A stretch of 64,000 bases of DNA from NCBI RefSeq assembly GCF_030167915.1, contig NZ_JARGNB010000002.1, positions 1,054,001-1,118,000 of the forward strand, in the 5' to 3' direction. The notes under the pieces are model-generated. The model was given only the letters and a program-made list of their open reading frames with translations, did no database searches and was not told the origin of the DNA. Positions 1-64,000 of this stretch are shown piece by piece. Each line of letters starts with the position of its first letter. Within the stretch, counting starts at the first letter, position 1. The translations under genes and the position numbers were made by a program. This DNA is from Aquabacterium humicola (lineage in GTDB: Bacteria > Pseudomonadota > Gammaproteobacteria > Burkholderiales > Burkholderiaceae_C).

Positions 1-978
1 GATCGGCACCCATTCCACCCGCGCCGCGTCGTCGCCGGCCAGCACTTCGGGCCGCTCGCGCTCGCCGAGGTCGAAGTAGAACGCGTGGGTGATCGTGCGG
101 CCGCGCTGGCTGCGGTCGGGGTGGTCGAAGACGACGTTGGCCTTCAGGGCCATGCGCATCGAGCCGTCCAGCAGCGACAGCTTGGTCTCTTCCTTCAGCT
201 CGCGCAGCGCCGATTGCCAGGCCGTCTCGCGCGGGTCGATGAAGCCGCCGGGCAGCGCGTAGAGGCCCTTGCCCGGCGCTTCGCCGCGGCGGATCAGCAG
301 CACCTCGGCGCCGCAGCGCACCAGCGCGTCGACGGTGACGAAGACCGGCGGGTAGGGCACCTGGGACCACGCTTCGCGGTAGGCCTGGATGAAGCGCCAC
401 TCGGCGGTCAGCAGCCGGTACTGCGGCAGCGCGGCCCACGCGCGCAGCATCGCCAGGGTCGACGGCGGCGCCTGGTCGACCAGCGCGGCCAGCGTCGCAT
501 CGAGGTTCTCGCCCGCGCAGCCGAAGTAGGCGTCGCGCAGCCCGGTGGCATCGACCGGGCCGCTGCGGTCGATGCTGTGCAGCGTCCAGCCGGGGAAGGC
601 GCGCAGGTAGTCGCTGGTGGCGTCCTTGAAGTGGCCGACCAGCGTCACCCGCGGGTTCTCGATGCCCGCCAGCGCCAGCAGTGCATGCACGCCGGTGCGC
701 ACGCGCTGCGTCCAGCGCTCCTCGTTGTAGTAGTCGCGCACCGGCAGGAAGCGCAGGCGCTCGCGCTGCTCTTCGGGCAGCGCCAGCCGGAACATCTCGG
801 CGCGCTCCTGCCAGCTGAACGGGTTCTTCGGCGTGCGGGCCTGGAAGGCCGAGCCGATGACCACGACGCACAGCGGCGCCGCATCGAGCGCCGCGCGCAG
901 CAGCGCCGCATGGCCGGAATGGAAGGGCTGGAAGCGGCCGATGAAGACGGCGGCGTCGTGGTGTTGTCCGGTGGTCAC
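1..978 (-). CDS. nadM: NadM-Nudix: NMN adenylyltransferase / Nudix hydrolase (3' end outside window)
   Basis: Bifunctional NAD-salvage enzyme. The N-terminal nucleotidyltransferase domain joins NMN and ATP into NAD. The C-terminal Nudix domain of this family hydrolyses ADP-ribose. Visible motifs are the nucleotidyltransferase signature GRFQPFHSGH at residues 14-23 and a complete Nudix box near residues 243-265 (GGFIDPRETA, then RELKEET). The start is a GTG, the only one in frame just before the GRFQPFH motif, 32 bp after the nadE stop. 326 codons are visible. The family is about 340-350 residues, so only a few C-terminal residues are missing. It is the last visible gene of the leftward pncA-pncB-nadE-nadM operon facing nrtR, so it is probably under NrtR control. 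The family assignment is firm; substrate preference is by family knowledge. Confidence 0.93.
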   Translation of the reverse strand, partial: MTTGQHHDAAVFIGRFQPFHSGHAALLRAALDAAPLCVVVIGSAFQARTPKNPFSWQERAEMFRLALPEEQRERLRFLPVRDYYNEERWTQRVRTGVHALLALAGIENPRVTLVGHFKDATSDYLRAFPGWTLHSIDRSGPVDATGLRDAYFGCAGENLDATLAALVDQAPPSTLAMLRAWAALPQYRLLTAEWRFIQAYREAWSQVPYPPVFVTVDALVRCGAEVLLIRRGEAPGKGLYALPGGFIDPRETAWQSALRELKEETKLSLLDGSMRMALKANVVFDHPDRSQRGRTITHAFYFDLGERERPEVLAGDDAARVEWVPI

Positions 979-1010
979 GAAGGGCTTTCGGGGTTCGGGC
1001 AGAGAAAGGC

Positions 1011-2714
1011 TCAGTGGTGCTTGGCGGCGATCGGCATCTGCCGGCCGAAGCCGAAGGCGCGAGAGCGCACGCGGATGATCGGCGGCGACTGCCGGCGCTT
1101 GTATTCGTTGCGCGCGATCATGCCGCGGATGCGGTCGACCAGCGCCGCGCCGTCGGGCGTCGCGCGCAGCCTGGCGACGAAGGCCTCGGCTGAAGCGCGT
1201 TCATGCGCGGCCAGGCGCTCGCCTTCGACCAGCACCTTCAGGATCTCGTCGAGCACCTCGTACGGCGGCAGGCTGTCGGTGTCGCGCTGGCCGGGCGCCA
1301 GCTCGGCCGACGGCGGCTTGACGAGGATCGGCTCCGGGATCAGCTCGCGGCCCGCGGCCTCGTTGACATGGCGCGACAGCGCGAAGACCTCCGTCTTGTA
1401 CAGGTCGCCCAGCAGCCCGAGGCCGCCGTTGGTGTCGCCGTACAGGGTGCAGTAGCCCACCGCCACCTCGCTCTTGTTGCCGGTGGTCAGCAGCAGGTGC
1501 CCGAAGCGGTTCGAGTAGGCCATCAGGATCGTGCCGCGGATGCGCGCCTGCAGGTTCTCCAGCGGCAGGCCTTCGAGCGGCGTCGCGAACGCAGCGTCGA
1601 AGCCGGCGGAATAACCCGCCACCAGCTCGGCGATCGGATGGGTGTGCAGCTCGATGCCGAGGTTGCGGCACAAGGTCACCGAATCGTCGACCGAGCCGGC
1701 CGACGAGAAGCGCGAGGGCATCGTCACCGCCGCGACGTTCTCAGGCCCCAGCGCCTGCGCGGCCAGCGCCAGCGTCAGCGCGCTGTCGATGCCGCCGGAC
1801 GAGCCGACCACCACGCGCGAGAAGCCGCAGCGCCGCGCGTAGTCCGCCAGCCCGAGCTGGATCTGCGCCTGGTAGAAGGCCATCGTCGGCAGGCCCGCGG
1901 CCGGCACCGGCGGCAAGGGGCTGCCGTCCAGCTGCGCGAAGCGGCCCGAGGCGGCGTCGAAGCGCAGCGTCGTCACGTCCTCGACGAAGCGCTTCGCCTC
2001 GTAGACCACGCCCGCGCGCGGCTCGACGGCGAACGAGGCGCCGTCGTACACCAGCTGGTCGTGGCCGCCGATCTGGTTGACGTAGACGATCGGCAGCCCG
2101 TGGCGCCGGCTGGCATCGCCGAAGATGCGGTGGCGCTGCTCGCGCTTGCCGACGTTCGACGGGCTGGCGTTGATCGACACCACGAGGTCCGGCGCCGCGT
2201 CGGCCAGGCGCTGGAACGGGTTGACCATGTAGTCCTCGCCCTCGTCGTTCCAGCCGTCCTCGCAGATCATCAGCCCGACCTGCGTGGCGCCGATGCGCAG
2301 CACGCGCGCGACATCCGGGCCGGGTTCGAAGTGGCGGCGCTCGTCGAAGATGTCGTAGGTCGGCAGCAGCTGCTTCGCGTATTCGAGCTTGATCTCGCCG
2401 GCCTGCAGCACCAGCAGCGCGTTGTGCAGCCGCTTGCCGGGGCCGGGCCGGTGGCGCGGGGCGCCGACCACCCAGCACAGCGCCGGCAGTTCGCGCGAGG
2501 CCTGCAGCAGCGCATCGAGCCCGGCGGCCACGCGCGGCATGAAGCCGGGCTCGTCGAGCAGGTCGCCCGGGTAGTAGCCGGTCAGCGACAGCTCGGGGCA
2601 GACCAGCAGCTCGGCGCCGTGCTGACGCGCATCGTGAGCGGCCACTATGATCTTCGCGACGTTGCCTTCGATGTCGCCGATGGTGGGGTTGAGCTGGGCG
2701 AGGGTGATGTTCAT
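1011..2714 (-). CDS. nadE: Glutamine-dependent NAD(+) synthetase
   Basis: Converts nicotinate adenine dinucleotide to NAD with ATP, taking ammonia from glutamine. It has 567 residues and two domains. The first is an N-terminal carbon-nitrogen hydrolase (glutaminase) with the Glu of [12 protein letters not shown] near residue 45, a Lys in [16 protein letters not shown] and the nucleophilic Cys of MICEDGWND near residue 150. The second is a C-terminal NAD synthase with the ATP pyrophosphatase P-loop [11 protein letters not shown] near residue 306. Its ATG overlaps the pncB stop in an ATGA, so the two are probably translationally coupled. The open frame runs further upstream through pncB, but [18 protein letters not shown] is the normal family start. 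Confidence 0.96.
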
Positions 2715-3898
2715 CGCGCCACCCCGAACACCTGCCGCAGGTACGCCAGGAAGGTCTCGTCCTCGCACAGCGTCTTGCCCGGGCTGTCCGACAGCTTGGC
2801 CACCGGCTGCCCGTTGCATTCGATCAGCTTCATCACGATGTTCAGCGGGGTCAGGCCCACGTCGTTGCTCAAGGAGGTGCCGATGCCGAAGCCGGTCATC
2901 ACGCGGTCGGCGAAGTGGCGGTACAGCGCCAGGGCGCGCGGCACGTCGAGACCGTCGCTGAAGACGAGGCGCTTGGTGTGGGCATCGATGCGCAGCTTCG
3001 CATAGTGCGCGAGGGCCTTCTCGCCCCACGCGACCGGGTCGCCGGAGTCGTGGCGCAGGCCGTCGAAGAGCTTGGCGAAGTAGAGGTCGAAGTCGGCGAG
3101 AAAGGCGTCCATGCCGACCACGTCGGTCAGCGCGACGCCCAGGTCGCCGCGGTATTCCTGCACCCAGTCCTCCAGCGCGGCCTTCTGGTGGTCGCGCAGG
3201 CGCACGCCCAGGCCCTGATAGCTCTGCAGGTACTCGTGGGCCATCGTGCCGATGGGCACCAGGCCGAGGTCGCGCGCCAGCAGCACGTTGGAGCTGCCCT
3301 TGAAGGTCTCGGGCACCTGTTCCTTCAGCGTGGCCACGACCTCGCGGTGCCAGGCGCCGGAGAAGCGCCGGCGCAGGCCGAAGTCGAAGAACTCGAACGG
3401 GTGGCGGCGCGCGGGCTCGTGGTTGAAGGCCTTCAGCTGCGCGATCTTCGCCTGCAGGCGCTGACGGCCTTCGGCGAGCGCGGCGGCGGTGTCGAAGCGG
3501 CGGAAGTACAGCTCGTTGACGATCGCCAGCACGTAGATCTCGAAGCCCATCACGTGAACCTGCGGGCCGGCGGCCTCGACCACCAGGCGCTCGCCGTCGG
3601 CGTGCACGTCGATGAAGTCGCGCTGGAACTGGAAGATGCGCAGGAAGTCGACGAAGTCGCTCTTGATGAAGCGCAGGCCGCGCAGATAGTCGAGCTCGTC
3701 GCGACGGAAGCGCAGCGTGCAGAGTTCGTCGATCGCGGCCTTCACGTCGGGCACCAGCTCCGCCAGCGGGTAGGCGGGCTGGTTGCGGCAGACAAAGCGG
3801 TAGCGGGCATGGGCCTGCGGGTTGCGATGCAGCATGGTCTGCCACATCGTGAACTTGTAGAGGTCGGTCTCGAGCAGGCTGGTGATCGGGGAGGGCAT
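2711..3898 (-). CDS. pncB: Nicotinate phosphoribosyltransferase
   Basis: Makes nicotinate mononucleotide from nicotinate and PRPP, the committed step of Preiss-Handler salvage. The 395-residue protein begins [20 protein letters not shown], the typical PncB opening. It carries conserved stretches such as [43 protein letters not shown] and [12 protein letters not shown]. An ATG nine codons further upstream is in frame but precedes the conserved start, so I use the internal one. It lies 33 bp after pncA and overlaps nadE by 4 bases, consistent with one transcript feeding nicotinate to NAD. Confidence 0.95.
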
Positions 3899-3931
3899 TC
3901 GTGTCTTTCGGGTGTTAGGCTTCATGAACCG

Positions 3932-4768
3932 TCAGGTACCGGTCAGCGCCGCCGCCTCGGCGCTGGTCGCGGTGCGCACGCCGCGCGCGCGCATCGCGGC
4001 GAGGAAGCCCTCGGCCTGCGCCTCGAAGCCGCCGACGGGGCTCATGCAGTCGGTCAGCAGCACCAAGCGCTCGGGCCGGCCGCCGGGCAGGTGTTCGACG
4101 ATGTGCTCGGTGGTGGCCTTCACGCAGTGGCTGCTGGCCTCGCCGGCGATCAGGATGGTCTCGGCGCGGTCCAGCTCGGCCAGCAGCGCGCGGTTCAGCT
4201 GCGTGTGGTCGTCGCCGGGCTCGGGCACTTCGGCCTGCACGGCGCTGTAGTGCTCGGTCCACGGGTTGCTGCCCTTCATCACCTTGCCGACGATGGCCTG
4301 GTGCTGCAGCTCCCAGCGGTTGTAGGCGGCCCGCACGGCGTCGTGCACGTTGTGGCCCCAACTGCCGATTTCGCAGTGAACAGGCCACACCATCAGCGTG
4401 TAGCGGCCGCGGGCTTCCAGCTCGTCGAGGTAGGCCAGGGTGCGCGGCAGCGCCGTGGCGTCACGCGGTTGGAAGCGGCCGCTGCGCACGTCAGCGGCGG
4501 TGATCGGGGTGAAGGGCATCACCGGCCCGCCGTCCCCGGTGCGCCAGAAGCCGGGGTGGGCGATGTCGAGGCGGTGGTGCGAGTCCAGCGTCACGGTGAT
4601 CGCGTCGAGCCGCGCCGCGGCGGCATCGATGAAGCGCGCCAGGCGCTGCATGTCGGCGTTCGCGCCGGCCACCGGCAGCGCGGGCTGGTTCGCGCCCTCG
4701 GCGGGCAGGTCGCAGAAATCGTTCTGCGGGTCGATGATCAGCAGGTGGGTGCGGGGGAGGCGGCTCAT
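3932..4768 (-). CDS. pncA: Nicotinamidase (isochorismatase-fold)
   Basis: Deamidates nicotinamide to nicotinate, feeding PncB. The 278-residue protein shows the cysteine-hydrolase triad of the isochorismatase fold: Asp13 in IIDPQNDFC, a Lys near residue 164 in VMKGSNPW and the nucleophilic Cys near residue 214 in ASSHCVKAT. It also has probable metal ligands in the DSHH segment. It is longer than the roughly 210-residue E. coli PncA, with extra sequence between the metal site and the Lys, so it belongs to a larger nicotinamidase-like subgroup. Promoter-proximal place before pncB, opposite nrtR, supports the nicotinamidase call over another amidase activity. Confidence 0.85.
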   Translation of the reverse strand: MSRLPRTHLLIIDPQNDFCDLPAEGANQPALPVAGANADMQRLARFIDAAAARLDAITVTLDSHHRLDIAHPGFWRTGDGGPVMPFTPITAADVRSGRFQPRDATALPRTLAYLDELEARGRYTLMVWPVHCEIGSWGHNVHDAVRAAYNRWELQHQAIVGKVMKGSNPWTEHYSAVQAEVPEPGDDHTQLNRALLAELDRAETILIAGEASSHCVKATTEHIVEHLPGGRPERLVLLTDCMSPVGGFEAQAEGFLAAMRARGVRTATSAEAAALTGT

Positions 4769-4900
4769 GGTCGGATTCCTCGGTTCGTTGGCCGGACTCT
4801 AGGCTTGTTAGATCAATAATGCAACTAAGTAACCGTGATTTCCTTGTCGAGCGGTATAGTCGCTTCGTTGCAAACGTAGCTGAACAAAGGAAACGCCAGC
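4769..4900. promoter_or_regulatory. pncA/nrtR divergent control region
   Basis: This 132-bp gap holds both divergent promoters and stands out as AT-rich against its neighbours between about 4805 and 4860. A TATAGT hexamer at 4855-4860 is a good -10 for nrtR. No convincing -35 lies at the right spacing. Short inverted arms TTAG (4808-4811) and CTAA (4825-4828) flank a 13-base centre and could be part of an NrtR operator. This is the only place in the cluster where one site could control both directions. Operator identity is inference. Confidence 0.5.
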
Positions 4901-5587
4901 GTGGCGCGTGAACACCCCAACGTGCTGTGCACCGTCGACGTCGTGCTGCTCACGCTGCGCGACGGCGACCTGCAGGTGCTGCTGCACCGCCGCGCCGCGG
5001 AGCCTTTTGCCGGCGCGCTGGCGCTGCCCGGCGGCTACATCCATGCGCAGGCCGACCTCGATGCGGCCGATGCCGCCGCCCGTGTGCTGCGCGACAAGGC
5101 CGGCGTCCGCAGTCCGTACCTCGAGCAGCTGGCCACCTTCTCCGGCGCGGCGCGCGACCCGCGCGGCTGGTCGGTCTCGATCGCCTACGTCGCGCTGGTG
5201 CCCGAGGCCGCGCTGCCCCCGCCGGCCGAGGCCGCGACGTGGAAGCCGGTCGAGCGGCTGCCTGCGCTGCCCTTCGACCACCGCCAGATCGTCGATCATG
5301 CGGTCGCCCGCGTGCGCGCCAAGGCCCAGTACTCGTCGCTGCCGGTGCATCTGTGCGGCGAGCGCTTCACCCTGCCGCAGCTGCAGGCGGCCTACGAAGC
5401 GGTGCTCGGCGAGCCGGTCAACAAGGTGAGCTTCCGCCGCAAGATCGACGAGCTGGGCATCGTCGAGCCGATCGACGGGGCCTTCACCGCCGGCGGGGCG
5501 CACCGGCCCGCGCAGCTGTACCGGCTGCGCAAGGCCTTCCGCCATGTGCTGTCGACGAGCGGCCGCGGGCTGAACAGCGGCGCTTGA
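4901..5587 (+). CDS. nrtR: NrtR: Nudix-related transcriptional regulator of NAD metabolism
   Basis: Repressor of NAD salvage genes that senses ADP-ribose in characterised members. It has 228 residues: a Nudix-fold domain (about 1-150) followed by a winged helix (about 155-225, with FTLPQLQAAYEAVLG and NKVSFRRKIDELG). The Nudix box is degenerate. It starts as GGYIHAQADLDAAD but ends ARVLRDKAGV, so the catalytic REXXEE glutamates are lost. That pattern marks NrtR rather than a hydrolase. The start is GTG with an AAAGGA ribosome site 10 bases upstream. It is divergent from the pncA operon, its expected target, and convergent with the next gene, with 3 bp between the stop codons. Confidence 0.92.
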   Translation: MAREHPNVLCTVDVVLLTLRDGDLQVLLHRRAAEPFAGALALPGGYIHAQADLDAADAAARVLRDKAGVRSPYLEQLATFSGAARDPRGWSVSIAYVALVPEAALPPPAEAATWKPVERLPALPFDHRQIVDHAVARVRAKAQYSSLPVHLCGERFTLPQLQAAYEAVLGEPVNKVSFRRKIDELGIVEPIDGAFTAGGAHRPAQLYRLRKAFRHVLSTSGRGLNSGA

Positions 5588-5590
5588 CTT

Positions 5591-5965
5591 TCAGGCGGCG
5601 CTCGGCTGCTGCGGCGGTGTCGGCGGCGGCGTGCTCTTGCGGATCAGCGCGACGACCATGGTCAGGACCAGCGCCAGCAGCAGCAGCACGCTGGTGCCGA
5701 CGCCCCAGATCAGCCACACCAGCACGGGCGCGGCGCCGCCGAGCCAGGCGAACAGCGCCTGCATCGTGTCGAGCATCAGCCTCAGCGCGTCGATCCAGCC
5801 GGGAATCCAGCGCTCGACGATGGCGGCGTTCGGGATCTGCTCGAGCAGCGGCTTCAGGTCTCCGATCCACTGCGTGCCGCTGGCGAGCAAGGCGTAGAGC
5901 CCCCAGCCGGCCACCGACCACAGTGCCAGCAGCACGAGCGTGATGATCCAGATGGCGATGATCAT
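5591..5965 (-). CDS. Small hypothetical membrane protein
   Basis: A 124-residue protein of no recognised function. The N-terminus (IIAIWIITLVLLALW, about residues 2-25) and a segment near residues 75-108 (LVWLIWGVGTSVLLLLALVL) are hydrophobic enough for membrane helices. A weaker stretch near residues 60-72 is amphipathic. The C-terminus is a short Pro-rich tail (TPPPTPPQQP). It is leftward, directly behind the patatin gene, with 72 bp between. I see no motif that suggests a substrate. Confidence 0.7.
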   Translation of the reverse strand: MIIAIWIITLVLLALWSVAGWGLYALLASGTQWIGDLKPLLEQIPNAAIVERWIPGWIDALRLMLDTMQALFAWLGGAAPVLVWLIWGVGTSVLLLLALVLTMVVALIRKSTPPPTPPQQPSAA

Positions 5966-6037
5966 GGCGAATCTCCCCTGCGGTGCACGTCGACGGCGCC
6001 GCGTTGGGCGCAGTGTGCCCCGATTCGGCGCTGCTCT

Positions 6038-7996
6038 TCAGCTCAGGTCGTTCGCGTCGGGTGGTCTGGGCATCGCTGCCGCGGCCTTGGCCTGCTCGCC
6101 CAGCACGTTGATCGCGTGGTCGTAGCCGCGCTGCACGATGCGGTCGAAGCGGTGCCACTGCAGCAGGCCGACGCGGTCCAGCGGCGGGTTGAAGTACAGG
6201 TCAGTCAGCGCACGCGAACGGCGGCTGCGCGAGATGCTGTACAGCACCATCACCGTCATCAGGTAGGCGGCCAGCGAGGGCAGCCGGTAGCGGCGCTGGC
6301 GCAGCGGGCGGAAGCTGTCGACGAACAGCGCCCAGCCGCCCGGCACGTCGTCGAGGTCGACGCGCAGCGGCTGGCGGAAGTCGAGGTCGATGCCGATCAC
6401 GCGGCCAATGCCGCGCTGCGCGCGCATCACGTCGACCGGGAAGTTGTTGAAGCTGCCGCCGTCGCACAGCAGCTCGCCTTCGTGCAGCACCGGCGGCAGC
6501 GCGCCGGGGATCGCGGTGCTCGCCAGCAGCGCCTTGACCAGCCGGCCGCGGCGCAGCACCTGCTCGCGCGCATGGGTGTAGTTCGTCGTGACGCAGAACC
6601 AGGTCTTCCACAGGTCCTCGACGTCGGCATCGCCGCCCAGCAGGTCGCGCACCGCGACCTCGAGGATCTGTTTCAGCCGCCGGCCGCGGAACAGCGACAG
6701 CCAGGGCAGCGGATTCCAGTCGCCGGTGGGGTTGGTGCTGAAGGCGCGGCGCGCGTTGGCCATCACCTGCGCCCAGGGACGGTCGGACGCCACGTAGGTG
6801 GCCATCACCGCGCCGATGCTGGTGCCGCCGACGCAATCGACCTCGATGCCCTGCTCCTGCAGCGCGCGGTAGACGCCCAGGTGCGCCAGGCCCCGGGCGC
6901 CGCCGCCGGCCAGCACCAGGCCGGTGGCGGTGCGGCTCAGCAGGCGCGCCAGCCGGGCGAGGTCGCGCTCCAGCGCCGGGCGGATGTGCCAGTGGTCGGC
7001 GACGGGCCGGCGGTCCAGCCACGCGCGCGTATTCACCGGCACCGGCGCATCGGCGGCATGCAGCAGCACCAGCACCTCGGCCACCTCGGTGCGGGCCGGC
7101 CGGTTCAGCAGGCAGGCCTTCTCGTTCGAATGGATCGCCGGCGGCTGCGACGCGTCGGCCAGCAGCAGCAGCTCGTCGGCATCGCGGCAGCAGCGTTCGG
7201 TCCACGCGGTGGGCAGCGCATCGCCGAGCAGCAGCACGAAGTCGGCGTCGGCCTCGACGCGGTCGAGGAACAGTGTCATGCGGCGCTGCAGGTCGACCAT
7301 CGCGCCGGGGCCCAGCGTGGCCTCGGGCGCATTGAGCTCCTCGTCGATGCGCAGCGCGTCGATGACCTCGACGCGACCCAGGCGCTGCAGCTGCGCGGCC
7401 AGCTGCGCGCCGAGCTCGGCGAGGTCGATGCCGGGGCTGATCGGCAGCAGACCGATGGTGATCGGCCGCACGAACACGGTGGGCGCGTTCTGATGCGCCT
7501 GCTTCAGCCGCTGGATGATCTGCCGCGTCAGCGCCACCGACACCTGCGCGCTGCTGGCCAGCAGGCGGTCGAAGGCTTCCTTGCCCAGCTTGACCAGCAC
7601 CGAGTCGCGGATCGCGACGACCGTGGCCATGCGCGGCTCGTCGGTGTAGAGGCTCATCTCGCCGACGATCTGGCCGCGGGTGATCTCGCCGAGCATGCGC
7701 TGGCCGCCGGGCGAGGTGGACGATGCGCCGCTGCGGCCATGGCCGTTGCCGTTGTCGTCGTTGCGCACGTAGGCCCGCAGCCGGCCGCTGACCAGCAGGT
7801 ACATCGAATCCCCGGGCTCGCCCTGCTCGATCAGGGTCTGCCCGCCGGCGATCTCCACCCACTCCAGGTGCTGGCGCAGCAGCGCGATGGCGGTCTCGTC
7901 GATGTCGCCGAAGCACGAGCGCAGCAGGCGGCTCAGCAGCTCGTCCTGGTAGGGTTGCCGCTGCTGTCCGTCGCGGAAGATGGAGTCGCGATGCAT
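6038..7996 (-). CDS. Patatin-like phospholipase with cyclic-nucleotide-binding domain (NTE/RssA type)
   Basis: A 652-residue predicted serine lipid hydrolase. Residues about 25-160 form a cNMP-binding fold (GGQTLIEQGEPGDSMYLLVSGRL, VGEMSLYTDEPRMATVVA) interrupted by a Gly/Asn-rich insertion (NDDNGNGHGRSG). The C-terminal half is a patatin domain: oxyanion loop AGGGARGLAHLG near residue 364, nucleophile elbow GGTSIGA near 391 and catalytic Asp in CDGGSFNNFPVD near 513. The Ser-Asp dyad is therefore intact. This domain order is that of neuropathy-target-esterase-like proteins, which deacylate lysophospholipids. The binding pocket has E and R (VGEMSLYTDEPRMAT) but not the usual RS/RT pair, so real cNMP binding is unproven. 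Confidence 0.88.
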   Translation of the reverse strand: MHRDSIFRDGQQRQPYQDELLSRLLRSCFGDIDETAIALLRQHLEWVEIAGGQTLIEQGEPGDSMYLLVSGRLRAYVRNDDNGNGHGRSGASSTSPGGQRMLGEITRGQIVGEMSLYTDEPRMATVVAIRDSVLVKLGKEAFDRLLASSAQVSVALTRQIIQRLKQAHQNAPTVFVRPITIGLLPISPGIDLAELGAQLAAQLQRLGRVEVIDALRIDEELNAPEATLGPGAMVDLQRRMTLFLDRVEADADFVLLLGDALPTAWTERCCRDADELLLLADASQPPAIHSNEKACLLNRPARTEVAEVLVLLHAADAPVPVNTRAWLDRRPVADHWHIRPALERDLARLARLLSRTATGLVLAGGGARGLAHLGVYRALQEQGIEVDCVGGTSIGAVMATYVASDRPWAQVMANARRAFSTNPTGDWNPLPWLSLFRGRRLKQILEVAVRDLLGGDADVEDLWKTWFCVTTNYTHAREQVLRRGRLVKALLASTAIPGALPPVLHEGELLCDGGSFNNFPVDVMRAQRGIGRVIGIDLDFRQPLRVDLDDVPGGWALFVDSFRPLRQRRYRLPSLAAYLMTVMVLYSISRSRRSRALTDLYFNPPLDRVGLLQWHRFDRIVQRGYDHAINVLGEQAKAAAAMPRPPDANDLS

Positions 7997-8094
7997 TCAA
8001 TGCCCGAACGGGCTGGCCATCCGGCACTGTAACGTCCGGTTAGCGGGCGCTGACAGCGGGGAAGCCCCCGAAGCCCGGGGCGATCCGTCGACGG

Positions 8095-9048
8095 CTACAG
8101 CGGTACCACCGGGATGCAGATGTCGCACACGAAGCCCTGGCCCTGCATCCGGGCCAGTTGCTCCGGCAGGTAGCGCTCGAAGCACGGCCGCTGGTCGACC
8201 TGGTAGCCGCTGGCCGGCAGCCACTGGCCGAAGATCGCCTTCCACGCGGCGCCGATCTCGGCCCCGCTGCCTTCGAAGTGCAGCGCGGCATACCGGCCGC
8301 CGGGCAGCGTGGTGACGTGCGCGTCGCCGGGCGGCAGGTAGCCGTCGTCGACCTCGACGGCGCAATCGCAGCGGCATTCGGACGGCGGCGTGACTGACGG
8401 GTCGTCCAGCGAAATGCCGTAGGTGGTACGGCCGCCCAGGCCTTGGGCGTGCACCCAGGGCATGAAGACGCGGCCGAAAAATTCGCCCAGCGCCGGGCCG
8501 TAGGGGCCGGTGTAGCGCAGGTAGGCGATGCGGGTGGGCGGCAGGTCGATCAGGCGTACGTCCATGTTCGTGAGCTCCAGGGTGTAGAAGGGAAGCCCAT
8601 CGTCGCGGCAGGCATGCGGCCGCGCCTGATCGGGCTTGCCTTCGGCCTGATCCGGATTGCCGACCGCCTGATCGGCCTTGCGCGGCGCCTGCGTCGCGGG
8701 GTGCTGGTGCCGCCAGGTGCTGGGCGGGCTGCCGAAGTGCTGGCGGAAGGCGCGGCTGAAGGCTTCGCCCGAACCGAAGCCGACGTCGAGCGCGGCCGTC
8801 AGCACCGGCAGCGCCGGGTCGGCCTGCAGGCGCGCCGCGGCGGTTTCCAGGCGGCGGTGGCGCAGGTAGTCGCCCAGGGTCAGGCCCATCCAGGCGCCGA
8901 ACAGGCGGTGGAAGTGATAGGGCGAGAAGTGAGCGACCGTTGCCAGCGCCTTCAGGTCCAGCGGCTCGGCCAGGTGGGCGTCGATGTGCTCGAGCACGCG
9001 CTGCATGCGGCGCGCGTATTCCGCGCGTGCGGCGACCTCGCCCGGCAC
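8095..9048 (-). CDS. AraC-family regulator with GyrI-like ligand domain
   Basis: A 317-residue transcription factor of the SoxS/Rob-like type. An N-terminal AraC double helix-turn-helix occupies about residues 15-110 (LKALATVAHFSPYHFHRLF, then VGFGSGEAFSRAFRQHFG). A C-terminal GyrI-like small-molecule domain fills about 165-317 (DLPPTRIAYLRYTGPYG). A linker between them contains a short threefold repeat around DQA-x-G-x-PDQA, encoded at about 8625-8690, so its length may vary between strains. GTG start. It lies 4 bp after the isochorismatase-like gene, so the two are probably co-transcribed. The ligand is unknown. Confidence 0.88.
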   Translation of the reverse strand: MPGEVAARAEYARRMQRVLEHIDAHLAEPLDLKALATVAHFSPYHFHRLFGAWMGLTLGDYLRHRRLETAAARLQADPALPVLTAALDVGFGSGEAFSRAFRQHFGSPPSTWRHQHPATQAPRKADQAVGNPDQAEGKPDQARPHACRDDGLPFYTLELTNMDVRLIDLPPTRIAYLRYTGPYGPALGEFFGRVFMPWVHAQGLGGRTTYGISLDDPSVTPPSECRCDCAVEVDDGYLPPGDAHVTTLPGGRYAALHFEGSGAEIGAAWKAIFGQWLPASGYQVDQRPCFERYLPEQLARMQGQGFVCDICIPVVPL

Positions 9049-9052
9049 GACG

Positions 9053-9589
9053 TCAGTCGAAGCGGATGTCGGCGCCAGGCACGGCGCGGATCACCGGGCC
9101 GAAGCTCGTCAGGTTCGGCAAGGTGGCGTTCTCGTGGGCGCGGATCTGCGCGGCGCTGGCGTGGTCCTTGTCGTGCGTGGTGTGGGCATCGGCGGCCAGC
9201 GTCACCGTGTAACCCAGCGCGGCGGCGCGGCGGGTGGTGGTGTCGACGCAGAACTCGCTGGCATAACCGCAGATCACCAAGTGGCGGATGTCCTGCTCCT
9301 GCAGCAGCGGCTCCAGCCGGGTGTGGTGGAAGGTGTCGGGCGTGGTCTTGCGCAGCCGCGGGTCGCCGGGCCGGGCTGTCAGCCCCTTGGCCAGCGCCCA
9401 GCCGGGCGCGCCGTATTCCAGCGGCGACCCTTCTCGCTCGTGCTGCACGTAGATCACCGGCACGCCGGCGGCGCGGGCGCGGTCGGCCAGCGCGTTGATG
9501 CGTTCGACCACCGCGGTGCCGTCGCCGGGCTGGCGTTCACCGTCGAAGAGTCCCGCCTGGACGTCGATCACCAACAAGGCCTGCTTCAT
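9053..9589 (-). CDS. Isochorismatase-family cysteine hydrolase
   Basis: A 178-residue single-domain hydrolase. The catalytic triad is visible: Asp9 of LLVIDVQAGLF, a Lys at about residue 100 in LRKTTPDTFHHT and Cys near 134 in ICGYASEFCVDTT. The family splits amide or ester bonds of small molecules. It is shorter than and clearly different from pncA at 3932-4768, so it is probably not a second nicotinamidase, though that cannot be excluded. It is co-directional with the AraC/GyrI-like regulator, 4 bp away, which may control it. The reading frame continues upstream, but MKQALLVIDVQ is the normal family start. Confidence 0.85.
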   Translation of the reverse strand: MKQALLVIDVQAGLFDGERQPGDGTAVVERINALADRARAAGVPVIYVQHEREGSPLEYGAPGWALAKGLTARPGDPRLRKTTPDTFHHTRLEPLLQEQDIRHLVICGYASEFCVDTTTRRAAALGYTVTLAADAHTTHDKDHASAAQIRAHENATLPNLTSFGPVIRAVPGADIRFD

Positions 9590-9684
9590 CGCGCAATGGG
9601 GGTTGGGGTCGTGGAGCGGCGATTGTGGAGCAAGCGGAAGGCCCGGCGCGACCCCGAAGTGCGCCGGGCGGGCAGGCGGGAGGG

Positions 9685-10350
9685 TCAGCGGTCGCGGCGG
9701 TCGCGACGGTTGCGCGACGCGAAGCCGAGCGCGGTGAGCGCGGCCAGCACCAGCGCCGGCGCGGCCGGCTCGGGCACCGCGGCGGGGGCGCCGACCAGCG
9801 CGACGTTGTCGAGCGAGCCGCCGATCGAGTCGGACGTGCCGGTGGCCAGGAAGCGCACGCGGTCCAGGCCGCCGGTGCCGATCACGTCGAAGGTGAACAG
9901 CTGCCACTGGTGCGCGCCGATGCCCACGCCGCTGCCGCCATTGGTCATCAGCAGCTGGTCGTTCCAGTAGACCTCGATCGGGTTCGACGGCGCGGCCACC
10001 GTGGGGCGCGGCGAGTACCACCAGCTCAGCGTGTAGTGCTCGCCGGCGGCCGTCGCGACGTCCTGGTGCATGCCGCTGTTGCCGAAGGTGTCGAGCTCGA
10101 CGAACTGCAGCCCGTCCTGCGCGAGCCCGAAGTTCTGGTGGCGCAGCTCGATGGTCGGCTCGCCCTGCCAGCCGGTCCACGAGGCTTGCACCTGCCAGGT
10201 GTTGTTGGCGATGACGTCGGCCTCGAAGCTGCCGTTGACGAGCAGCGAGGGCCCGGCAATGGCGTTCATCGGCGCGGCGAACGGCGTGGCGAGGGCGGTC
10301 GCCGCGAGCACGGGGCCGAGGCGACGGACGAGGGACGGCAGGGCGTTCAT
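9685..10350 (-). CDS. PEP-CTERM sorting-domain exported protein
   Basis: A 221-residue exported protein. It has an N-terminal signal peptide (RRLGPVLAATALATPFAAPM). The body is Gly/Trp/Asn-rich and beta-strand-like, beginning SLLVNGSFEAD and resembling DUF642/carbohydrate-binding folds. The C-terminal sorting signal has the motif VPEP, a hydrophobic helix (ALVLAALTALGFAS) and a basic tail RNRRDRRDR. In known PEP-CTERM systems the tail is removed by exosortase and the protein goes to the envelope or extracellular polysaccharide. No exosortase gene is in this window. The first in-frame Met of the longer frame is not plausible as it precedes the signal peptide by 35 residues. Confidence 0.88.
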   Translation of the reverse strand: MNALPSLVRRLGPVLAATALATPFAAPMNAIAGPSLLVNGSFEADVIANNTWQVQASWTGWQGEPTIELRHQNFGLAQDGLQFVELDTFGNSGMHQDVATAAGEHYTLSWWYSPRPTVAAPSNPIEVYWNDQLLMTNGGSGVGIGAHQWQLFTFDVIGTGGLDRVRFLATGTSDSIGGSLDNVALVGAPAAVPEPAAPALVLAALTALGFASRNRRDRRDR

Positions 10351-10499
10351 GGCGTGGGCCTTTCGAGGGGTGGAGGTCGTGGCCGCGATTGTTCGAAGCG
10401 GGCGTTGCAAAAGCGTCCCAAGCGGGACGGGCGCGCCGAACACGTGCTTCAACACCCCCTAGGATGCAGGCCATCCCGAATCGCCCGGAGGCGCGCTTC

Positions 10500-12998
10500 A
10501 TGGACCTGCCCTCGTTTGCCCAGGTCATCGTCGTCGGCGGCGGCATCGCCGGCTGCTCGACCGCCTACCACCTGACGAAGCGCGGCTTCCGCGACGTGCT
10601 GCTGCTGGAGCAGGGCAAGCTGACCTGCGGCACCACCTGGCATGCCGCGGGGCTGGTCGGGCAGATGCGGCCCAACCGCGCGATGACGCGCATGAGCCAG
10701 TACGGCATCGCGCTGTACGCGTCGCTGGAGGCCGAGACGGGCCTGGCGACCGGCTGGAAGCCCTGCGGCAGCGTCAACGTCGCGCGCACGCCCGAGCGCA
10801 TGCAGACGCTGCACAAGCAGGCCGCGCTGGCGCGCAGCTTCGGCGTCGAGGTCGAGGTGATCACGCCGCAGCGCGCCGGCGAGCTGTGGCCGCCGATGCG
10901 CACCGACGACCTGCAGGGCGCGCTGTGGATACCCGGCGACGGCAAGGCCAACCCGGCGGACCTGACGATGTCGCTGGCCAAGGGCGCGCGCATGGGCGGC
11001 GCGAAGCTCATCGAGGACGTCGAGGTGCTGGCGGTGCGCAGCACGAGGGGCGAGGGCGGCCGGCGGGTGACCGGCGTGCGCGTGCGCCGCGGCAGCGGGG
11101 CCGATGCGGTCGAGCAGGAGATCGGTTGCGAGACCCTCGTCAACTGCGCCGGCCAGTGGGCGCGGCAGTTCGGCGTGCTGGCCGGCGTCAACGTGCCGCT
11201 GTATTCGGCCGAGCATTTCTACATCGTCACCGGCCGCGTCGACGGCGTGCACCCGATGCTGCCGGTGATGCGCGACCCCGACGGCTTCATCTACTACAAG
11301 GAAGAGGTCGGCGGCCTGGTGATGGGCGGCTTCGAGCCCGAGGCCAAGCCGTGGCGCGTCGACCCGATCCCGTCGACCTTCCAGTTCCAGCTGCTGGGCG
11401 AGGACTGGGACCAGTTCGAGATCCTGATGAACAACGCGCTGCACCGCACGCCGGGCCTGGAGACCGCGGAGATCAAGCTGCTGCTGAACGGCCCCGAGAG
11501 CTTCACGCCGGACGGCAACTTCATCCTCGGTGCCGCGCCCGGGCTGGACGGCTACTTCGTCTGCGCCGGCTTCAACTCCGCCGGCATCGCCAACAGCGGC
11601 GGCGCGGGCCGGCTGATCGCCGACTGGATTGCCGAGGGCGAAGCGCCGGGCGACTTCTGGGACGTCGACATCCGCCGCTTCGGCCCGTTCATGGGCAACC
11701 GGCGGCTGCTGGCCGAACGCACCGCCGAGACGCTGGGGCTGCATTACGCGATGCGCTGGCCGCGCCAGGAGCTGGTCACCGCGCGGCCGCTGCGCACCTC
11801 GCCGCTGTACGACGCGCTGGCCGCGCGCGGCGCCGAGTTCGGCTCGAAGTTCGGCTGGGAGCGGGTCAACTATGTCCGGCCCGCGGGCGAAGGCACGCCG
11901 GCGCCGACGTTGGGCATGCCCGGCTGGCTGCCGTGGGTGCAGGCCGAGATGCGCGCCACGCGGGAAGGCGTCGCGCTGTACGACCAGAGCAGCTTCGGCA
12001 AGCTGCTGCTGCGCGGCCGCGATGCGCTGGCGGTGCTGCAGCGCACCTGCGCGGCGAATGCCGATGTCGAGCCCGGCCGCATGGTCTACAGCGCGGTGCT
12101 CAATGCCCGCGGCGGCTTCGAGAGCGACCTGACGGTGATGCGGCTGGAACCTGACCGCTTCGGCGAGCGTTTCCTGATCGTCACCGGCTCTGCGCAGGTG
12201 ACCCGCGACCTCGAATGGATCGGCCGCCAGGTGCACCCGCACGAGCATGCGGTGCTCGACGATGTCAGCGCGTTGTGGTGCGTGCTGTCGCTGATGGGGC
12301 CGCGCGCGGCCGAGCTGCTGGCGCAGGTCTGCCCCGACGACCTGTCCCCGGCGGCGCTGAAGTTCTCGACGACGAAGCTGGTCGACGTCGGCCTGGCGCG
12401 GGTGCGCGCGGCGCGCATGAGCTACGTCGGCGGGCCGGGCTACGAGCTGTACGTGCCGGTGGAGATGGCGCGCCATGTCGACGCGGTGCTGCACGAGGCC
12501 GGGCTGCAGATCGGCCTGGACCACGTGCACGGTCGCGTCAGCGGCCTGGTCGATGCCGGCTACTACGCGCTGGATGCGCTGCGCATCGAGGCGGGTCGGC
12601 GCGCCTGGGGCGCCGAGCTGGGGCCGGACGACACGCCGCACGAAGCGGGGCTGTGGGCCGGCGTCGCGCTGGACAAGCCGGGCTTCACCGGCCGTGACGC
12701 GCTGCTCGCCCTGCACGGCAAGCCGCCGGCGAAGAAGCTGCTGTCCTTCATCCTCGACGACCGCGAGGCCTGGGCCTGGGGCGGTGAGTCCATCCTCATC
12801 GACGGCCGTCCGGTCGGCGAGCTGTCGTCGGCCGGCTGGAGCCTCGCGGCCGGCCGCTGCGTCGGCCTGGGCTACGTGCGCGGGGAGGCCGCGCAGGCGG
12901 TGCATGCCGGCACGCCGGTGGCGATCGAGCTCTGGGGCCGGCCGGTGGTGGCGACGGCCTGGGACGATCCGGTGGTCAAGGTGATGAAGGCGCGTTAG
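10500..12998 (+). CDS. FAD-dependent dimethylglycine/sarcosine dehydrogenase-like protein with GcvT domain
   Basis: An 832-residue flavoprotein. Its N-terminal DAO oxidoreductase domain (about 1-380) has the dinucleotide-binding motif VVGGGIAGCSTAYHL at residues 9-23 and the covalent-flavin-type stretch TCGTTWHAAGLVGQ. A short FAO_M linker (about 380-430) is followed by GcvT aminomethyltransferase-like domains (about 470-830), with YDQSSFGKLLLRG and VGLGYVRGEA. This architecture is found in dimethylglycine, sarcosine and related N-methyl amine dehydrogenases, where the C-terminal part transfers the C1 unit to tetrahydrofolate. The ATG follows a GGAG at 10487-10490. It is divergent from the PEP-CTERM gene. 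The exact substrate is unknown, but choline/betaine or methylated amine breakdown is likely. Confidence 0.88.
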   Translation: MDLPSFAQVIVVGGGIAGCSTAYHLTKRGFRDVLLLEQGKLTCGTTWHAAGLVGQMRPNRAMTRMSQYGIALYASLEAETGLATGWKPCGSVNVARTPERMQTLHKQAALARSFGVEVEVITPQRAGELWPPMRTDDLQGALWIPGDGKANPADLTMSLAKGARMGGAKLIEDVEVLAVRSTRGEGGRRVTGVRVRRGSGADAVEQEIGCETLVNCAGQWARQFGVLAGVNVPLYSAEHFYIVTGRVDGVHPMLPVMRDPDGFIYYKEEVGGLVMGGFEPEAKPWRVDPIPSTFQFQLLGEDWDQFEILMNNALHRTPGLETAEIKLLLNGPESFTPDGNFILGAAPGLDGYFVCAGFNSAGIANSGGAGRLIADWIAEGEAPGDFWDVDIRRFGPFMGNRRLLAERTAETLGLHYAMRWPRQELVTARPLRTSPLYDALAARGAEFGSKFGWERVNYVRPAGEGTPAPTLGMPGWLPWVQAEMRATREGVALYDQSSFGKLLLRGRDALAVLQRTCAANADVEPGRMVYSAVLNARGGFESDLTVMRLEPDRFGERFLIVTGSAQVTRDLEWIGRQVHPHEHAVLDDVSALWCVLSLMGPRAAELLAQVCPDDLSPAALKFSTTKLVDVGLARVRAARMSYVGGPGYELYVPVEMARHVDAVLHEAGLQIGLDHVHGRVSGLVDAGYYALDALRIEAGRRAWGAELGPDDTPHEAGLWAGVALDKPGFTGRDALLALHGKPPAKKLLSFILDDREAWAWGGESILIDGRPVGELSSAGWSLAAGRCVGLGYVRGEAAQAVHAGTPVAIELWGRPVVATAWDDPVVKVMKAR

Positions 12999-13028
12999 CC
13001 CCGGATCGGTGCGGCGACAATGCCGCCC

Positions 13029-13688
13029 ATGTCATTGGTCAATTCCCCGTCCGCCGCGCTGGTGATCTTCGACTGCGACGGCGTGCTGGTCGACAGCGAG
13101 CGGCTCTGTCATGAAGCCCTGCGGCAGACGCTGGCCGACGAAGGTGTCGAACTAACGCTGGAACAGGCCTTCGCGCATTTCATGGGCACCTCGGAAGCGG
13201 TGCTGCTGGACATCGTCGAGCGGCTGATCGAGCGGCCGGTGCCCGGCGACTTCATCGCCCGCTTCGGCGCCCGCTCGTTCGACGCCTTCCGCAGCGACCT
13301 GCAGGCCGTCGACGGCGTGCACGACGTGATCCGCGGCCTGGGCGCGCGCTACTGCGTGGCGTCGAACGGCCCGAAGGAAAAGATGCGCTTCACGCTCGGC
13401 CACACCGGGCTGCTGCCGCACTTCGAGGACCGCCTGTTCAGCGCCGACGACGTGTCCCGTCCGAAGCCGGCGCCCGACCTGTTCCTGCATGCCGCGCGCA
13501 CGATGGGCGCGGCGCCTGCCGAGTGCATCGTGATCGAGGACAGCCCGACCGGCGTGAAGGCCGCGCGCGCCGCCGGCATGCGCGTGCTGGGCTATGCCGC
13601 GATGACGCCGGCCGAGCGCCTGCGCGACGCCGGTGCCGAGACCCTGTTCGACCACATGAAGCAACTGCCCGCGCTGCTGCGCACCTGA
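13029..13688 (+). CDS. HAD-superfamily phosphatase (subfamily IA)
   Basis: A 219-residue haloacid dehalogenase-type phosphatase. Motif I is FDCDGVLVDSE near residues 14-24, with the nucleophile Asp in DCD. The motif II Ser/Thr is probably in VASNGPKEK. The motif III Lys is in SRPKPAPDLF, and motif IV acidic residues are in CIVIEDSPTGVKAA. The order and spacing match the phosphoglycolate phosphatase/beta-phosphoglucomutase group, close to 6-phosphogluconate phosphatase types. Another in-frame ATG lies three codons upstream. It ends 14 bp before the methionine aminopeptidase gene. The substrate cannot be read from sequence. Confidence 0.88.
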   Translation: MSLVNSPSAALVIFDCDGVLVDSERLCHEALRQTLADEGVELTLEQAFAHFMGTSEAVLLDIVERLIERPVPGDFIARFGARSFDAFRSDLQAVDGVHDVIRGLGARYCVASNGPKEKMRFTLGHTGLLPHFEDRLFSADDVSRPKPAPDLFLHAARTMGAAPAECIVIEDSPTGVKAARAAGMRVLGYAAMTPAERLRDAGAETLFDHMKQLPALLRT

Positions 13689-13702
13689 GGAACCCCACGG
13701 CG

Positions 13703-14461
13703 ATGACGATCCACACCCAAGAAGAACTCGAGGGCCTGCAGCGCGCGGGCCGCACGGTGGCCGATGTGCTGCGCCGCATGGCCGCGGCGATCGAGCCGGG
13801 CATGCGCACCGACGAGCTCGACGCGCTGGGCGAGCGCTGGCTCGCCGACGCGGGCGCCGAACCGGCCCCGCGCCTGGCCTACGGCTTTCCCGGCGCCACC
13901 TGCATCAGCGTCAACGAGGAGATCGCGCACGGCATTCCCGGCGCGCGGGTGCTGCGCGCGGGCGACATGGTGAACATCGACGTCTCCGCCCGGCTGGAGG
14001 GTTTCTTTGCCGACACCGGTGCCAGCACCGTCGTGCCACCGGACAGCCCGGCGAAGAAGCGGGTGCGCTTCGCGACACGCGCGGCGCTGGACGCGGCGCT
14101 GGCCGAAGTGAAGCCGGGCGCGAAATTCAACCGCATCGGCGCGGCGATCGAGCGCGTGGCGCGCGCCAGCGGCCTGCGCATCGTGCGCAACCTGTGCAGC
14201 CATGGCGTCGGCGGCGCGCTGCACGAGGAGCCCACCGAGATCACCGGCTACCACGAGCCGCGCGACCGCCGCACGATGCAGGCCGGCCAGGTGTTCACGA
14301 TCGAACCCTTCCTGTCGACGAAGGCGCGGGCCGCGGTCGAGACCGGCGATGGCTGGACGTTGGTCGGCCCGGCCGGCGCGCTGACGGCGCAGTACGAACA
14401 CACGCTCGTCGTCGGGCGCCACGGCCCGATCGTCGTCACCGACCTGCGCTGGGTGCACTGA
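13703..14461 (+). CDS. map: Methionine aminopeptidase, type I
   Basis: Removes the initiator methionine from nascent proteins. The 252-residue protein carries the metal ligands of the pita-bread fold: Asp in VNIDVSARLEG, Asp in FFADTGAST, His in CSHGVGGALHEEP, Glu in FTIEPFL and Glu in YEHTLVV. The substrate-binding His is probably in EEIAHGIPG. The start is the ATG just after GAGGAACCCCACGGCG; an upstream frame extension overlaps the HAD gene and is not conserved in kind. It is not next to rpsB, the usual map context, so this may be a second copy in the genome. Length is close to the 250-270 typical of type I. Confidence 0.92.
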   Translation: MTIHTQEELEGLQRAGRTVADVLRRMAAAIEPGMRTDELDALGERWLADAGAEPAPRLAYGFPGATCISVNEEIAHGIPGARVLRAGDMVNIDVSARLEGFFADTGASTVVPPDSPAKKRVRFATRAALDAALAEVKPGAKFNRIGAAIERVARASGLRIVRNLCSHGVGGALHEEPTEITGYHEPRDRRTMQAGQVFTIEPFLSTKARAAVETGDGWTLVGPAGALTAQYEHTLVVGRHGPIVVTDLRWVH

Positions 14462-14501
14462 GCCGCTGCTGCGCGGCGCGGGCTGCCGCACCGTTTGTGC
14501 G

Positions 14502-15962
14502 CTAGCGCTTGCGGCGTTTCGGCGCCGCCTTGGCCGGCCTGGCGGCCGGCGCGGCCTTGGCCGAGCTCGTCGCCCTGGCCGATCGCGCGGTCTTCGTCGC
14601 CTTGCCGGCCGCGGCCCTCGGGGCCTGCGCATCGGCGGCGGCCGCGGCCGCCGCGTGGCGGCCGGTGCCGAGCCAGGCCTGGCAATCGCCGGCGGAAGCG
14701 GCGCCGCGAGCTGCGCTGATGCGCCGCGCCGCGGCGTCGACCTCGAAGCAGGGGCCGAGCGACGCCGCGCCCGGCGCTGCGCCGGCTTCGGCGAAACGCT
14801 GCAGGTCGGCCCGCATCTGCTCGCCGAACAGCGGTCGCAGCGCGGCCTGCAGCCGGTGGGGCGCCAGCGGCTGGCTCAGCGGCCCGAAGGGCAGGGCGCC
14901 GCCGCGTGCCTTCGCCGGCAGCAGCAGGCGGTGCAGCACGGCATCGAGACCCCCGGCGCGGCCGCCGGCGATCAGCGCACTGTGCCAGTGCGCCGCCAGC
15001 CAGGGCAACGCCGCCGGCGACCCGCCCTGCTGCCACAACATCGTCCACGCGTCGGCCAGCTCGTCCACCGACCACGGGCCGCCGGCCGCACGCAGGCGCA
15101 GTGCGTAGAACAGGCTGAACCCGTCGCTGAACCACGCGCTCGGTGCGTCGTCGCCGCGCGGCGCGAAGGCGACCGGGCCGAAGCGCTCGCGGAACACGCC
15201 GCGCTGCATGGCCTGGGCCATCAGCAGCTCTGTCGCCGCGGTCACGGCGACCGCATCGGTCGAGGCGGCCGAGGCGGGCGGCAGGCGCAGCAGCAGCGCA
15301 TCGTGCTGGCCCATCGCGAGCGGTGGGCCGGTGCCGTCGTTGCCGGCCAGCACGACGAGCCAGGCCCCGCGTTCCGGGGCGGCCAGGCCCCAGAACTGCC
15401 GCGGCTGGCCGACGGCACGCCCCGCCGCATCGGCCAGCGCCTGGGCGGTCTCGGCGCGCAGCCCGGCCGGCACCAGCACCTCCAGCGCGTGGTCCCCGGC
15501 GCCGCGCTCGAGCGTCGACCACGCGCCGATCGCCACCACGATCTCGCGCGCGAGCGCCGGCGGCCCCTGCCAGCGCAGCAGGCGCTCGTCGCCGAGCCTC
15601 GGATGCAGGCTGCTGGCGATGCGCTGGTCCTTGTCCAGCCCGTCGACCTGCAGGCACATCTGCAGCGAGGCCCGGCCGGCGAGCGCCGGCGGCAGCGCGA
15701 GCAGCGCGCGCCCTGCGAACGCCAGTTGCCGCGGGCCGATCAGCAGGCCCGGTGCGTCGTCGGCCGGCACCTGCTTCACCGGCGCCGCGCCGTCGATCGC
15801 CAGCTGCAGCTCGATGCGCGTCGGCTGGCCACCAGCGGCCCAGTGCGGCGTCAGCTGCCACAGCACCTCGCAGCCGGCCGGGCTCGACGACACCTGCGCG
15901 CCGGCACTGCCGACGGTCAACATCAGCGCGAGGGCGGCGAGCAGGCGGCGGACAACGGGCAT
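14502..15962 (-). CDS. Exported protein resembling a non-catalytic M61-like peptidase, with a basic Ala/Lys tail
   Basis: A 486-residue protein with a cleavable signal peptide (RRLLAALALMLTVGSAGAQ). The central part around residues 220-300 resembles the catalytic-region framework of M61/gluzincin-type peptidases: a helix where HExxH would lie, then SAWFSDGFSLFYALRLR, comparable to the W-x-x-EG-F-x-x-Y segment. However, the helix reads AVTAATELLMAQ with no His pair, and the Glu of the EG motif is Asp. It is therefore probably not a zinc protease. The last about 55 residues are Ala/Lys/Arg-rich and histone-H1-like (AAGKATKTARSARATSS, ending PKRRKR), unusual on an exported protein. It converges on map, 40 bp apart. 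Function unknown. Confidence 0.7.
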   Translation of the reverse strand: MPVVRRLLAALALMLTVGSAGAQVSSSPAGCEVLWQLTPHWAAGGQPTRIELQLAIDGAAPVKQVPADDAPGLLIGPRQLAFAGRALLALPPALAGRASLQMCLQVDGLDKDQRIASSLHPRLGDERLLRWQGPPALAREIVVAIGAWSTLERGAGDHALEVLVPAGLRAETAQALADAAGRAVGQPRQFWGLAAPERGAWLVVLAGNDGTGPPLAMGQHDALLLRLPPASAASTDAVAVTAATELLMAQAMQRGVFRERFGPVAFAPRGDDAPSAWFSDGFSLFYALRLRAAGGPWSVDELADAWTMLWQQGGSPAALPWLAAHWHSALIAGGRAGGLDAVLHRLLLPAKARGGALPFGPLSQPLAPHRLQAALRPLFGEQMRADLQRFAEAGAAPGAASLGPCFEVDAAARRISAARGAASAGDCQAWLGTGRHAAAAAAADAQAPRAAAGKATKTARSARATSSAKAAPAARPAKAAPKRRKR

Positions 15963-16125
15963 CGGCTTGACGGGCGGCGACAGGGCCGGCGAGCTTAGCG
16001 CAGGGCCCCGGTCGCGGCCGGTAAGGCTTGCAAGCGATTGCCCGAAGGACGCCCGCAGGATCGCCGGCAGGATTGCCGGAAGAAGCGCCGGGCGGCGGCA
16101 GGCGCTGCGGCGCGATGCGCCCCGC

Positions 16126-17517
16126 TCAACCGCCTTCGGACCACAGCGCCGCCATCGCGTCGCCAAAGGCGCGCTGCAGCGCCTGCTGGTCGTGACGGCG
16201 GCCGCCGGACAGCACGACCCGTCCGGCGACGCGCACTTCGGCGAAGGCCGGCGCATCGGTCGCGAAGACCAGCGCGTCGAGCACGTGCGTGGCCGGCACG
16301 CCGAGCAAGCCGGGCGCGTCGACATCGAGCACCAGCAAGTCGGCGCGCGCGCCGGCCGACAATCCCCAACGTCCGAAAGACGCGGCCGCCGCGCCGCCGG
16401 CCAGCATGCGCTCGAACAGGTGCGCGGCCGTCGACGGGCAGCCGGCCTGCGGCGCCGCGGCGACGTTGCGCCGGCGCAGCCCGAGGCGCTGGCCTTCTTC
16501 CAGCAGCTTCAGCTCGCCGATCGCCGAACGCGACACGTGGCTGTCCGACCCGATCGACAAGGTCGTGCCCTGCCGCAGCCAGCGCGGCACATCGGTCAGG
16601 CCGTCGCCGAGGTTGGCTTCGGTGCTCGGGCAGATCACGACGCCGGCGCCGCTGGCGGCCACCGCGTCGATCTCCACGTCGGTCGCGTGCGTCGCGTGCA
16701 CCAGCTGCCAGCGCGCATCGAGCCGCACATGGCGCGCGAGCCATTCGATCGGGCGCTGGCCCGTCGCGGCGAGGCAGTCGTCCACCTCGCCGGTCTGCTC
16801 GGCGATGTGGATGTGGATCGGGCCGGCGTCGTCGGCCAGCGCGGCCTCGAGCTGCGTGATCGACTGCGGCGCCGCGGCGCGCAGCGAGTGGATCGCGACG
16901 CCGGCCGTCACCAGCGGCCAGCGCGCGTCACGCACGCCGTCGCGCAGCGCCAGCACCCGCTGCACGTCGGTGGCGAAGCGGCGCTGGTCCTCGCGCAGCG
17001 CGGGCGCGGCGAAACCGGCGCGTTCGTACAGCACCGGCAGCAGGGTCAGGCCGATGCCGGTGCGGCTGGCGGCGCGCTGCAGTGCGCGGCACATCGTCAG
17101 CGCATCGTCGTAGGGCCGGCCGTCGGGCGCGTGATGCAGGTAGTGGAACTCGCAGACCTGCGTATAGCCGCCCTGCAGCAGCTCGGCGTACAGCTGCGCG
17201 GCGACGGCTTCGAGCGCCGCCGGAGAGATGCGCAGCGCCACGCCGTACATGCGGTCGCGCCAGCTCCAGAAGTCGTCGTGTTCGCCGCTGCGGCGTTCGG
17301 CCAGGCCGGCGAAGGCGCGCTGGAAGGCGTGGCTGTGCGCGTTGACGAGGCCCGGCAGCACCGGGCCGGCCAGCCGCGTGGCATCGGGCGGCGGCGGCTG
17401 GTCGGCCTGCACGTCGGCGAAGCAGCCGTCGGCGCCGATGCGCAGCACCACCCGCTCGCGCCAGCCGCCGGCGACCCAGGCGCGGGGCGCCCACAGCAGG
17501 GAGGGATCCGGGCTCAT
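16126..17517 (-). CDS. hutF: Formimidoylglutamate deiminase
   Basis: Hydrolyses N-formimidoyl-glutamate to N-formyl-glutamate and ammonia, the fourth step of histidine breakdown in the five-step pathway. The 463-residue amidohydrolase has the metal motif HSHAFQRAF after GLVNA, further ligands in HIHIAEQTGEVDD and LVHATHATDVE, and the catalytic Asp in SIGSDSHVSRS. Its ATG overlaps the stop of the upstream acetyltransferase in ATGA. It is the last gene of the leftward hutC-hutD-hutI-hutG-GNAT-hutF series and pairs functionally with hutG. Confidence 0.94.
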   Translation of the reverse strand: MSPDPSLLWAPRAWVAGGWRERVVLRIGADGCFADVQADQPPPPDATRLAGPVLPGLVNAHSHAFQRAFAGLAERRSGEHDDFWSWRDRMYGVALRISPAALEAVAAQLYAELLQGGYTQVCEFHYLHHAPDGRPYDDALTMCRALQRAASRTGIGLTLLPVLYERAGFAAPALREDQRRFATDVQRVLALRDGVRDARWPLVTAGVAIHSLRAAAPQSITQLEAALADDAGPIHIHIAEQTGEVDDCLAATGQRPIEWLARHVRLDARWQLVHATHATDVEIDAVAASGAGVVICPSTEANLGDGLTDVPRWLRQGTTLSIGSDSHVSRSAIGELKLLEEGQRLGLRRRNVAAAPQAGCPSTAAHLFERMLAGGAAAASFGRWGLSAGARADLLVLDVDAPGLLGVPATHVLDALVFATDAPAFAEVRVAGRVVLSGGRRHDQQALQRAFGDAMAALWSEGG

Positions 17518-17996
17518 GTGATGGATGCAGAAACGGAAAGGACCTTCTCGAAGCAGCGGCTCGCCGGATCGTCGGCGTGGGCGCCGAAGGGCTCGATCGG
17601 CCGCCAGCCGCAGGCCTGGTACAGCGCCATCGCCGGTCGCTGGCGGAAGCCGGTCTCCAGGCGCAGCGTGCGATAGCCCAGTGCCGGCGCGGCCGCTTCG
17701 AGCTGCTGCAGCACGGCCCGGGCGAGGCCGCGGCGGCGCTCGCCGCGGGTCACGAACATGCGACGCAGTTCGGCGGTGTGCTCGTCGATCGGACGCAGCG
17801 CACCGCAGGCCAGCGCCCGGCCGTCGGCATCGCGCGCCAGCAGGTACAGGCTGCGTGGTTCGGCCGGCGGATTGCTCGGCAGCGGCGTGTCGGCGGCGAA
17901 CAGCTCGGGGTACAGCGCGCGCGCTTCGAGCGCCGCTTCGTGCAGCAGCGCCAGTGCGTCGGGATGGCGCGGGTCGACCGGCTCGAAGCGAATCAC
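17514..17996 (-). CDS. GNAT-family N-acetyltransferase inside the hut operon
   Basis: A 160-residue acetyltransferase. The acetyl-CoA site is visible as RRMFVTRGERRRGLARAVL (motif A, RxxxxRG-A type). The C-terminal GNAT strand-helix follows (LRLETGFRQRPAMALYQACG, then WRPIEPFG). It starts at a GTG that overlaps the hutG stop (GTGA) and its own stop overlaps the hutF ATG (ATGA), so it is embedded and likely translated with both. Its substrate is unknown. Its place between two pathway enzymes suggests it acts on histidine, a glutamate derivative or a Hut protein, but this is inference from position. Confidence 0.85.
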   Translation of the reverse strand: MIRFEPVDPRHPDALALLHEAALEARALYPELFAADTPLPSNPPAEPRSLYLLARDADGRALACGALRPIDEHTAELRRMFVTRGERRRGLARAVLQQLEAAAPALGYRTLRLETGFRQRPAMALYQACGWRPIEPFGAHADDPASRCFEKVLSVSASIT

Positions 17997-18787
17997 GCCG
18001 GCCTCCAGTCGAGCATCGCCTGCAGCAGCCGGCGCAGCAGCGGCTGCACCGGCGCGGCGCGTGCCGGGTCCCAGGCGTACGGCGGCGCTTCGTCCATGTA
18101 GCAGGACCAGCACATCTCGAGCTGCACCGCATGCACGTTCTCGGCCGGCCGGCCGTAGTGGCGGGTGATGTGGCCGCCCTTGAAGCGGCCGTCGACGACG
18201 TGGCTGAAGCGGTCCTGCGAGGCCAGCACCTCGGCCAGCACGCTGCGCAGCGCCGGCGCGCAGCTGTGGCCTTCGGCCGTGCCGAGGTTCAGGTCGGTCA
18301 GCTTGCCCTCGAACAGCCACGGCAGGTGCGACTTGATGCTGTGGCCGTCGAACAGCAGCGCGTAGCCATGCTCGGTGTGCAGCCGCTGCAGCTCGGACGT
18401 GAGCGCGTCGTGGTAGGGGCGCCAGTACAACTCGATGCGGCGCGCGATCTCGGCATCGTCCGGCGCCGCGCCGGCGCGATACAGCTTCTCGCCGGTGAAG
18501 AATCGCGTCGGGCACAGCTCGGTGTTGTTCGCGCCGGGGTACATCGGTGCGTTCTCCGGCGGCCGGTTCAGGTCGATCAGGTAGCGGCTGAAGCGGGGCA
18601 CGATCATCGACGCGCCCATCGACGCGGCGAAGCCGTACAGCTGCGCGAGGTGCCAGTCGGTGTCTTCGAGCGCCAGCGCCCGATCGACATAACGCGCCTT
18701 CTGATCGTCCGGCAGCCCGGTGCCGACATGCGGCAGGCTGACCAGCAGCGGGGTGCTGCCGCGATGCAGCGTGAAGACGGGGTCCAT
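17993..18787 (-). CDS. hutG: N-formylglutamate deformylase (amidohydrolase)
   Basis: Cleaves N-formylglutamate to glutamate and formate, the last step of the five-step hut pathway. The 264-residue protein has typical family stretches: LVSLPHVGTGLP near residue 14, DTDWHLAQLYGFA, FSRYLIDLNRPPEN, TELCPTRFFTGE, FDGHSIKSHLPWLF and GRFKGGHITRHYG. The conserved His and Glu residues fit the FGase/zinc-dependent N-formylglutamate amidohydrolase family. It overlaps hutI upstream by one base (TGATG) and the acetyltransferase downstream by four. This is a different protein from the arginase-like HutG of enteric bacteria. Confidence 0.93.
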   Translation of the reverse strand: MDPVFTLHRGSTPLLVSLPHVGTGLPDDQKARYVDRALALEDTDWHLAQLYGFAASMGASMIVPRFSRYLIDLNRPPENAPMYPGANNTELCPTRFFTGEKLYRAGAAPDDAEIARRIELYWRPYHDALTSELQRLHTEHGYALLFDGHSIKSHLPWLFEGKLTDLNLGTAEGHSCAPALRSVLAEVLASQDRFSHVVDGRFKGGHITRHYGRPAENVHAVQLEMCWSCYMDEAPPYAWDPARAAPVQPLLRRLLQAMLDWRPA

Positions 18788-20016
18788 CAGTCCGGTCCTC
18801 CCACTTCGATGCCGGCCTGCACCACGCGGCGGCACGGATTGCGGCCGAACCAGTAGGCCAGCTCGTTCGGCGCGGCGAGGTCCCAGACGACGAAGTCGGC
18901 CTGGCGTCCGGCCTGCAGGCGGCCGTGCGTGGCCCCCAGGCCCAGCGCCTGCGCGGCGTGCACGGTGACACCGGCGAGCGCCTCTTCCGGCGTCATGCGG
19001 AACAGCGTGCAGGCCATGTTCAGCATCAGCAGCAGCGACAGCCCGGGCGAGGAGCCCGGGTTGTGGTCGCTGGCGATGGCCATCGGCACGCCTTGCGTGC
19101 GCAGCCCGGTGATCGGCGGCAGCCGCGTTTCGCGCAGGAAGTAGTAGGCACCCGGCAGCAGCACCGCGACCGTGCCGGCGCGCGCCATCGCGGCGACGCC
19201 GGCGTCGTCGGTGTACTCGAGGTGGTCAGCCGACAGCGCGCCGAACTCCGCGGCCAGCGCGGCGCCGTGCAGGTTGCTCAGCTGCTCGGCATGCAGCTTG
19301 ACCGGCAGGCCGAGGCGGCGCGCGGTCTCGAACAGGCGCCGCACCTGCTGTGGCGTGAAGCCGATGTGCTCGCAGAAGGCGTCGACCGCGTCGACCAGGC
19401 CCTCGGCGTGCTGCTCGGCGAGCCAGCCGCACACCGCGTCGATGTAGTCGTCGGGCCGGCCGGTGAATTCATGCGGCAGCGCGTGCGCGCCGAGGCTGGT
19501 GCAGCGCACCGTCAGCGGCAGCTCGCGGCCCAGCCGGCGCGCGACGCGCAGGCAGCGCGCCTCGTGTTCGGCGGACAGGCCGTAGCCGGACTTCACCTCG
19601 ATGGTCGTCACGCCTTCGGCCATCAGGGTGCGGGCGCGCTGCGCGGCGAGCTTGTACAGCTGCGCATCGGTGGCCACGCGCGTGGCGGTGACGGTCGAGC
19701 GGATGCCGCCGCCGGCGCGCGCGAGATCGTCGTAGCTGGCGCCTTGCAGCCGCAGCTCGAACTCGGTGGCGCGGTGGCCGCCGTAGACGAGGTGGGTGTG
19801 GCAGTCGATCAGGCCCGGCGTGACCAGCGCACCGCCGAGGTCGATGTCCTGTTCGGCCTGGCGGGCCAGCGCCGCGGGCAGCGCATGTTCGGCGCCGACC
19901 CAGCGCAGCGTCGAGCCCTCGATCAGCAGCGCGCCGTCCTCGACCAGGCCCCAGGGGGCCCCGGGGCACATCGTCGCGAGGCGGGCGCCGCGCCAGAGCG
20001 TGAGCGGCGCGCTCAT
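18787..20016 (-). CDS. hutI: Imidazolonepropionase
   Basis: Opens the imidazolone ring of 4-imidazolone-5-propionate to give formimidoylglutamate. It has 409 residues, the usual family size. Metal and catalytic motifs are [17 protein letters not shown] near residues 72-88, [25 protein letters not shown] and the Asp in [10 protein letters not shown]. The upstream frame continues, but [16 protein letters not shown] is the family start and follows directly on the hutD stop. It sits third in the hutC-led leftward operon. Confidence 0.95.
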
Positions 20017-20591
20017 GGCATCGCTCGCGGCTCGAAGGCCAGCCACAGCGCGTTCGGCGCGGCGTCGCCCTGCAGGCGCCAGCGCTGGCGCGACGCGTGC
20101 TGGCTGAGCGCCAGCGACCACGCCGGCAGCATCGCCGCGTCGGCATCGTTGATCTGCAGCCGCGCCGGTTCGAGGGTGAGCACCGCACGCATGGGGGCGA
20201 TGCTGAACCATTCCGCGTCGCCGTGCACGCGCTGCATCACTCCGTTGCCGGTGCCGCGCCGCAGCATCAGGTTCAGGTCGCGCGTCGCGCCGCCCTGCAG
20301 GCTGCATTGCGGTGTCGCGGCACCGTCGAAGTGCAGGGGCGGGCTGCGGCAGTCCAGCGCCTCGCGGTGCGTGGCGAAATGCAGTACGACGCCGTCGCCC
20401 TCGAGCACCGCGAACCAGCGATCGATGCCAGGGAAGGACGAGAACGCACCGTCGGCGCTGATGTCGGCGACGCTGATGCGGCAATGCCAGTTCGTCGCGT
20501 CCGGCCAGGCGAGCAGCTCGCGCGTGAGACCACCGCCGTTGCGCCACGGCACGGCCGCGACGCGGTTGACGTCGATCACCTGCAGGGTCAC
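20013..20591 (-). CDS. hutD: HutD family protein
   Basis: A 192-residue cupin-like protein of the HutD family, which accompanies hut operons in proteobacteria and has been proposed to limit or govern hut expression. Characteristic parts are [16 protein letters not shown] near the N-terminus, [17 protein letters not shown] and [18 protein letters not shown] use the GTG that overlaps the hutC stop in GTGA. The frame stays open further upstream through hutC but family proteins begin about here. No enzymatic role is established for the family. Confidence 0.88.
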
Positions 20592-21313
20592 GGTGCGAAC
20601 GCGCCTTCGAGCAGATAGCGCGAACCCGGATGCACCAGCCGGGCGATGGTGATCGGCGAGTCGCGGTGCTCGGTGCGGCGCACGACGATCAGGCAGGGGT
20701 CGCTGCGGCGGATGCCCAGCAGCTTCGCTTCTTCGGCGCTCGGCAGGTCGGCCTCGATCGAGTACTGCGCCTTCCAGTACGGCGCCACTTCCAGCAGGTA
20801 GTGCGTCGGCGTGGTCTGCGTGAAGTCGACGTCGAGGTAGCCGGGCGCGCAGGACGGGTTCACGTAGCGGTCTTCGCACTGGATCGCGATGCCGTTCTCG
20901 TGGTGCACGATCAGCGTGTGGAACACCGGCGCGCCGGCCTCGAGCCCCAGACGCGCGGCCAGCGCAGCCGGCGCCTTCTCCTTGCGCGAGACGTGCACGA
21001 CGGCCTGGTGCACATGGCCGCGCTGCGCGATCTCATCGTGCAGGTCGTGGATCGTCAGCGTCGACGCCACGCGGTGCAGCTGCGCGGCGAAGGTGCCGAC
21101 GCCCTGCACGCGATCGACCAGGCCCTCGCTCTGCAGCTCGCGCAGCGCGCGATTGACGGTCATGCGGCTGACGCCGAATTGCGCGACCAGCTCCGCCTCG
21201 GAGGGCATCAGCGCACCGGGCGGGTAGCGGCCGCGGGCGAGCTCCCCCTTCAAGTGCTGCTTGACCTGCGCATACGGCGCGAGCTGGGGCGCGGTGGTAT
21301 TGGTCCGGGACAT
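20588..21313 (-). CDS. hutC: Histidine utilisation repressor HutC (GntR family, UTRA domain)
   Basis: GntR-type repressor that binds urocanate and controls hut genes. The 241-residue protein has an N-terminal winged helix (about 10-75: [20 protein letters not shown], then [16 protein letters not shown]) and a C-terminal UTRA effector domain (about 95-235: [44 protein letters not shown]). The start ATG gives a family-typical N-terminus; 31 extra in-frame residues upstream would cross the operator. It is the first gene of the leftward hut operon and divergent from hutU, so it is probably autoregulated through the palindrome at 21337-21352. Confidence 0.95.
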
Positions 21314-21336
21314 CGGCGCGAATACTACTTGCACCA

Positions 21337-21352
21337 ACTTGTATAGACAAGT
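21337..21352. promoter_or_regulatory. HutC-type operator palindrome
   Basis: ACTTGTATAGACAAGT is two perfect 6-base inverted arms (ACTTGT/ACAAGT) around ATAG. It lies 24 bp upstream of the hutC ATG and 70 bp upstream of the hutU ATG. Known HutC operators in proteobacteria share a CTTGTA/TACAAG-type core. An extra half-site-like TACTTG occurs just to the left, near 21326-21331. It is the only strong palindrome in the divergent gap, so it probably controls both hut transcripts. Confidence 0.85.
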
Positions 21353-21422
21353 AGAGTCCGACCCGTCGTTTTCCCGCCCCCGGCCGTTGCGTCCGCCGCA
21401 AGCCACCTCCGGAGTTCCCCTG

Positions 21423-23126
<1,704 letters not shown>

Positions 23127-23129
23127 CCG

Positions 23130-24677
23130 ATGACGCTCGTCCTGAAACCCGGCGCGCTGACGCTGGAAGACCTGCAGGCCATCCACCGCGGCGGCGTGCA
23201 ACTGGCGCTGGACCCGTCGGCGGCGCGCGTGATCGAGGCCAGCGCGGCCGTCGTGCAGCGCGCGGCGGCCGGCGACGCGCCGGTGTATGGCGTCAACACG
23301 GGCTTCGGCAAGCTGGCGAACAAGCGCATCAGCGAAGCCGACCTGGCGCTGCTGCAGCTGAACCTGATCCGCTCGCACTCGGTCGGCGTCGGCGCGCCGC
23401 TGCAGCCCGAAGTGGTGCGGCTGATGCTGGCGATGAAGGCCGCGTCGCTCGCGCGCGGGGCCTCCGGCGTGCGGCCGGCGGTCATCGACAGCCTGCTCAA
23501 CGTCTTCAATGCCGGCCTCGTGCCCTTCGTGCCGAGCCAGGGCTCGGTCGGTGCGTCGGGCGACCTCGCGCCGCTGTCGCACATGACGCTGGCGCTGATC
23601 GGCGAGGGCGAGTTCCTGGTGGACGGCAAGCGCAAGCCGTCGAAGGCTGTGCTCGCCGAGCACGGCCTCGCACCGCTGCAACTGGCGGCCAAGGAAGGCC
23701 TGGCGCTGATCAACGGCACGCAGACCTCGACCGCGCTCGCGCTGCATGCCTTCCTGGCGTTCGAGCCGGTGCTCGAATCGGCGCTGGTGGTGGGGGCGCT
23801 GACGGTCGACGCCGCGCGCGGCAGCGACGGCCCCTTCGATCCGCGCATCCACGCGCTGCGCGGGCAGCCGGGCCAGATCGACGTGGCGCAGTACTACCGC
23901 GCGCTGCTCGCCGGCAGTGCGATCCGCCGCTCGCACGAGACCGGCGACGACCGTGTGCAGGACCCGTACTGCCTGCGCTGCCAGCCGCAGGTGGTCGGCG
24001 CGTGCCTCGACCAGCTGCGCCACGCGGCCCTCGTGCTGCTGCGCGAAGCGAACGCGGTGACCGACAACCCGCTGGTGTTCAGCGAAGGCGAGGGCGGCCT
24101 GATCAGCGGCGGCAACTTCCACGCCGAGCCGGTGGCGCTGGCGGCCGATGCGATGGCGGTGGCCATTGCCGAGGTCGGTGCGATCGCCGAGCGCCGCATC
24201 GCGATGCTGATCGACGCCGGCGTGTCGCGCCTGCCGCCCTTCCTGACGCAGGACGCGGGGCTCAACTCCGGCTTCATGATCGCGCACGTCACCGCGGCTG
24301 CACTGGCCTCTGAGAACAAGTCGCTCGCGCACCCGGCCAGCGTCGATTCGCTGCCCACCTCGGCGAACCAGGAGGACCACGTCTCGATGGCCACCTTCGC
24401 CGCGCGCCGGCTGCAGCCGATGATCGACAACACCGCGCACATCCTCGGCATCGAGCTGCTCGCGGCGTCGCAGGGCATTGAGTTCCTGCGGCCGCTGGCC
24501 AGCTCGACGGCGCTGGAGCAGGCCCATGCCCTGCTGCGCGCGCAGTGCCCGTCGGTCGAGCGCGACCGCTACCTCGCACCCGACATCGAGCACGCGACCA
24601 CGCTGGTCACCGACGGGGCGCTGTCGCGCGTGTTCCGCACGCTGCCGGGCCTGCCGGCGCTGTGGATTCCGGCCTGA
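23130..24677 (+). CDS. hutH: Histidine ammonia-lyase
   Basis: Deaminates histidine to urocanate, the first hut step and the source of the HutC inducer. The 515-residue protein has the self-made MIO cofactor triad Ala-Ser-Gly at about residues 143-145 ([14 protein letters not shown]), the catalytic Tyr in [13 protein letters not shown], and [23 protein letters not shown] and SGGNFHAEP. It starts 4 bp after the hutU stop, so the two are one transcript. It converges on a periplasmic binding protein gene, leaving 14 bp. Confidence 0.97.
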
Positions 24678-24691
24678 GCGCGCCGGCCGGT

Positions 24692-25441
24692 TCAACGAGC
24701 GGTCTGATGCAGCAGGGATTCCTGGCGGTACCGGTCGATCAGGCCCTCGGCCTTCATCTGGCGCAACGCGGCGGCCAGCCGGGGCGCCAGCTCGGCATGG
24801 CGCCGGTGCAGGTACGCGTACAGCGGCAGCGGCGGCCCCAGCGGCACCTGCAGCCGGAACTTCGGCGCGTCGCGGTACCGCGGCCGGCTCAGGCGATCTT
24901 CCAAAACGGCGTCGGAGGCGCAGTACAGGTCGGCCCGGTCGGCCAGCAGCATGTCGAGGCCCTGGTCCTCGTCGTTCAGCGCCTGGATCTGCGCCGGCTT
25001 CAGCGTGGCTTCCAGCCCATCCCGGCACAGCGCGACGCCGCGCAGGTACACGACACGCCAGGGTTGGCCGGCCAGTTCCTGCAACTGCCGGACCTGCAGG
25101 CCTTCCTTCACCGCGAAGAGGCCGAACTGCAGCGCGTACATCGGCTCCTCGACGCGGACCAGGTCCGGGTGGGCGGCGCCGTAGCCATGCACGCGCGCGA
25201 CATCGCCGTCGATCTCGCCGCTGCGGCTGAGCATGGTCAGGCGCTGCAGCGGAAAGACGTCGACGCGCACCTCGACGCCGATGCGGCGAAAGGCCTCGCG
25301 GTGGATGTTGCGCACCAGGCGGCCCTGCACCGTGTCCTCCTGGGCATGGGTGCCGATGACCAGCGGCTGGGCCGTGGCTGCCCCGTGGCCCAGGCCGGCG
25401 CCGAGGGCGACGAGCGCAACGAGGACGCGGCGTCGGATCAT
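24692..25441 (-). CDS. Periplasmic solute-binding protein, family 3-like
   Basis: A 249-residue exported protein with a signal peptide (RRRVLVALVALGAGLGHGAATA, shown here in part by its hydrophobic core LVALVALGAGL). The mature part looks like an amino-acid-type solute-binding fold: LVIGTHAQEDTVQGRL, the family-like LTMLSRSGEIDGDVARV, and a C-terminal LAAALRQMKAEGLIDRYRQE that matches the end of family 3 proteins. No permease or ATPase gene is beside it in the same direction, so it may be an orphan sensor or binding protein, as with many such paralogues in Burkholderiales. The divergent neighbour is another binding protein with its own importer genes. Confidence 0.75.
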   Translation of the reverse strand: MIRRRVLVALVALGAGLGHGAATAQPLVIGTHAQEDTVQGRLVRNIHREAFRRIGVEVRVDVFPLQRLTMLSRSGEIDGDVARVHGYGAAHPDLVRVEEPMYALQFGLFAVKEGLQVRQLQELAGQPWRVVYLRGVALCRDGLEATLKPAQIQALNDEDQGLDMLLADRADLYCASDAVLEDRLSRPRYRDAPKFRLQVPLGPPLPLYAYLHRRHAELAPRLAAALRQMKAEGLIDRYRQESLLHQTAR

Positions 25442-25591
25442 GATGCGGGGCCTCCGTTTCGCGTGAGCGGGCATCCTAGCCCGCGCTCGCCCGGCCACGC
25501 CAGTCCAGCCACCGTCCGCACCCGGTCGCACCCGGTCGCAATTGGCGGTGGCCTTCGTGCGAACATCAATTCATCCACCACCGGAGAACCC

Positions 25592-26536
25592 ATGAAGTCG
25601 TTGATCGCTTTCGCCGCCGCGTCGCTCTTCGCCGCCGGCGCATTCGCCCAGGAGACCAAGGTCGCCATCGGCATCTCGGGCTGGACCGGCTTCGCGCCGC
25701 TGACCTTGGCGAAGGAAGCGGGCCTTTTCAAGAAGCACGGCCTGGACGTGACGATCAAGAAGATCCCGCAGAAGGACCGCCATCTGGCGGTCGCCTCGGG
25801 CGACATCCAGTGCGCGGCGACGACGGTCGAGACCTGGGTGGTGTGGAATGCCAACGGCGTCGCCACGACGCAGATCTTCCAGCTCGACAAGAGCTACGGC
25901 GCCGACGGCATGGTGGTGAAGCCGCACATCACGAAGATCGCCGACCTGAAGGGCAAGACCGTGGCCGCCAGCGCGCCCGGCACGGCGCCGTATTTCACGC
26001 TGGCCTGGATGCTGAAGAAGAACGGCCTGAGCGTGAAGGACGTGAAGGTCGTGAACCTGGAGCCGCAGGCCGCGGCCAACGCGATGATCGCCGGCACCGA
26101 CGGCATCGACGCGGCGATGACCTACGAGCCCTACCTCGGCGCGGTGCGCGCGAAGCCCGAGGCCGGCAAGATCATCGCGACGACGCTCGACTACCCGATG
26201 GTGATGGACACCTTCGGCTGCACGCCGAAGTTCCTGGCCGAGAACCCGAAGGCCGCCAAGGCACTGGCCGACGGCTACTTCGACGCGGTGGCGATGATCA
26301 AGGCCGATCCGAAGAAGAGCTTCGAGATCATGGGCGCCGACGTCAAGCAGACCGGCGAAGCCTTCGAGAAGAGCCAGGCCTACCTGCGCTGGCAGGACCG
26401 CGAGGCGAACCAGAAGTTCTTCGCCGGCGAGCATGCGGCCTTCAGCAAGGAAGCCGCGGACCTGCTGCTCGAAGTGGGGATCATCAAGGCGGCGCCGGAC
26501 CTGTCGAAGCTCGCGGACACGCGCTTCCTCAAGTGA
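25592..26536 (+). CDS. ABC importer substrate-binding protein (SsuA/TauA/NMT1 type)
   Basis: A 314-residue periplasmic protein with a signal peptide (KSLIAFAAASLFAAGAFAQ). The mature body begins ETKVAIGISGWTGFAPL and has the NMT1-like pattern LAKEAGLFKKHGLDVTIKK, typical of binding proteins for nitrate, sulfonates, taurine or thiamine precursors. CAATTVETWVVWNANGV and AASAPGTAPYFTLAWML fit ligand-site loops. A good ribosome site CCGGAGAACCC precedes the ATG. The permease and ATPase genes follow on the same strand, interrupted by repeats. Substrate unknown; position after hut is suggestive only. Confidence 0.88.
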   Translation: MKSLIAFAAASLFAAGAFAQETKVAIGISGWTGFAPLTLAKEAGLFKKHGLDVTIKKIPQKDRHLAVASGDIQCAATTVETWVVWNANGVATTQIFQLDKSYGADGMVVKPHITKIADLKGKTVAASAPGTAPYFTLAWMLKKNGLSVKDVKVVNLEPQAAANAMIAGTDGIDAAMTYEPYLGAVRAKPEAGKIIATTLDYPMVMDTFGCTPKFLAENPKAAKALADGYFDAVAMIKADPKKSFEIMGADVKQTGEAFEKSQAYLRWQDREANQKFFAGEHAAFSKEAADLLLEVGIIKAAPDLSKLADTRFLK

Positions 26537-26546
26537 CCCCCCCTAA

Positions 26547-26612
26547 GCGGCCTTCGGCCGCCTCCCCCCAGGGGGCCACGCCAGCGGCCCGGCAGAGCCG
26601 GTTCCGCGGCGT
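26547..26612. repeat. Pair of extragenic stem-loops between binding protein and permease genes
   Basis: Two hairpins fill most of the 130-bp gap. The first is GCGGCC-TTC-GGCCGC at 26547-26561. The second runs from ACGCC at 26578-26582 to GGCGT at 26608-26612, with GCGG/CCGC and CCGG/CCGG inner pairs around CAGAG. A C-run/G-run pair (26564-26575) lies between them. They lack a T-run, so they look like REP-type extragenic repeats or mRNA-stabilising hairpins that tune expression of the upstream gene, not terminators. Confidence 0.6.
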
Positions 26613-26666
26613 GTGCTTGGTTGCACCGCAATCTGCGGCGGTCTCCGACTTCGGAGCGTCACTGGC

Positions 26667-27446
26667 ATGAAGCCTCTTGTCCCTGTCGCGCCGGGCGCGC
26701 GCATCGCGCTCGGCGTGGGATTCTTCGTCGTTTTCGTCGCCGCCTGGAGCCTCGCCACCTTCGGCGGCTTCGTGCAGAAGACCTTCCTGGCCGACCCGCT
26801 GACGATGCTGAAGAGCGGCTACACGCTGCTGGCCGAGATGGGGTTTATCGGCGACATCGGCATGACGGTGTGGCGGGTCGTCGGCGGCTTCGTCATCGCC
26901 GCCGCGCTCGCGCTGCCGCTCGGCGTCGCGATGGGCGCGTACAAGCCGGTCGAGGCCTTCTTCGAGCCCTTCATCTCCTTTGCACGTTATCTGCCGGCGT
27001 CGGCCTTCATCCCGCTGCTGATCCTGTGGGCCGGCATCGGCGAGGCGCAGAAGCTGGCGGTGATCTTCATCGGCAGCTTCTTCAACCTGGTGCTGATGAT
27101 CGCGGTGACGGTGGGCAATACCCGGCGCGACCTGGTCGAGGCGGCCTATACGCTGGGGGTGCGCGACCGCAGCCTGATCCGCCGCGTGCTGATTCCCGGC
27201 GCCGCGCCGGAGATCGCCGAGATCCTGCGCATGGTGCTCGGCTGGGCCTGGACCTACGTGATCGTCGCCGAGCTGATCGGCGCGTCCAGCGGCATCGGCC
27301 ACATGATCACCGACAGCCAGGCGCTGCTGGCGACCGACCAGATCATCTTCGGCATCATCGTGATCGGCCTGATCGGCCTGGCCAGCGACCTGCTGTTCAA
27401 GGCCGCGAACCGGCGGCTGTTCCCATGGGCGCAGCTGGGGCGGTGA
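26667..27446 (+). CDS. ABC importer permease (SsuC/TauC type)
   Basis: A 259-residue inner-membrane permease with about six hydrophobic segments, starting RIALGVGFFVVFVAAWSLA. The cytoplasmic EAA loop that contacts the ATPase is visible as VEAAYTLGVRDRSLIRRVLI-type sequence near residue 155, followed by PGAAPEIAEILRMVLGWAW. This matches binding-protein-dependent transport permeases of the nitrate/sulfonate/taurine group. The start used is the ATG before KPLVPVAPGA; an in-frame Met 18 codons upstream falls in repeat-like sequence. Confidence 0.92.
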   Translation: MKPLVPVAPGARIALGVGFFVVFVAAWSLATFGGFVQKTFLADPLTMLKSGYTLLAEMGFIGDIGMTVWRVVGGFVIAAALALPLGVAMGAYKPVEAFFEPFISFARYLPASAFIPLLILWAGIGEAQKLAVIFIGSFFNLVLMIAVTVGNTRRDLVEAAYTLGVRDRSLIRRVLIPGAAPEIAEILRMVLGWAWTYVIVAELIGASSGIGHMITDSQALLATDQIIFGIIVIGLIGLASDLLFKAANRRLFPWAQLGR

Positions 27447-27514
27447 GCGCTGGCCGAGGGGCGGCGTTCGGCCCTGTGCGGGTGGTCGCCGTCGCGTGCC
27501 GAGGTCTGCACAAG

Positions 27515-27640
27515 ATCAGTCCGGCGGGGCGCTCTGTTCCGCTCATGTCCCCCGGGCCGGGCTGCGCTGTGACGCCCAGGCTGAGTTTCGGCCGGCCCTC
27601 CTCCTTGACTTCGCTCCACAGAGCGCCCCGCCGTCCTGAT
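27515..27640 (-). repeat. Structured repeat, copy A
   Basis: A 126-bp element. Its ends are 23-base arms (27515-27537 and 27618-27640) that pair at 21 of 23 positions. The inside read on the minus strand carries conserved blocks: AGCGAAGTCAAGGAGGAG at the start, CAGCCTGG in the middle and GGGGGACATGAGCGGA at the end. The blocks are shared with copy B, but the terminal arms are not. A perfect 27-base inverted match (27589-27615 against 27710-27736) links the two copies. It could be a mobile miniature element or a structured RNA. Confidence 0.85.
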
Positions 27641-27685
27641 CCGCACCGCCCTGGCAGGCCGTCGCATGCCACGGTGTCGCTTGAG

Positions 27686-27810
27686 CCAAGGCCGCTGGGT
27701 GCCCGGCGTAGCGAAGTCAAGGAGGAGGGCCGGCCGGGATCCAGCCTGGTGCGTATCAGCGGCGCACGGCCCGGGGGACATGAGCGGAGCCGGGCACCCA
27801 GTGGCCTTGG
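27686..27810 (+). repeat. Structured repeat, copy B
   Basis: A 125-bp element opposite in orientation to copy A. Its terminal arms are 22 bases (27686-27707 and 27789-27810), starting CCAAGGCCGC and ending GTGGCCTTGG. They pair at 21 of 22 positions, the exception being compatible with a G-U wobble. The core 27710-27788 repeats the copy-A blocks in the same order. The inner stem GTGCG/CGCAC also differs in sequence from copy A, where it is GGGC/GCCC, yet stays paired. Confidence 0.85.
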
Positions 27811-27873
27811 CGCGCTCGGTGCTTGCATGCATGACCGCACCGGGCCGTCAGCCGCCTCCAAAGGATTCGTCAA

Positions 27874-28665
<792 letters not shown>

Positions 28666-28703
28666 GCCGCCGCCGGGCCGCCCCAAGGCGGCTCGCGCCC
28701 TCC

Positions 28704-28737
28704 GGGGCAGGAGCGAAGCGACGTGGGGGCCTCATGA
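28704..28737 (+). repeat. GAGCGAAGCGA-type extragenic repeat, copy 1
   Basis: Reads GGGGCAG, then GAGCGAAGCGACGT, then GGGGGCCTCATGA. It is preceded by a stem-loop with 8-base arms GAGCCGCC (28664-28671) and GGCGGCTC (28687-28694). The same string with small insertions occurs at 39385-39420, also behind a stem-loop of different sequence. It sits right after the ATPase stop codon. There is no T-run, so it is more likely a dispersed REP-like repeat than a simple terminator. Confidence 0.65.
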
Positions 28738-28850
28738 CGCCCCTCGCGCTTTGGTTCCCCGCCGCCGCAGCGGGCACCGGCGGCGCACGCTATGCTGCCG
28801 CGGCCCCGGCCAATCGGGCGAAACGGGGCGGCCACCGACGAAGGAATCGA

Positions 28851-29807
28851 ATGAAGACGTTGACGAACACGCTGACGGCCCTGGCCCTCGGGATCGCGCT
28901 GCTGGCGCCTGCCGCGCAGGCCGCCGGTCCGATGCAGAAGACGCAGGCGCCGGGTTTCCACCGCGTCATGCTGGGCGACATCGAGGTCACCGTGCTCAAC
29001 GATGGCACGGTGAACCTGCCGATGAGCCAGCTCCTGACCAACATCACGGCCGAGAAGTACCAGGCCGACATCAAGCGCAGCTTCCTGAGCGATCCGATCG
29101 AGACCTCGGTGAACGCCTTCCTGATCAACACCGGAGCCAAGCTGGTGCTGATCGACAGCGGTGCCGGCGGCCTGTTCGGGCCGACGCTCGGCAAGCTGCA
29201 GGCGAGCCTGCGCGCGGCGGGCTACACGCCCGAGCAGGTCGACGAGATCTACATCACCCACATGCACGGCGACCACGTCGGTGGCCTGAGTGCCGGCGAC
29301 AAGCCCGCGTTCCCCAACGCCGTCGTGCGCGCCGACAAGCGCGATGCGGAGTTCTGGCTCAGCAAGGAGCAGATGGAGAAGGCGCCGGAGGCCGCGCGCG
29401 GCGGCTTCCGCGGCGCGATGGCGATGCTCAACCCGTACCTCGCGGCCGGCCGCTTCAAGGCCTTCGACGGCAGCACCGAGCTGGTGCCCGGCGTCAGCGC
29501 CGTCGCCAGTCACGGCCACACCCCCGGCCACACGACCTACCTGATCGAGAGCAAGGGCCAGAAGCTGATGCTGTGGGGCGACCTGATGCACGTGGCCGCG
29601 GTGCAGTTCGCGACGCCGCCGGTGACGATCCAGTTCGACAGCGATTCCGCCGCCGCCGCGCAGCAGCGCGCGAAGGCCTACGCCGAGGCCGCGGCGCAGG
29701 GCTACCTGGTGGGCGCTGCGCACCTGTCGTTCCCGGGCGTCGGCCGCCTGCGCAGCGAAGGCAGCGGTTATGCCTTCGTGCCGCTGAACTACCGCGCGGC
29801 GCCCTGA
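28851..29807 (+). CDS. Exported metallo-beta-lactamase-fold hydrolase
   Basis: A 318-residue protein with a signal peptide (LTALALGIALLAPAAQA) and a metallo-beta-lactamase fold. Zinc ligands are visible: THMHGDHVGGL near residue 137 (HxHxDH), SHGHTPGHTTYLI, and an Asp in LWGDLMHVAA. The early segment VTVLNDGTVNLPM and the lid region resemble the AHL-lactonase/SdsA/PedF group of periplasmic hydrolases. The true substrate is unknown. The ATG follows GAAGGAATCGA. The cyclase gene starts 6 bp after its stop, so the two are probably co-transcribed. Confidence 0.87.
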   Translation: MKTLTNTLTALALGIALLAPAAQAAGPMQKTQAPGFHRVMLGDIEVTVLNDGTVNLPMSQLLTNITAEKYQADIKRSFLSDPIETSVNAFLINTGAKLVLIDSGAGGLFGPTLGKLQASLRAAGYTPEQVDEIYITHMHGDHVGGLSAGDKPAFPNAVVRADKRDAEFWLSKEQMEKAPEAARGGFRGAMAMLNPYLAAGRFKAFDGSTELVPGVSAVASHGHTPGHTTYLIESKGQKLMLWGDLMHVAAVQFATPPVTIQFDSDSAAAAQQRAKAYAEAAAQGYLVGAAHLSFPGVGRLRSEGSGYAFVPLNYRAAP

Positions 29808-29813
29808 GCTGAC

Positions 29814-32800
29814 GTGACCCGCGACGCCACCGGGCCCATCGACGCGGCGATCGCGGCGCTGCAGGCGCAGCGTGCGCTGCTGGGCGATGCCGTGGTCGAC
29901 ACGGCGCTGGCCGCGCTGCACGCCCAGCGCGTGGCCGCGAGCGGCGCGGAGGGCGTGGACGGTGCGGCCGAACAGCAGCTGCGGCTCGTCAGCGTGCTGT
30001 TCTGCGATGTCGTCGGCTCCACGGCCTTCGGCCGCCAGCTGGACCCGGAAGACCTGCACCAGCTGCTCGACGGCGCGCTCGCGCGCTTCACGGCCATCGT
30101 GCGCGAGCACCAGGGCGTGGTGCTGCAGTACGCCGGCGACAGCATGCTCGCGGTGTTCGGCACGCCGTTGGCCCGCGAGGACGATGCCGAGCGCGCGCTG
30201 CTGGCGGGGCTGGCGATCCTGGACGAAGGGCGTGCGCAGGCCGCCGCGGTGCGGGCGCGCTTCGGCCGCGAAGGCTTCGGCCTGCGCGTGGGCGTGCACA
30301 CCGGGCCGGTGCTGCTGGGGGGCGGCGTCGACGGGGCGCAATCGATCCGCGGCATGACGGTGCACATCGCCGCGCGCATGGAGCAGACGGCGCCCGCGGG
30401 GGGCCTGCGCATCAGCCGCGACACCGCGCGCGTGGTGCGTGGCCTGTTCGAGGTGCAGCGGCAGCCGCCGCTCGAGGTCAAGGGCCTCGAGGAGCCGGTC
30501 GACACCTGGCTCGTGCTCGGCGCGCGGCCGGCCGCCGAACGCCGGCTGCTGCGGGGCGTCGACGGGCTGCAGACGCCGCTGGTCGGGCGCGGCGCCGAGC
30601 TCGGCGCGCTGGAGTCGGCCTACGAATCGGTGCGCAGCGGCGCGCAGGGGCCGGCCTTCGTCACCGTGATCGGCGACGCGGGGCTCGGCAAGTCGCGACT
30701 GGCGCTCGAGTTCGATCAGTGGCTGGCGCGTCGGCCGGAGGGCCTGCGCCGCCTGCAGGCCAATGCCTTCGAACGCGACGGCGGCCGCCCGTACGGCCTG
30801 CTGCGGGTGATGTTCCTGCGCTGGCTCGGCATCTACGACAGCGATGCGGCGGCCGCCGCGCGCGCGCAGTGGCTCGACGGCATGGCGCCGCTGCTGCGCA
30901 GCCGCGGCGATGCCGCCGTGCTGGGGCACCTGCTCGGGCTGGACTTTGCCGACGAGCCCGACCTGCGCGGCCTGCTCGCCGACGCGCGGCAGCTGCGCGA
31001 CCGCGCGTTCTTCCATGCCGCGCAGGCGCTGCGCGCGCTCGCCGGCGGCGATGCTCCGCTGGTGGTGCTGCTCGACGACCTGCATTGGGCCGACGAGGGT
31101 TCGCTCGATTTCGTCGAGCAGGTGCTGGCGAAGCAGGCGGGCATGCGCCTGCTGCTGGTGGGCTTCACGCGGCCATCGCTGCACGAGCGGCGGCCGCACT
31201 GGCTGGCCGCGGCGGCGAACGCCTGCCGCATCGACCTGCAACCGCTGGACCATGCCGCGTCGACGACGCTGGCCGGTGCACTGCTGCACCGGCTGCCCGA
31301 CGTGCCGCCGGCGCTGCATGCGCTGCTGACCGCCGGCGCGGAGGGCAATCCGTTCTTCATGGAAGAGCTGGTCAACATGCTGGTCGACCAGGGCGTGATC
31401 GCCACCTCGGCGCAGGGCTGGCAGGTGCATGCCGCACGCCTGCCCGAGCTCGCGGTGCCGACGACGCTGGCCGGCGTGCTGCATGCGCGCCTGGACGCGC
31501 TGCCGGCGCAGGAGCGGCAGCTGCTGGAGGCCGCTGCGGTGGTCGGCGTCGCGTTCTGGGACGACGCGCTGCGGGCGCTGGGCGTGCCATCGCTCGCACC
31601 GCTGCGGTCCCTGGTCGGCCGCGACCTGGTCGTCGAGGCCGGGCGCAGCACGCTGCAGGGCCAGCGCGAGTACCGCTTCCGTCACCAGGCGCTGCACCAA
31701 GCGGTCTACGAGCGGCTGCTGAAGCGGTTCAGACGCGGCGCCCATGCGCGGGTCGCGGCCTGGCTGGCGGCTCAGCCCGGCGCGGCGCCGGAGCTGGTGG
31801 CGGATCACTACGAGCGGGGGGGCGAGCCGGCGCGGGCGCTCGACGGCTGGCAGCGCGCCGCCGAGACGGCGCACGAGCGCTTCGCGCTCGCCGGGGCCCT
31901 GCAGCACTGCGATCGTGCGCTGGCGCTGGCCGCCGAGACCGACCTGGCGCGACGCTGGACGCTGACGCACCTGCGCGCGCGCGTGCTCGACCACCTCAGC
32001 GCGCACGACGCGCTGCCGGCCACGCTCGACGCGCTCGACGCACTGGCCGAGCAGCTCGGCGACGACGGCCGCCGCGCCCGCGTGCTGGAACGTCGCGGGC
32101 GCTATCACTTCGAGTGCGGCGACGCCGCGATGGCGCTGGCGTGCGCGCAGCGCGCGCTGGCCCTGGCCGATCGCCGCGACGCGGACTGTGCCATCGCCGC
32201 GCACGCGATGGTCGTGTTCGCCCTCGGGCGGCTGGGCCGCTACGTCGAGGCGCGCGCCGCGGCGGCCGAGGCGCTGGCGCGCGCGCGGGCGGGCGGCGTG
32301 CCGCGCATCGAGGCCATGCTGCTCAACGAGATGGGCAACTATTTCGTCGAGGCCGGGGAGTTCGGACAGGCGCTCGAGTACCTGGAACGTGCGCTCGCGC
32401 TGCACAAGGCGGCCGGCGACCGGCTCAACGAGGGCGGAACGCTGGCGAACCTGGCCTTCGTCGCGATGACGCTGGGCGAGTACGGCCTGGCCCAGACCCA
32501 GTTCGAGCAGGCGATGGCGCTGAGCGCCTCGATCGGCCAGCACAAGAACGAAGGCCTGATCCGCACCAACCTCGGCCTCGTGCTGCTGAACCAGGGCCGG
32601 GCGGCCGCCGCACAGGCCCAGGCCCGCCAGGCGGTGCAGCTGCTGCGTTCGGCGCGCAACCGCTGGGGCGAGGCGGCGGCGCTGCGCGTCGAGGGTCAGG
32701 CCACGCAGGCCCTCGGCGATGCCGAAGCCGCGCTGCAGCTGCTGCGCGGCTCACGCGACCTGTTCGACCAGCTGGAGATGCCGCACCTCGCGATCGAGGC

Positions 32801-33146
32801 GATCGCCGCGCTGGCGCAGGCCGCGCTGGAGCGCGGCGACGTGGCGGCCGCGGGCGCCGAGGTCGAGGTCATCCTGGCGCGCCTGGCGACCGGACTGAGC
32901 CTGGAGGGCACCGACGAGCCGCTGCGCATCCGGCTGGTCTGCTGGCAGGTGCTGGAGCGGCTGGCGGACCCGCGGGCAGCCGACCAGCTGGCGCAGACCT
33001 GGTCCGAGCTGAGTGCCCGCGCCGCCCGCATCGCCGAGGGACCGCGGCGCCTGTCGTTCCTCGAGGCCGTGCCCTTCCACCGGCAGATCCGGTCGGCCTG
33101 GCTCGCGCGCCAGAGCGCTCCGGCCGGCGCCGTCACTGGTTCGTGA
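29814..33146 (+). CDS. Class III nucleotide cyclase - AAA ATPase - TPR protein (paralogue 1)
   Basis: An 1110-residue cytoplasmic signalling protein. The cyclase domain (about 58-235) has the metal Asp in LFCDVVGST and the second Asp in YAGDSMLAVFG. The Asn that normally stabilises the transition state in VNxAAR is His184 here (MTVHIAARM), so activity may be altered. An AAA/STAND-type ATPase follows with Walker A IGDAGLGKSRLA near residue 288 and Walker B VVLLDDLHWADEGS. A long TPR-rich C-terminus (about 640-1080) has repeats such as ALEYLERALALHKAAGD. GTG start. A second, zinc-ribbon-bearing paralogue lies at 49940-53146. The last 14 bases overlap the convergent gene. Confidence 0.88.
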   Translation: MTRDATGPIDAAIAALQAQRALLGDAVVDTALAALHAQRVAASGAEGVDGAAEQQLRLVSVLFCDVVGSTAFGRQLDPEDLHQLLDGALARFTAIVREHQGVVLQYAGDSMLAVFGTPLAREDDAERALLAGLAILDEGRAQAAAVRARFGREGFGLRVGVHTGPVLLGGGVDGAQSIRGMTVHIAARMEQTAPAGGLRISRDTARVVRGLFEVQRQPPLEVKGLEEPVDTWLVLGARPAAERRLLRGVDGLQTPLVGRGAELGALESAYESVRSGAQGPAFVTVIGDAGLGKSRLALEFDQWLARRPEGLRRLQANAFERDGGRPYGLLRVMFLRWLGIYDSDAAAAARAQWLDGMAPLLRSRGDAAVLGHLLGLDFADEPDLRGLLADARQLRDRAFFHAAQALRALAGGDAPLVVLLDDLHWADEGSLDFVEQVLAKQAGMRLLLVGFTRPSLHERRPHWLAAAANACRIDLQPLDHAASTTLAGALLHRLPDVPPALHALLTAGAEGNPFFMEELVNMLVDQGVIATSAQGWQVHAARLPELAVPTTLAGVLHARLDALPAQERQLLEAAAVVGVAFWDDALRALGVPSLAPLRSLVGRDLVVEAGRSTLQGQREYRFRHQALHQAVYERLLKRFRRGAHARVAAWLAAQPGAAPELVADHYERGGEPARALDGWQRAAETAHERFALAGALQHCDRALALAAETDLARRWTLTHLRARVLDHLSAHDALPATLDALDALAEQLGDDGRRARVLERRGRYHFECGDAAMALACAQRALALADRRDADCAIAAHAMVVFALGRLGRYVEARAAAAEALARARAGGVPRIEAMLLNEMGNYFVEAGEFGQALEYLERALALHKAAGDRLNEGGTLANLAFVAMTLGEYGLAQTQFEQAMALSASIGQHKNEGLIRTNLGLVLLNQGRAAAAQAQARQAVQLLRSARNRWGEAAALRVEGQATQALGDAEAALQLLRGSRDLFDQLEMPHLAIEAIAALAQAALERGDVAAAGAEVEVILARLATGLSLEGTDEPLRIRLVCWQVLERLADPRAADQLAQTWSELSARAARIAEGPRRLSFLEAVPFHRQIRSAWLARQSAPAGAVTGS

Positions 33147-33603
33147 TCTTCGGATCGATGATGCCGATCGCGCCGTCGCTGCCGCGCTGGATCATCAGGT
33201 AGAAGTCGTAGTTGTTGTCGCTCGGGTCGTTGTCGAGGTCCGTCAGGGTCATCGACGGCAGGCCCTGGCTGATGCCGGTGCTGTCGATGACCAGCGTCGG
33301 GAACAGCGCGCGCTGCTCGGGCAGCACCTCGCCGCCGTCGATCAGGCTCTCCAGCGTCAGGCCGACCGGGTAGTAGACCTCGCGGTTGGTCGGTCCGGCG
33401 GCGAAGGTGAAGACGAGGTCCACCGCGGCCGTGACCGTGACGCACTGGTCCGGCACCGTCCCGCTCAGCGTCACGCCGTTCTGCGGATTGGGATTCATCG
33501 ACAGCGTCGCGGTGCTGCACTGGAACGCCTGGCCGGCGACCAGGGGCTTGAAGTCGACGGCGTTGACGATGGTGGCGAGCAGCTGGGCCTTCGGATTGGG
33601 CAT
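33133..33603 (-). CDS. Hypothetical protein, possible partner of the RTX-like gene
   Basis: A 156-residue protein I do not recognise. It has no signal peptide, membrane segment or lipobox. It is acidic, with a Ca-binding-like stretch near the end (LTDLDNDPSDNNYDFYLM) and two Cys (QCST, DQCVTV). Tolerance of Asn/Asp/Thr and beta-strand character resembles the RTX-like protein encoded just upstream on the same strand. A strong hairpin covers its ribosome site (33611-33654). The 3' end overlaps the cyclase gene by 14 bases. Confidence 0.7.
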   Translation of the reverse strand: MPNPKAQLLATIVNAVDFKPLVAGQAFQCSTATLSMNPNPQNGVTLSGTVPDQCVTVTAAVDLVFTFAAGPTNREVYYPVGLTLESLIDGGEVLPEQRALFPTLVIDSTGISQGLPSMTLTDLDNDPSDNNYDFYLMIQRGSDGAIGIIDPKITNQ

Positions 33604-33610
33604 GGGGTCC

Positions 33611-33654
33611 TCCTCGATGCGAGGGTCCGCCGATGCGGCGGACCCTGTCGAGGA
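33611..33654 (-). promoter_or_regulatory. Leader hairpin that covers the Shine-Dalgarno of the 33133-33603 gene
   Basis: On the minus strand, an inner perfect 10-bp stem (GGCGGACCCT with AGGGTCCGCC, loop of 5) is enclosed by an outer perfect 7-bp stem (TCCTCGA with TCGAGGA). The 3' arm of the outer stem is part of GAGGAGGA, the ribosome site ending 4-5 bases before the ATG. No T-run follows, so it is not a normal terminator. It may hold the site closed until melted or bound. Confidence 0.65.
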
Positions 33655-33725
33655 CTCTAACGTCCGACCTCGGCGTGCCGGGCGCCAATAGCCGGTGCGC
33701 CCCAGTGCAATTTGCGCTTGACCCG

Positions 33726-34832
33726 CTAGCCCGGGAAGGGCAGGTATTCCAGCCCGGTCTGGGCCAGGCCGGTCAGGTTGACGTTGGCCACGTTGAGCTC
33801 GTAGTCGGCGGCGAACGTGGTCAGCGACACCTGGGTGAACACGCCGACGTTGAGCAGCGTGACGAACTCGTTCACCTGGGTGTCGCTCGGCGCGCTGCCG
33901 ACGACATTGGTGTACAGCAGCCGCACCAGCGCCGCGTTGTCGATGGTCTGGCCGAGCGCGGCATGGATCGCCAGGTCCGCCACTTCCGCATAGGTCTCGC
34001 CGCTGTCGAACAGCGCGATGCCGATGCCGGCGTAGACCTTGTTGCCGACGCTCGCGGCGCCGAACACCGCGCCCAGCAGCTTGGCGGTGCTCGCCGCGGC
34101 GCCGCTGCTGTTGAGATCGAAGGCCAGCGCCGAGTCGTCAAAGCGCACGCGCTCGATGTTGGCGAGCGTGTCGCTGCCGTCGCTGCCGCCGGAGACGGTC
34201 GCGCCGCCCGCGCCGACCGTGTAGCCCGCGCGGTTGCCCGAGTAGAGCGCGACGTCGATGTCGCTGCCGCCGTCGAGCAGGTCGTCGCCGCCGTTGCCCT
34301 TGAGCGTGTCGCGGCCCGCCAGGCCGTCGATGTCGTCGGCCCCCGCGGTGCCATTGAGCGTGTCGGCGCCGGCGGTGCCGACGATCGGGTTCAGCGCCGG
34401 CAGCGTCACCGAGCCGGTCTGGCCGCCGAAGTTGGTCGGGGAGTTGACCTGCTGGGTGCCGGCGCGGTCGACCGAGTTGCGGCCGTCGGTCGGCAGCGCG
34501 AGGTAGTTCACCGTGTCGGCGCCGCCGCCGAAATTCACCGTTGCGCCGCCGCTGGTGAAGAGGAAGCCGTCCGGGATGATGTAGTTCGGCGTCACGAGCC
34601 CCAGGTTCGCGAAGCCCTGGGTCGCCAGCAGCACGGACGTATTGGCGGTCTGCGTGCTCGGCAGGTTGGTGCCGAAGGTGAACGTGTGCGTCTCGCCGGC
34701 CTGCGTCACCGTGATCGTCTGGCCGGACCAGAACGATTCGCCGTTGGAGCCGCCCACGCGCAGCTCGATGAACTGGATGCTGCCGCTCGCATTGCTGAAC
34801 AGCTCGTTGATGTCGTACAGATGGAAGGCCAT
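33726..34832 (-). CDS. RTX-like calcium-binding protein with C-terminal DUF4214-like region
   Basis: A 368-residue probable secreted protein without an N-terminal signal peptide, as expected for type I secretion. The middle (about residues 148-195) has hemolysin-type GGxGxDxLx nonapeptides: GTAGADTLNGTAGADDIDGL and GNGGDDLLDGGSDID. The C-terminal about 150 residues, with ALGQTIDNAALVRLLYTNVVG and DTQVNEFVTLLN, resemble the DUF4214 region of large RTX proteins. The N-terminus (MAFHLYDINELFSNASG) is family-specific and unrecognised. No type I secretion genes are in the window. Confidence 0.8.
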   Translation of the reverse strand: MAFHLYDINELFSNASGSIQFIELRVGGSNGESFWSGQTITVTQAGETHTFTFGTNLPSTQTANTSVLLATQGFANLGLVTPNYIIPDGFLFTSGGATVNFGGGADTVNYLALPTDGRNSVDRAGTQQVNSPTNFGGQTGSVTLPALNPIVGTAGADTLNGTAGADDIDGLAGRDTLKGNGGDDLLDGGSDIDVALYSGNRAGYTVGAGGATVSGGSDGSDTLANIERVRFDDSALAFDLNSSGAAASTAKLLGAVFGAASVGNKVYAGIGIALFDSGETYAEVADLAIHAALGQTIDNAALVRLLYTNVVGSAPSDTQVNEFVTLLNVGVFTQVSLTTFAADYELNVANVNLTGLAQTGLEYLPFPG

Positions 34833-34993
34833 CGCTACCCCTTGTTGAATTCCGTGGACCCTTGGCGACCCGATGTCGCCATTCGTCCTGCCGTGTACGC
34901 CGCTTTGTGCGCCCTGGCGTCGCATGCGCCCGGCACCAAGTTAGGGGGGTAGTTGTTAAGCCTTGCGTCAATTGCTGCAAGGGCGCGTTCGGC

Positions 34994-36790
34994 TCACGCG
35001 GCGGCGGGCAGCGCGGTGGCCAGCACGCGGTTGCGGCCGAGCTGCTTGGCCATCAACAGGGCCTGGTCGGCGGCACGCAGCACGGCCGGCGGGTCGAGCA
35101 GCGGGCCGTCGCTGTCGACGACGCCGGCCGAGAAGCTCAGGCCCTGCAGCGTCAGCCCGTCGAGCTCGAAGGCCTCGCGGCGCCAGCGCTGCAGCAGCTG
35201 GTCGACGAGGCGCTGGGCCGCCAGGCCGCCGGTGGCGGGCAGCAGCAGGCAGAACTCCTCGCCGCCGTAGCGGCAGGCGGTGTCGCCGGCGCGCAGGCTG
35301 CGCTGCAGCAGGCGGCCGAAGGCTTCCAGCAGGCGGTCGCCGACGTCGTGGCCGAAGCGGTCGTTGACCGACTTGAAGTGGTCGAGGTCGATCAGCGCGA
35401 TCGCCAGCGGCTCGGCCGCGCGCCGGGCCTGCGCCAGCAGCGCCGGCAGCGTGTCGTCGAGGTGGCGCCGGTTGAAGAGGCCGGTCAGCGCGTCGCGGGT
35501 GGCCTGCTGGCGCAGCGATTCATGCAGCGCCTGCGCCTCGTCGACCCGCCGGGACAGCCGGCTGTTGGCGGCCGCCAGCGCCTCGCGCGCGCGCTCGGAG
35601 TCGCGGCGCTGCGCGTCGTTCTCCTCGAGCCGGTGCTGCAGCCGCAGCAGCTCGGTCTGCAGCGCGGCGGCCTGGTAGCGCGCGCGCGAGGCCCGCTGCG
35701 CCTGCTGCAGGTGCAGCGACTGCCACTGGCGCAGGTCGGCCAGCGCCTGGGCACTGTCGCCGCGGGCTTCGTGCAGCACCGACGCGCAGTGGAAGAACTG
35801 GCAGCGCACGCGCAGGCTGAGGCCGGCGACGCGATCGTCCGCGGCCAGGGCCCGCTGCGTCGCCAGCGTATCGAGCGCCTCGCCCAGGCGGTCGCGCTGG
35901 TGGTCCAGCAGCGCCTGCGCGATCACGCGCTCCAGGCGTTCGTCGGGCAGGCCGGCGCCGGGCAGCGCATCGGCCAGCGCGAGCAGCTCCTCGCCCAGCG
36001 TCGGATCACCGGCGGCCAGCGCAGCGATGGCCAGCGTCTCGAAGTGCTTGGCATTGCCGCCGCGGCCCTGCGCATCGGCCGGCAGGTCGCGCACGGCGCG
36101 CACGTCGTCCAGCGCCTCGGCGGCCCGGCCCATCTCGGTCAGGCAGATGATGCGGTTGATCAGCAGCACGCTGCGCAGGAACGGGTTGTTCATGCGCGCC
36201 GCGCGCTCGCGGCCCTGCTCGACGTGGCGCAAGGCTTCCTCGAAGTCGCCGAGCTGCAGCAGCTCGTTCGAGAGGTTGCAGTGCAGCACCGCATCGATGC
36301 CGTGGCCGTGCGCCGGCCCGGCATCGCGCAGCGCCTGGTACATGTAGGCGAAGGCGCGCTCGGAGTCGCCGATGACCGAATAGCAGCCGGCGATGGTGTT
36401 CAGCAGCACGCCGCGCTGCGCATGGCGCAGCACGCGCAGGCCTTCGTCGCGCAGCGGCAGCACGGTGTCGATGGCTTCGCGGTAGCGGCCGCCGCGCCAC
36501 AGGCTGCGCGCGAAACCGGCTTCGGCCAGGATGTGGCCGGCCCGGTCGCCGAGTGCGTCGAAGCGGTTGCGGGCGCGGCGCAGTTCGTCGGCGGCCTCGA
36601 CGAGGGTGCCGAAGTTCAGGCGGTGGTAGCCGCGCACCAGCCGGGCCCAGGCCTCGGCAGGGTGGTCGTCGTTCTTCAGCGCCAGCGCGAGCGCCTGCTC
36701 GGCGATGCGCCCGGCGGCGGGTGCGTCGGCATGCAGCAGCTGCCACGCGCGGCGCGCCTGCGCGAGGGCCCGCGTCGTCGCTCTCGTCAC
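34994..36790 (-). CDS. TPR - GGDEF diguanylate cyclase
   Basis: A 598-residue soluble protein that should make cyclic di-GMP. The N-terminal about 380 residues are TPR-like helices (EAVEAADELRRARNRFDALG-type repeats, CNLSNELLQLGDFEEALRHV). A short coiled coil (about 385-430: LLRLQHRLEENDAQRRDSER) leads to a GGDEF domain with active site RYGGEEFCLL and metal Asp in ALIDLDHFKSVND. An inhibitory I-site RAGD lies five residues before GGEEF, so product feedback is expected. Start is a GTG overlapping the OmpA-like stop (GTGA). It is the last gene of the five-gene leftward operon; it senses no visible signal of its own except through the TPR region. Confidence 0.9.
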   Translation of the reverse strand: MTRATTRALAQARRAWQLLHADAPAAGRIAEQALALALKNDDHPAEAWARLVRGYHRLNFGTLVEAADELRRARNRFDALGDRAGHILAEAGFARSLWRGGRYREAIDTVLPLRDEGLRVLRHAQRGVLLNTIAGCYSVIGDSERAFAYMYQALRDAGPAHGHGIDAVLHCNLSNELLQLGDFEEALRHVEQGRERAARMNNPFLRSVLLINRIICLTEMGRAAEALDDVRAVRDLPADAQGRGGNAKHFETLAIAALAAGDPTLGEELLALADALPGAGLPDERLERVIAQALLDHQRDRLGEALDTLATQRALAADDRVAGLSLRVRCQFFHCASVLHEARGDSAQALADLRQWQSLHLQQAQRASRARYQAAALQTELLRLQHRLEENDAQRRDSERAREALAAANSRLSRRVDEAQALHESLRQQATRDALTGLFNRRHLDDTLPALLAQARRAAEPLAIALIDLDHFKSVNDRFGHDVGDRLLEAFGRLLQRSLRAGDTACRYGGEEFCLLLPATGGLAAQRLVDQLLQRWRREAFELDGLTLQGLSFSAGVVDSDGPLLDPPAVLRAADQALLMAKQLGRNRVLATALPAAA

Positions 36791-37326
36791 TGCATCAGCC
36801 GCACCTCGACGCGCCGGTTCTCGGCGGCGTCCGGCTGGCGCGCATTGAGCAGCTCGTTCGGGCCGCGGCCTTCGAAGACGATGCGATCGGCGGCGACGCC
36901 GTGGCGCTTCAGGTGCTCGACGACCGAGGCCGCGCGGTCCTTGGACAGGCGCATGTTCAACGCCAGCGGGCCGACCGCGTCGGTGTGGCCGATCACCTGG
37001 TACTTGTACTCGCGCAACGATTCGCTCTTCAGCGCCTCGGCGAGGCGGTCGATCTTCACCAGGTCGCGCTGCATCACGTCGGCCGAGCCGAAGTCGAAGC
37101 CGACCTGCATCGACGCACTGGGCTTCGCCGCGGTGGCCGCGGCGCCGACGACGGCGAAGCCGCGGGTGCGCTCGGCCGGCTGCGCCGAGGGCTTCAGCGC
37201 ATCGACCAGCTCCTTGACCTCGGGCGTGCGCTTGCCGAAGTCGGTGGCCTGCGCAAGGCCGGCGCCGGCCAGCAGCGAGGCGAGGGCGACCGGGGCGATC
37301 AGGATGCGGAAGCGGTTGGCAGACAT
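36787..37326 (-). CDS. OmpA-family envelope protein
   Basis: A 179-residue exported protein with a signal peptide (RILIAPVALASLLAGAGLAQA). The C-terminal OmpA/MotB-type peptidoglycan-binding domain (about 80-179) shows the conserved order VIGHTDAVGPLALNMRLSKD, RAASVVEHLKRHGV, FEGRGPNELL and ENRRVEVRLM, with the Asp and Arg that bind diaminopimelate. There is no beta-barrel, so it is periplasmic or wall-attached. The start used gives the cleanest signal peptide; in-frame ATGs 12 and 48 bases upstream exist. It lies between the kinase (47-bp gap) and the diguanylate cyclase (4-base overlap). Confidence 0.9.
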   Translation of the reverse strand: MSANRFRILIAPVALASLLAGAGLAQATDFGKRTPEVKELVDALKPSAQPAERTRGFAVVGAAATAAKPSASMQVGFDFGSADVMQRDLVKIDRLAEALKSESLREYKYQVIGHTDAVGPLALNMRLSKDRAASVVEHLKRHGVAADRIVFEGRGPNELLNARQPDAAENRRVEVRLMQ

Positions 37327-37373
37327 GGGTTTCTCCATCACGCCGCGCTCTTCCGGCGCGGCCAACAACGACA

Positions 37374-39314
37374 TCAGTCAATGATGAAGTCGGCGGCGCG
37401 AAGTGACAGTGACTTAGGGCATTCCGCGGCCGCGCCGGCCGCGCCGGCCGTGCAATCGGCCACACCCAGCAGCGACAGCGGCCGCCCGCTGGCGAAGGCC
37501 TTCACCGCCTGCTGCAGCGACACGCCCTGGCGCAGATCGGCGGGCACGGCCAGCGGCTGCGGCGTCAGCACCGCGACCATGTAGCTGCGGCCGAGCGGCG
37601 GCTGTGCGACCAGGTCCCAGAACTGGCGCCGCGGCAGCTGCAGCGCCTGGCCGGCGTGGGCGCGGTCGTTGGCGTCGGCATCGTTCGGGAACACCAGGAC
37701 GAGCTTGCCGCCCGGCACGTCGTTGACGCCCAGGATCATCAGCCGGCCGTCGCTCTTCGGTGCCACGTCCAGCGTGATGCGCTGGCCGACCTTCATGCGC
37801 GCCGGCACCACCTTCAGCTGCAGCTCCTGCGCGGTCGAGAGCTTCGCCAGGCCGTCGAGCACGCAGGGCCAGTCGGCGGCCTCGGCAGTGCAGGCCAGGC
37901 CGGGCACGGTCGCGCTGGCGGCCGTGGCCGTGGTCGAGCCGACCGGCGAGGAGGCCGCGGCGGTCGTGCCGGCCGGTGCCGACGCGGCGGCCGACGGGTC
38001 GACCGGCACGGCCGACGCCACCTGGCCGAGCACCGTCGGGTTGCTGCTCGACGACACCGTGCTCACGTCGGGCCGCGGACGCAGCTTCTGCCAGCCGACG
38101 CCGGCGATCGCGGCGATCAGGAGGCCACCGCCGAGCATCAGCAGCAGCGGCCGGCGCGACGGCGGCGCGGTTGCGGTCGAGGTGACGGCCACCGGGGGGG
38201 CCGTGCGCTCCCGGGTCACGGGGACGGACAGGGGCGCCGATGCGGGCGCGGAGCGGGGAGCCGATACCGGTTCCGATGCCGGTGCCGATACGGGGGCCGA
38301 CACCGGCGCCGACACCGCCGGCCCCTGCCAGCTGCGCGTCGTCCCGTCGCGGCCCGACATCACCTGCGTCGTCTCGTCGTCGTAGAGCTTCGGCCTCGCC
38401 GGTTGCGGCGGCGGCGGCACGTCGTAGGTGCCGGCCTTGACCTGCTCGAGCGCCGCGCGCAGCTCGTCGCAGCTGCGGAAGCGGTTCTCCGGCTGCACCG
38501 CCATGCCGCGGTCGATCAGCGCCAGGAAGCCGCGCGAGAAACGTTCGCCGCCCAGGGCCGTGGCGGTCTTGAAGATCGCGCCGGCGTAGCGGTCGATGGC
38601 CGGCAGCGGCGACTGGCCGGTGACCGCGAAGTAGGCGACACCGCAGAGCGCGTAGAGGTCGGTCCACGGCCCGAGCGGGAAGCTGTCGGTGTACTGCTCG
38701 ATCGGCGAGTAGCCGGGCTTGAAGATCAGCGAGGTCTGCGCGTCGTTGGCCTTGCGCGTGGCGCCGAAGTCCAGCAGCACCGGCGAGCCGTCGGGCTGCA
38801 GGATGATGTTGTCGGGCGAGACGTCGCGGTGCACCAGGTTCTCGCCGGGCAGCGAGTGCAGCCCGTGCAGCGCATCGAGCAGGCGTTCCATCAGCCGGAT
38901 CAGCCACGGCTCGGTGACCATGTCGGGGTCCAGATGCACGGCATTGCGCATCGTCTGGCCCTCGTACAGCTTCATCGCCATGAAGGCGGTGCCGTTGGCC
39001 TGGAACACGCGATAGACGGCGACCAGCGAGCCATCGCTGCGCGTGCGCTCGTTGAGCATCGACAGCAGCCGCGCCTCGCGCACGAAGCGCGCGGCGCCGG
39101 AGTTGAACATCTCCGCCGCGTCCTCGTTCGACGGCCGCACCTCCAGGCCGTCGCGGCGCGAGTAGCCGCGCAGGAAGTACTCCTTCAGCGCCACGCGGCG
39201 GTCGAGCATCGGCTCGTAGGCTTCGTAGACGATGCCGAAGCCGCCGTAGCCGAGCACGCGGCGGATCTCGAACTCGCCGACGACGCTTCCGGCCGGCAGG
39301 GCGTCGTCGACCAT
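37374..39314 (-). CDS. Membrane Ser/Thr protein kinase with C-terminal DUF4384-like domain
   Basis: A 646-residue transmembrane kinase. The N-terminal kinase domain (about 12-290) has the glycine loop LGYGGFGIVYEA, Lys in VALKEYF, catalytic HRDVSPDNIIL and DFGATRKA, all intact. The linker (about 300-395) is an Ala/Ser/Pro run of repeated VSAP units. One membrane helix follows (LLLMLGGGLLIAAIAGVGW, about 410-430). The outside part ends in a region resembling DUF4384 (VPARMKVGQRITLDVAPKSD, LMILGVNDVPGGKLVLVFPN). DUF4384 is often found with bacterial caspase-like proteins, and here a caspase-like gene is directly upstream. Leftward; stop 47 bp before the OmpA-like gene. Confidence 0.9.
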   Translation of the reverse strand: MVDDALPAGSVVGEFEIRRVLGYGGFGIVYEAYEPMLDRRVALKEYFLRGYSRRDGLEVRPSNEDAAEMFNSGAARFVREARLLSMLNERTRSDGSLVAVYRVFQANGTAFMAMKLYEGQTMRNAVHLDPDMVTEPWLIRLMERLLDALHGLHSLPGENLVHRDVSPDNIILQPDGSPVLLDFGATRKANDAQTSLIFKPGYSPIEQYTDSFPLGPWTDLYALCGVAYFAVTGQSPLPAIDRYAGAIFKTATALGGERFSRGFLALIDRGMAVQPENRFRSCDELRAALEQVKAGTYDVPPPPQPARPKLYDDETTQVMSGRDGTTRSWQGPAVSAPVSAPVSAPASEPVSAPRSAPASAPLSVPVTRERTAPPVAVTSTATAPPSRRPLLLMLGGGLLIAAIAGVGWQKLRPRPDVSTVSSSSNPTVLGQVASAVPVDPSAAASAPAGTTAAASSPVGSTTATAASATVPGLACTAEAADWPCVLDGLAKLSTAQELQLKVVPARMKVGQRITLDVAPKSDGRLMILGVNDVPGGKLVLVFPNDADANDRAHAGQALQLPRRQFWDLVAQPPLGRSYMVAVLTPQPLAVPADLRQGVSLQQAVKAFASGRPLSLLGVADCTAGAAGAAAECPKSLSLRAADFIID

Positions 39315-39349
39315 CAGCGGCGCCCGGCCGCCCGTAGGGGCTGATGCGT

Positions 39350-39420
39350 CCCACGGATCCCGCAGGGAATCTCTCGGATCCCGTGGGGCAGCGAGCGAAG
39401 CGAGCGTCGGGGCGTCATCA
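39350..39420 (+). repeat. Stem-loop plus GAGCGAAGCGA-type repeat, copy 2
   Basis: Arms CCCACGGATCC (39350-39360) and GGATCCCGTGGG (39376-39387) form an almost perfect stem. Then comes the string GGGGCAGCGAGCGAAG, CGAGCGTCGGGGCGTCATCA at 39385-39420. It nearly repeats 28704-28737, but the stem before it differs in sequence. It fills the gap between the caspase-like gene and the kinase gene within the operon, and its end overlaps the caspase stop codon. A dispersed element of this genome is likely. Confidence 0.65.
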
Positions 39421-41505
39421 GCGGCGCGCCAGCGACACCAGCTCCTGCCGGTCGTGCTGCTCGATGCGGCCGTCGCGCAGCCGCACCAGGGTCTCGTGCG
39501 CCAGGTCGGCATTCACGCCGGGCGCGACCCAGATCGTGCGCGTGATCGATGCGCCGAGGTCGACGTTGAAGCCGCGGGCCTCGATCCGGTAGGCCTCGTA
39601 GCGGCCGGCGGGCACCTGGATGGTTTCCTTGGCGGCGACCTTCACGTCGTACTGGAAGGTGTAGTTGAGCCCGCTGGTGCGCGCCTGCTTGAACATCGTG
39701 CGCCACTTGTGCCCGACGACCAGCTCGGCCGGGTAGAACTGGCGCGGCGTGCCCATGCTGCCGCGCGGATTCGCCGTGGTGTTGCCCATCATGTCCGAAG
39801 CGTATTCGCCACCGTTGTACTCGACCCGGTCGAGATTCTCGTCGACCGCGGTGACGCGCAGGCTCAGCGGTTTCTCGCTGCGGTTGAACTGGTCGACGAT
39901 GCGGAACTCGTAGTGGTCGCCGACGCGGAAGTCGCGCCGGTGCTGCAGCCGGCCCTGGAAGAAGGGCGTCGGCGGCAGTTGCGCGACGACGGCCAGCGGC
40001 GGCTGCGCGGCGACGACGCGGTGGCGGTCGGCGGCTTCGGCCAGGCGTTGCAGCTCGCGGCGCGCCACATCGGCATCGCGGGCGCGGGCCTCGGCGGCCT
40101 GGCGGTCGGCGGCTTCGGCCTGGCGGCGCCGGGCCTCGATCTCGGCGGCCCGCGCCTCGGCGACGCGCACGGCCTCCTGCCGCTCGCGTTCGCGCTGCCG
40201 TGCTTCGGCCTCCTGGCGGCGGCGGGTCTCGACTTCCTCGGCGGCGCGCTGGCGCGCCGCGCTCTCGGCGGCCGCGACGCGCTGTGCCTCGGCGCGTTCG
40301 GCCGCGATGCGCGCGGCCTCGGCCCGCTCGGCTTCCTTGCGCGCGGCCTCGCGATCGGCGGCGATGCGCTGGGCCTCGCGTTCCGCGGCGACGCGGGCCG
40401 CCTCGCGCTCGGCGGCCAGGCGCTTTTCCTCGCGCTCGGCGGCTTCGAGCTTCTCGCGCAGCACCGCCTCGGCCTTCAGGCGCTCGGCTTCGGCCTCGGC
40501 GGCCTTGCGCCGGGCCTCCTCGCGACGCGCGACCTCGTTCTTCTTCAGCTCTTCCTCGAGCAGGCGGTTCAGCCGCGCCTGCGCCAGCTCGCTGGCGTTG
40601 CCGCTGGGGTAGGTGCGGATGAACTCGGTCAGCTGCGCGACGTTGGTGCTGCCGCGCACGCGCTGCCAGTCGGCCATCTCGCGTTCGAAGCGCTGTTCCA
40701 GCTCGGCCACCGACAGCGTGCCCTTGCGCTGCGGGAACAGCATCACGTCCTGCTCGAGCGAGGTGCTTTCCCAGGGCACCTGCCGGCCTTCGGACTCCAT
40801 GCGCACGTTCAGGCGCACGCGCTTGAAGGCGTCTTCGAGGGAGGTGTCGGGCGTCGCCAGCTCGCGCACCAGGTGCTTGGTGTACAGGCCATTGCTGCCG
40901 CGGCCGTCGTAGGCGAGCTGGCCGGGTGCGGTGGCATAGGCCAGCAGGCTGCCGGCCGGCGCGTCGAACGGGCTCAGGCCCTTGGCGGGCGGGCGGTAGG
41001 CGCCGACGAAGGGATCCTCGCGGCAGGCGTCGAGGATCACCAGGTAGCTGCGGCCGCGCGCCTCGTTCATGTGGCGCATCAGCTCGCCGACGTCGACCGT
41101 CTGGCGCTGCACGTCGGTGGCGGTCTTGACCTTCGCGTCGACCGGCACGAGGTAGTTGCGCCAGTCCTGCTGCAGGCCGTGGCCGGCGTAGTAGAAGACG
41201 GCGAAGCGCACCTGCGGGTCGCGCACGCGGCTGCCGAAGCGCTGCATCGCCTGCACCAGGTCGCCGCGCGAGGTGTCGTAGCGCACGTCGACCTGGAAAC
41301 CCGCGCGCTGCAGCAGCTCGGCCACCGCACGCGCGTCGTTCTTAGGGTTGATCAGCTCGTTGCCGGGGTAGGTGGCGTTGCCGATGACGAGCGCCAGCCG
41401 CTCCGTCGAGGTCGACGCCGACGGCCCGAGCGCCGGCAGCAGCGCCAGCGCTGCTGCCGCGGCGCGGGCGACCGCGCGGGAGCGGAAGCCGCGGCGGTCC
41501 GTCAT
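39418..41505 (-). CDS. Caspase-like (C14) protease with charged coiled coil and beta-rich C-terminus
   Basis: A 695-residue exported protein; the N-terminus ([18 protein letters not shown]) is a likely signal peptide. The caspase p20-like domain (about 35-270) begins RLALVIGNATYPG and has the catalytic His in AVFYYAGHGLQ and Cys in LVILDACREDPF, both intact. A roughly 200-residue Ala/Glu/Arg-rich coiled coil (about 310-500; AEREAARVAAEREAQRI type repeats) leads to a beta-rich domain (about 520-695, YEFRIVDQFNR to ADLAHETLVRL). The ATG overlaps the stop of the lipoprotein gene (ATGA), so the two are coupled. The target of the protease is unknown. The placement of a caspase in the periplasm depends on the signal peptide and is my inference. 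Confidence 0.87.
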   Translation of the reverse strand: MTDRRGFRSRAVARAAAAALALLPALGPSASTSTERLALVIGNATYPGNELINPKNDARAVAELLQRAGFQVDVRYDTSRGDLVQAMQRFGSRVRDPQVRFAVFYYAGHGLQQDWRNYLVPVDAKVKTATDVQRQTVDVGELMRHMNEARGRSYLVILDACREDPFVGAYRPPAKGLSPFDAPAGSLLAYATAPGQLAYDGRGSNGLYTKHLVRELATPDTSLEDAFKRVRLNVRMESEGRQVPWESTSLEQDVMLFPQRKGTLSVAELEQRFEREMADWQRVRGSTNVAQLTEFIRTYPSGNASELAQARLNRLLEEELKKNEVARREEARRKAAEAEAERLKAEAVLREKLEAAEREEKRLAAEREAARVAAEREAQRIAADREAARKEAERAEAARIAAERAEAQRVAAAESAARQRAAEEVETRRRQEAEARQRERERQEAVRVAEARAAEIEARRRQAEAADRQAAEARARDADVARRELQRLAEAADRHRVVAAQPPLAVVAQLPPTPFFQGRLQHRRDFRVGDHYEFRIVDQFNRSEKPLSLRVTAVDENLDRVEYNGGEYASDMMGNTTANPRGSMGTPRQFYPAELVVGHKWRTMFKQARTSGLNYTFQYDVKVAAKETIQVPAGRYEAYRIEARGFNVDLGASITRTIWVAPGVNADLAHETLVRLRDGRIEQHDRQELVSLARR

Positions 41506-43739
41506 GGCGCGCGGGGCGCGCGCGCCTTCGCAGCGGGCGCGGTGGCTTTCGGCGCCGAAGACGGGCCGCCGGTGAAGAAGCTGCAGTTGCTGTTCACCAC
41601 GTTCAGCGTGCCGTTGCTGCAGGCCAGCGTGCGGCTGCCGACGAACGGGCCGAGCGAGTCGATCCAGGTGAAGCTGGAGCCGGACGGGATCAGCACGTCG
41701 CCCAGGTCTTCGTCGGCCGAACAGACGAAGGTGCTGTCGTTCCAGTTCTTGACGTTGGCCGTGCAGGCCTGCGCCACCGGCGGTGCGGTGCAGGTGGTTT
41801 CGCCGACGGTGATCAGTGCGCCGTCCATGCACTGCAGCGTGAGCTTGCCGGTGGACGGCGCATTGCTGTCCGTCAGCACGATCGTCGAACCGGAGGCGAC
41901 GCTGGTCGGCACCGAGTCGGGCGTGCAGGTGTTGTTGCCGACGGTCCAGCCGCTGTTCGCCAGGCCCGCGGTGCTGCAGGTGGAGGTGGTGACCGCCGCG
42001 CAGCTGGGCGAGCCGGTCAGCGTCAGCGTGCCGTTGCTGCACGCGTAGCTGATCGCGCCGACATTGGGGGACGTGTTGTCCGTCAACGTCGCGGTGCTGC
42101 CCGACGCGATGCCGGTGGGCGCGACATCGGCGCTGCAGGTGCGCCCTTCGACCTGCCAGTCGCGCGACGGGGCGTTGCAGGCGCTCGGCACCGTGGTCTG
42201 GCAGAAGGGGATGCTCTGCGGGCTCAGCCGGCCGTCGCGGCAGATCCAGCCGGCGTTGCCGGTGTCGGGGCCGGTGGTGTCGGCCAGCTCGACGGCCTGC
42301 TGGTTGGCCAGCGGTTGCGGCGTCTGGTCCGCCGTGCAGGTCGCGCTGCCCGTGGTCCAGGTTCCGGGCGGCGCGGCGCAGCTGCCGGAGGTCAGGGCGC
42401 AGCTGGGGGTGCCTTGCACACTGAGGTTGCCGCCGGTGCAGGCGTAGGTGATGGATCCCGAGCTCGGCGCCGTGCTGTCGGTCAGCGTCTGCTGGGTGCC
42501 GGAGCTCATCGCCGTCGGGGTGTTGGCCGACTGGCACGACGTTCCGCCGACGCTCCACGTCGCCGATGGCGCCGCGCAGGCGGTGGTGCTGGACGTGCTG
42601 CAGGTGGCCGTGCCGGTCTGGCTCAGGCTGCCGTTGGAGCAGGCATAGGTGATGGAGCCGGTGGTCGGCGACTGGCTGTCGGTGAGCGTCAGCGACTGGC
42701 CCGACGCCAGGCCGCCCGGTGCTGCATCGGACGTGCAGGAGCTGGCGCCGACCGTCCACGATGCGGTGGGTGCGTTGCACGGCTGGTTCACCGGCGCCGC
42801 GCATGTCGGCGTGCCGACCGGTGTCAGCGTGCCGTTGCTGCACGAGAAGTCGGCGCTGCCGACCAGCGGTGCGCTGCTGTCGTTGAAGCGGCCGGTGGTG
42901 CCGCTGGGGATGAAGCCCGGGCTGTTGGACGTGGTGCAGACGTTGCCGCCGGCCACCCAGCGCCGCGGCGCGGTGCAGGCGCTCTGCACCTTCGGCACGA
43001 CCTGCGTGGCGCCGTTGTTGTCGATGTACACCGCGACCGTCTCGAGCACCAGGTCATGGCCCTGGAGGTTGGGGCGGAAGAACTGCGTGATCGGATCGAA
43101 GGTGTCGGGGTTGAGGCCGGCCGCGGTGATCTGGTTGCGGATGGTCTGCGTGAGGTTGGTGCGCACCGTCGGGATCTGTCCGGACTGCGCCGTGACGATC
43201 GCCGGCGTCAGGTTGCGCGCGCCGCTCTGGCCGCCGGCGATGGCGAGGTCCGATGCCAGCTTGTCGGTCAGGCCGGTGATGTTGATCGTGATGAAGCCGC
43301 GCTTCTTGACGGCCTGCGTGCTGAACGCATGGTGGCGCTCCTCGCCGTCGGCGGTGACCAGCTTCAGCACGAAGGGCGGCGTGAACCGCGTGATGTTGAT
43401 GCGGTAGTAACCCTGGGCGTCGGTGGTCGCGCTGCGGGTCTGGCCGCCGGCGTCGGTCAGCGTGACGGCGGCGTTGGGAATCGCGCGGCCGTCGCCGGCC
43501 GTGCCGTCGGCGCCGGCAGAGTCGCCGTCGGCGCCGCCCGGGCCGCCACCGGGCGCCGTGCCCCAGAAGGGATCGTCGCAGGCCAGCGAGCCCCCCGTGC
43601 TGTCAGGGATGGGCGCGCAGGCGGGCGGTGGCGGTGGCGGCGGGGGCGCATCGCCTCCGCCGCCGCCACCGCAGGAACCGAGCATCACGGCCACCAGTCC
43701 GAACAGCACCGGCAGCATCGGGCGGACAAACCGTGACAT
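41502..43739 (-). CDS. Lipoprotein with seven cysteine-rich repeats
   Basis: A 745-residue outer- or inner-membrane lipoprotein. The signal peptide ends in the lipobox LGSC (Cys at about residue 23), followed by a poly-Gly/poly-Pro stalk. A carboxypeptidase-regulatory-like domain lies at about 80-130 (VTLTDAGGQTRSATTDAQGY). Residues about 255-725 hold seven copies of a unit of roughly 62 residues, each with four Cys. The pattern is C-x(9-12)-C, then SG...LTDS..P..G, then YACSNGTL and a final C. Two disulfides per unit are expected. The end is Ala/Lys-rich. First gene of the leftward operon. Ribosome site GGAAGGAAG; a TAGAAT -10-like hexamer lies at 43777-43782. It resembles no family I can name with confidence. 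Confidence 0.85.
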   Translation of the reverse strand: MSRFVRPMLPVLFGLVAVMLGSCGGGGGGDAPPPPPPPPACAPIPDSTGGSLACDDPFWGTAPGGGPGGADGDSAGADGTAGDGRAIPNAAVTLTDAGGQTRSATTDAQGYYRINITRFTPPFVLKLVTADGEERHHAFSTQAVKKRGFITINITGLTDKLASDLAIAGGQSGARNLTPAIVTAQSGQIPTVRTNLTQTIRNQITAAGLNPDTFDPITQFFRPNLQGHDLVLETVAVYIDNNGATQVVPKVQSACTAPRRWVAGGNVCTTSNSPGFIPSGTTGRFNDSSAPLVGSADFSCSNGTLTPVGTPTCAAPVNQPCNAPTASWTVGASSCTSDAAPGGLASGQSLTLTDSQSPTTGSITYACSNGSLSQTGTATCSTSSTTACAAPSATWSVGGTSCQSANTPTAMSSGTQQTLTDSTAPSSGSITYACTGGNLSVQGTPSCALTSGSCAAPPGTWTTGSATCTADQTPQPLANQQAVELADTTGPDTGNAGWICRDGRLSPQSIPFCQTTVPSACNAPSRDWQVEGRTCSADVAPTGIASGSTATLTDNTSPNVGAISYACSNGTLTLTGSPSCAAVTTSTCSTAGLANSGWTVGNNTCTPDSVPTSVASGSTIVLTDSNAPSTGKLTLQCMDGALITVGETTCTAPPVAQACTANVKNWNDSTFVCSADEDLGDVLIPSGSSFTWIDSLGPFVGSRTLACSNGTLNVVNSNCSFFTGGPSSAPKATAPAAKARAPRAP

Positions 43740-43795
43740 GGGGCTTCCTTCCAGGCGACGCGTGGGAACGTCGAAAATTCTAGGAGCCCGCGACC

Positions 43796-43820
43796 GCACT
43801 GCGCCGCCATGGCGCAGTGC
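43796..43820 (-). promoter_or_regulatory. Perfect stem-loop upstream of the lipoprotein operon
   Basis: GCACTGCGCC (43796-43805) and GGCGCAGTGC (43811-43820) form a perfect 10-bp stem around five bases. It lies just upstream of the TAGAAT hexamer at 43777-43782. It could be an operator for the lipoprotein operon or a back-up terminator for icmF. No T-run follows on the minus strand. Confidence 0.5.
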
Positions 43821-43858
43821 CGAAAGTCAGGTGTTACGAGGTGCAGCGCATGCAAAGG

Positions 43859-43895
43859 GGCCCGGGCGTGCGCTTGCGCACGAACGGGACGGGCC
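43859..43895 (-). terminator. Likely icmF terminator
   Basis: Directly after the icmF stop, a nested stem pairs GGCCCG with CGGGCC (43890-43895 with 43859-43864) and CGTGCGC with GCGCACG (43867-43873, 43876-43882). On the minus strand it is followed only by CCCCTTTG, a weak T-run. A rho-independent terminator is likely but leaky. Confidence 0.5.
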
Positions 43896-46800
43896 TCACA
43901 TGCTGCGCCGGTACTGCCCGCCGACCTCGAACAGCGCGTTGGTGATCTGCCCCAGCGAGCAGCAGCGCACCGCGTCCATCAGCACGTCGAAGACGTTGCG
44001 GTTGTCGATCACCGCCTGCTTCAGCCGCTCCAGCATCGCCGGGGTCTCGGCGGCGTGGCGGGCATGGAAGTCGGCCAGCCGCGTGAGCTGGCTCTGCTTC
44101 TCCTCGTCGGTGGAGCGCGCGAGCTCGATGTGGTCGGGCACCGGGTCGCCGTGCGGGTTGCGGAAGGTATTGACGCCGATGATCGGGTATTCGCCGGTGT
44201 GCTTCTGCATCTCGTAGTGCATCGACTCTTCCTGGATCTTGCCGCGCTGGTAGCCCGTCTCCATCGCGCCCAGCACGCCGCCGCGCTCGGCGATCTTCTC
44301 GAACTCGGCCAGCACCGCCTCCTCGACCAGTTCGGTCAGCTCGTCGATGATGAAGGCGCCCTGGTTCGGGTTCTCGTTCTTCGCCAGGCCCCACTCGCGG
44401 TTGATGATGAGCTGGATGGCCATCGCGCGGCGCACGCTCTCCTCGGTCGGCGTGGTGATCGCCTCGTCGTAGGCGTTGGTGTGCAGCGAGTTGCAGTTGT
44501 CGTAGATCGCGATCAGCGCCTGCAGCGTGGTGCGGATGTCGTTGAAGGCGATCTCCTGCGCGTGCAGCGAGCGGCCCGAGGTCTGCACGTGGTACTTCAG
44601 CTTCTGGCTGCGTTCGTTGGCACCGTACTTCTCCTTCATCGCCACCGCCCAGATGCGGCGCGCGACGCGGCCGAGCACGGTGTACTCCGGGTCCATGCCG
44701 TTCGAGAAGAAGAACGACAGGTTGGGCGCGAAGTCGTCGATGTGCATGCCGCGCGCGAGGTAGGCTTCGACGAAGGTGAAGCCGTTGCTCAGCGTGAACG
44801 CCAGCTGAGAGATCGGGTTCGCGCCCGCCTCGGCGATGTGGTAGCCGGAGATCGACACCGAGTAGAAGTTCCGCACCTGGTGGTGCACGAAGTACTCGGC
44901 GATGTCGCCCATCACCTTCAGGCTGAACTCGGTCGAGAAGATGCAGGTGTTCTGGCCCTGGTCCTCCTTCAGGATGTCGGCCTGCACCGTGCCGCGCACG
45001 TTGGCCTGGGCCCATTCGCGGATCTTCTGCGCTTCGGTGTCCGTCGGCGGGCGGCCGTTGTCGGCCTCGAACTTGGCCAGCTGCTGGTCGATCGCGGTGT
45101 TCATGAACATCGCCAGGATCGTCGGCGCCGGGCCGTTGATCGTCATCGACACCGAGGTGTTGGGCGCGCACAGGTCGAAGCCGTCGTACAGCACCTTCAT
45201 GTCGTCCAGCGTGGCGATCGACACGCCCGAGTTGCCGACCTTGCCGTAGATGTCGGGGCGCAGGTCCGGATCGTTGCCGTACAGCGTGACCGAGTCGAAG
45301 GCGGTCGACAGCCGCTTGGCCGGCATGCCTTCGGACACCAGCTTGAAGCGCCGGTTGGTGCGGAAGGCATCGCCCTCGCCGGCGAACATGCGCGTCGGGT
45401 CCTCGCCTTCGCGCTTGAACGCGAAGGTACCGGCGGTGTAGGGGTAGCTGCCCGGCACGTTGTCGAGCATCAGCCACTTCAGCAGCTCGCCGTGGCACTC
45501 GTACTGCGGCAGCGCGACCTTGCGGATCTTGTTGCCCGACAGCGTGGTGTGCACCAGCGACGTGCGGATCTCCTTGTCGCGGATCTTCACGACGTACTCG
45601 TCGCCGGCGTAGGCCTTCTGCATCTCGGGCCACATCGCCAGCAGCTTGCGCGCGGCAGGATCGAGGCGGCCATCGCGTTCCTCGGCCAGCGACCACAGCG
45701 TCGCCGGATCGCCGTTCACGTCCTGCAGCATGCGCGCGCTCGCGCGCAGTTGCTGCAGTTCCCGCGCCAGCCGCGCCTGCGCACGCGCGCGGCCCTTGTA
45801 GCCGCGCACGGTGTCGCTGATCTCGGCGAGGTACCGTACGCGCGCGCCCGGCACCACCGGCGTCTGGTTGGTGCTGTGGCGGGTGTTGACCGCCGGCAGG
45901 CGGCTGTCCGGCAGCGGCAGGCCCAGCGCCGCGAGCCGGGGCTTCAGCGCCTGGTACAGCGCGGTGACGCCGTCGTCGTTGAAGCGGCTGGCCATCGTGC
46001 CGAAGACCGGCATCTGGTCCGGCATCACGTTGAAGGCGCCGCGGTTGCGCTGCACCTGCTTGGCGACGTCGCGCAGCGCGTCGGCCGCGCCCTTGCGGTC
46101 GAACTTGTTGATGGCCACGAACTCGGCGAAGTCGAGCATGTCGATCTTCTCGAGCTGGCTCGCGGCACCGTACTCGGGCGTCATCACGTACATCGGCACG
46201 TCGACCAGCGGCACGATCGCCGCGTCGCCCTGGCCGATGCCGGAAGTCTCGACGATGATCAGGTCGAAGCCGGCCACCTTGGCGGCCGCCAGCACGTCGG
46301 GCAGCGCAGCGGAGATCTCGCTGCCGGTGTCGCGGGTGGCGAGCGAGCGCATGTAGACGCGATGACCAGAATCGCCGGGCGTCGTCTGACCGGCCGGCTT
46401 GGGCCACGGCCCGATCGCGTTCATGCGGATGCGGTCGCCCAGCAGCGCGCCGCCACTCTTGCGCCGCGACGGGTCGATCGAGATCACCGCGATGCGCAGC
46501 GCGTCGCCCTGGTCGAGGCGGATGCGGCGGATCAGCTCGTCGGTCAGGCTGGACTTGCCGGCGCCGCCGGTGCCGGTGATGCCGAGCACCGGGGCCTTCG
46601 CCGCCTTCGCGGCCGCGTGCAGCTGCTGCACGAGCTCGGGAGAAACCTTGCCGTTCTCGAGCGCGGTGATCAGCTGGGCCAGCGCGCGCCACGCGGCTTC
46701 GCCATGGCCCTGGATCGCCTCCAGCGAGGCCGGCGCGTGCACCGTCAGGTCCTGGTCGGCGCGCATGACCATCTCGCCGATCATGCCGGCCAGGCCCATG

Positions 46801-47204
46801 CGCTGGCCGTCCTCGGGGCTGTAGATGCGCACGCCCTGGTCGGCCAGCGCGCGGATCTCGGCCGGCACGATCACGCCGCCACCGCCGCCGAAGACCTGGA
46901 TGTGCTCGCCGCCGCGGGCCTTGAGCAGCTCGACCATGTAGGCGAAGTACTCGTTGTGGCCGCCCTGGTAGCTGGAGACCGCGATGCCCTGCACGTCCTC
47001 CTGCAGCGCGGCGGTGACGACCTCGTCGACCGAGCGGTTGTGGCCCAGGTGGATCACCTCGGCGCCCATGCCCTGCAGGATACGCCGCATGATGTTGATC
47101 GCCGCGTCGTGGCCGTCGAACAGGCTCGCGGCGGTGACGAAGCGCACCTTGTGGGTCGGGCGGTACTCGGCCAGCGCCTTGTATTCGGCGGACAGGTTGG
47201 TCAT
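43896..47204 (-). CDS. icmF: Fused isobutyryl-CoA mutase with its G-protein chaperone
   Basis: An 1102-residue adenosylcobalamin enzyme that interconverts isobutyryl-CoA and n-butyryl-CoA. Domain order is the IcmF type. A cobalamin-binding domain comes first (about 18-150: [15 protein letters not shown], the His being the cobalt ligand). A MeaI-like G-protein follows (about 205-430: Walker [41 protein letters not shown]). The mutase domain comes last (about 560-1102: [32 protein letters not shown]). Length is close to the 1093 of the Cupriavidus metallidurans protein. The Phe and Gln context in the active site fits IcmF rather than pivalyl-CoA mutase. Probably part of branched-chain amino acid or short acyl-CoA metabolism. 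A divergent AraC-type regulator is 110 bp away. Confidence 0.95.
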
Positions 47205-47277
47205 GTTGTCTCCGGCACGCGGTGGTCTCTCGACCGGGCAGTCTAGGCCGGTCGCGGCCGGCGCGCGATGGTCTAAG

Positions 47278-47295
47278 CGCTCAGGCGCCTGAGCG
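47278..47295. promoter_or_regulatory. Perfect 18-bp palindrome between icmF and its neighbour regulator
   Basis: CGCTCAGGCGCCTGAGCG is palindromic over all 18 bases. It sits in the 110-bp divergent gap, 73 bp upstream of the icmF ATG and 19 bp before the ATG of the AraC-type regulator. A symmetric operator that controls both genes is the simplest reading; it could also be a short hairpin in the regulator mRNA. Confidence 0.6.
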
Positions 47296-47314
47296 GTTTT
47301 GCCAGAATCCCCGG

Positions 47315-48334
47315 ATGCCGCCTGCGCCCCAGCACACCGTGTCGATCGCCTTCGTGCGCAGCGCGGTCGGGGCGCTGGACGACGTGCAGCGCCAGGCGGT
47401 GCTGCAGCGCGCGGGCATCGCCGAAGAGCTGCTGGCCAGCGACGCGGCCCGGGTGCCGGCGTCGGCCTTCGCCGCGTTGTGGCTGGCCGTCGGCGAGGCG
47501 CTGGACGACGAGTTCTTCGGCCTCGACGCGCGGCGCATGAAGGTCGGCAGCTTCGCGCTGCTGTGCCATGGGCTGGCGGGCCAGCGCACGGTCGAACGCG
47601 CGCTGAAGCTGGCGTTGCGCGGGCTGGCGCTGTTCCTCGACGACATCGAGGCGACGCTGGCGGTGCAGGGCGGGCAGGCGCGCATCCGCCTGGCCAACCG
47701 GATCGCCGCGCCGGACGCGCGCCGCTTCGCCGACGAAACGCTGCTGGTGATGGTGCACGGCCTCTTGTGCTGGCTGGCCGGCCGGCGCGTGCCGCTGTCG
47801 GGGCTGGACTGGGCGCATCCGCGGCCGGCGCATGCCGACGAGTACCGCCGCATGTTCTCGCCGGTGCTGCGCTTCGAGCAGCCGGCAACGGCCATCAGCT
47901 TCGATGCCCGGGTGCTGCGCGCCGAGCTGTGCATCAGCCCGGCGGCATTGAGCGCCTTCCTGCGCGACGCGCCGCAATCGGTGTTCCTGAAGCAGGTGCA
48001 CCAGGGCGGCTGGGCCGAACGCGTGCGGCGCCAGCTGCGCCGGCGCTTTGCCGCCGACGGCACGGACGGCGCCGAGGGCCCGACGCTGGAAGCCCTGGCG
48101 CAGCAGTTCGGCCTGTCGCCGGCGACCCTGCGGCGGCGCCTGGACGACGAAGGCGCCGGCTGGCAGGCCCTGAAGGACGAGGTGCGGCGCGACCTCGCGA
48201 TCCACCACCTCGCCGACCCGCGCCTGAGCATCGAACAGGTGGCCGCGCAGCTCGGCTTCACCGACGCCAGCTCCTTCCACCGCGCATTCCGCAAGTGGAC
48301 CGGCGCAGCGCCGGGGGCCTATCGCGCCGGCTGA
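47315..48334 (+). CDS. AraC-family transcription regulator
   Basis: A 339-residue regulator. The N-terminal about 200 residues match an Arabinose_bd/OruR-like effector domain ([40 protein letters not shown]). The C-terminal AraC helix-turn-helix pair (about 245-335) has [19 protein letters not shown] and [20 protein letters not shown]. The ATG used is the first that fits the domain; a longer frame crosses the palindrome. Divergent from icmF and so probably its regulator, but the effector is unknown. Confidence 0.87.
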
Positions 48335-48410
48335 GCGCGCATCGCGCTTGACCCTGCCCGGCGCGTCGTTGCTGTGATGCGCGCGCGCCTTGCCTAGACT
48401 TCGCTTCGAG

Positions 48411-48980
48411 ATGAACAAGGCCTTCACCCGCGAACCCGACGGCGACCTCGACGACGACGAGGACGGCGCCGGCTCGGCCCCGCTGCCCGCCGGCGGCAAG
48501 AACTACATCACCCCGCAGGGCTACCAGCGCCTGCGCGCGGAGCTGCTCGGGCTGATCGACGTCGAGCGGCCGAAGATGGTCGAGGTGGTGCACTGGGCGG
48601 CGAGCAACGGCGACCGCTCGGAGAACGGCGACTACCTCTACGGCAAGAAGCGCCTGCGCGAGATCGATCGCCGCATCCGCTTCCTGACCAAGCGCCTGGA
48701 CATCGCCGAGGTGGCCGACCCGTCGCTGCACCATGGCAGTGACCAGGTGTTCTTCGGCGCGACGGTGACCTATGCGAACCACAAGGGCGAGGAACGCACG
48801 ATCACCATCAAGGGCATCGACGAGGCCGACAACCTGCAGGGCCAGGTCAGCTGGGTGGCGCCGATCGCGCGGGCGCTGCTGAAGGCGCGCATCGGCGACG
48901 AGGTGCGCCTGCAGACGCCGGGCGGGCCCGAGACGCTGGAGGTCCTGGAAGTGCAGTACCCGGCGCCTGGCGAAGCCTGA
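48411..48980 (+). CDS. greB: Transcription elongation factor GreB
   Basis: Rescues backtracked RNA polymerase by stimulating cleavage of the 3' RNA end. The 189-residue protein has an acidic N-terminal extension (DGDLDDDEDGAG) followed by the Gre coiled coil (KNYITPQGYQRLRAEL). The conserved tip acidic residues are near GDRSENGDYLYGKKRLREID, and the C-terminal FKBP-like domain starts about VFFGATVTYANH. VTYANHKGEERTITIKG and the basic patch fit GreB rather than GreA. The small hairpin GGCGCT-CA-AGCGCC follows directly after the stop (48984-48997). Confidence 0.92.
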   Translation: MNKAFTREPDGDLDDDEDGAGSAPLPAGGKNYITPQGYQRLRAELLGLIDVERPKMVEVVHWAASNGDRSENGDYLYGKKRLREIDRRIRFLTKRLDIAEVADPSLHHGSDQVFFGATVTYANHKGEERTITIKGIDEADNLQGQVSWVAPIARALLKARIGDEVRLQTPGGPETLEVLEVQYPAPGEA

Positions 48981-49238
48981 GCCGGCGCTCAAGCGCCCGG
49001 GCCGCCACGCCATGGAAGTCGTCGCCAGAAGGACACAGGGCGAGCCGCGCTGCTGCGCTGCCCGCCCTGCCGTCCGGCGCGTCGCGATGCGTGTCGCGCG
49101 GCCTTGTTCCCTGAGCCGATGCCGTCTTGTGACGGTGTGGCGTCACTGTAGGCAGTGCAGGGACCCGCCGGGCTCGGCGGAAGTCACAAGCACCCTGTGA
49201 CATATTCCCATCTGCCGCCGGTCGCGCCGCCATAATCC
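48981..49238. promoter_or_regulatory. Intergenic control region upstream of the Crp-like gene
   Basis: No gene seen in these 258 bp. Two perfect inverted repeats are present: GTGACG-N6-CGTCAC at 49129-49146, and GTCACA-N7-TGTGAC at 49183-49201. Both contain the TGTGA-type pentamer recognised by Crp-like proteins, though the spacing and, in the second, the orientation differ from the usual TGTGA-N6-TCACA. The right part GTGACATATTC (49197-49207) recurs at 57765-57775. They are likely sites of the adjacent Crp-like protein (autoregulation), by inference. Confidence 0.55.
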
Positions 49239-49904
49239 ATGCCAATGATGGAGCTTCCCGACAACGAAGACGACAGGCTGCCGCACGGCCTGCTGGCAGC
49301 GATCTCCCGGCACGGCGGCACACGCAACTTCGCAGCCAATACCGTGCTGATCCACGAAGGCGACGTCAGCGACTCGATCTTCATCGTGCTCAGCGGTCGC
49401 GTGAAGGCCTACTCGGCCGGCCCGCAGGGGCGCGAGATCGTGCTCGAGGAGTTCGGACCCGGCCACTATGTCGGCGAGCTCGCGCTCGACGGCGACAAGC
49501 GCTCGGTGTCGATCAAGACGCTGGAGGCGACCACCTGCTGCGTCGTGCAGCGCGACGGGCTCGACGCCTTCCTGCTCGAGCATCCGGAGTTCGCCGGCCA
49601 CCTGACGCGCAAGCTGATCCGCATGGTGCGGCGCCTCACCGAGCAGGTGAAGAGCCTGGCGCTGCAGGACGTCTACGGCCGCGTCACGCGCGTGCTGATG
49701 GAACTGTCCGATCCGGTCGACGACCATCCCGAGCAGCGCCTGGTGCGCCAGCGCCTGACGCAGCAGGACATCGCCGACCGCGTCGGCTCGTCGCGCGAGA
49801 TGGTGCATCGGGTGATGAAGGAGCTGGCGATCGGCGAGTACGTCGTGACCGACGAGAACAGCAAGCTGCTCGTCATCCGCAAGAAGCTGCCCCACGCCTG
49901 GTGA
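49239..49904 (+). CDS. Crp/Fnr-family transcription regulator
   Basis: A 221-residue dimeric regulator. The cNMP-binding beta-barrel (about 20-135) has NTVLIHEGDVSDSIFIVLSG and the phosphate-binding-cassette-like VGELALDGDKRSVSIK, which keeps the Glu and Arg-Ser that contact cAMP in E. coli Crp. No Cys cluster of Fnr type is present. The C-terminal helix-turn-helix is RLTQQDIADRVGSSREMVHR, with the Arg-Glu-...-Arg triplet that in Crp reads TGTGA half-sites. The start could also be the Met three residues later. The downstream gene, 35 bp away, is a nucleotide cyclase, so a cAMP-type ligand is likely. Confidence 0.9.
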   Translation: MPMMELPDNEDDRLPHGLLAAISRHGGTRNFAANTVLIHEGDVSDSIFIVLSGRVKAYSAGPQGREIVLEEFGPGHYVGELALDGDKRSVSIKTLEATTCCVVQRDGLDAFLLEHPEFAGHLTRKLIRMVRRLTEQVKSLALQDVYGRVTRVLMELSDPVDDHPEQRLVRQRLTQQDIADRVGSSREMVHRVMKELAIGEYVVTDENSKLLVIRKKLPHAW

Positions 49905-49939
49905 CGAGCATGGCGCGCCACGACCGCGGGAGTCGCTGA

Positions 49940-52900
49940 ATGCAGTGCCTGCGCTGTCGCGCCGATGTGCCTGCGGACGCGCGGTTCTGCCCGTCCTGCG
50001 GCGCGCCGCAATTGCGCAGCTGCGGCCATTGCGGCACCGGCAACCAGGCCGGCGACCGCTTCTGCAAGGGTTGCGGCAAGCCGCTGGCCGGCGTCGCGCC
50101 GATGCCGGGCGCGGGCCCGAAGGGCGAGGCCGAGCGCCGCAACCTGACCGTGATGTTCTGCGACGTCGTCGGCTCCGTCGCGCTGTCGACGACGCTCGAC
50201 GCCGAGGACCTGCGCGACCTGATGCGCGCCTACCAGCAGGTGTGCGCGGCCGCGATCGCGCACTTCGACGGCCACGTCGCGCAGGTGCTGGGCGACGGCG
50301 TGCTGGCCTACTTCGGTTATCCCACCGCCCACGAGGACGATGCGCGCCGCGCCGTGCTCGCCGCGCTGGACACGCTGGACGGGCTGGCGCCGCTGGCTGC
50401 GAAATGGCTGCGCGAGCGCGGCGTGACGCTGCGGGTGCGCATCGGCGTGCACAGCGGGCAGACCGTGGTCGGCGAGATGGGCGCCGCCGGCGCCAGCCAG
50501 ACGCTGGCCACCGGCGAGACGCCGAACATCGCCGCGCGCATCCAGGGCCTGGCGGAGCCGGACAGCATCGTCATCAGCGGCGCGACGCAAGGGCTGGTGC
50601 GCGGTTATTTCCGGCTCGAGCCGCTGCTCGAGCGCACCGTCAGCGGCATCGAGCAGCCGTTGTCGCTGTTCCGGGTGATCGGCAAGACCGGTGCGCTGTC
50701 GCGCCTGGCCGCGCTGGGCGACGAGGGTCTGCTGCCCTTCGTCGGCCGCGAGCGGCTGGTCGAGCCGCTGCAGCAGCGCTGGGCCGACGCGCAGCACGGC
50801 CGTGGCGGCTGTGTGCTGGTGCAGGGCGATCCCGGCATGGGCAAGTCGCGGCTGCTGCGCACGCTGCGCGATCGGCTGGCGCTGGTGCCGCCGGCGGTGA
50901 TCGAGGTGCAGTGTTCGCCCTACCAGCAGAACAGCGCCTTCGCGCCGGTCATCGAGTGGCTGGAGAACGAGTTCGGCATGCACCGCGAGCAGACGCCGGC
51001 CGAGCGCAGCGCGCTGCTGGCCGCCGCGCTGCCGGCGCTGCACAGCGACGACCCCGCCGAGACGCTGACCTTGCTGGCCGACCTGATGTCCGTCGACCGG
51101 CCCGCCGGCCACGCCGAGCTGTCGATGACGCCGCAGCGACAGCGCCGCCGCACGATCGAGCTCCTGGCCACGCTGCTGGTCGAGCGCGCGCGGCGCCAGC
51201 CGCTGCTGATGGTGATCGAGGACCTGCACTGGGTCGACCCGTCGACGCTGGAACTGCTGGACGAGCTGGTCGGGCGCGCCGCCGATGCGCCGCTGATGAT
51301 CGTGATGACCCACCGGCCCGAGTTCCTGCCCGCGTGGGCCCAGCAGCGGGGCGTGCATCGCGTCGTGCTCGGCGCGGTCGACGCCGATGCCGCCGCGGCC
51401 ATCGTCGCCAACGTCAACGGCGGCCAGCCGCTGCCCGCCGGCGTGATGCGCGCAGTGCTGGCGCGCGCCGAAGGCAATCCGCTGTACCTGGAGGAGATCA
51501 CCCGCGTGGTGATCGACACCGGCGCGGCGTTCCAGGCGTCGGCACAAAGCGAGCCGATGATTCCGGCGACGGTGCAGGAATCGCTGGCCGCGCGCATCGA
51601 CCGGCTGGGTCCGGCGAAACCGGTCGCGCAGCTGGCGGCCGCGCTCGGCCGCCAGTTCAGCTTCGAGCTGCTGCGCGCGATGTCCGAGCTGCCGCCGGAC
51701 GGCCTGCAGGACGTGCTGGGCCACCTGGTGCACGAGAACCTGCTGGTGCAGGACGGCACGCCGCCCGAGGCCGCCTACAGCTTCAAGCACGCGCTGCTGC
51801 AGGATGCGGCCTACCAGTCGCTGCTGCGCTCGCGCCGGCGCGAGATCCACGCCACCATCGCACGCACGCTGGTCGAGCGCTTCCCGCAGACCTGCGAGGC
51901 GCAGCCCGAGCTCGCGGCGCGCCACTACACCGAAGCCGGCATGGACGACGAGGCCATCGCGCTGTGGCGCAAGACCGGCGAGCGGGCGCTGGCGCGCTCG
52001 GCGCAGGTCGAGGCCGCGGTGCACTTCCGCCAGGCGCTGGCGCTGGTGCGCAAGCGCCCGCCCGGCCCCGCACGCGTGCAGGACGAACTGGCGCTGCTGA
52101 TGACGCTGGGGCCGCTGCAGATGGCCACCTGCGGTTATGCCGATCCGAGCGTTGCGCGCACCTACCGCGAGGCGCGCGAGATCTGCGATGAGCTCGGCGA
52201 TGCGCCGCAGATCGTGCCGGTGCTGTTCGGGCTGTGGGCCTTCCACGTCGTGCGCGGCGACCTGCGCGCCGCGCTGGAGCTGGCCGACCAGTTGCTGCGC
52301 CTGGTGCAGGGCAGCGGCGACTCGGGGCTGCTGCTCGAGGCCCACGTGGTGCGCGGCGTCACGCAGTACTTCCTCGGCGAGTTCCCGGCCGCGCGCGACA
52401 CGCTGCGCGCCGGCATCCACCTCTACCGGCCCGACGAGCACCGCGGCCACGCGCAGGTCTTCGGTCAGGAGCCGGGCATGGCGCTGCATGTCTACCTCGC
52501 GAAGACGCTGGCCGTGATGGGCGATGCCGACGGCGCGGCGGCGCATGCGCGCGAGGCGGCGGCGATCGCCGAGGCCACCGCGCATGCGCACACCTCGTGC
52601 TTCTGCATGACCTACCAGATGGTCGTGCACCTGCTCGCCGGCGAAGCGGCGCCGCTGGCCGAGCTGGCCCGGCGCTGCGGCGCGTTGGCGCACGAGCAGG
52701 GTTTCCCGATCTGGGAAGCGGCCAGCGAGCTGATGGGCGGCTGGGCCGCCATCGCCGGGGGCGACGCCGAGTGCGACGGCCTGGCGCGCATGCGCGAGGG
52801 CATCGCCCGGTGGCGCGCGACCGGCACCACGCTGTATGCGCCGTACTGGGCCGGGCTGCTGGCCGAGGCGCTGGCCGCGCACGGCGAGACCGAGGCCGCG

Positions 52901-53146
52901 CTGTCGCTGGTCGATGGCGCCGTGCAGCAGCAGGCGCAGGGCGAGGAGCGCCTGGCACTGGCCGAGCTGCTGCGGCTGCGGGCCGAGATACGGTTGAAGC
53001 GCGAAGGTGCGGCGGCGGAGGCCGCATCGCGGGCGGACCTGTTGCGGGCGATCGAGCTGGCGCAGGCGCAGAGCGCCGGCCTGTGGGCCGGGCGGGCCGC
53101 GGCCAGCCTGCAGCGGCTCGACAAGGCGTCGCTGCCCGCGGCCTGA
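49940..53146 (+). CDS. Zinc-ribbon nucleotide cyclase - AAA ATPase - TPR protein (paralogue 2)
   Basis: A 1068-residue protein. Two zinc ribbons open it, with Cys at 3, 6, 17, 20 and 28, 31, 42, 45. The class III cyclase domain (about 65-230) has FCDVVGSVALS, the second metal Asp in VLGDGVLAYFG and the complete ETPNIAARIQG (Asn and Arg kept). An ATPase follows with Walker A GDPGMGKSRLL near residue 296 and Walker B MVIEDLHWVDPS. The TPR-like C-terminus reaches to 1068. It lies between the Crp-like gene and two FAD oxidoreductase genes on the same strand. Compared with the paralogue at 29814-33146, its cyclase residues are intact. Confidence 0.9.
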   Translation: MQCLRCRADVPADARFCPSCGAPQLRSCGHCGTGNQAGDRFCKGCGKPLAGVAPMPGAGPKGEAERRNLTVMFCDVVGSVALSTTLDAEDLRDLMRAYQQVCAAAIAHFDGHVAQVLGDGVLAYFGYPTAHEDDARRAVLAALDTLDGLAPLAAKWLRERGVTLRVRIGVHSGQTVVGEMGAAGASQTLATGETPNIAARIQGLAEPDSIVISGATQGLVRGYFRLEPLLERTVSGIEQPLSLFRVIGKTGALSRLAALGDEGLLPFVGRERLVEPLQQRWADAQHGRGGCVLVQGDPGMGKSRLLRTLRDRLALVPPAVIEVQCSPYQQNSAFAPVIEWLENEFGMHREQTPAERSALLAAALPALHSDDPAETLTLLADLMSVDRPAGHAELSMTPQRQRRRTIELLATLLVERARRQPLLMVIEDLHWVDPSTLELLDELVGRAADAPLMIVMTHRPEFLPAWAQQRGVHRVVLGAVDADAAAAIVANVNGGQPLPAGVMRAVLARAEGNPLYLEEITRVVIDTGAAFQASAQSEPMIPATVQESLAARIDRLGPAKPVAQLAAALGRQFSFELLRAMSELPPDGLQDVLGHLVHENLLVQDGTPPEAAYSFKHALLQDAAYQSLLRSRRREIHATIARTLVERFPQTCEAQPELAARHYTEAGMDDEAIALWRKTGERALARSAQVEAAVHFRQALALVRKRPPGPARVQDELALLMTLGPLQMATCGYADPSVARTYREAREICDELGDAPQIVPVLFGLWAFHVVRGDLRAALELADQLLRLVQGSGDSGLLLEAHVVRGVTQYFLGEFPAARDTLRAGIHLYRPDEHRGHAQVFGQEPGMALHVYLAKTLAVMGDADGAAAHAREAAAIAEATAHAHTSCFCMTYQMVVHLLAGEAAPLAELARRCGALAHEQGFPIWEAASELMGGWAAIAGGDAECDGLARMREGIARWRATGTTLYAPYWAGLLAEALAAHGETEAALSLVDGAVQQQAQGEERLALAELLRLRAEIRLKREGAAAEAASRADLLRAIELAQAQSAGLWAGRAAASLQRLDKASLPAA

Positions 53147-53210
53147 ACCGGAGACCAACCGGTCCCGATCACGGGGCCATCTGCGCGAGGGCGCGCGAGG
53201 GAGTCGGACG

Positions 53211-54905
53211 ATGGGCGATCGTGTGGTGATCCTGGGCGGCGGTGTGGCCGGCATGTCGGCGGCACACGAGCTCGTCGAGCGCGGCTTCGTCGTGCAGGTG
53301 TTCGAGAAGCGCCGCATCGCCGGCGGCAAGGCGCGCAGCGTGCCGGTGCCGGGCTCGGGCACCGAGGGCCGGCGCGACCTGCCGGGGGAACACGGCTTCC
53401 GCTTCTTCCCGCGCTTCTACCGCCACCTGCCGGACACGATGCGGCGCATCCCGTACGGCGACAACCGGCACGGTGTCGAGGACAACCTGGTCGAGACCAC
53501 GCGGCTGGAGTACCCGTTGGTGGGGCAGGCGCCGATCGTCGCGGTCGACCGCTTCCCGCGCAGCCTCGCCGACTGGAAGCTGGTCTTCAAGGACATGACC
53601 GGCGACTACGGCTTTCAGCCCGGCGAGCAGGAGTTCTTCGCCGAACGCATCTGGCAGATCATCACCAGCTGCGAGGACCGCCGCGTCGACGAGTACGAGC
53701 GCCTGGGCTGGTGGGAGTTCGTCGGCGCGGCGACGCGCTCGCCGGCCTACCAGAAATTTCTCGCCGGCGGGCTGACGCGTTCGCTGAACGCCGCGAAGGC
53801 GCAGCTGGCCAGCACGCGCACCATCGGCGACGTGCTGGTGCAGTTGCTGTTCGACATCCTGACGCCGGGCACCAGCTCGGACCGGCTGCTGAACGGGCCG
53901 ACCAACGACGTGTGGATCGACCCCTGGCTGGCCTACCTGCGCGAGCAGGGCGTGGACTACCAGTTCGGCGCGCACTTCGAGCGCCTGAACGTCGCCGACG
54001 GCCGCATCGCCAGCGCGACGGTGACGCAGGACGGCCGCACCTTCGACGTGCAGGCCGACCACTACCTGTGCTGCGTGCCGCTCGAAGTCATGGCGCGGCA
54101 CATCACGCCGGAACTGCTGGCCGCCGACTCGACGCTGCAGGGCATCGTCGACATCCGCCGCAACGTGCAGTGGATGAACGGCATCCAGTTCTACCTGAAG
54201 CAGGATGTGCCGATCGTGCACGGCCACGCGCTGTACGTCGACAGCGCCTGGGCGCTGACCTCGGTGTCGCAGGCGCAGTTCTGGCCGCGCTTCGACTTCG
54301 CGCGCGCCGGCGACGGCACGGTGCGGGGCATCCTGTCGGTCGACATCTCCGAGTGGGAAGTCGCCGGCTCCGAAGCGCACACCGGCGGCCGCACCGCGAA
54401 GCAGTGCACGCACGAGGAGATCGCCGCCGAGACCTGGTACCAGCTGAAGCAGTCGCTGAACCGGCCCGGCGCCGAGCTGCTGACGGACGACATGCTGCAC
54501 TCGTGGTTCCTCGACCCGGACATCATTCCGCGCCTCGATCCGGCCGACCCCGCGGGACGTTCGCGCGAGCGCGACTCCGAGCCGCTGCTGGTCAACTACA
54601 TCAACAGCTGGGACAAGCGGCCCGATGCCTACACCCGCATCCCGAACCTGTTCCTGGCGGCCGACTACGTGCGCACCTACACCGACCTGGCGACGATGGA
54701 AGGGGCCAACGAGGCGGCGCGCCGCGCGGTGAATTCGATCATCGACGCCAGCGGCAGCTCGGCGCCGCTGTGCCAGCTGTGGAAGCTGCACGAGCCGGAG
54801 CTCTTCGCGCCCTGGCGTGCGAACGACCAGACGCGCTACGACGCCGGCATGCCGTGGGACGGCGAGCTCGACCTCGGCAAGCGCCTGGCGCGTTTGTTCG
54901 GCTGA
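53211..54905 (+). CDS. FAD-dependent oxidoreductase, carotenoid/squalene desaturase-like (tandem copy 1)
   Basis: A 564-residue flavoprotein with the N-terminal dinucleotide-binding motif VVILGGGVAGMSAAHELV and the FAD-contact segment EHGFRFFPRFYRHLPDTMRR, typical of phytoene desaturase/hydroxysqualene dehydroxylase-like proteins. The C-terminal flavin contact is FLAADYVRTYTDLATMEGAN near residue 500. There is no signal peptide. It starts 64 bp after the cyclase and ends 23 bp before a second, different FAD protein; the pair may work on one substrate. The substrate is unknown. No carotenoid or hopanoid genes are in the window. Confidence 0.85.
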   Translation: MGDRVVILGGGVAGMSAAHELVERGFVVQVFEKRRIAGGKARSVPVPGSGTEGRRDLPGEHGFRFFPRFYRHLPDTMRRIPYGDNRHGVEDNLVETTRLEYPLVGQAPIVAVDRFPRSLADWKLVFKDMTGDYGFQPGEQEFFAERIWQIITSCEDRRVDEYERLGWWEFVGAATRSPAYQKFLAGGLTRSLNAAKAQLASTRTIGDVLVQLLFDILTPGTSSDRLLNGPTNDVWIDPWLAYLREQGVDYQFGAHFERLNVADGRIASATVTQDGRTFDVQADHYLCCVPLEVMARHITPELLAADSTLQGIVDIRRNVQWMNGIQFYLKQDVPIVHGHALYVDSAWALTSVSQAQFWPRFDFARAGDGTVRGILSVDISEWEVAGSEAHTGGRTAKQCTHEEIAAETWYQLKQSLNRPGAELLTDDMLHSWFLDPDIIPRLDPADPAGRSRERDSEPLLVNYINSWDKRPDAYTRIPNLFLAADYVRTYTDLATMEGANEAARRAVNSIIDASGSSAPLCQLWKLHEPELFAPWRANDQTRYDAGMPWDGELDLGKRLARLFG

Positions 54906-54928
54906 CGTCCAAAAGGAGCGGCAGGTCG

Positions 54929-57061
54929 ATGGATGCCACACCGAAGAAGGTTGCGATCCTGGGCGGCGGCGCGTCGGCGCTGACGGTCGCGTGGGCGCTG
55001 ACCAGCCAGCCCGACTGGCGCCAGCGCTACGCCTCGATCACGGTCTACCAGCAGGGCTGGCGCCTCGGCGGCAAGGGCGCCAGCGGCCGTGGCCCCGACG
55101 GCCGCATCGAGGAGCACGGGCTGCACGTCTGGATGGGCTGGTACCAGAACGCCTTCCGCATCATGCGCGAGGCCTATGCCGAGCTCGGCCGGGCCGCCGG
55201 CGCGCCGCTGGCGAACTGGGACGACGCGTTCAAGCGCCACGGCTTCATCGACCTCGGCGAACAGGTGAAGGGGCGCTGGATCGACTGGCCGCTCGAATTC
55301 CCGATCACCGACGATGCGCCGGGCTTGGGCGGCGAATTCGGCACGCTGGCCGACTACATCGACGAGACGCTGCAGTCGCTGCACCGGCTGCTCGACGGCA
55401 CGCTGTTCACGGCGCCCACGTCGTCGACGGCACCCGCGCACGGGTTGATCGACAAGCTGCTGCAGTCGGTCGAGCACGTGCTGCGCCTGGTCGAGGACGT
55501 CGCCGACATCGCCGCCGCCGAGCTGCTGCTGCATGCCGCGCGCGGCCACAGCGCGCGGCTGCGCCAGGGTGCGGATCCGGACGAGGTGCGCGGCCCGCTG
55601 GTGGCGCTGCTGCGCGAGGTCCGGCGCCGGCTGCTCGCGCACATCGAAGCCCATCTCGAGGGCGACACCGAGGCGCGCCGGCTGTTCATCATCGTCGACA
55701 TCGGGCTCGCCTGCACCGCGGGCGTGCTGGAACGCGGGCTGGAGCAGGGCGCGCACGCTCTCGACGCGATCGACCACCTGGACTTCCGCGCCTTCCTGCG
55801 CGAGAGCGGGGCGCTCGATTCGAGCGTCGAGTCCTCGCTGGTGCGCGCGTTCTACGACCTGCTGTTCGCCTACCGCGACGGCAACCCGGACGACCAGCGC
55901 GTCGCAGCCGGGGTCGCGCTGCGGTTCATCTTCCGCATGGTGCTGACCTACAAGGGAGCCATCTTCTGGAAGATGCAGGCGGGCATGGGGGACACCGTGT
56001 TCACGCCGATGCACCAGGTTCTCGAGAAGCGCGGCGTTCGCTTCGAGTTCTTCCATCGTGTGCACAACCTCGAACTGAACGCCGACAAGACCGCCGTCGA
56101 ACGCATCCACGTCGGCCGGCAGGCGACGCTGCGCGAGGGCGACACCTACCGCCCCTATGTGGACGTCAAGGGCCTGCCGTGCTGGCCCAATACGCCGCTG
56201 TACGCGCAACTGGTCGAAGGCGACGAATTGAAGGCGCAGGGCATCGACCTGGAGTCGATGTGGTCGCCGTGGGTCGAGCGCGAGGTGCCGGTGATCCTCG
56301 AACGCGGGCGCGATTTCGACCTCGTTGTCTTCGGCATCTCGATCGCCAGCATCCCGTACGTCGCCGGCGAGCTGCTGGCGGCCAGCCCGGCGTGGCAGGC
56401 GAGCGTGGCCGGCGTCGAGACCGTGCGCACGCAGGCCGCACAGCTGTGGCTTCAACCCACGCAGCAGGCGCTCGGCTGGACCTTGCCCAGCGCGGTGACC
56501 GATGCCTACCCCGAACCGCTGGACACCTGGGCCGACATGACCCACCTGCTGCCGCGCGAGGACTGGGCGGACGACGCGACGCCGGGCACGCTGACCTACT
56601 TCTGCGCGCCGATGCCCGGCGGCATCCCGCCGCTGGACGACCGCGCCGCCCCCGCGCGCGAGGACGCGCAGGTCCGGGCCAACGCGCTGCAGTGGCTGGA
56701 GCAGTGGGCGACGGTGATGTGGCCGCAGGCCGGCGATCCGGCCACGCCGGGCCGCGGCTTCGACTGGTCTTTGCTCATGGCGCCGGCCGATCGGCAGGGC
56801 CGCGCGCGCTTCGACGCGCAGTACTGGCGCGCGAACATCGATCCGTCGGAGCGCTACGTGCTGTCGGTGCCGGGGTCGACGGCGGTGCGGCTGCGGGCCG
56901 ACCGGCGCGACTTCGAGAACCTGTTCATCACCGGCGACTGGATCTACACCGGCGTCAATGCCGGCTGCGTCGAGGGCACGGTGATCTCGGGGCTGCTGAC
57001 CGCCAACGCGATCGGCGGCGTGCCCGCGTTGTCGGAGATCGTCGGCTACGCCAGCCCCTGA
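54929..57061 (+). CDS. FAD-dependent oxidoreductase, amine-oxidase-like (tandem copy 2)
   Basis: A 710-residue flavoprotein with N-terminal KVAILGGGASALTVAWALTS and a Rossmann glycine loop, then the second FAD region GWRLGGKGASGRG and EEHGLHVWMGWYQNAFR. A long, mostly helical insertion (about 165-310) is not usual in the family. The end carries the typical flavin contact ENLFITGDWIYTGVNAGCVE near residue 675. It is larger than and only distantly similar to its neighbour at 53211-54905. A perfect AAAAGGAG ribosome site precedes it. It converges on an acetyltransferase gene. Function unknown. Confidence 0.83.
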   Translation: MDATPKKVAILGGGASALTVAWALTSQPDWRQRYASITVYQQGWRLGGKGASGRGPDGRIEEHGLHVWMGWYQNAFRIMREAYAELGRAAGAPLANWDDAFKRHGFIDLGEQVKGRWIDWPLEFPITDDAPGLGGEFGTLADYIDETLQSLHRLLDGTLFTAPTSSTAPAHGLIDKLLQSVEHVLRLVEDVADIAAAELLLHAARGHSARLRQGADPDEVRGPLVALLREVRRRLLAHIEAHLEGDTEARRLFIIVDIGLACTAGVLERGLEQGAHALDAIDHLDFRAFLRESGALDSSVESSLVRAFYDLLFAYRDGNPDDQRVAAGVALRFIFRMVLTYKGAIFWKMQAGMGDTVFTPMHQVLEKRGVRFEFFHRVHNLELNADKTAVERIHVGRQATLREGDTYRPYVDVKGLPCWPNTPLYAQLVEGDELKAQGIDLESMWSPWVEREVPVILERGRDFDLVVFGISIASIPYVAGELLAASPAWQASVAGVETVRTQAAQLWLQPTQQALGWTLPSAVTDAYPEPLDTWADMTHLLPREDWADDATPGTLTYFCAPMPGGIPPLDDRAAPAREDAQVRANALQWLEQWATVMWPQAGDPATPGRGFDWSLLMAPADRQGRARFDAQYWRANIDPSERYVLSVPGSTAVRLRADRRDFENLFITGDWIYTGVNAGCVEGTVISGLLTANAIGGVPALSEIVGYASP

Positions 57062-57080
57062 CGAGGCCGTCGTTGCGACC

Positions 57081-57683
57081 TCACTGGCCGGGGAAGGGCG
57101 GCAGCAGCAGCAGGTGCAGCCGCGTCAGCACCGCGTCGTCCGGATGCGGCGTCGCGGTGAATCCGCAGTGCTGCAGCATGCGCAAGGTGGATTCGTCGCC
57201 GCAGTGCACGTCGGCGCGCAGCCATTGCAGCCGGCGGCGCGACGCGGCGCGCACCAGCGCCAGCAGCGCCCGCGTGCCGAGCCCCAGGCGCTGCCAGCCC
57301 TCGGCGACCACCAGCGCGATGTCGGCGCTGCCGGTGCTGCCGTCGATCACGAAGCGCAGCTCGCCGACGATGCGCTCGCCGCCCTCGTCGGGCACCGTGA
57401 TCACGAAGCCGACCTCGTGGTCGGGGTCGATGTCGGTCAGCGCCGCGAGGCGCGCGTCCGACAGGCCGGCGGCGGTCGTGCCGTAGCGCGCCTGGCGGCT
57501 CGCGGGGCCGAGCGCGGCGATGAAGCGGCCCAGCGCGGCACGGTCACGCGGGCTCACCGGCCGCACGCGCACCGGCGTGCCGTTCGCCAGCCGCCATTGC
57601 GTGCCGGCGTCGGCGGTGATGCGGCAGGCAGCCGGTGCATGCACCGCCGGGGCGGTGGACTGCAGGAGGGTGGTGCTCATCAT
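57081..57683 (-). CDS. GNAT-family acetyltransferase
   Basis: A roughly 200-residue acetyltransferase. A GNAT fold is seen from VRVRPVSPRDRAALGRFIAA near residue 35 to the acetyl-CoA loop VAEGWQRLGLGTRALLALV (QRxGxGx) and LRADVHCGDESTLRMLQHCG. The start is uncertain: Met codons occur at 57683 and 57680, and a third lies at 57749, 66 bases further upstream. The family with this N-terminal RVRPVSPRDRAAL motif often acetylates proteins, such as CoA ligases, but the target here is unknown. Two short repeats of the GTGACATATTC motif are in this genome region; one lies 82 bp upstream. Confidence 0.85.
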   Translation of the reverse strand: MMSTTLLQSTAPAVHAPAACRITADAGTQWRLANGTPVRVRPVSPRDRAALGRFIAALGPASRQARYGTTAAGLSDARLAALTDIDPDHEVGFVITVPDEGGERIVGELRFVIDGSTGSADIALVVAEGWQRLGLGTRALLALVRAASRRRLQWLRADVHCGDESTLRMLQHCGFTATPHPDDAVLTRLHLLLLPPFPGQ

Positions 57684-57764
57684 CGCGGTGTCCGTCGGGA
57701 GGGCTTGATGGGCACTGTAAGGAGCCGCCCTCGAATCCCCGATGAACAATGCAGCCGTCCCGGA

Positions 57765-57777
57765 GTGACATATTCAC
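57765..57777. promoter_or_regulatory. GTGACATATTCAC motif
   Basis: A short inverted motif (GTGA, five bases, TCAC) in the 148-bp gap upstream of the acetyltransferase gene. Its first 11 bases also occur at 49197-49207, in front of the Crp-like gene. It may be a site of that regulator. I see nothing else notable in 57684-57831. Confidence 0.45.
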
Positions 57778-57831
57778 CCCCGCGCGACAAGCGCTGACGC
57801 CGGCGACATCGCGCCGGCGCAGTGAGCACGC

Positions 57832-58077
57832 TCAGCGCTTGCCGATGGCCTCGTAGCGCGCGGCCAGCTTGGCGGCGAAATGCGGGTCGTTGGGGTCCAG
57901 GGGCTTCGTCGGATCGTCGACGATGACCTGCGGCGCCGCGGCGCGGCAACCGCTGTCGGCGGCCGGCTTGTCGGCGGCCGCGGCCTGCGACGGTGCCAGC
58001 AGCAGCACGCTGCCGCCGAGCAGCAGCATCACGGGCAGGCACATCCACACGATCGGGGAGAGGCGGGGCAGTTTCAT
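57832..58077 (-). CDS. Small exported or membrane-anchored hypothetical protein
   Basis: An 81-residue protein. The N-terminus (SPIVWMCLPVMLLLGGSVLL, about residues 7-28) is a signal anchor or signal peptide. The rest is short, acidic and Pro-rich (VIVDDPTKPLDPNDPHFAA). A lone Cys is present. The start is well placed; no family is recognised. It is on the same strand as spoT and the acetyltransferase but separated from both. Confidence 0.6.
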   Translation of the reverse strand: MKLPRLSPIVWMCLPVMLLLGGSVLLLAPSQAAAADKPAADSGCRAAAPQVIVDDPTKPLDPNDPHFAAKLAARYEAIGKR

Positions 58078-58208
58078 GGCGCGGTTCCTGGGTGATTCGA
58101 CGTGGTCGTCGAGGGTTGGCCCCAGTCTAGGAAGCGCGCCCGGCGCGCGTTGCTAACTCGCGCCTACGGGGATGCGAAGAGATTGCTAAGCGGCCGCCGC
58201 GACGGCCG

Positions 58209-60491
<2,283 letters not shown>

Positions 60492-60541
60492 GGCCCGAAT
60501 TTAGCCTGCTTTGACGGGCGCGCCGTGGCGCGCGGGAAAGC

Positions 60542-60564
60542 AAAAAGGGCACCCGAGGGTGCCC
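60542..60564 (-). terminator. Rho-independent terminator after rpoZ
   Basis: On the minus strand GGGCACCC and GGGTGCCC form a perfect 8-bp stem with a 2-base loop (60547-60564), followed by TTTTT (60546-60542). A true intrinsic terminator for the gmk-rpoZ transcript. spoT, starting 50 bp later, must be reached by read-through or its own promoter. Confidence 0.85.
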
Positions 60565-60592
60565 ATTTGCAATGATCTGGAAACGCCGTGCC

Positions 60593-60796
60593 TCAGATCG
60601 GCACGCGGCGCAGCATCTCGATGCCGACTTCGCCCGCGGCAATTTCGCGCAGCGCGGTGACGCCGGGCTTGTTCTTGGTCTCGATCTTGGGCGCGTGGCC
60701 CTGGCTCAGCATGCGGGCGCGGTAGGTCGCGGCGAGCACGAGCTGGAAGCGATTCGGGATCTTCTGCAGGCAGTCTTCGACGGTGATGCGGGCCAT
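60593..60796 (-). CDS. rpoZ: RNA polymerase omega subunit
   Basis: A 67-residue subunit that helps assemble RNA polymerase and, in proteobacteria, forms part of a ppGpp site. It has the conserved start [20 protein letters not shown] and [16 protein letters not shown]. Length is on the short side of the family. It precedes spoT and follows gmk, the usual arrangement. It is separated from spoT by the terminator at 60542-60564. Confidence 0.96.
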
Positions 60797-60836
60797 GGGC
60801 GTCCTGGTGGATTTCGAAGTCTGTTCGAAGCTCGGT

Positions 60837-61514
60837 TCAGATCAGATTCAGCGCGGCGAAGACCTGCGACTTGTTGCGCAGTTGAGCGGCGTACTTCAGG
60901 CGCTGCGAGTGCACGACGGTCTTCAGGTCGAAAAGCGCCGTTTCGAACAAAGAATTGATTATAACGAAGTCGAAGTGCCGGGCCTGTGCGACTTCCTCGC
61001 GGGCGTTGGCCATGCGCTCCTCGATGACCTCGGGATGGTCCTCGCCGCGGCGCTGCAGGCGCTGCTTCAGCTCCTGCCAGCTCGGCGGCAGGATGAAGAT
61101 CAGCACCGCGTGCGGGAAGAGCTTCTTGATCTGCAGCGCGCCCTGGAAGTCGATCTCCAGCACCACGTCCTCGCCTTCGGCCAGGCGCTTCTCGACCGCC
61201 GAGCGCGAGGTGCCGTAGAGGTTGCCGTGCACCTCGGCCCACTCGAAGAAGTCGCCATGCGCGACCATCGCGCGAAACGTCGGCTCGTCGATGAACCAGT
61301 ACTCGCGGCCGTGCTGCTCCTGGCCCCGCGGCTGACGCGTGGTGTGCGAGACCGACACCGCGAGGTGCGAATCCAGCTCCAGCAGCGCCTTGACCAGGCT
61401 GGACTTGCCGGCGCCCGACGGCGCGGCGACGACGAAGAGGTTGCCGGGCGTCTCGATCGGCGATGCAGAGCCGGCGGCTGCAAGGGGCCCGGCGGGCGCG
61501 GGGGTGTCGCTCAT
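60837..61514 (-). CDS. gmk: Guanylate kinase
   Basis: Phosphorylates GMP to GDP. A 225-residue kinase with the P-loop [18 protein letters not shown] near residue 28, the GMP-binding [17 protein letters not shown] and the [13 protein letters not shown] stretch, all typical of Gmk. It has an Ala/Pro/Ser-rich N-terminal extension of about 25 residues. It starts 10 bp after the yicC stop and precedes rpoZ, so the order is yicC-gmk-rpoZ leftward. Confidence 0.95.
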
Positions 61515-61524
61515 CTGATCGGCC

Positions 61525-62445
61525 TCACTCGATGTTCTGCACCTGCTCGCGCATCTGCTCGATCGCCACCTTCATCTCGACCGAGACGTTGGTCAGCTCC
61601 AGCGCCGACGACTTCGAACCCAGCGTATTCGCCTCGCGGTGCAGTTCCTGGATCAGGAAGTCCAGCCGCTTGCCGAGCTCGCCGCCGGCCTTCAGCAGCC
61701 GCGTGATCTCGTCGAGGTGGGCCTTGAGGCGCGACAGTTCCTCGGCGACGTCGATGCGCAGCGCGTAGGCGGCGGCTTCGTTGAGGGCGCGCTCCTGCAG
61801 CGCCTCGGGCTTGACGGTGCTCGCCGCGCCGGCATTGGCCAGCGCCTCGTGCCAGCGCTCGAGGAAGCGCTGCTGCTGGCGCTGCACGACCTGCGGCACC
61901 AGCGGCTCGGCCTGCGCGGCCAGTTCGCGCAGGCGGCCGATGCGTTCGCTCAGGATCGCGACGAGGCGGGCGCCTTCGCGGGCCCGCGCCTCGCGCATCG
62001 CCTCGACGGCTGCGCGGGCGGCTTGAAGCACCGCATCGTCCAGCCGTTCGGTGGCGGCCGCGCCGCGGCACCAGTTCAGCGCCTCGCTGGTGCTGAACGA
62101 GCGGGCGTTGGGCAGGAAGGACTGCACGGTGGATTCCAGCTGAGCAAGCCGCATCAGCTGTTCCGGTTGCGGCTGCGGCCAGGCGTTGTCGGACTCGCGC
62201 TGCGTCGCGACCCGCAATTCGATCTTGCCGCGCTTGAACACCTGGCCGACGAGCTCGCGCAGCGCCGGTTCGAGGCCGCGCAGCTCATCGGGCAGCCGCA
62301 GCGACAGGTCGAGGAAGCGGCCGTTGACGGACCTGAGCTCGACCGTCGCGGCCGACCCCGCACCTGGGGAAGCCGGCGCCGTTTCGGCAGGTGCTGCAGC
62401 CGCTGCGCTGGCGCTGCCGAAACCGGTCATGCTGTAGACTGCCAT
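61525..62445 (-). CDS. yicC: YicC-family endoribonuclease
   Basis: A 306-residue protein of the YicC/YloC family; the E. coli member is an RNase that acts on small RNAs. Family stretches are the start [33 protein letters not shown], and the C-terminal [38 protein letters not shown]. An Ala/Pro-rich insertion of about 20 residues follows the N-terminus, more than in E. coli. Only 30 bp separate its ATG from the divergent kinase ATG. Same operon as gmk. Confidence 0.94.
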
Positions 62446-62475
62446 CGACTATTCGTTCGAGCGAAATCACCAATT

Positions 62476-63444
62476 ATGTCAAAGCCAAAACCCGCCCCTT
62501 TGCCTGCGGGCACGGTGGTCGGGGGGTACTCGATCGTCAAGAAACTGGCGGCCGGTGGCTTTGGGGTGGTCTACCTCGCCGAGGATGCCGACCGGCACCT
62601 GGTGGCGGTGAAGGAATACCTGCCGGCGTCGCTGGCCGAACGTTCGCCCGGTGAACTGACGCCACGCGTCAAGCCCGAGAAGCAGCCGCTGTACCGGTTG
62701 GGCCTGAAGAGCTTCTTCGAAGAAGGCCGGTCGCTCGCGCAGATCTCGCATTCCAGCGTCGTCTCGGTGCTGAATTTCTTCCGCGAGAACGAAACCGTCT
62801 ACATGGTGATGAACTACCTGCAGGGCGATACCCTGCAGGATTTCATCGTCACCGCGCGCGACCTCAAGCGCGACAAGGTGTTCCGCGAGTCGACGATCCG
62901 CAGCCTCTTCGACGAGATCCTGCGCGGCCTGCGCATCGTGCACCAGCACAAGATGCTGCACCTGGACATCAAGCCGGCGAACATCTTCATCACCAACGAC
63001 AACAAGGCGGTGATGCTCGACTTCGGCGCTGCGCGCGAAGTGCTGAGCAAGGAAGGCAATTTCATCCGGCCGATGTACACGCCCGGCTTCGCCGCGCCCG
63101 AGATGTACCGCCGCGACGGCACGCTGGGCCCGTGGACCGACATCTACGCAATCGGCGCCTGCATCTATGCCTGCATGCAGGGCTATCCGCCGAACGACGC
63201 GCCGCAGCGGCTCGAGAAGGATCGCCTCGCGCTGTCGCTGTCGCGGCTGCGCAATGTCTACTCGGACAACCTGATCGAGGTCACCGAGTGGTGCATGTCG
63301 CTCGATCCGCTGTCGCGGCCGCAGAGCGTGTTCGCGCTGCAGAAGGAGCTGTCGCGCGAGACCGAACGCCGCTACACCAAGCTCAGCTTCAGCGAGCGGC
63401 TGAAACTGCAGATCGAGAACCTGAAGTCCGGCGCCAAGCCGTGA
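62476..63444 (+). CDS. Ser/Thr protein kinase (soluble, HLD variant)
   Basis: A 322-residue soluble kinase. The glycine loop is LAAGGFGVVYLAED, with the Lys in VAVKEYLPAS; the catalytic loop is MLHLDIKPANIF and the activation segment LDFGAAREV. The Arg of the usual HRD is Leu here (HLD), as in kinases not needing activation-loop phosphorylation, while the Asp, Asn and DFG are kept. There is no membrane segment. Its promoter must overlap the divergent yicC gene. A PP2C phosphatase gene follows 13 bp later, forming a kinase-phosphatase pair. Confidence 0.92.
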   Translation: MSKPKPAPLPAGTVVGGYSIVKKLAAGGFGVVYLAEDADRHLVAVKEYLPASLAERSPGELTPRVKPEKQPLYRLGLKSFFEEGRSLAQISHSSVVSVLNFFRENETVYMVMNYLQGDTLQDFIVTARDLKRDKVFRESTIRSLFDEILRGLRIVHQHKMLHLDIKPANIFITNDNKAVMLDFGAAREVLSKEGNFIRPMYTPGFAAPEMYRRDGTLGPWTDIYAIGACIYACMQGYPPNDAPQRLEKDRLALSLSRLRNVYSDNLIEVTEWCMSLDPLSRPQSVFALQKELSRETERRYTKLSFSERLKLQIENLKSGAKP

Positions 63445-63457
63445 TCCGGAGCGCGCG

Positions 63458-64000
63458 ATGAGGTTCTCCGTCTACCAGGTCAGCCGCAAGGGCGGCCGCG
63501 AGAAGAACGAAGACCGGATGGGGTATTGCTATACCCGCAGTTCTGGCCTCTTTGCGCTGGCCGACGGCATGGGCGGACATCCGGAGGGCGAGGTCGCCTC
63601 GCAGCTGGCGCTGCAGACGATGGCCGCGCTCTACCAGCGCGATGCCAAGCCGGGCCTGAAGGACCCGCTGCGCTTCCTGCACGACGCCATCCTCGCCGGT
63701 CACCACCAGCTGCTGCGCTACGCCACCGACAAGGCGCTGCTCGACACGCCGCGCACCACCATCGTCGCCTGCGTGCTGCAGGGGAACGCGGCGTACTGGG
63801 CGCACTGCGGCGATTCGCGCCTGTACCTCGTTCGCGGCGACAAGCTGATCGCCCGCACGCGCGACCATTCGTACACCGAGCTGCAGGACACGATGGCGCA
63901 GGTGGTGCCGATCGCGCAGCGCTTCAACCGCAACGTGCTGTTCACCTGCCTCGGCTCGCCCGGCAAGCCGGTGGTCGACACCGCCGGGCCCCTGCTGATG
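63458..64000 (+). CDS. PP2C-family protein phosphatase (3' end outside window)
   Basis: The first 181 codons of a metal-dependent Ser/Thr phosphatase. Metal-binding motifs are visible: REKNEDRMGY, ALADGMGGHPEGEVAS and HCGDSRLYLVR, all with the expected Asp residues. It dephosphorylates targets of the adjacent kinase by analogy with other PknB/PstP-like pairs. The C-terminal part, including the last metal site, is cut by the window end. Confidence 0.9.
   Translation, partial: MRFSVYQVSRKGGREKNEDRMGYCYTRSSGLFALADGMGGHPEGEVASQLALQTMAALYQRDAKPGLKDPLRFLHDAILAGHHQLLRYATDKALLDTPRTTIVACVLQGNAAYWAHCGDSRLYLVRGDKLIARTRDHSYTELQDTMAQVVPIAQRFNRNVLFTCLGSPGKPVVDTAGPLLM

Follow-up and report, generated by a model that had tools for sequence, protein, structure and literature searches.

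What is the long palindromic sequence that separates two genes of an ABC importer in the 64,000-nucleotide stretch of DNA analysed here (the window), and how can its two opposite parts have terminal arms that seem unrelated to one another and yet remain paired within each part? The element lies between a gene for a BPD permease (26613-27446) and one for an ABC ATPase (27874-28665), with an ORF of NMT1-like domain further upstream, in agreement with the importer context given in a preliminary description of the locus. That description had regarded the two parts, A and B, as two opposite copies of one element. Searches of the own genome (G000; other genomes are likewise designated by G numbers, and individual loci by L numbers) return A plus B as a unit, so that they are better described as the halves of a single composite repeat of ~380 bp, two giant hairpins in opposite orientation, with the following features.

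27469..27847, no strand assigned: whole composite, delimited by its outer inverted ends, the alignment of own-genome copies and an empty site in genome G015
27469..27481, plus strand: left outer end, CGGCCCTGTGCGG, a degenerate copy of CGGCCCGTTGCGG, from the own-genome alignment
27514..27641, minus strand: giant hairpin of half A, the minus strand being the folding (purine) strand
27514..27537, plus strand: outer arm of half A, partner of 27618-27641
27540..27554, plus strand: core block 1 of half A, CGCTCATGTCCCCCG (CGGGGGACATGAGCG on the purine strand)
27598..27614, plus strand: core block 2 of half A, CTCCTCCTTGACTTCGC (GCGAAGTCAAGGAGGAG on the purine strand)
27618..27641, plus strand: outer arm of half A, partner of 27514-27537
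27644..27676, no strand assigned: spacer between the halves, an inverted repeat CACCG..TGGCA / TGCCA..CGGTG read from the sequence
27685..27811, plus strand: giant hairpin of half B, the plus strand being the folding (purine) strand
27685..27707, plus strand: outer arm of half B, partner of 27789-27811
27711..27727, plus strand: core block of half B, GCGAAGTCAAGGAGGAG
27772..27786, plus strand: core block of half B, CGGGGGACATGAGCG
27789..27811, plus strand: outer arm of half B, partner of 27685-27707
27835..27847, plus strand: right outer end, CCGCACCGGGCCG, in opposite orientation to the left one, from the own-genome alignment

The ends of the composite, near 27469-27481 and 27835-27847 and made of degenerate inverted CGGCCCGTTGCGG, are approximate, because the inserted DNA may reach slightly beyond 27469 and 27847. 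Each half, of about 100-128 nt, follows the same general plan: an outer stem of at least 21 pairs leads to a conserved internal loop, beyond which an inner stem is closed by an apical loop. The two sides of the internal loop read GCGAAGTMAAGGAGGAG and CGGGGGACATGAGCG on the purine strand. This strand is the minus strand in A and the plus strand in B, such that the halves diverge across the spacer, and as a consequence of their inversion each DNA strand has one foldable half in either orientation of the element. The pairing of the terminal arms and the core blocks reported previously are present in the sequence, with arms of 24 nt that are 92% complementary in A and of 23 nt that are 96% complementary in B. 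The same holds for the 27-base match between the halves, 27589-27615 being the reverse complement of 27710-27736. Compared with dinucleotide shuffles, half A folds as DNA with a z-score of -4.0 on the minus strand (-4.5 on the opposite strand) and half B with -5.5 on the plus strand (-5.9 on the opposite strand), the scores of the two strands thus being nearly alike in the window copy. For the plus strand of the whole element, the fold of lowest predicted energy is one long A-B hairpin, and each half alone is predicted to form its own hairpin.

We give an even chance to the explanation that we consider best, namely that the composite is a non-autonomous mobile repeat of the BIME/REPIN kind, made of two giant opposite hairpins, whose folded strand, probably as single-stranded DNA, is recognised in trans. 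The evidence is set out below together with the alternatives on which it bears.

Compensatory evolution of the stems

Pairing was assessed in an alignment (A2) of 76 halves, i.e. the 2 halves from the window and 74 picked from 102 candidates, which stem from the 174 halves at 113 loci among the matches listed. Standard pairs occupy 96.6% of the 2454 cells of this alignment (33 pairs), compared to 66.5% with shuffled partners and 36-40% with slid partners. Changes on both sides are found at 31 of the 33 pairs (shuffled mean 24.5), and the covariation score reaches 0.766 against 0.190 after shuffling. As the loci were collected by exact occurrence of the core pattern in genome contigs (at least 120 stretches), part of the conservation of the core is built in; the pattern does not cover the arms, the inner stems or the apical loops, which are hence unselected. 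As the structure was read from the same alignment, and the above figures are therefore not independent, a held-out check was run on 95 distinct halves without any alignment, taken partly from the same records as the aligned ones. In these, 1871 of 1995 arm positions (93.8%) are Watson-Crick or G.T pairs, versus 1130 of 1995 (56.6%) with shuffled partners, and the number of paired positions falls below 18 of 21 in 6 of the 95 halves.

Linked changes are also evident within the core. CGTTCGTG faces CCTCAC in all 10 halves that have it, and TCCTCC faces CCCCC in 9 of 11 halves (not in the other 2); less common combinations are CGCGAATG with TTATTTCGC, and CGCGGCTG with TTATGCCGC. Taken together, the paired arms and the linked core changes indicate that the seemingly unrelated arms of A and B are the result of drift by compensation across genomes. 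The arms of A and B do differ as previously noted, yet each arm is mostly conserved among own-genome copies (9.6% mean pairwise divergence, 12 copies). Compensation in the inner stem, also proposed for the window copy, is evident across the family but difficult to judge in this long-looped copy itself. The more general proposal of a selected structure, with conserved loops inside variable complementary stems, is strongly supported by covariation, by held-out pairing and by the strand-biased wobble pairs described below. Selection against similarity of A and B arms inside a composite was considered as well and discarded, as it gave no signal (0.570, versus 0.572 shuffled).

The folding strand and its chemical nature

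In the aligned outer arms, the purine strand displays 140 G.T against 7 A.C mismatches, and the pyrimidine strand the reverse. The same asymmetry applies to all 174 halves (363 versus 37) and to the held-out halves (216 versus 24), compared to 303 versus 177 with shuffled partners, with G.T or G.U representing about 9% of outer-stem pairs. This shows that, in each half, it is the purine strand that is under selection to fold as a single strand. Symmetric cruciform DNA was rejected on these grounds, because a cruciform folds on both strands and predicts no one-sided excess of wobbles. The purine strand is the more stable one in 75 of the 76 aligned halves, with RNA as well as with DNA parameters.

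The apical loop has the form C-GNA-G in 112 of the 174 halves, and in 3 of 49 triloops of background hairpins in the same loci, either strand being counted. C-GNA-G is an unusually stable DNA mini-hairpin, which would favour single-stranded DNA as the selected form. The ready use of G.U pairs nevertheless fits RNA, which makes RNA the main rival. The purine strand would then be a structured RNA that spreads as a repeat, with a role in stability or processing, or as a regulatory element or small RNAs, an alternative that we regard as possible but rather unlikely. The inverted pair would in this case provide any read-through transcript with one foldable half, which we consider just as doubtful. 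The strand-specific tolerance of G.U is typical of RNA, and the internal loop with its linked changes and tandem G.A, as well as an extra module of 69 nt with a fixed loop position in three composites, are in keeping with it. RNA-type tetraloops, on the other hand, are few among the 174 apical loops, and Rfam 15 yielded no family at gathering score over the whole window. A permissive search returned MIR918 with 65 and 62 bits (E 5e-11 and 2e-10) and flavi_FSE with an E of 3.3. The MIR918 match, far below its cut-off of 268, was dismissed as that of a long-hairpin model which fits any giant palindrome.

The placement of elements relative to genes bears on the same alternative. Using gene calls from a GC3 heuristic, and with 19 elements that overlap a called ORF set aside, 72 elements were located between rough gene calls, 53 between tandem, 15 between convergent and 4 between divergent genes, and elements are scarcer in divergent gaps than in the other gaps of the same loci (p about 4.5e-5). 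The predominance of tandem gaps (53/72) would suit an RNA, as would the solo halves between tandem genes, 15 of 23 of which lie with the gene (2 of 27 solos, at locus ends, were set aside). Composites, with 19 of 24 loci countable, divide 9 against 10 in their orientation to genes, which argues against an RNA. Neither count, 9 versus 10 for composites or 15/23 for solos, reveals a clear bias in the orientation of elements to genes.

Dispersal and empty sites

The own genome contains 16 loci of the family, lying both ways round. Twelve are nearly full-query matches (the window copy and 11 others, 90-93%), 3 are partial (89-95%), and one is a match of 73%. Divergence among the 12 copies is lowest in the core (0.9%) and rises from the outer arms (9.6%) to the inner stem and loop (19%), the spacer (23%) and the outer flank (48%). 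Among the matches listed are Rubrivivax, Hydrogenophaga, Rhodoferax, Variovorax and other Burkholderiales, and also Luteimonas and Pseudoxanthomonas. The family is thus patchy in Burkholderiales, present in some Xanthomonadaceae, and often multi-copy. Copies elsewhere, with arms that pair, were what the preliminary description had made its case depend on, and a covariance model of the hairpin (R1) indeed detected it in at least 21 of 60 related genomes, the own one included: at least 16 of 21 in the genus, at least 4 of 15 among other family members and at least 1 of 24 in the rest of the order. In a class-wide draw, at least 4 of 274 genomes were positive, again including the own one, and one of the four was weak. 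Matches per genome number at least 29 in G000, at least 22 in G015 and at least 30, the highest figure, in G029; genome and copy counts are lower bounds owing to the stricter filters of the large-scale model searches and their ceiling on the candidates scored in each genome. A search for the element at DNA level retrieved only 7 of the 60 related genomes, such that a structure model is needed.

The gap between cores in 49 composites of other genomes ranges from 72 to 195 nt, with a median of 100, and 27 solo halves are listed. In G029 (L256, L257, L265 and L275-L282), 13 copies were read without an R1 mate in the surrounding stretch, and 11 of these adjoin another conserved large repeat containing AACTCGCTGCGCTC. 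At L167 and L180, the halves occur in the reverse, facing order, with a short gap similar to that of the usual divergent pairs. A module of ~69 nt with a perfect stem of 13 bp (ACAAACAGTCCA/TGGACTGTTTGT) is found at one fixed position of the internal loop in three R1 composites, L013 and L014 of the own genome (once in A and once in B) and L133 of Albitalea terrae, as well as in a different context at L136 of a Rubrivivax MAG.

Evidence for mobility was obtained by comparison with a single species, G015. The two genes next to the window copy are separated by 12 nt in G015 and by 427 bp in the own genome, and at the site matching that of the L002 copy G015 has about 23 nt between genes. Presence and absence at matching sites of two species is thereby shown, deletion in G015 being the alternative to insertion. 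These two sites empty in a related species, along with the 16 own-genome loci in both orientations, support the earlier suggestion of a mobile element. As to insertion into palindromes, also suggested as a possibility, no palindrome was seen at the two empty sites (intergenic gaps of 12 nt and ~23 nt). Flanks at both sites are too diverged to fix the junctions, and no target duplication was seen. At a third site, located upstream of an ABC ATPase gene, both species carry an element (L004 in G000, L057 in G015), each belonging to its own species' subfamily; this may be due either to independent insertion at one place or to an old insertion followed by homogenisation. Of 21 genomes in an orthology search for the L004 site, only 2 yielded matches.

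Collections of plasmids and phages contain no match to the window element, and its transport as plasmid or phage cargo was rejected accordingly. The core pattern matched 1 viral contig, and for a Variovorax copy there are matches of 69-72% in 3 records of large Variovorax plasmids.

The mover and relation to known repeats

REP sequences of 20-50 nt carry a tag and, in E. coli, a stem bulge needed for activity, and BIMEs are inverted pairs of them, as described in passages of PMC8266576; for REPINs, which are doublets, a long-hairpin or clover form has been proposed in PMC3116915. The present family shares with BIMEs and REPINs an inverted pair of imperfect hairpins joined by a linker, a mismatch loop in the stem, intergenic location, multiple copies and folding of one strand. 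It differs in that its hairpins are about 100-128 nt long, as against 20-50 nt for REPs (PMC8266576), its arms vary freely with compensation, and it has neither a tag nor, in the own genome, a Y1 transposase. A REPIN proper, moved by a RAYT, is a highly improbable reading. The inverted doublet, the conserved mismatch loop in the stem, the intergenic location and the patchy occurrence (PMC8266576 and PMC3116915) would agree with it, and a single Y1_Tnp match is present in 12 of 17 element-bearing genomes. The Y1_Tnp profile, however, has no match in G000, G015 and G018, though G000 and G015 hold many similar copies, and among the relatives the gene is found in 14 of the 21 that have the hairpin and in 28 of the 39 that do not. 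None of 12 Y1 loci of element-bearing genomes has a hairpin within about 1.5 kb. The foot of the hairpin lacks a conserved tag of the GTAG/CGTC type, no position up to 60 nt from the base of the arm exceeding 0.38 bits over 160 halves. A RAYT-driven REP was accordingly set aside, there being no link in the own genome, the 17 element-bearing genomes, the 60 relatives or the 12 Y1 loci, and the family is not filed as REP because tag, size and RAYT were all tested and each disagreed. Most family members among the 60 relatives have a single weak Y1_Tnp gene, RAYT-like, regardless of the hairpin repeat.

Among other known systems, integron attC sites fold on the bottom strand (PMC8266576). With these, the family has in common that the folded single-stranded DNA of one strand would be the substrate, unlike attC sites being an inverted pair with a long conserved internal loop. 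ERIC and other long palindromic repeats are long palindromes found between genes, as is the present element, which differs by its two self-paired hairpins, its conserved internal loop and its one-strand wobble bias. A search of the literature by motif letters and topic, restricted to open-licence PMC text such that an earlier description may exist elsewhere, found no description of the hairpin family. Six terms for relevant taxa and topics are absent from PMC3733652, passages of PMC2267715 give Bordetella and Neisseria as the beta-proteobacteria studied, and a passage of PMC2817692 reports a RAYT in Thauera with no counterpart in other betaproteobacteria. This is a large repeat family, and apparently an unnamed one.

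It might also be asked whether the halves are the ends of a cargo-carrying transposon, of which the composite would be the empty form. Three divergent pairs in G025 do enclose extra DNA, namely about 2.8 kb with an ORF for an ORC-CDC6-like ATPase and a 290-aa ORF without Pfam match at L253, 785 bp at L254 and 317 bp at L255. The halves of L253, however, seem to share one arm type and could represent two distinct copies, the longest ORF of L254 (313 aa) passes through the right hairpin, and L255 shows no convincing enclosed ORF. As no widened pair was noticed among the matches listed (120 pattern loci) either, we judge such a transposon to be very improbable.

For the favoured BIME/REPIN-like mobile repeat, the acting form would be single-stranded DNA exposed in replication or transcription. 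A protein supplied in trans would recognise the purine-rich sequences conserved in the internal loop (GCGAAGTMAAGGAGGAG and CGGGGGACATGAGCG), the arms needing only to pair and being free in sequence, and recognition would lead to copying or moving into short intergenic gaps. Copy number, covariation, one-strand wobbles, C-GNA-G loops, empty sites, orientation (9/10), the scarcity of divergent gaps and the divergence of the core (0.9%) versus that of the spacer (23%) were counted in its favour. Counted against it were that neither a mover nor a target duplication was seen, a tolerance of G.U that fits RNA at least as well, the long A-B fold, the single comparison species with its possible deletions, the third site filled in both species and the partly built-in conservation of the core. 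It is tempting to speculate further that the family represents an undescribed class of mobile elements in Burkholderiales and Xanthomonadaceae, i.e. hairpin pairs of opposite polarity in single-stranded DNA, with a conserved purine internal loop recognised by an enzyme other than a known Y1 transposase, interchangeable hairpin types, optional modules and occasional gene enclosure, although we hold this only tentatively. Compensatory evolution is very clean here, and the genomes concerned may be devoid of the enzyme to which the spread of such hairpins is usually attributed. The repeat family offers a direct means of distinguishing selection on folded single-stranded DNA from selection on RNA, and identifying what moves it might uncover a novel mechanism for the mobilisation of hairpin DNA.

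MITEs, as well as NEMIS/Correia-type repeats, are short, non-coding, dispersed sequences with inverted outer ends and insertion polymorphism. The window element resembles them in these respects, with inverted ends that are degenerate and known from the own genus, and differs in that no autonomous partner or target duplication was seen and that its internal hairpins are under strong selection. An ordinary MITE, in which a DDE-type transposase acts on the outer CGGCCCGTTGCGG ends and the hairpins are passengers or protective, is unlikely in our view. It would account for the identical outer ends on a second hairpin-element family of about 600 bp in the same genome. But CGGCCCGTTGCGG ends are not evident around many composites of other genera, no gene-carrying element is found among the 23 best end matches of the own genome, target duplications were not seen, and selection on the hairpins would be left without explanation. 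A transposase with matching arms, as envisaged previously, was likewise not seen. The 23 matches to the CGGCCCGTTGCGG ends in the own genome (at most 2 mismatches) are all at the window-element family or the second hairpin family, and outer ends common to both families hint at a common mover acting on them.

The second family, of ~600 bp with large inverted hairpins and CGGCCCGTTGCGG ends, is found at 318116-318740 of contig C42 in the own genome (L198, L199) and at L207 and L211. It also occurs at the contig ends of C1, C3, C4, C14, C40, C41, C43 and C44, and many contigs of the assembly break inside it.
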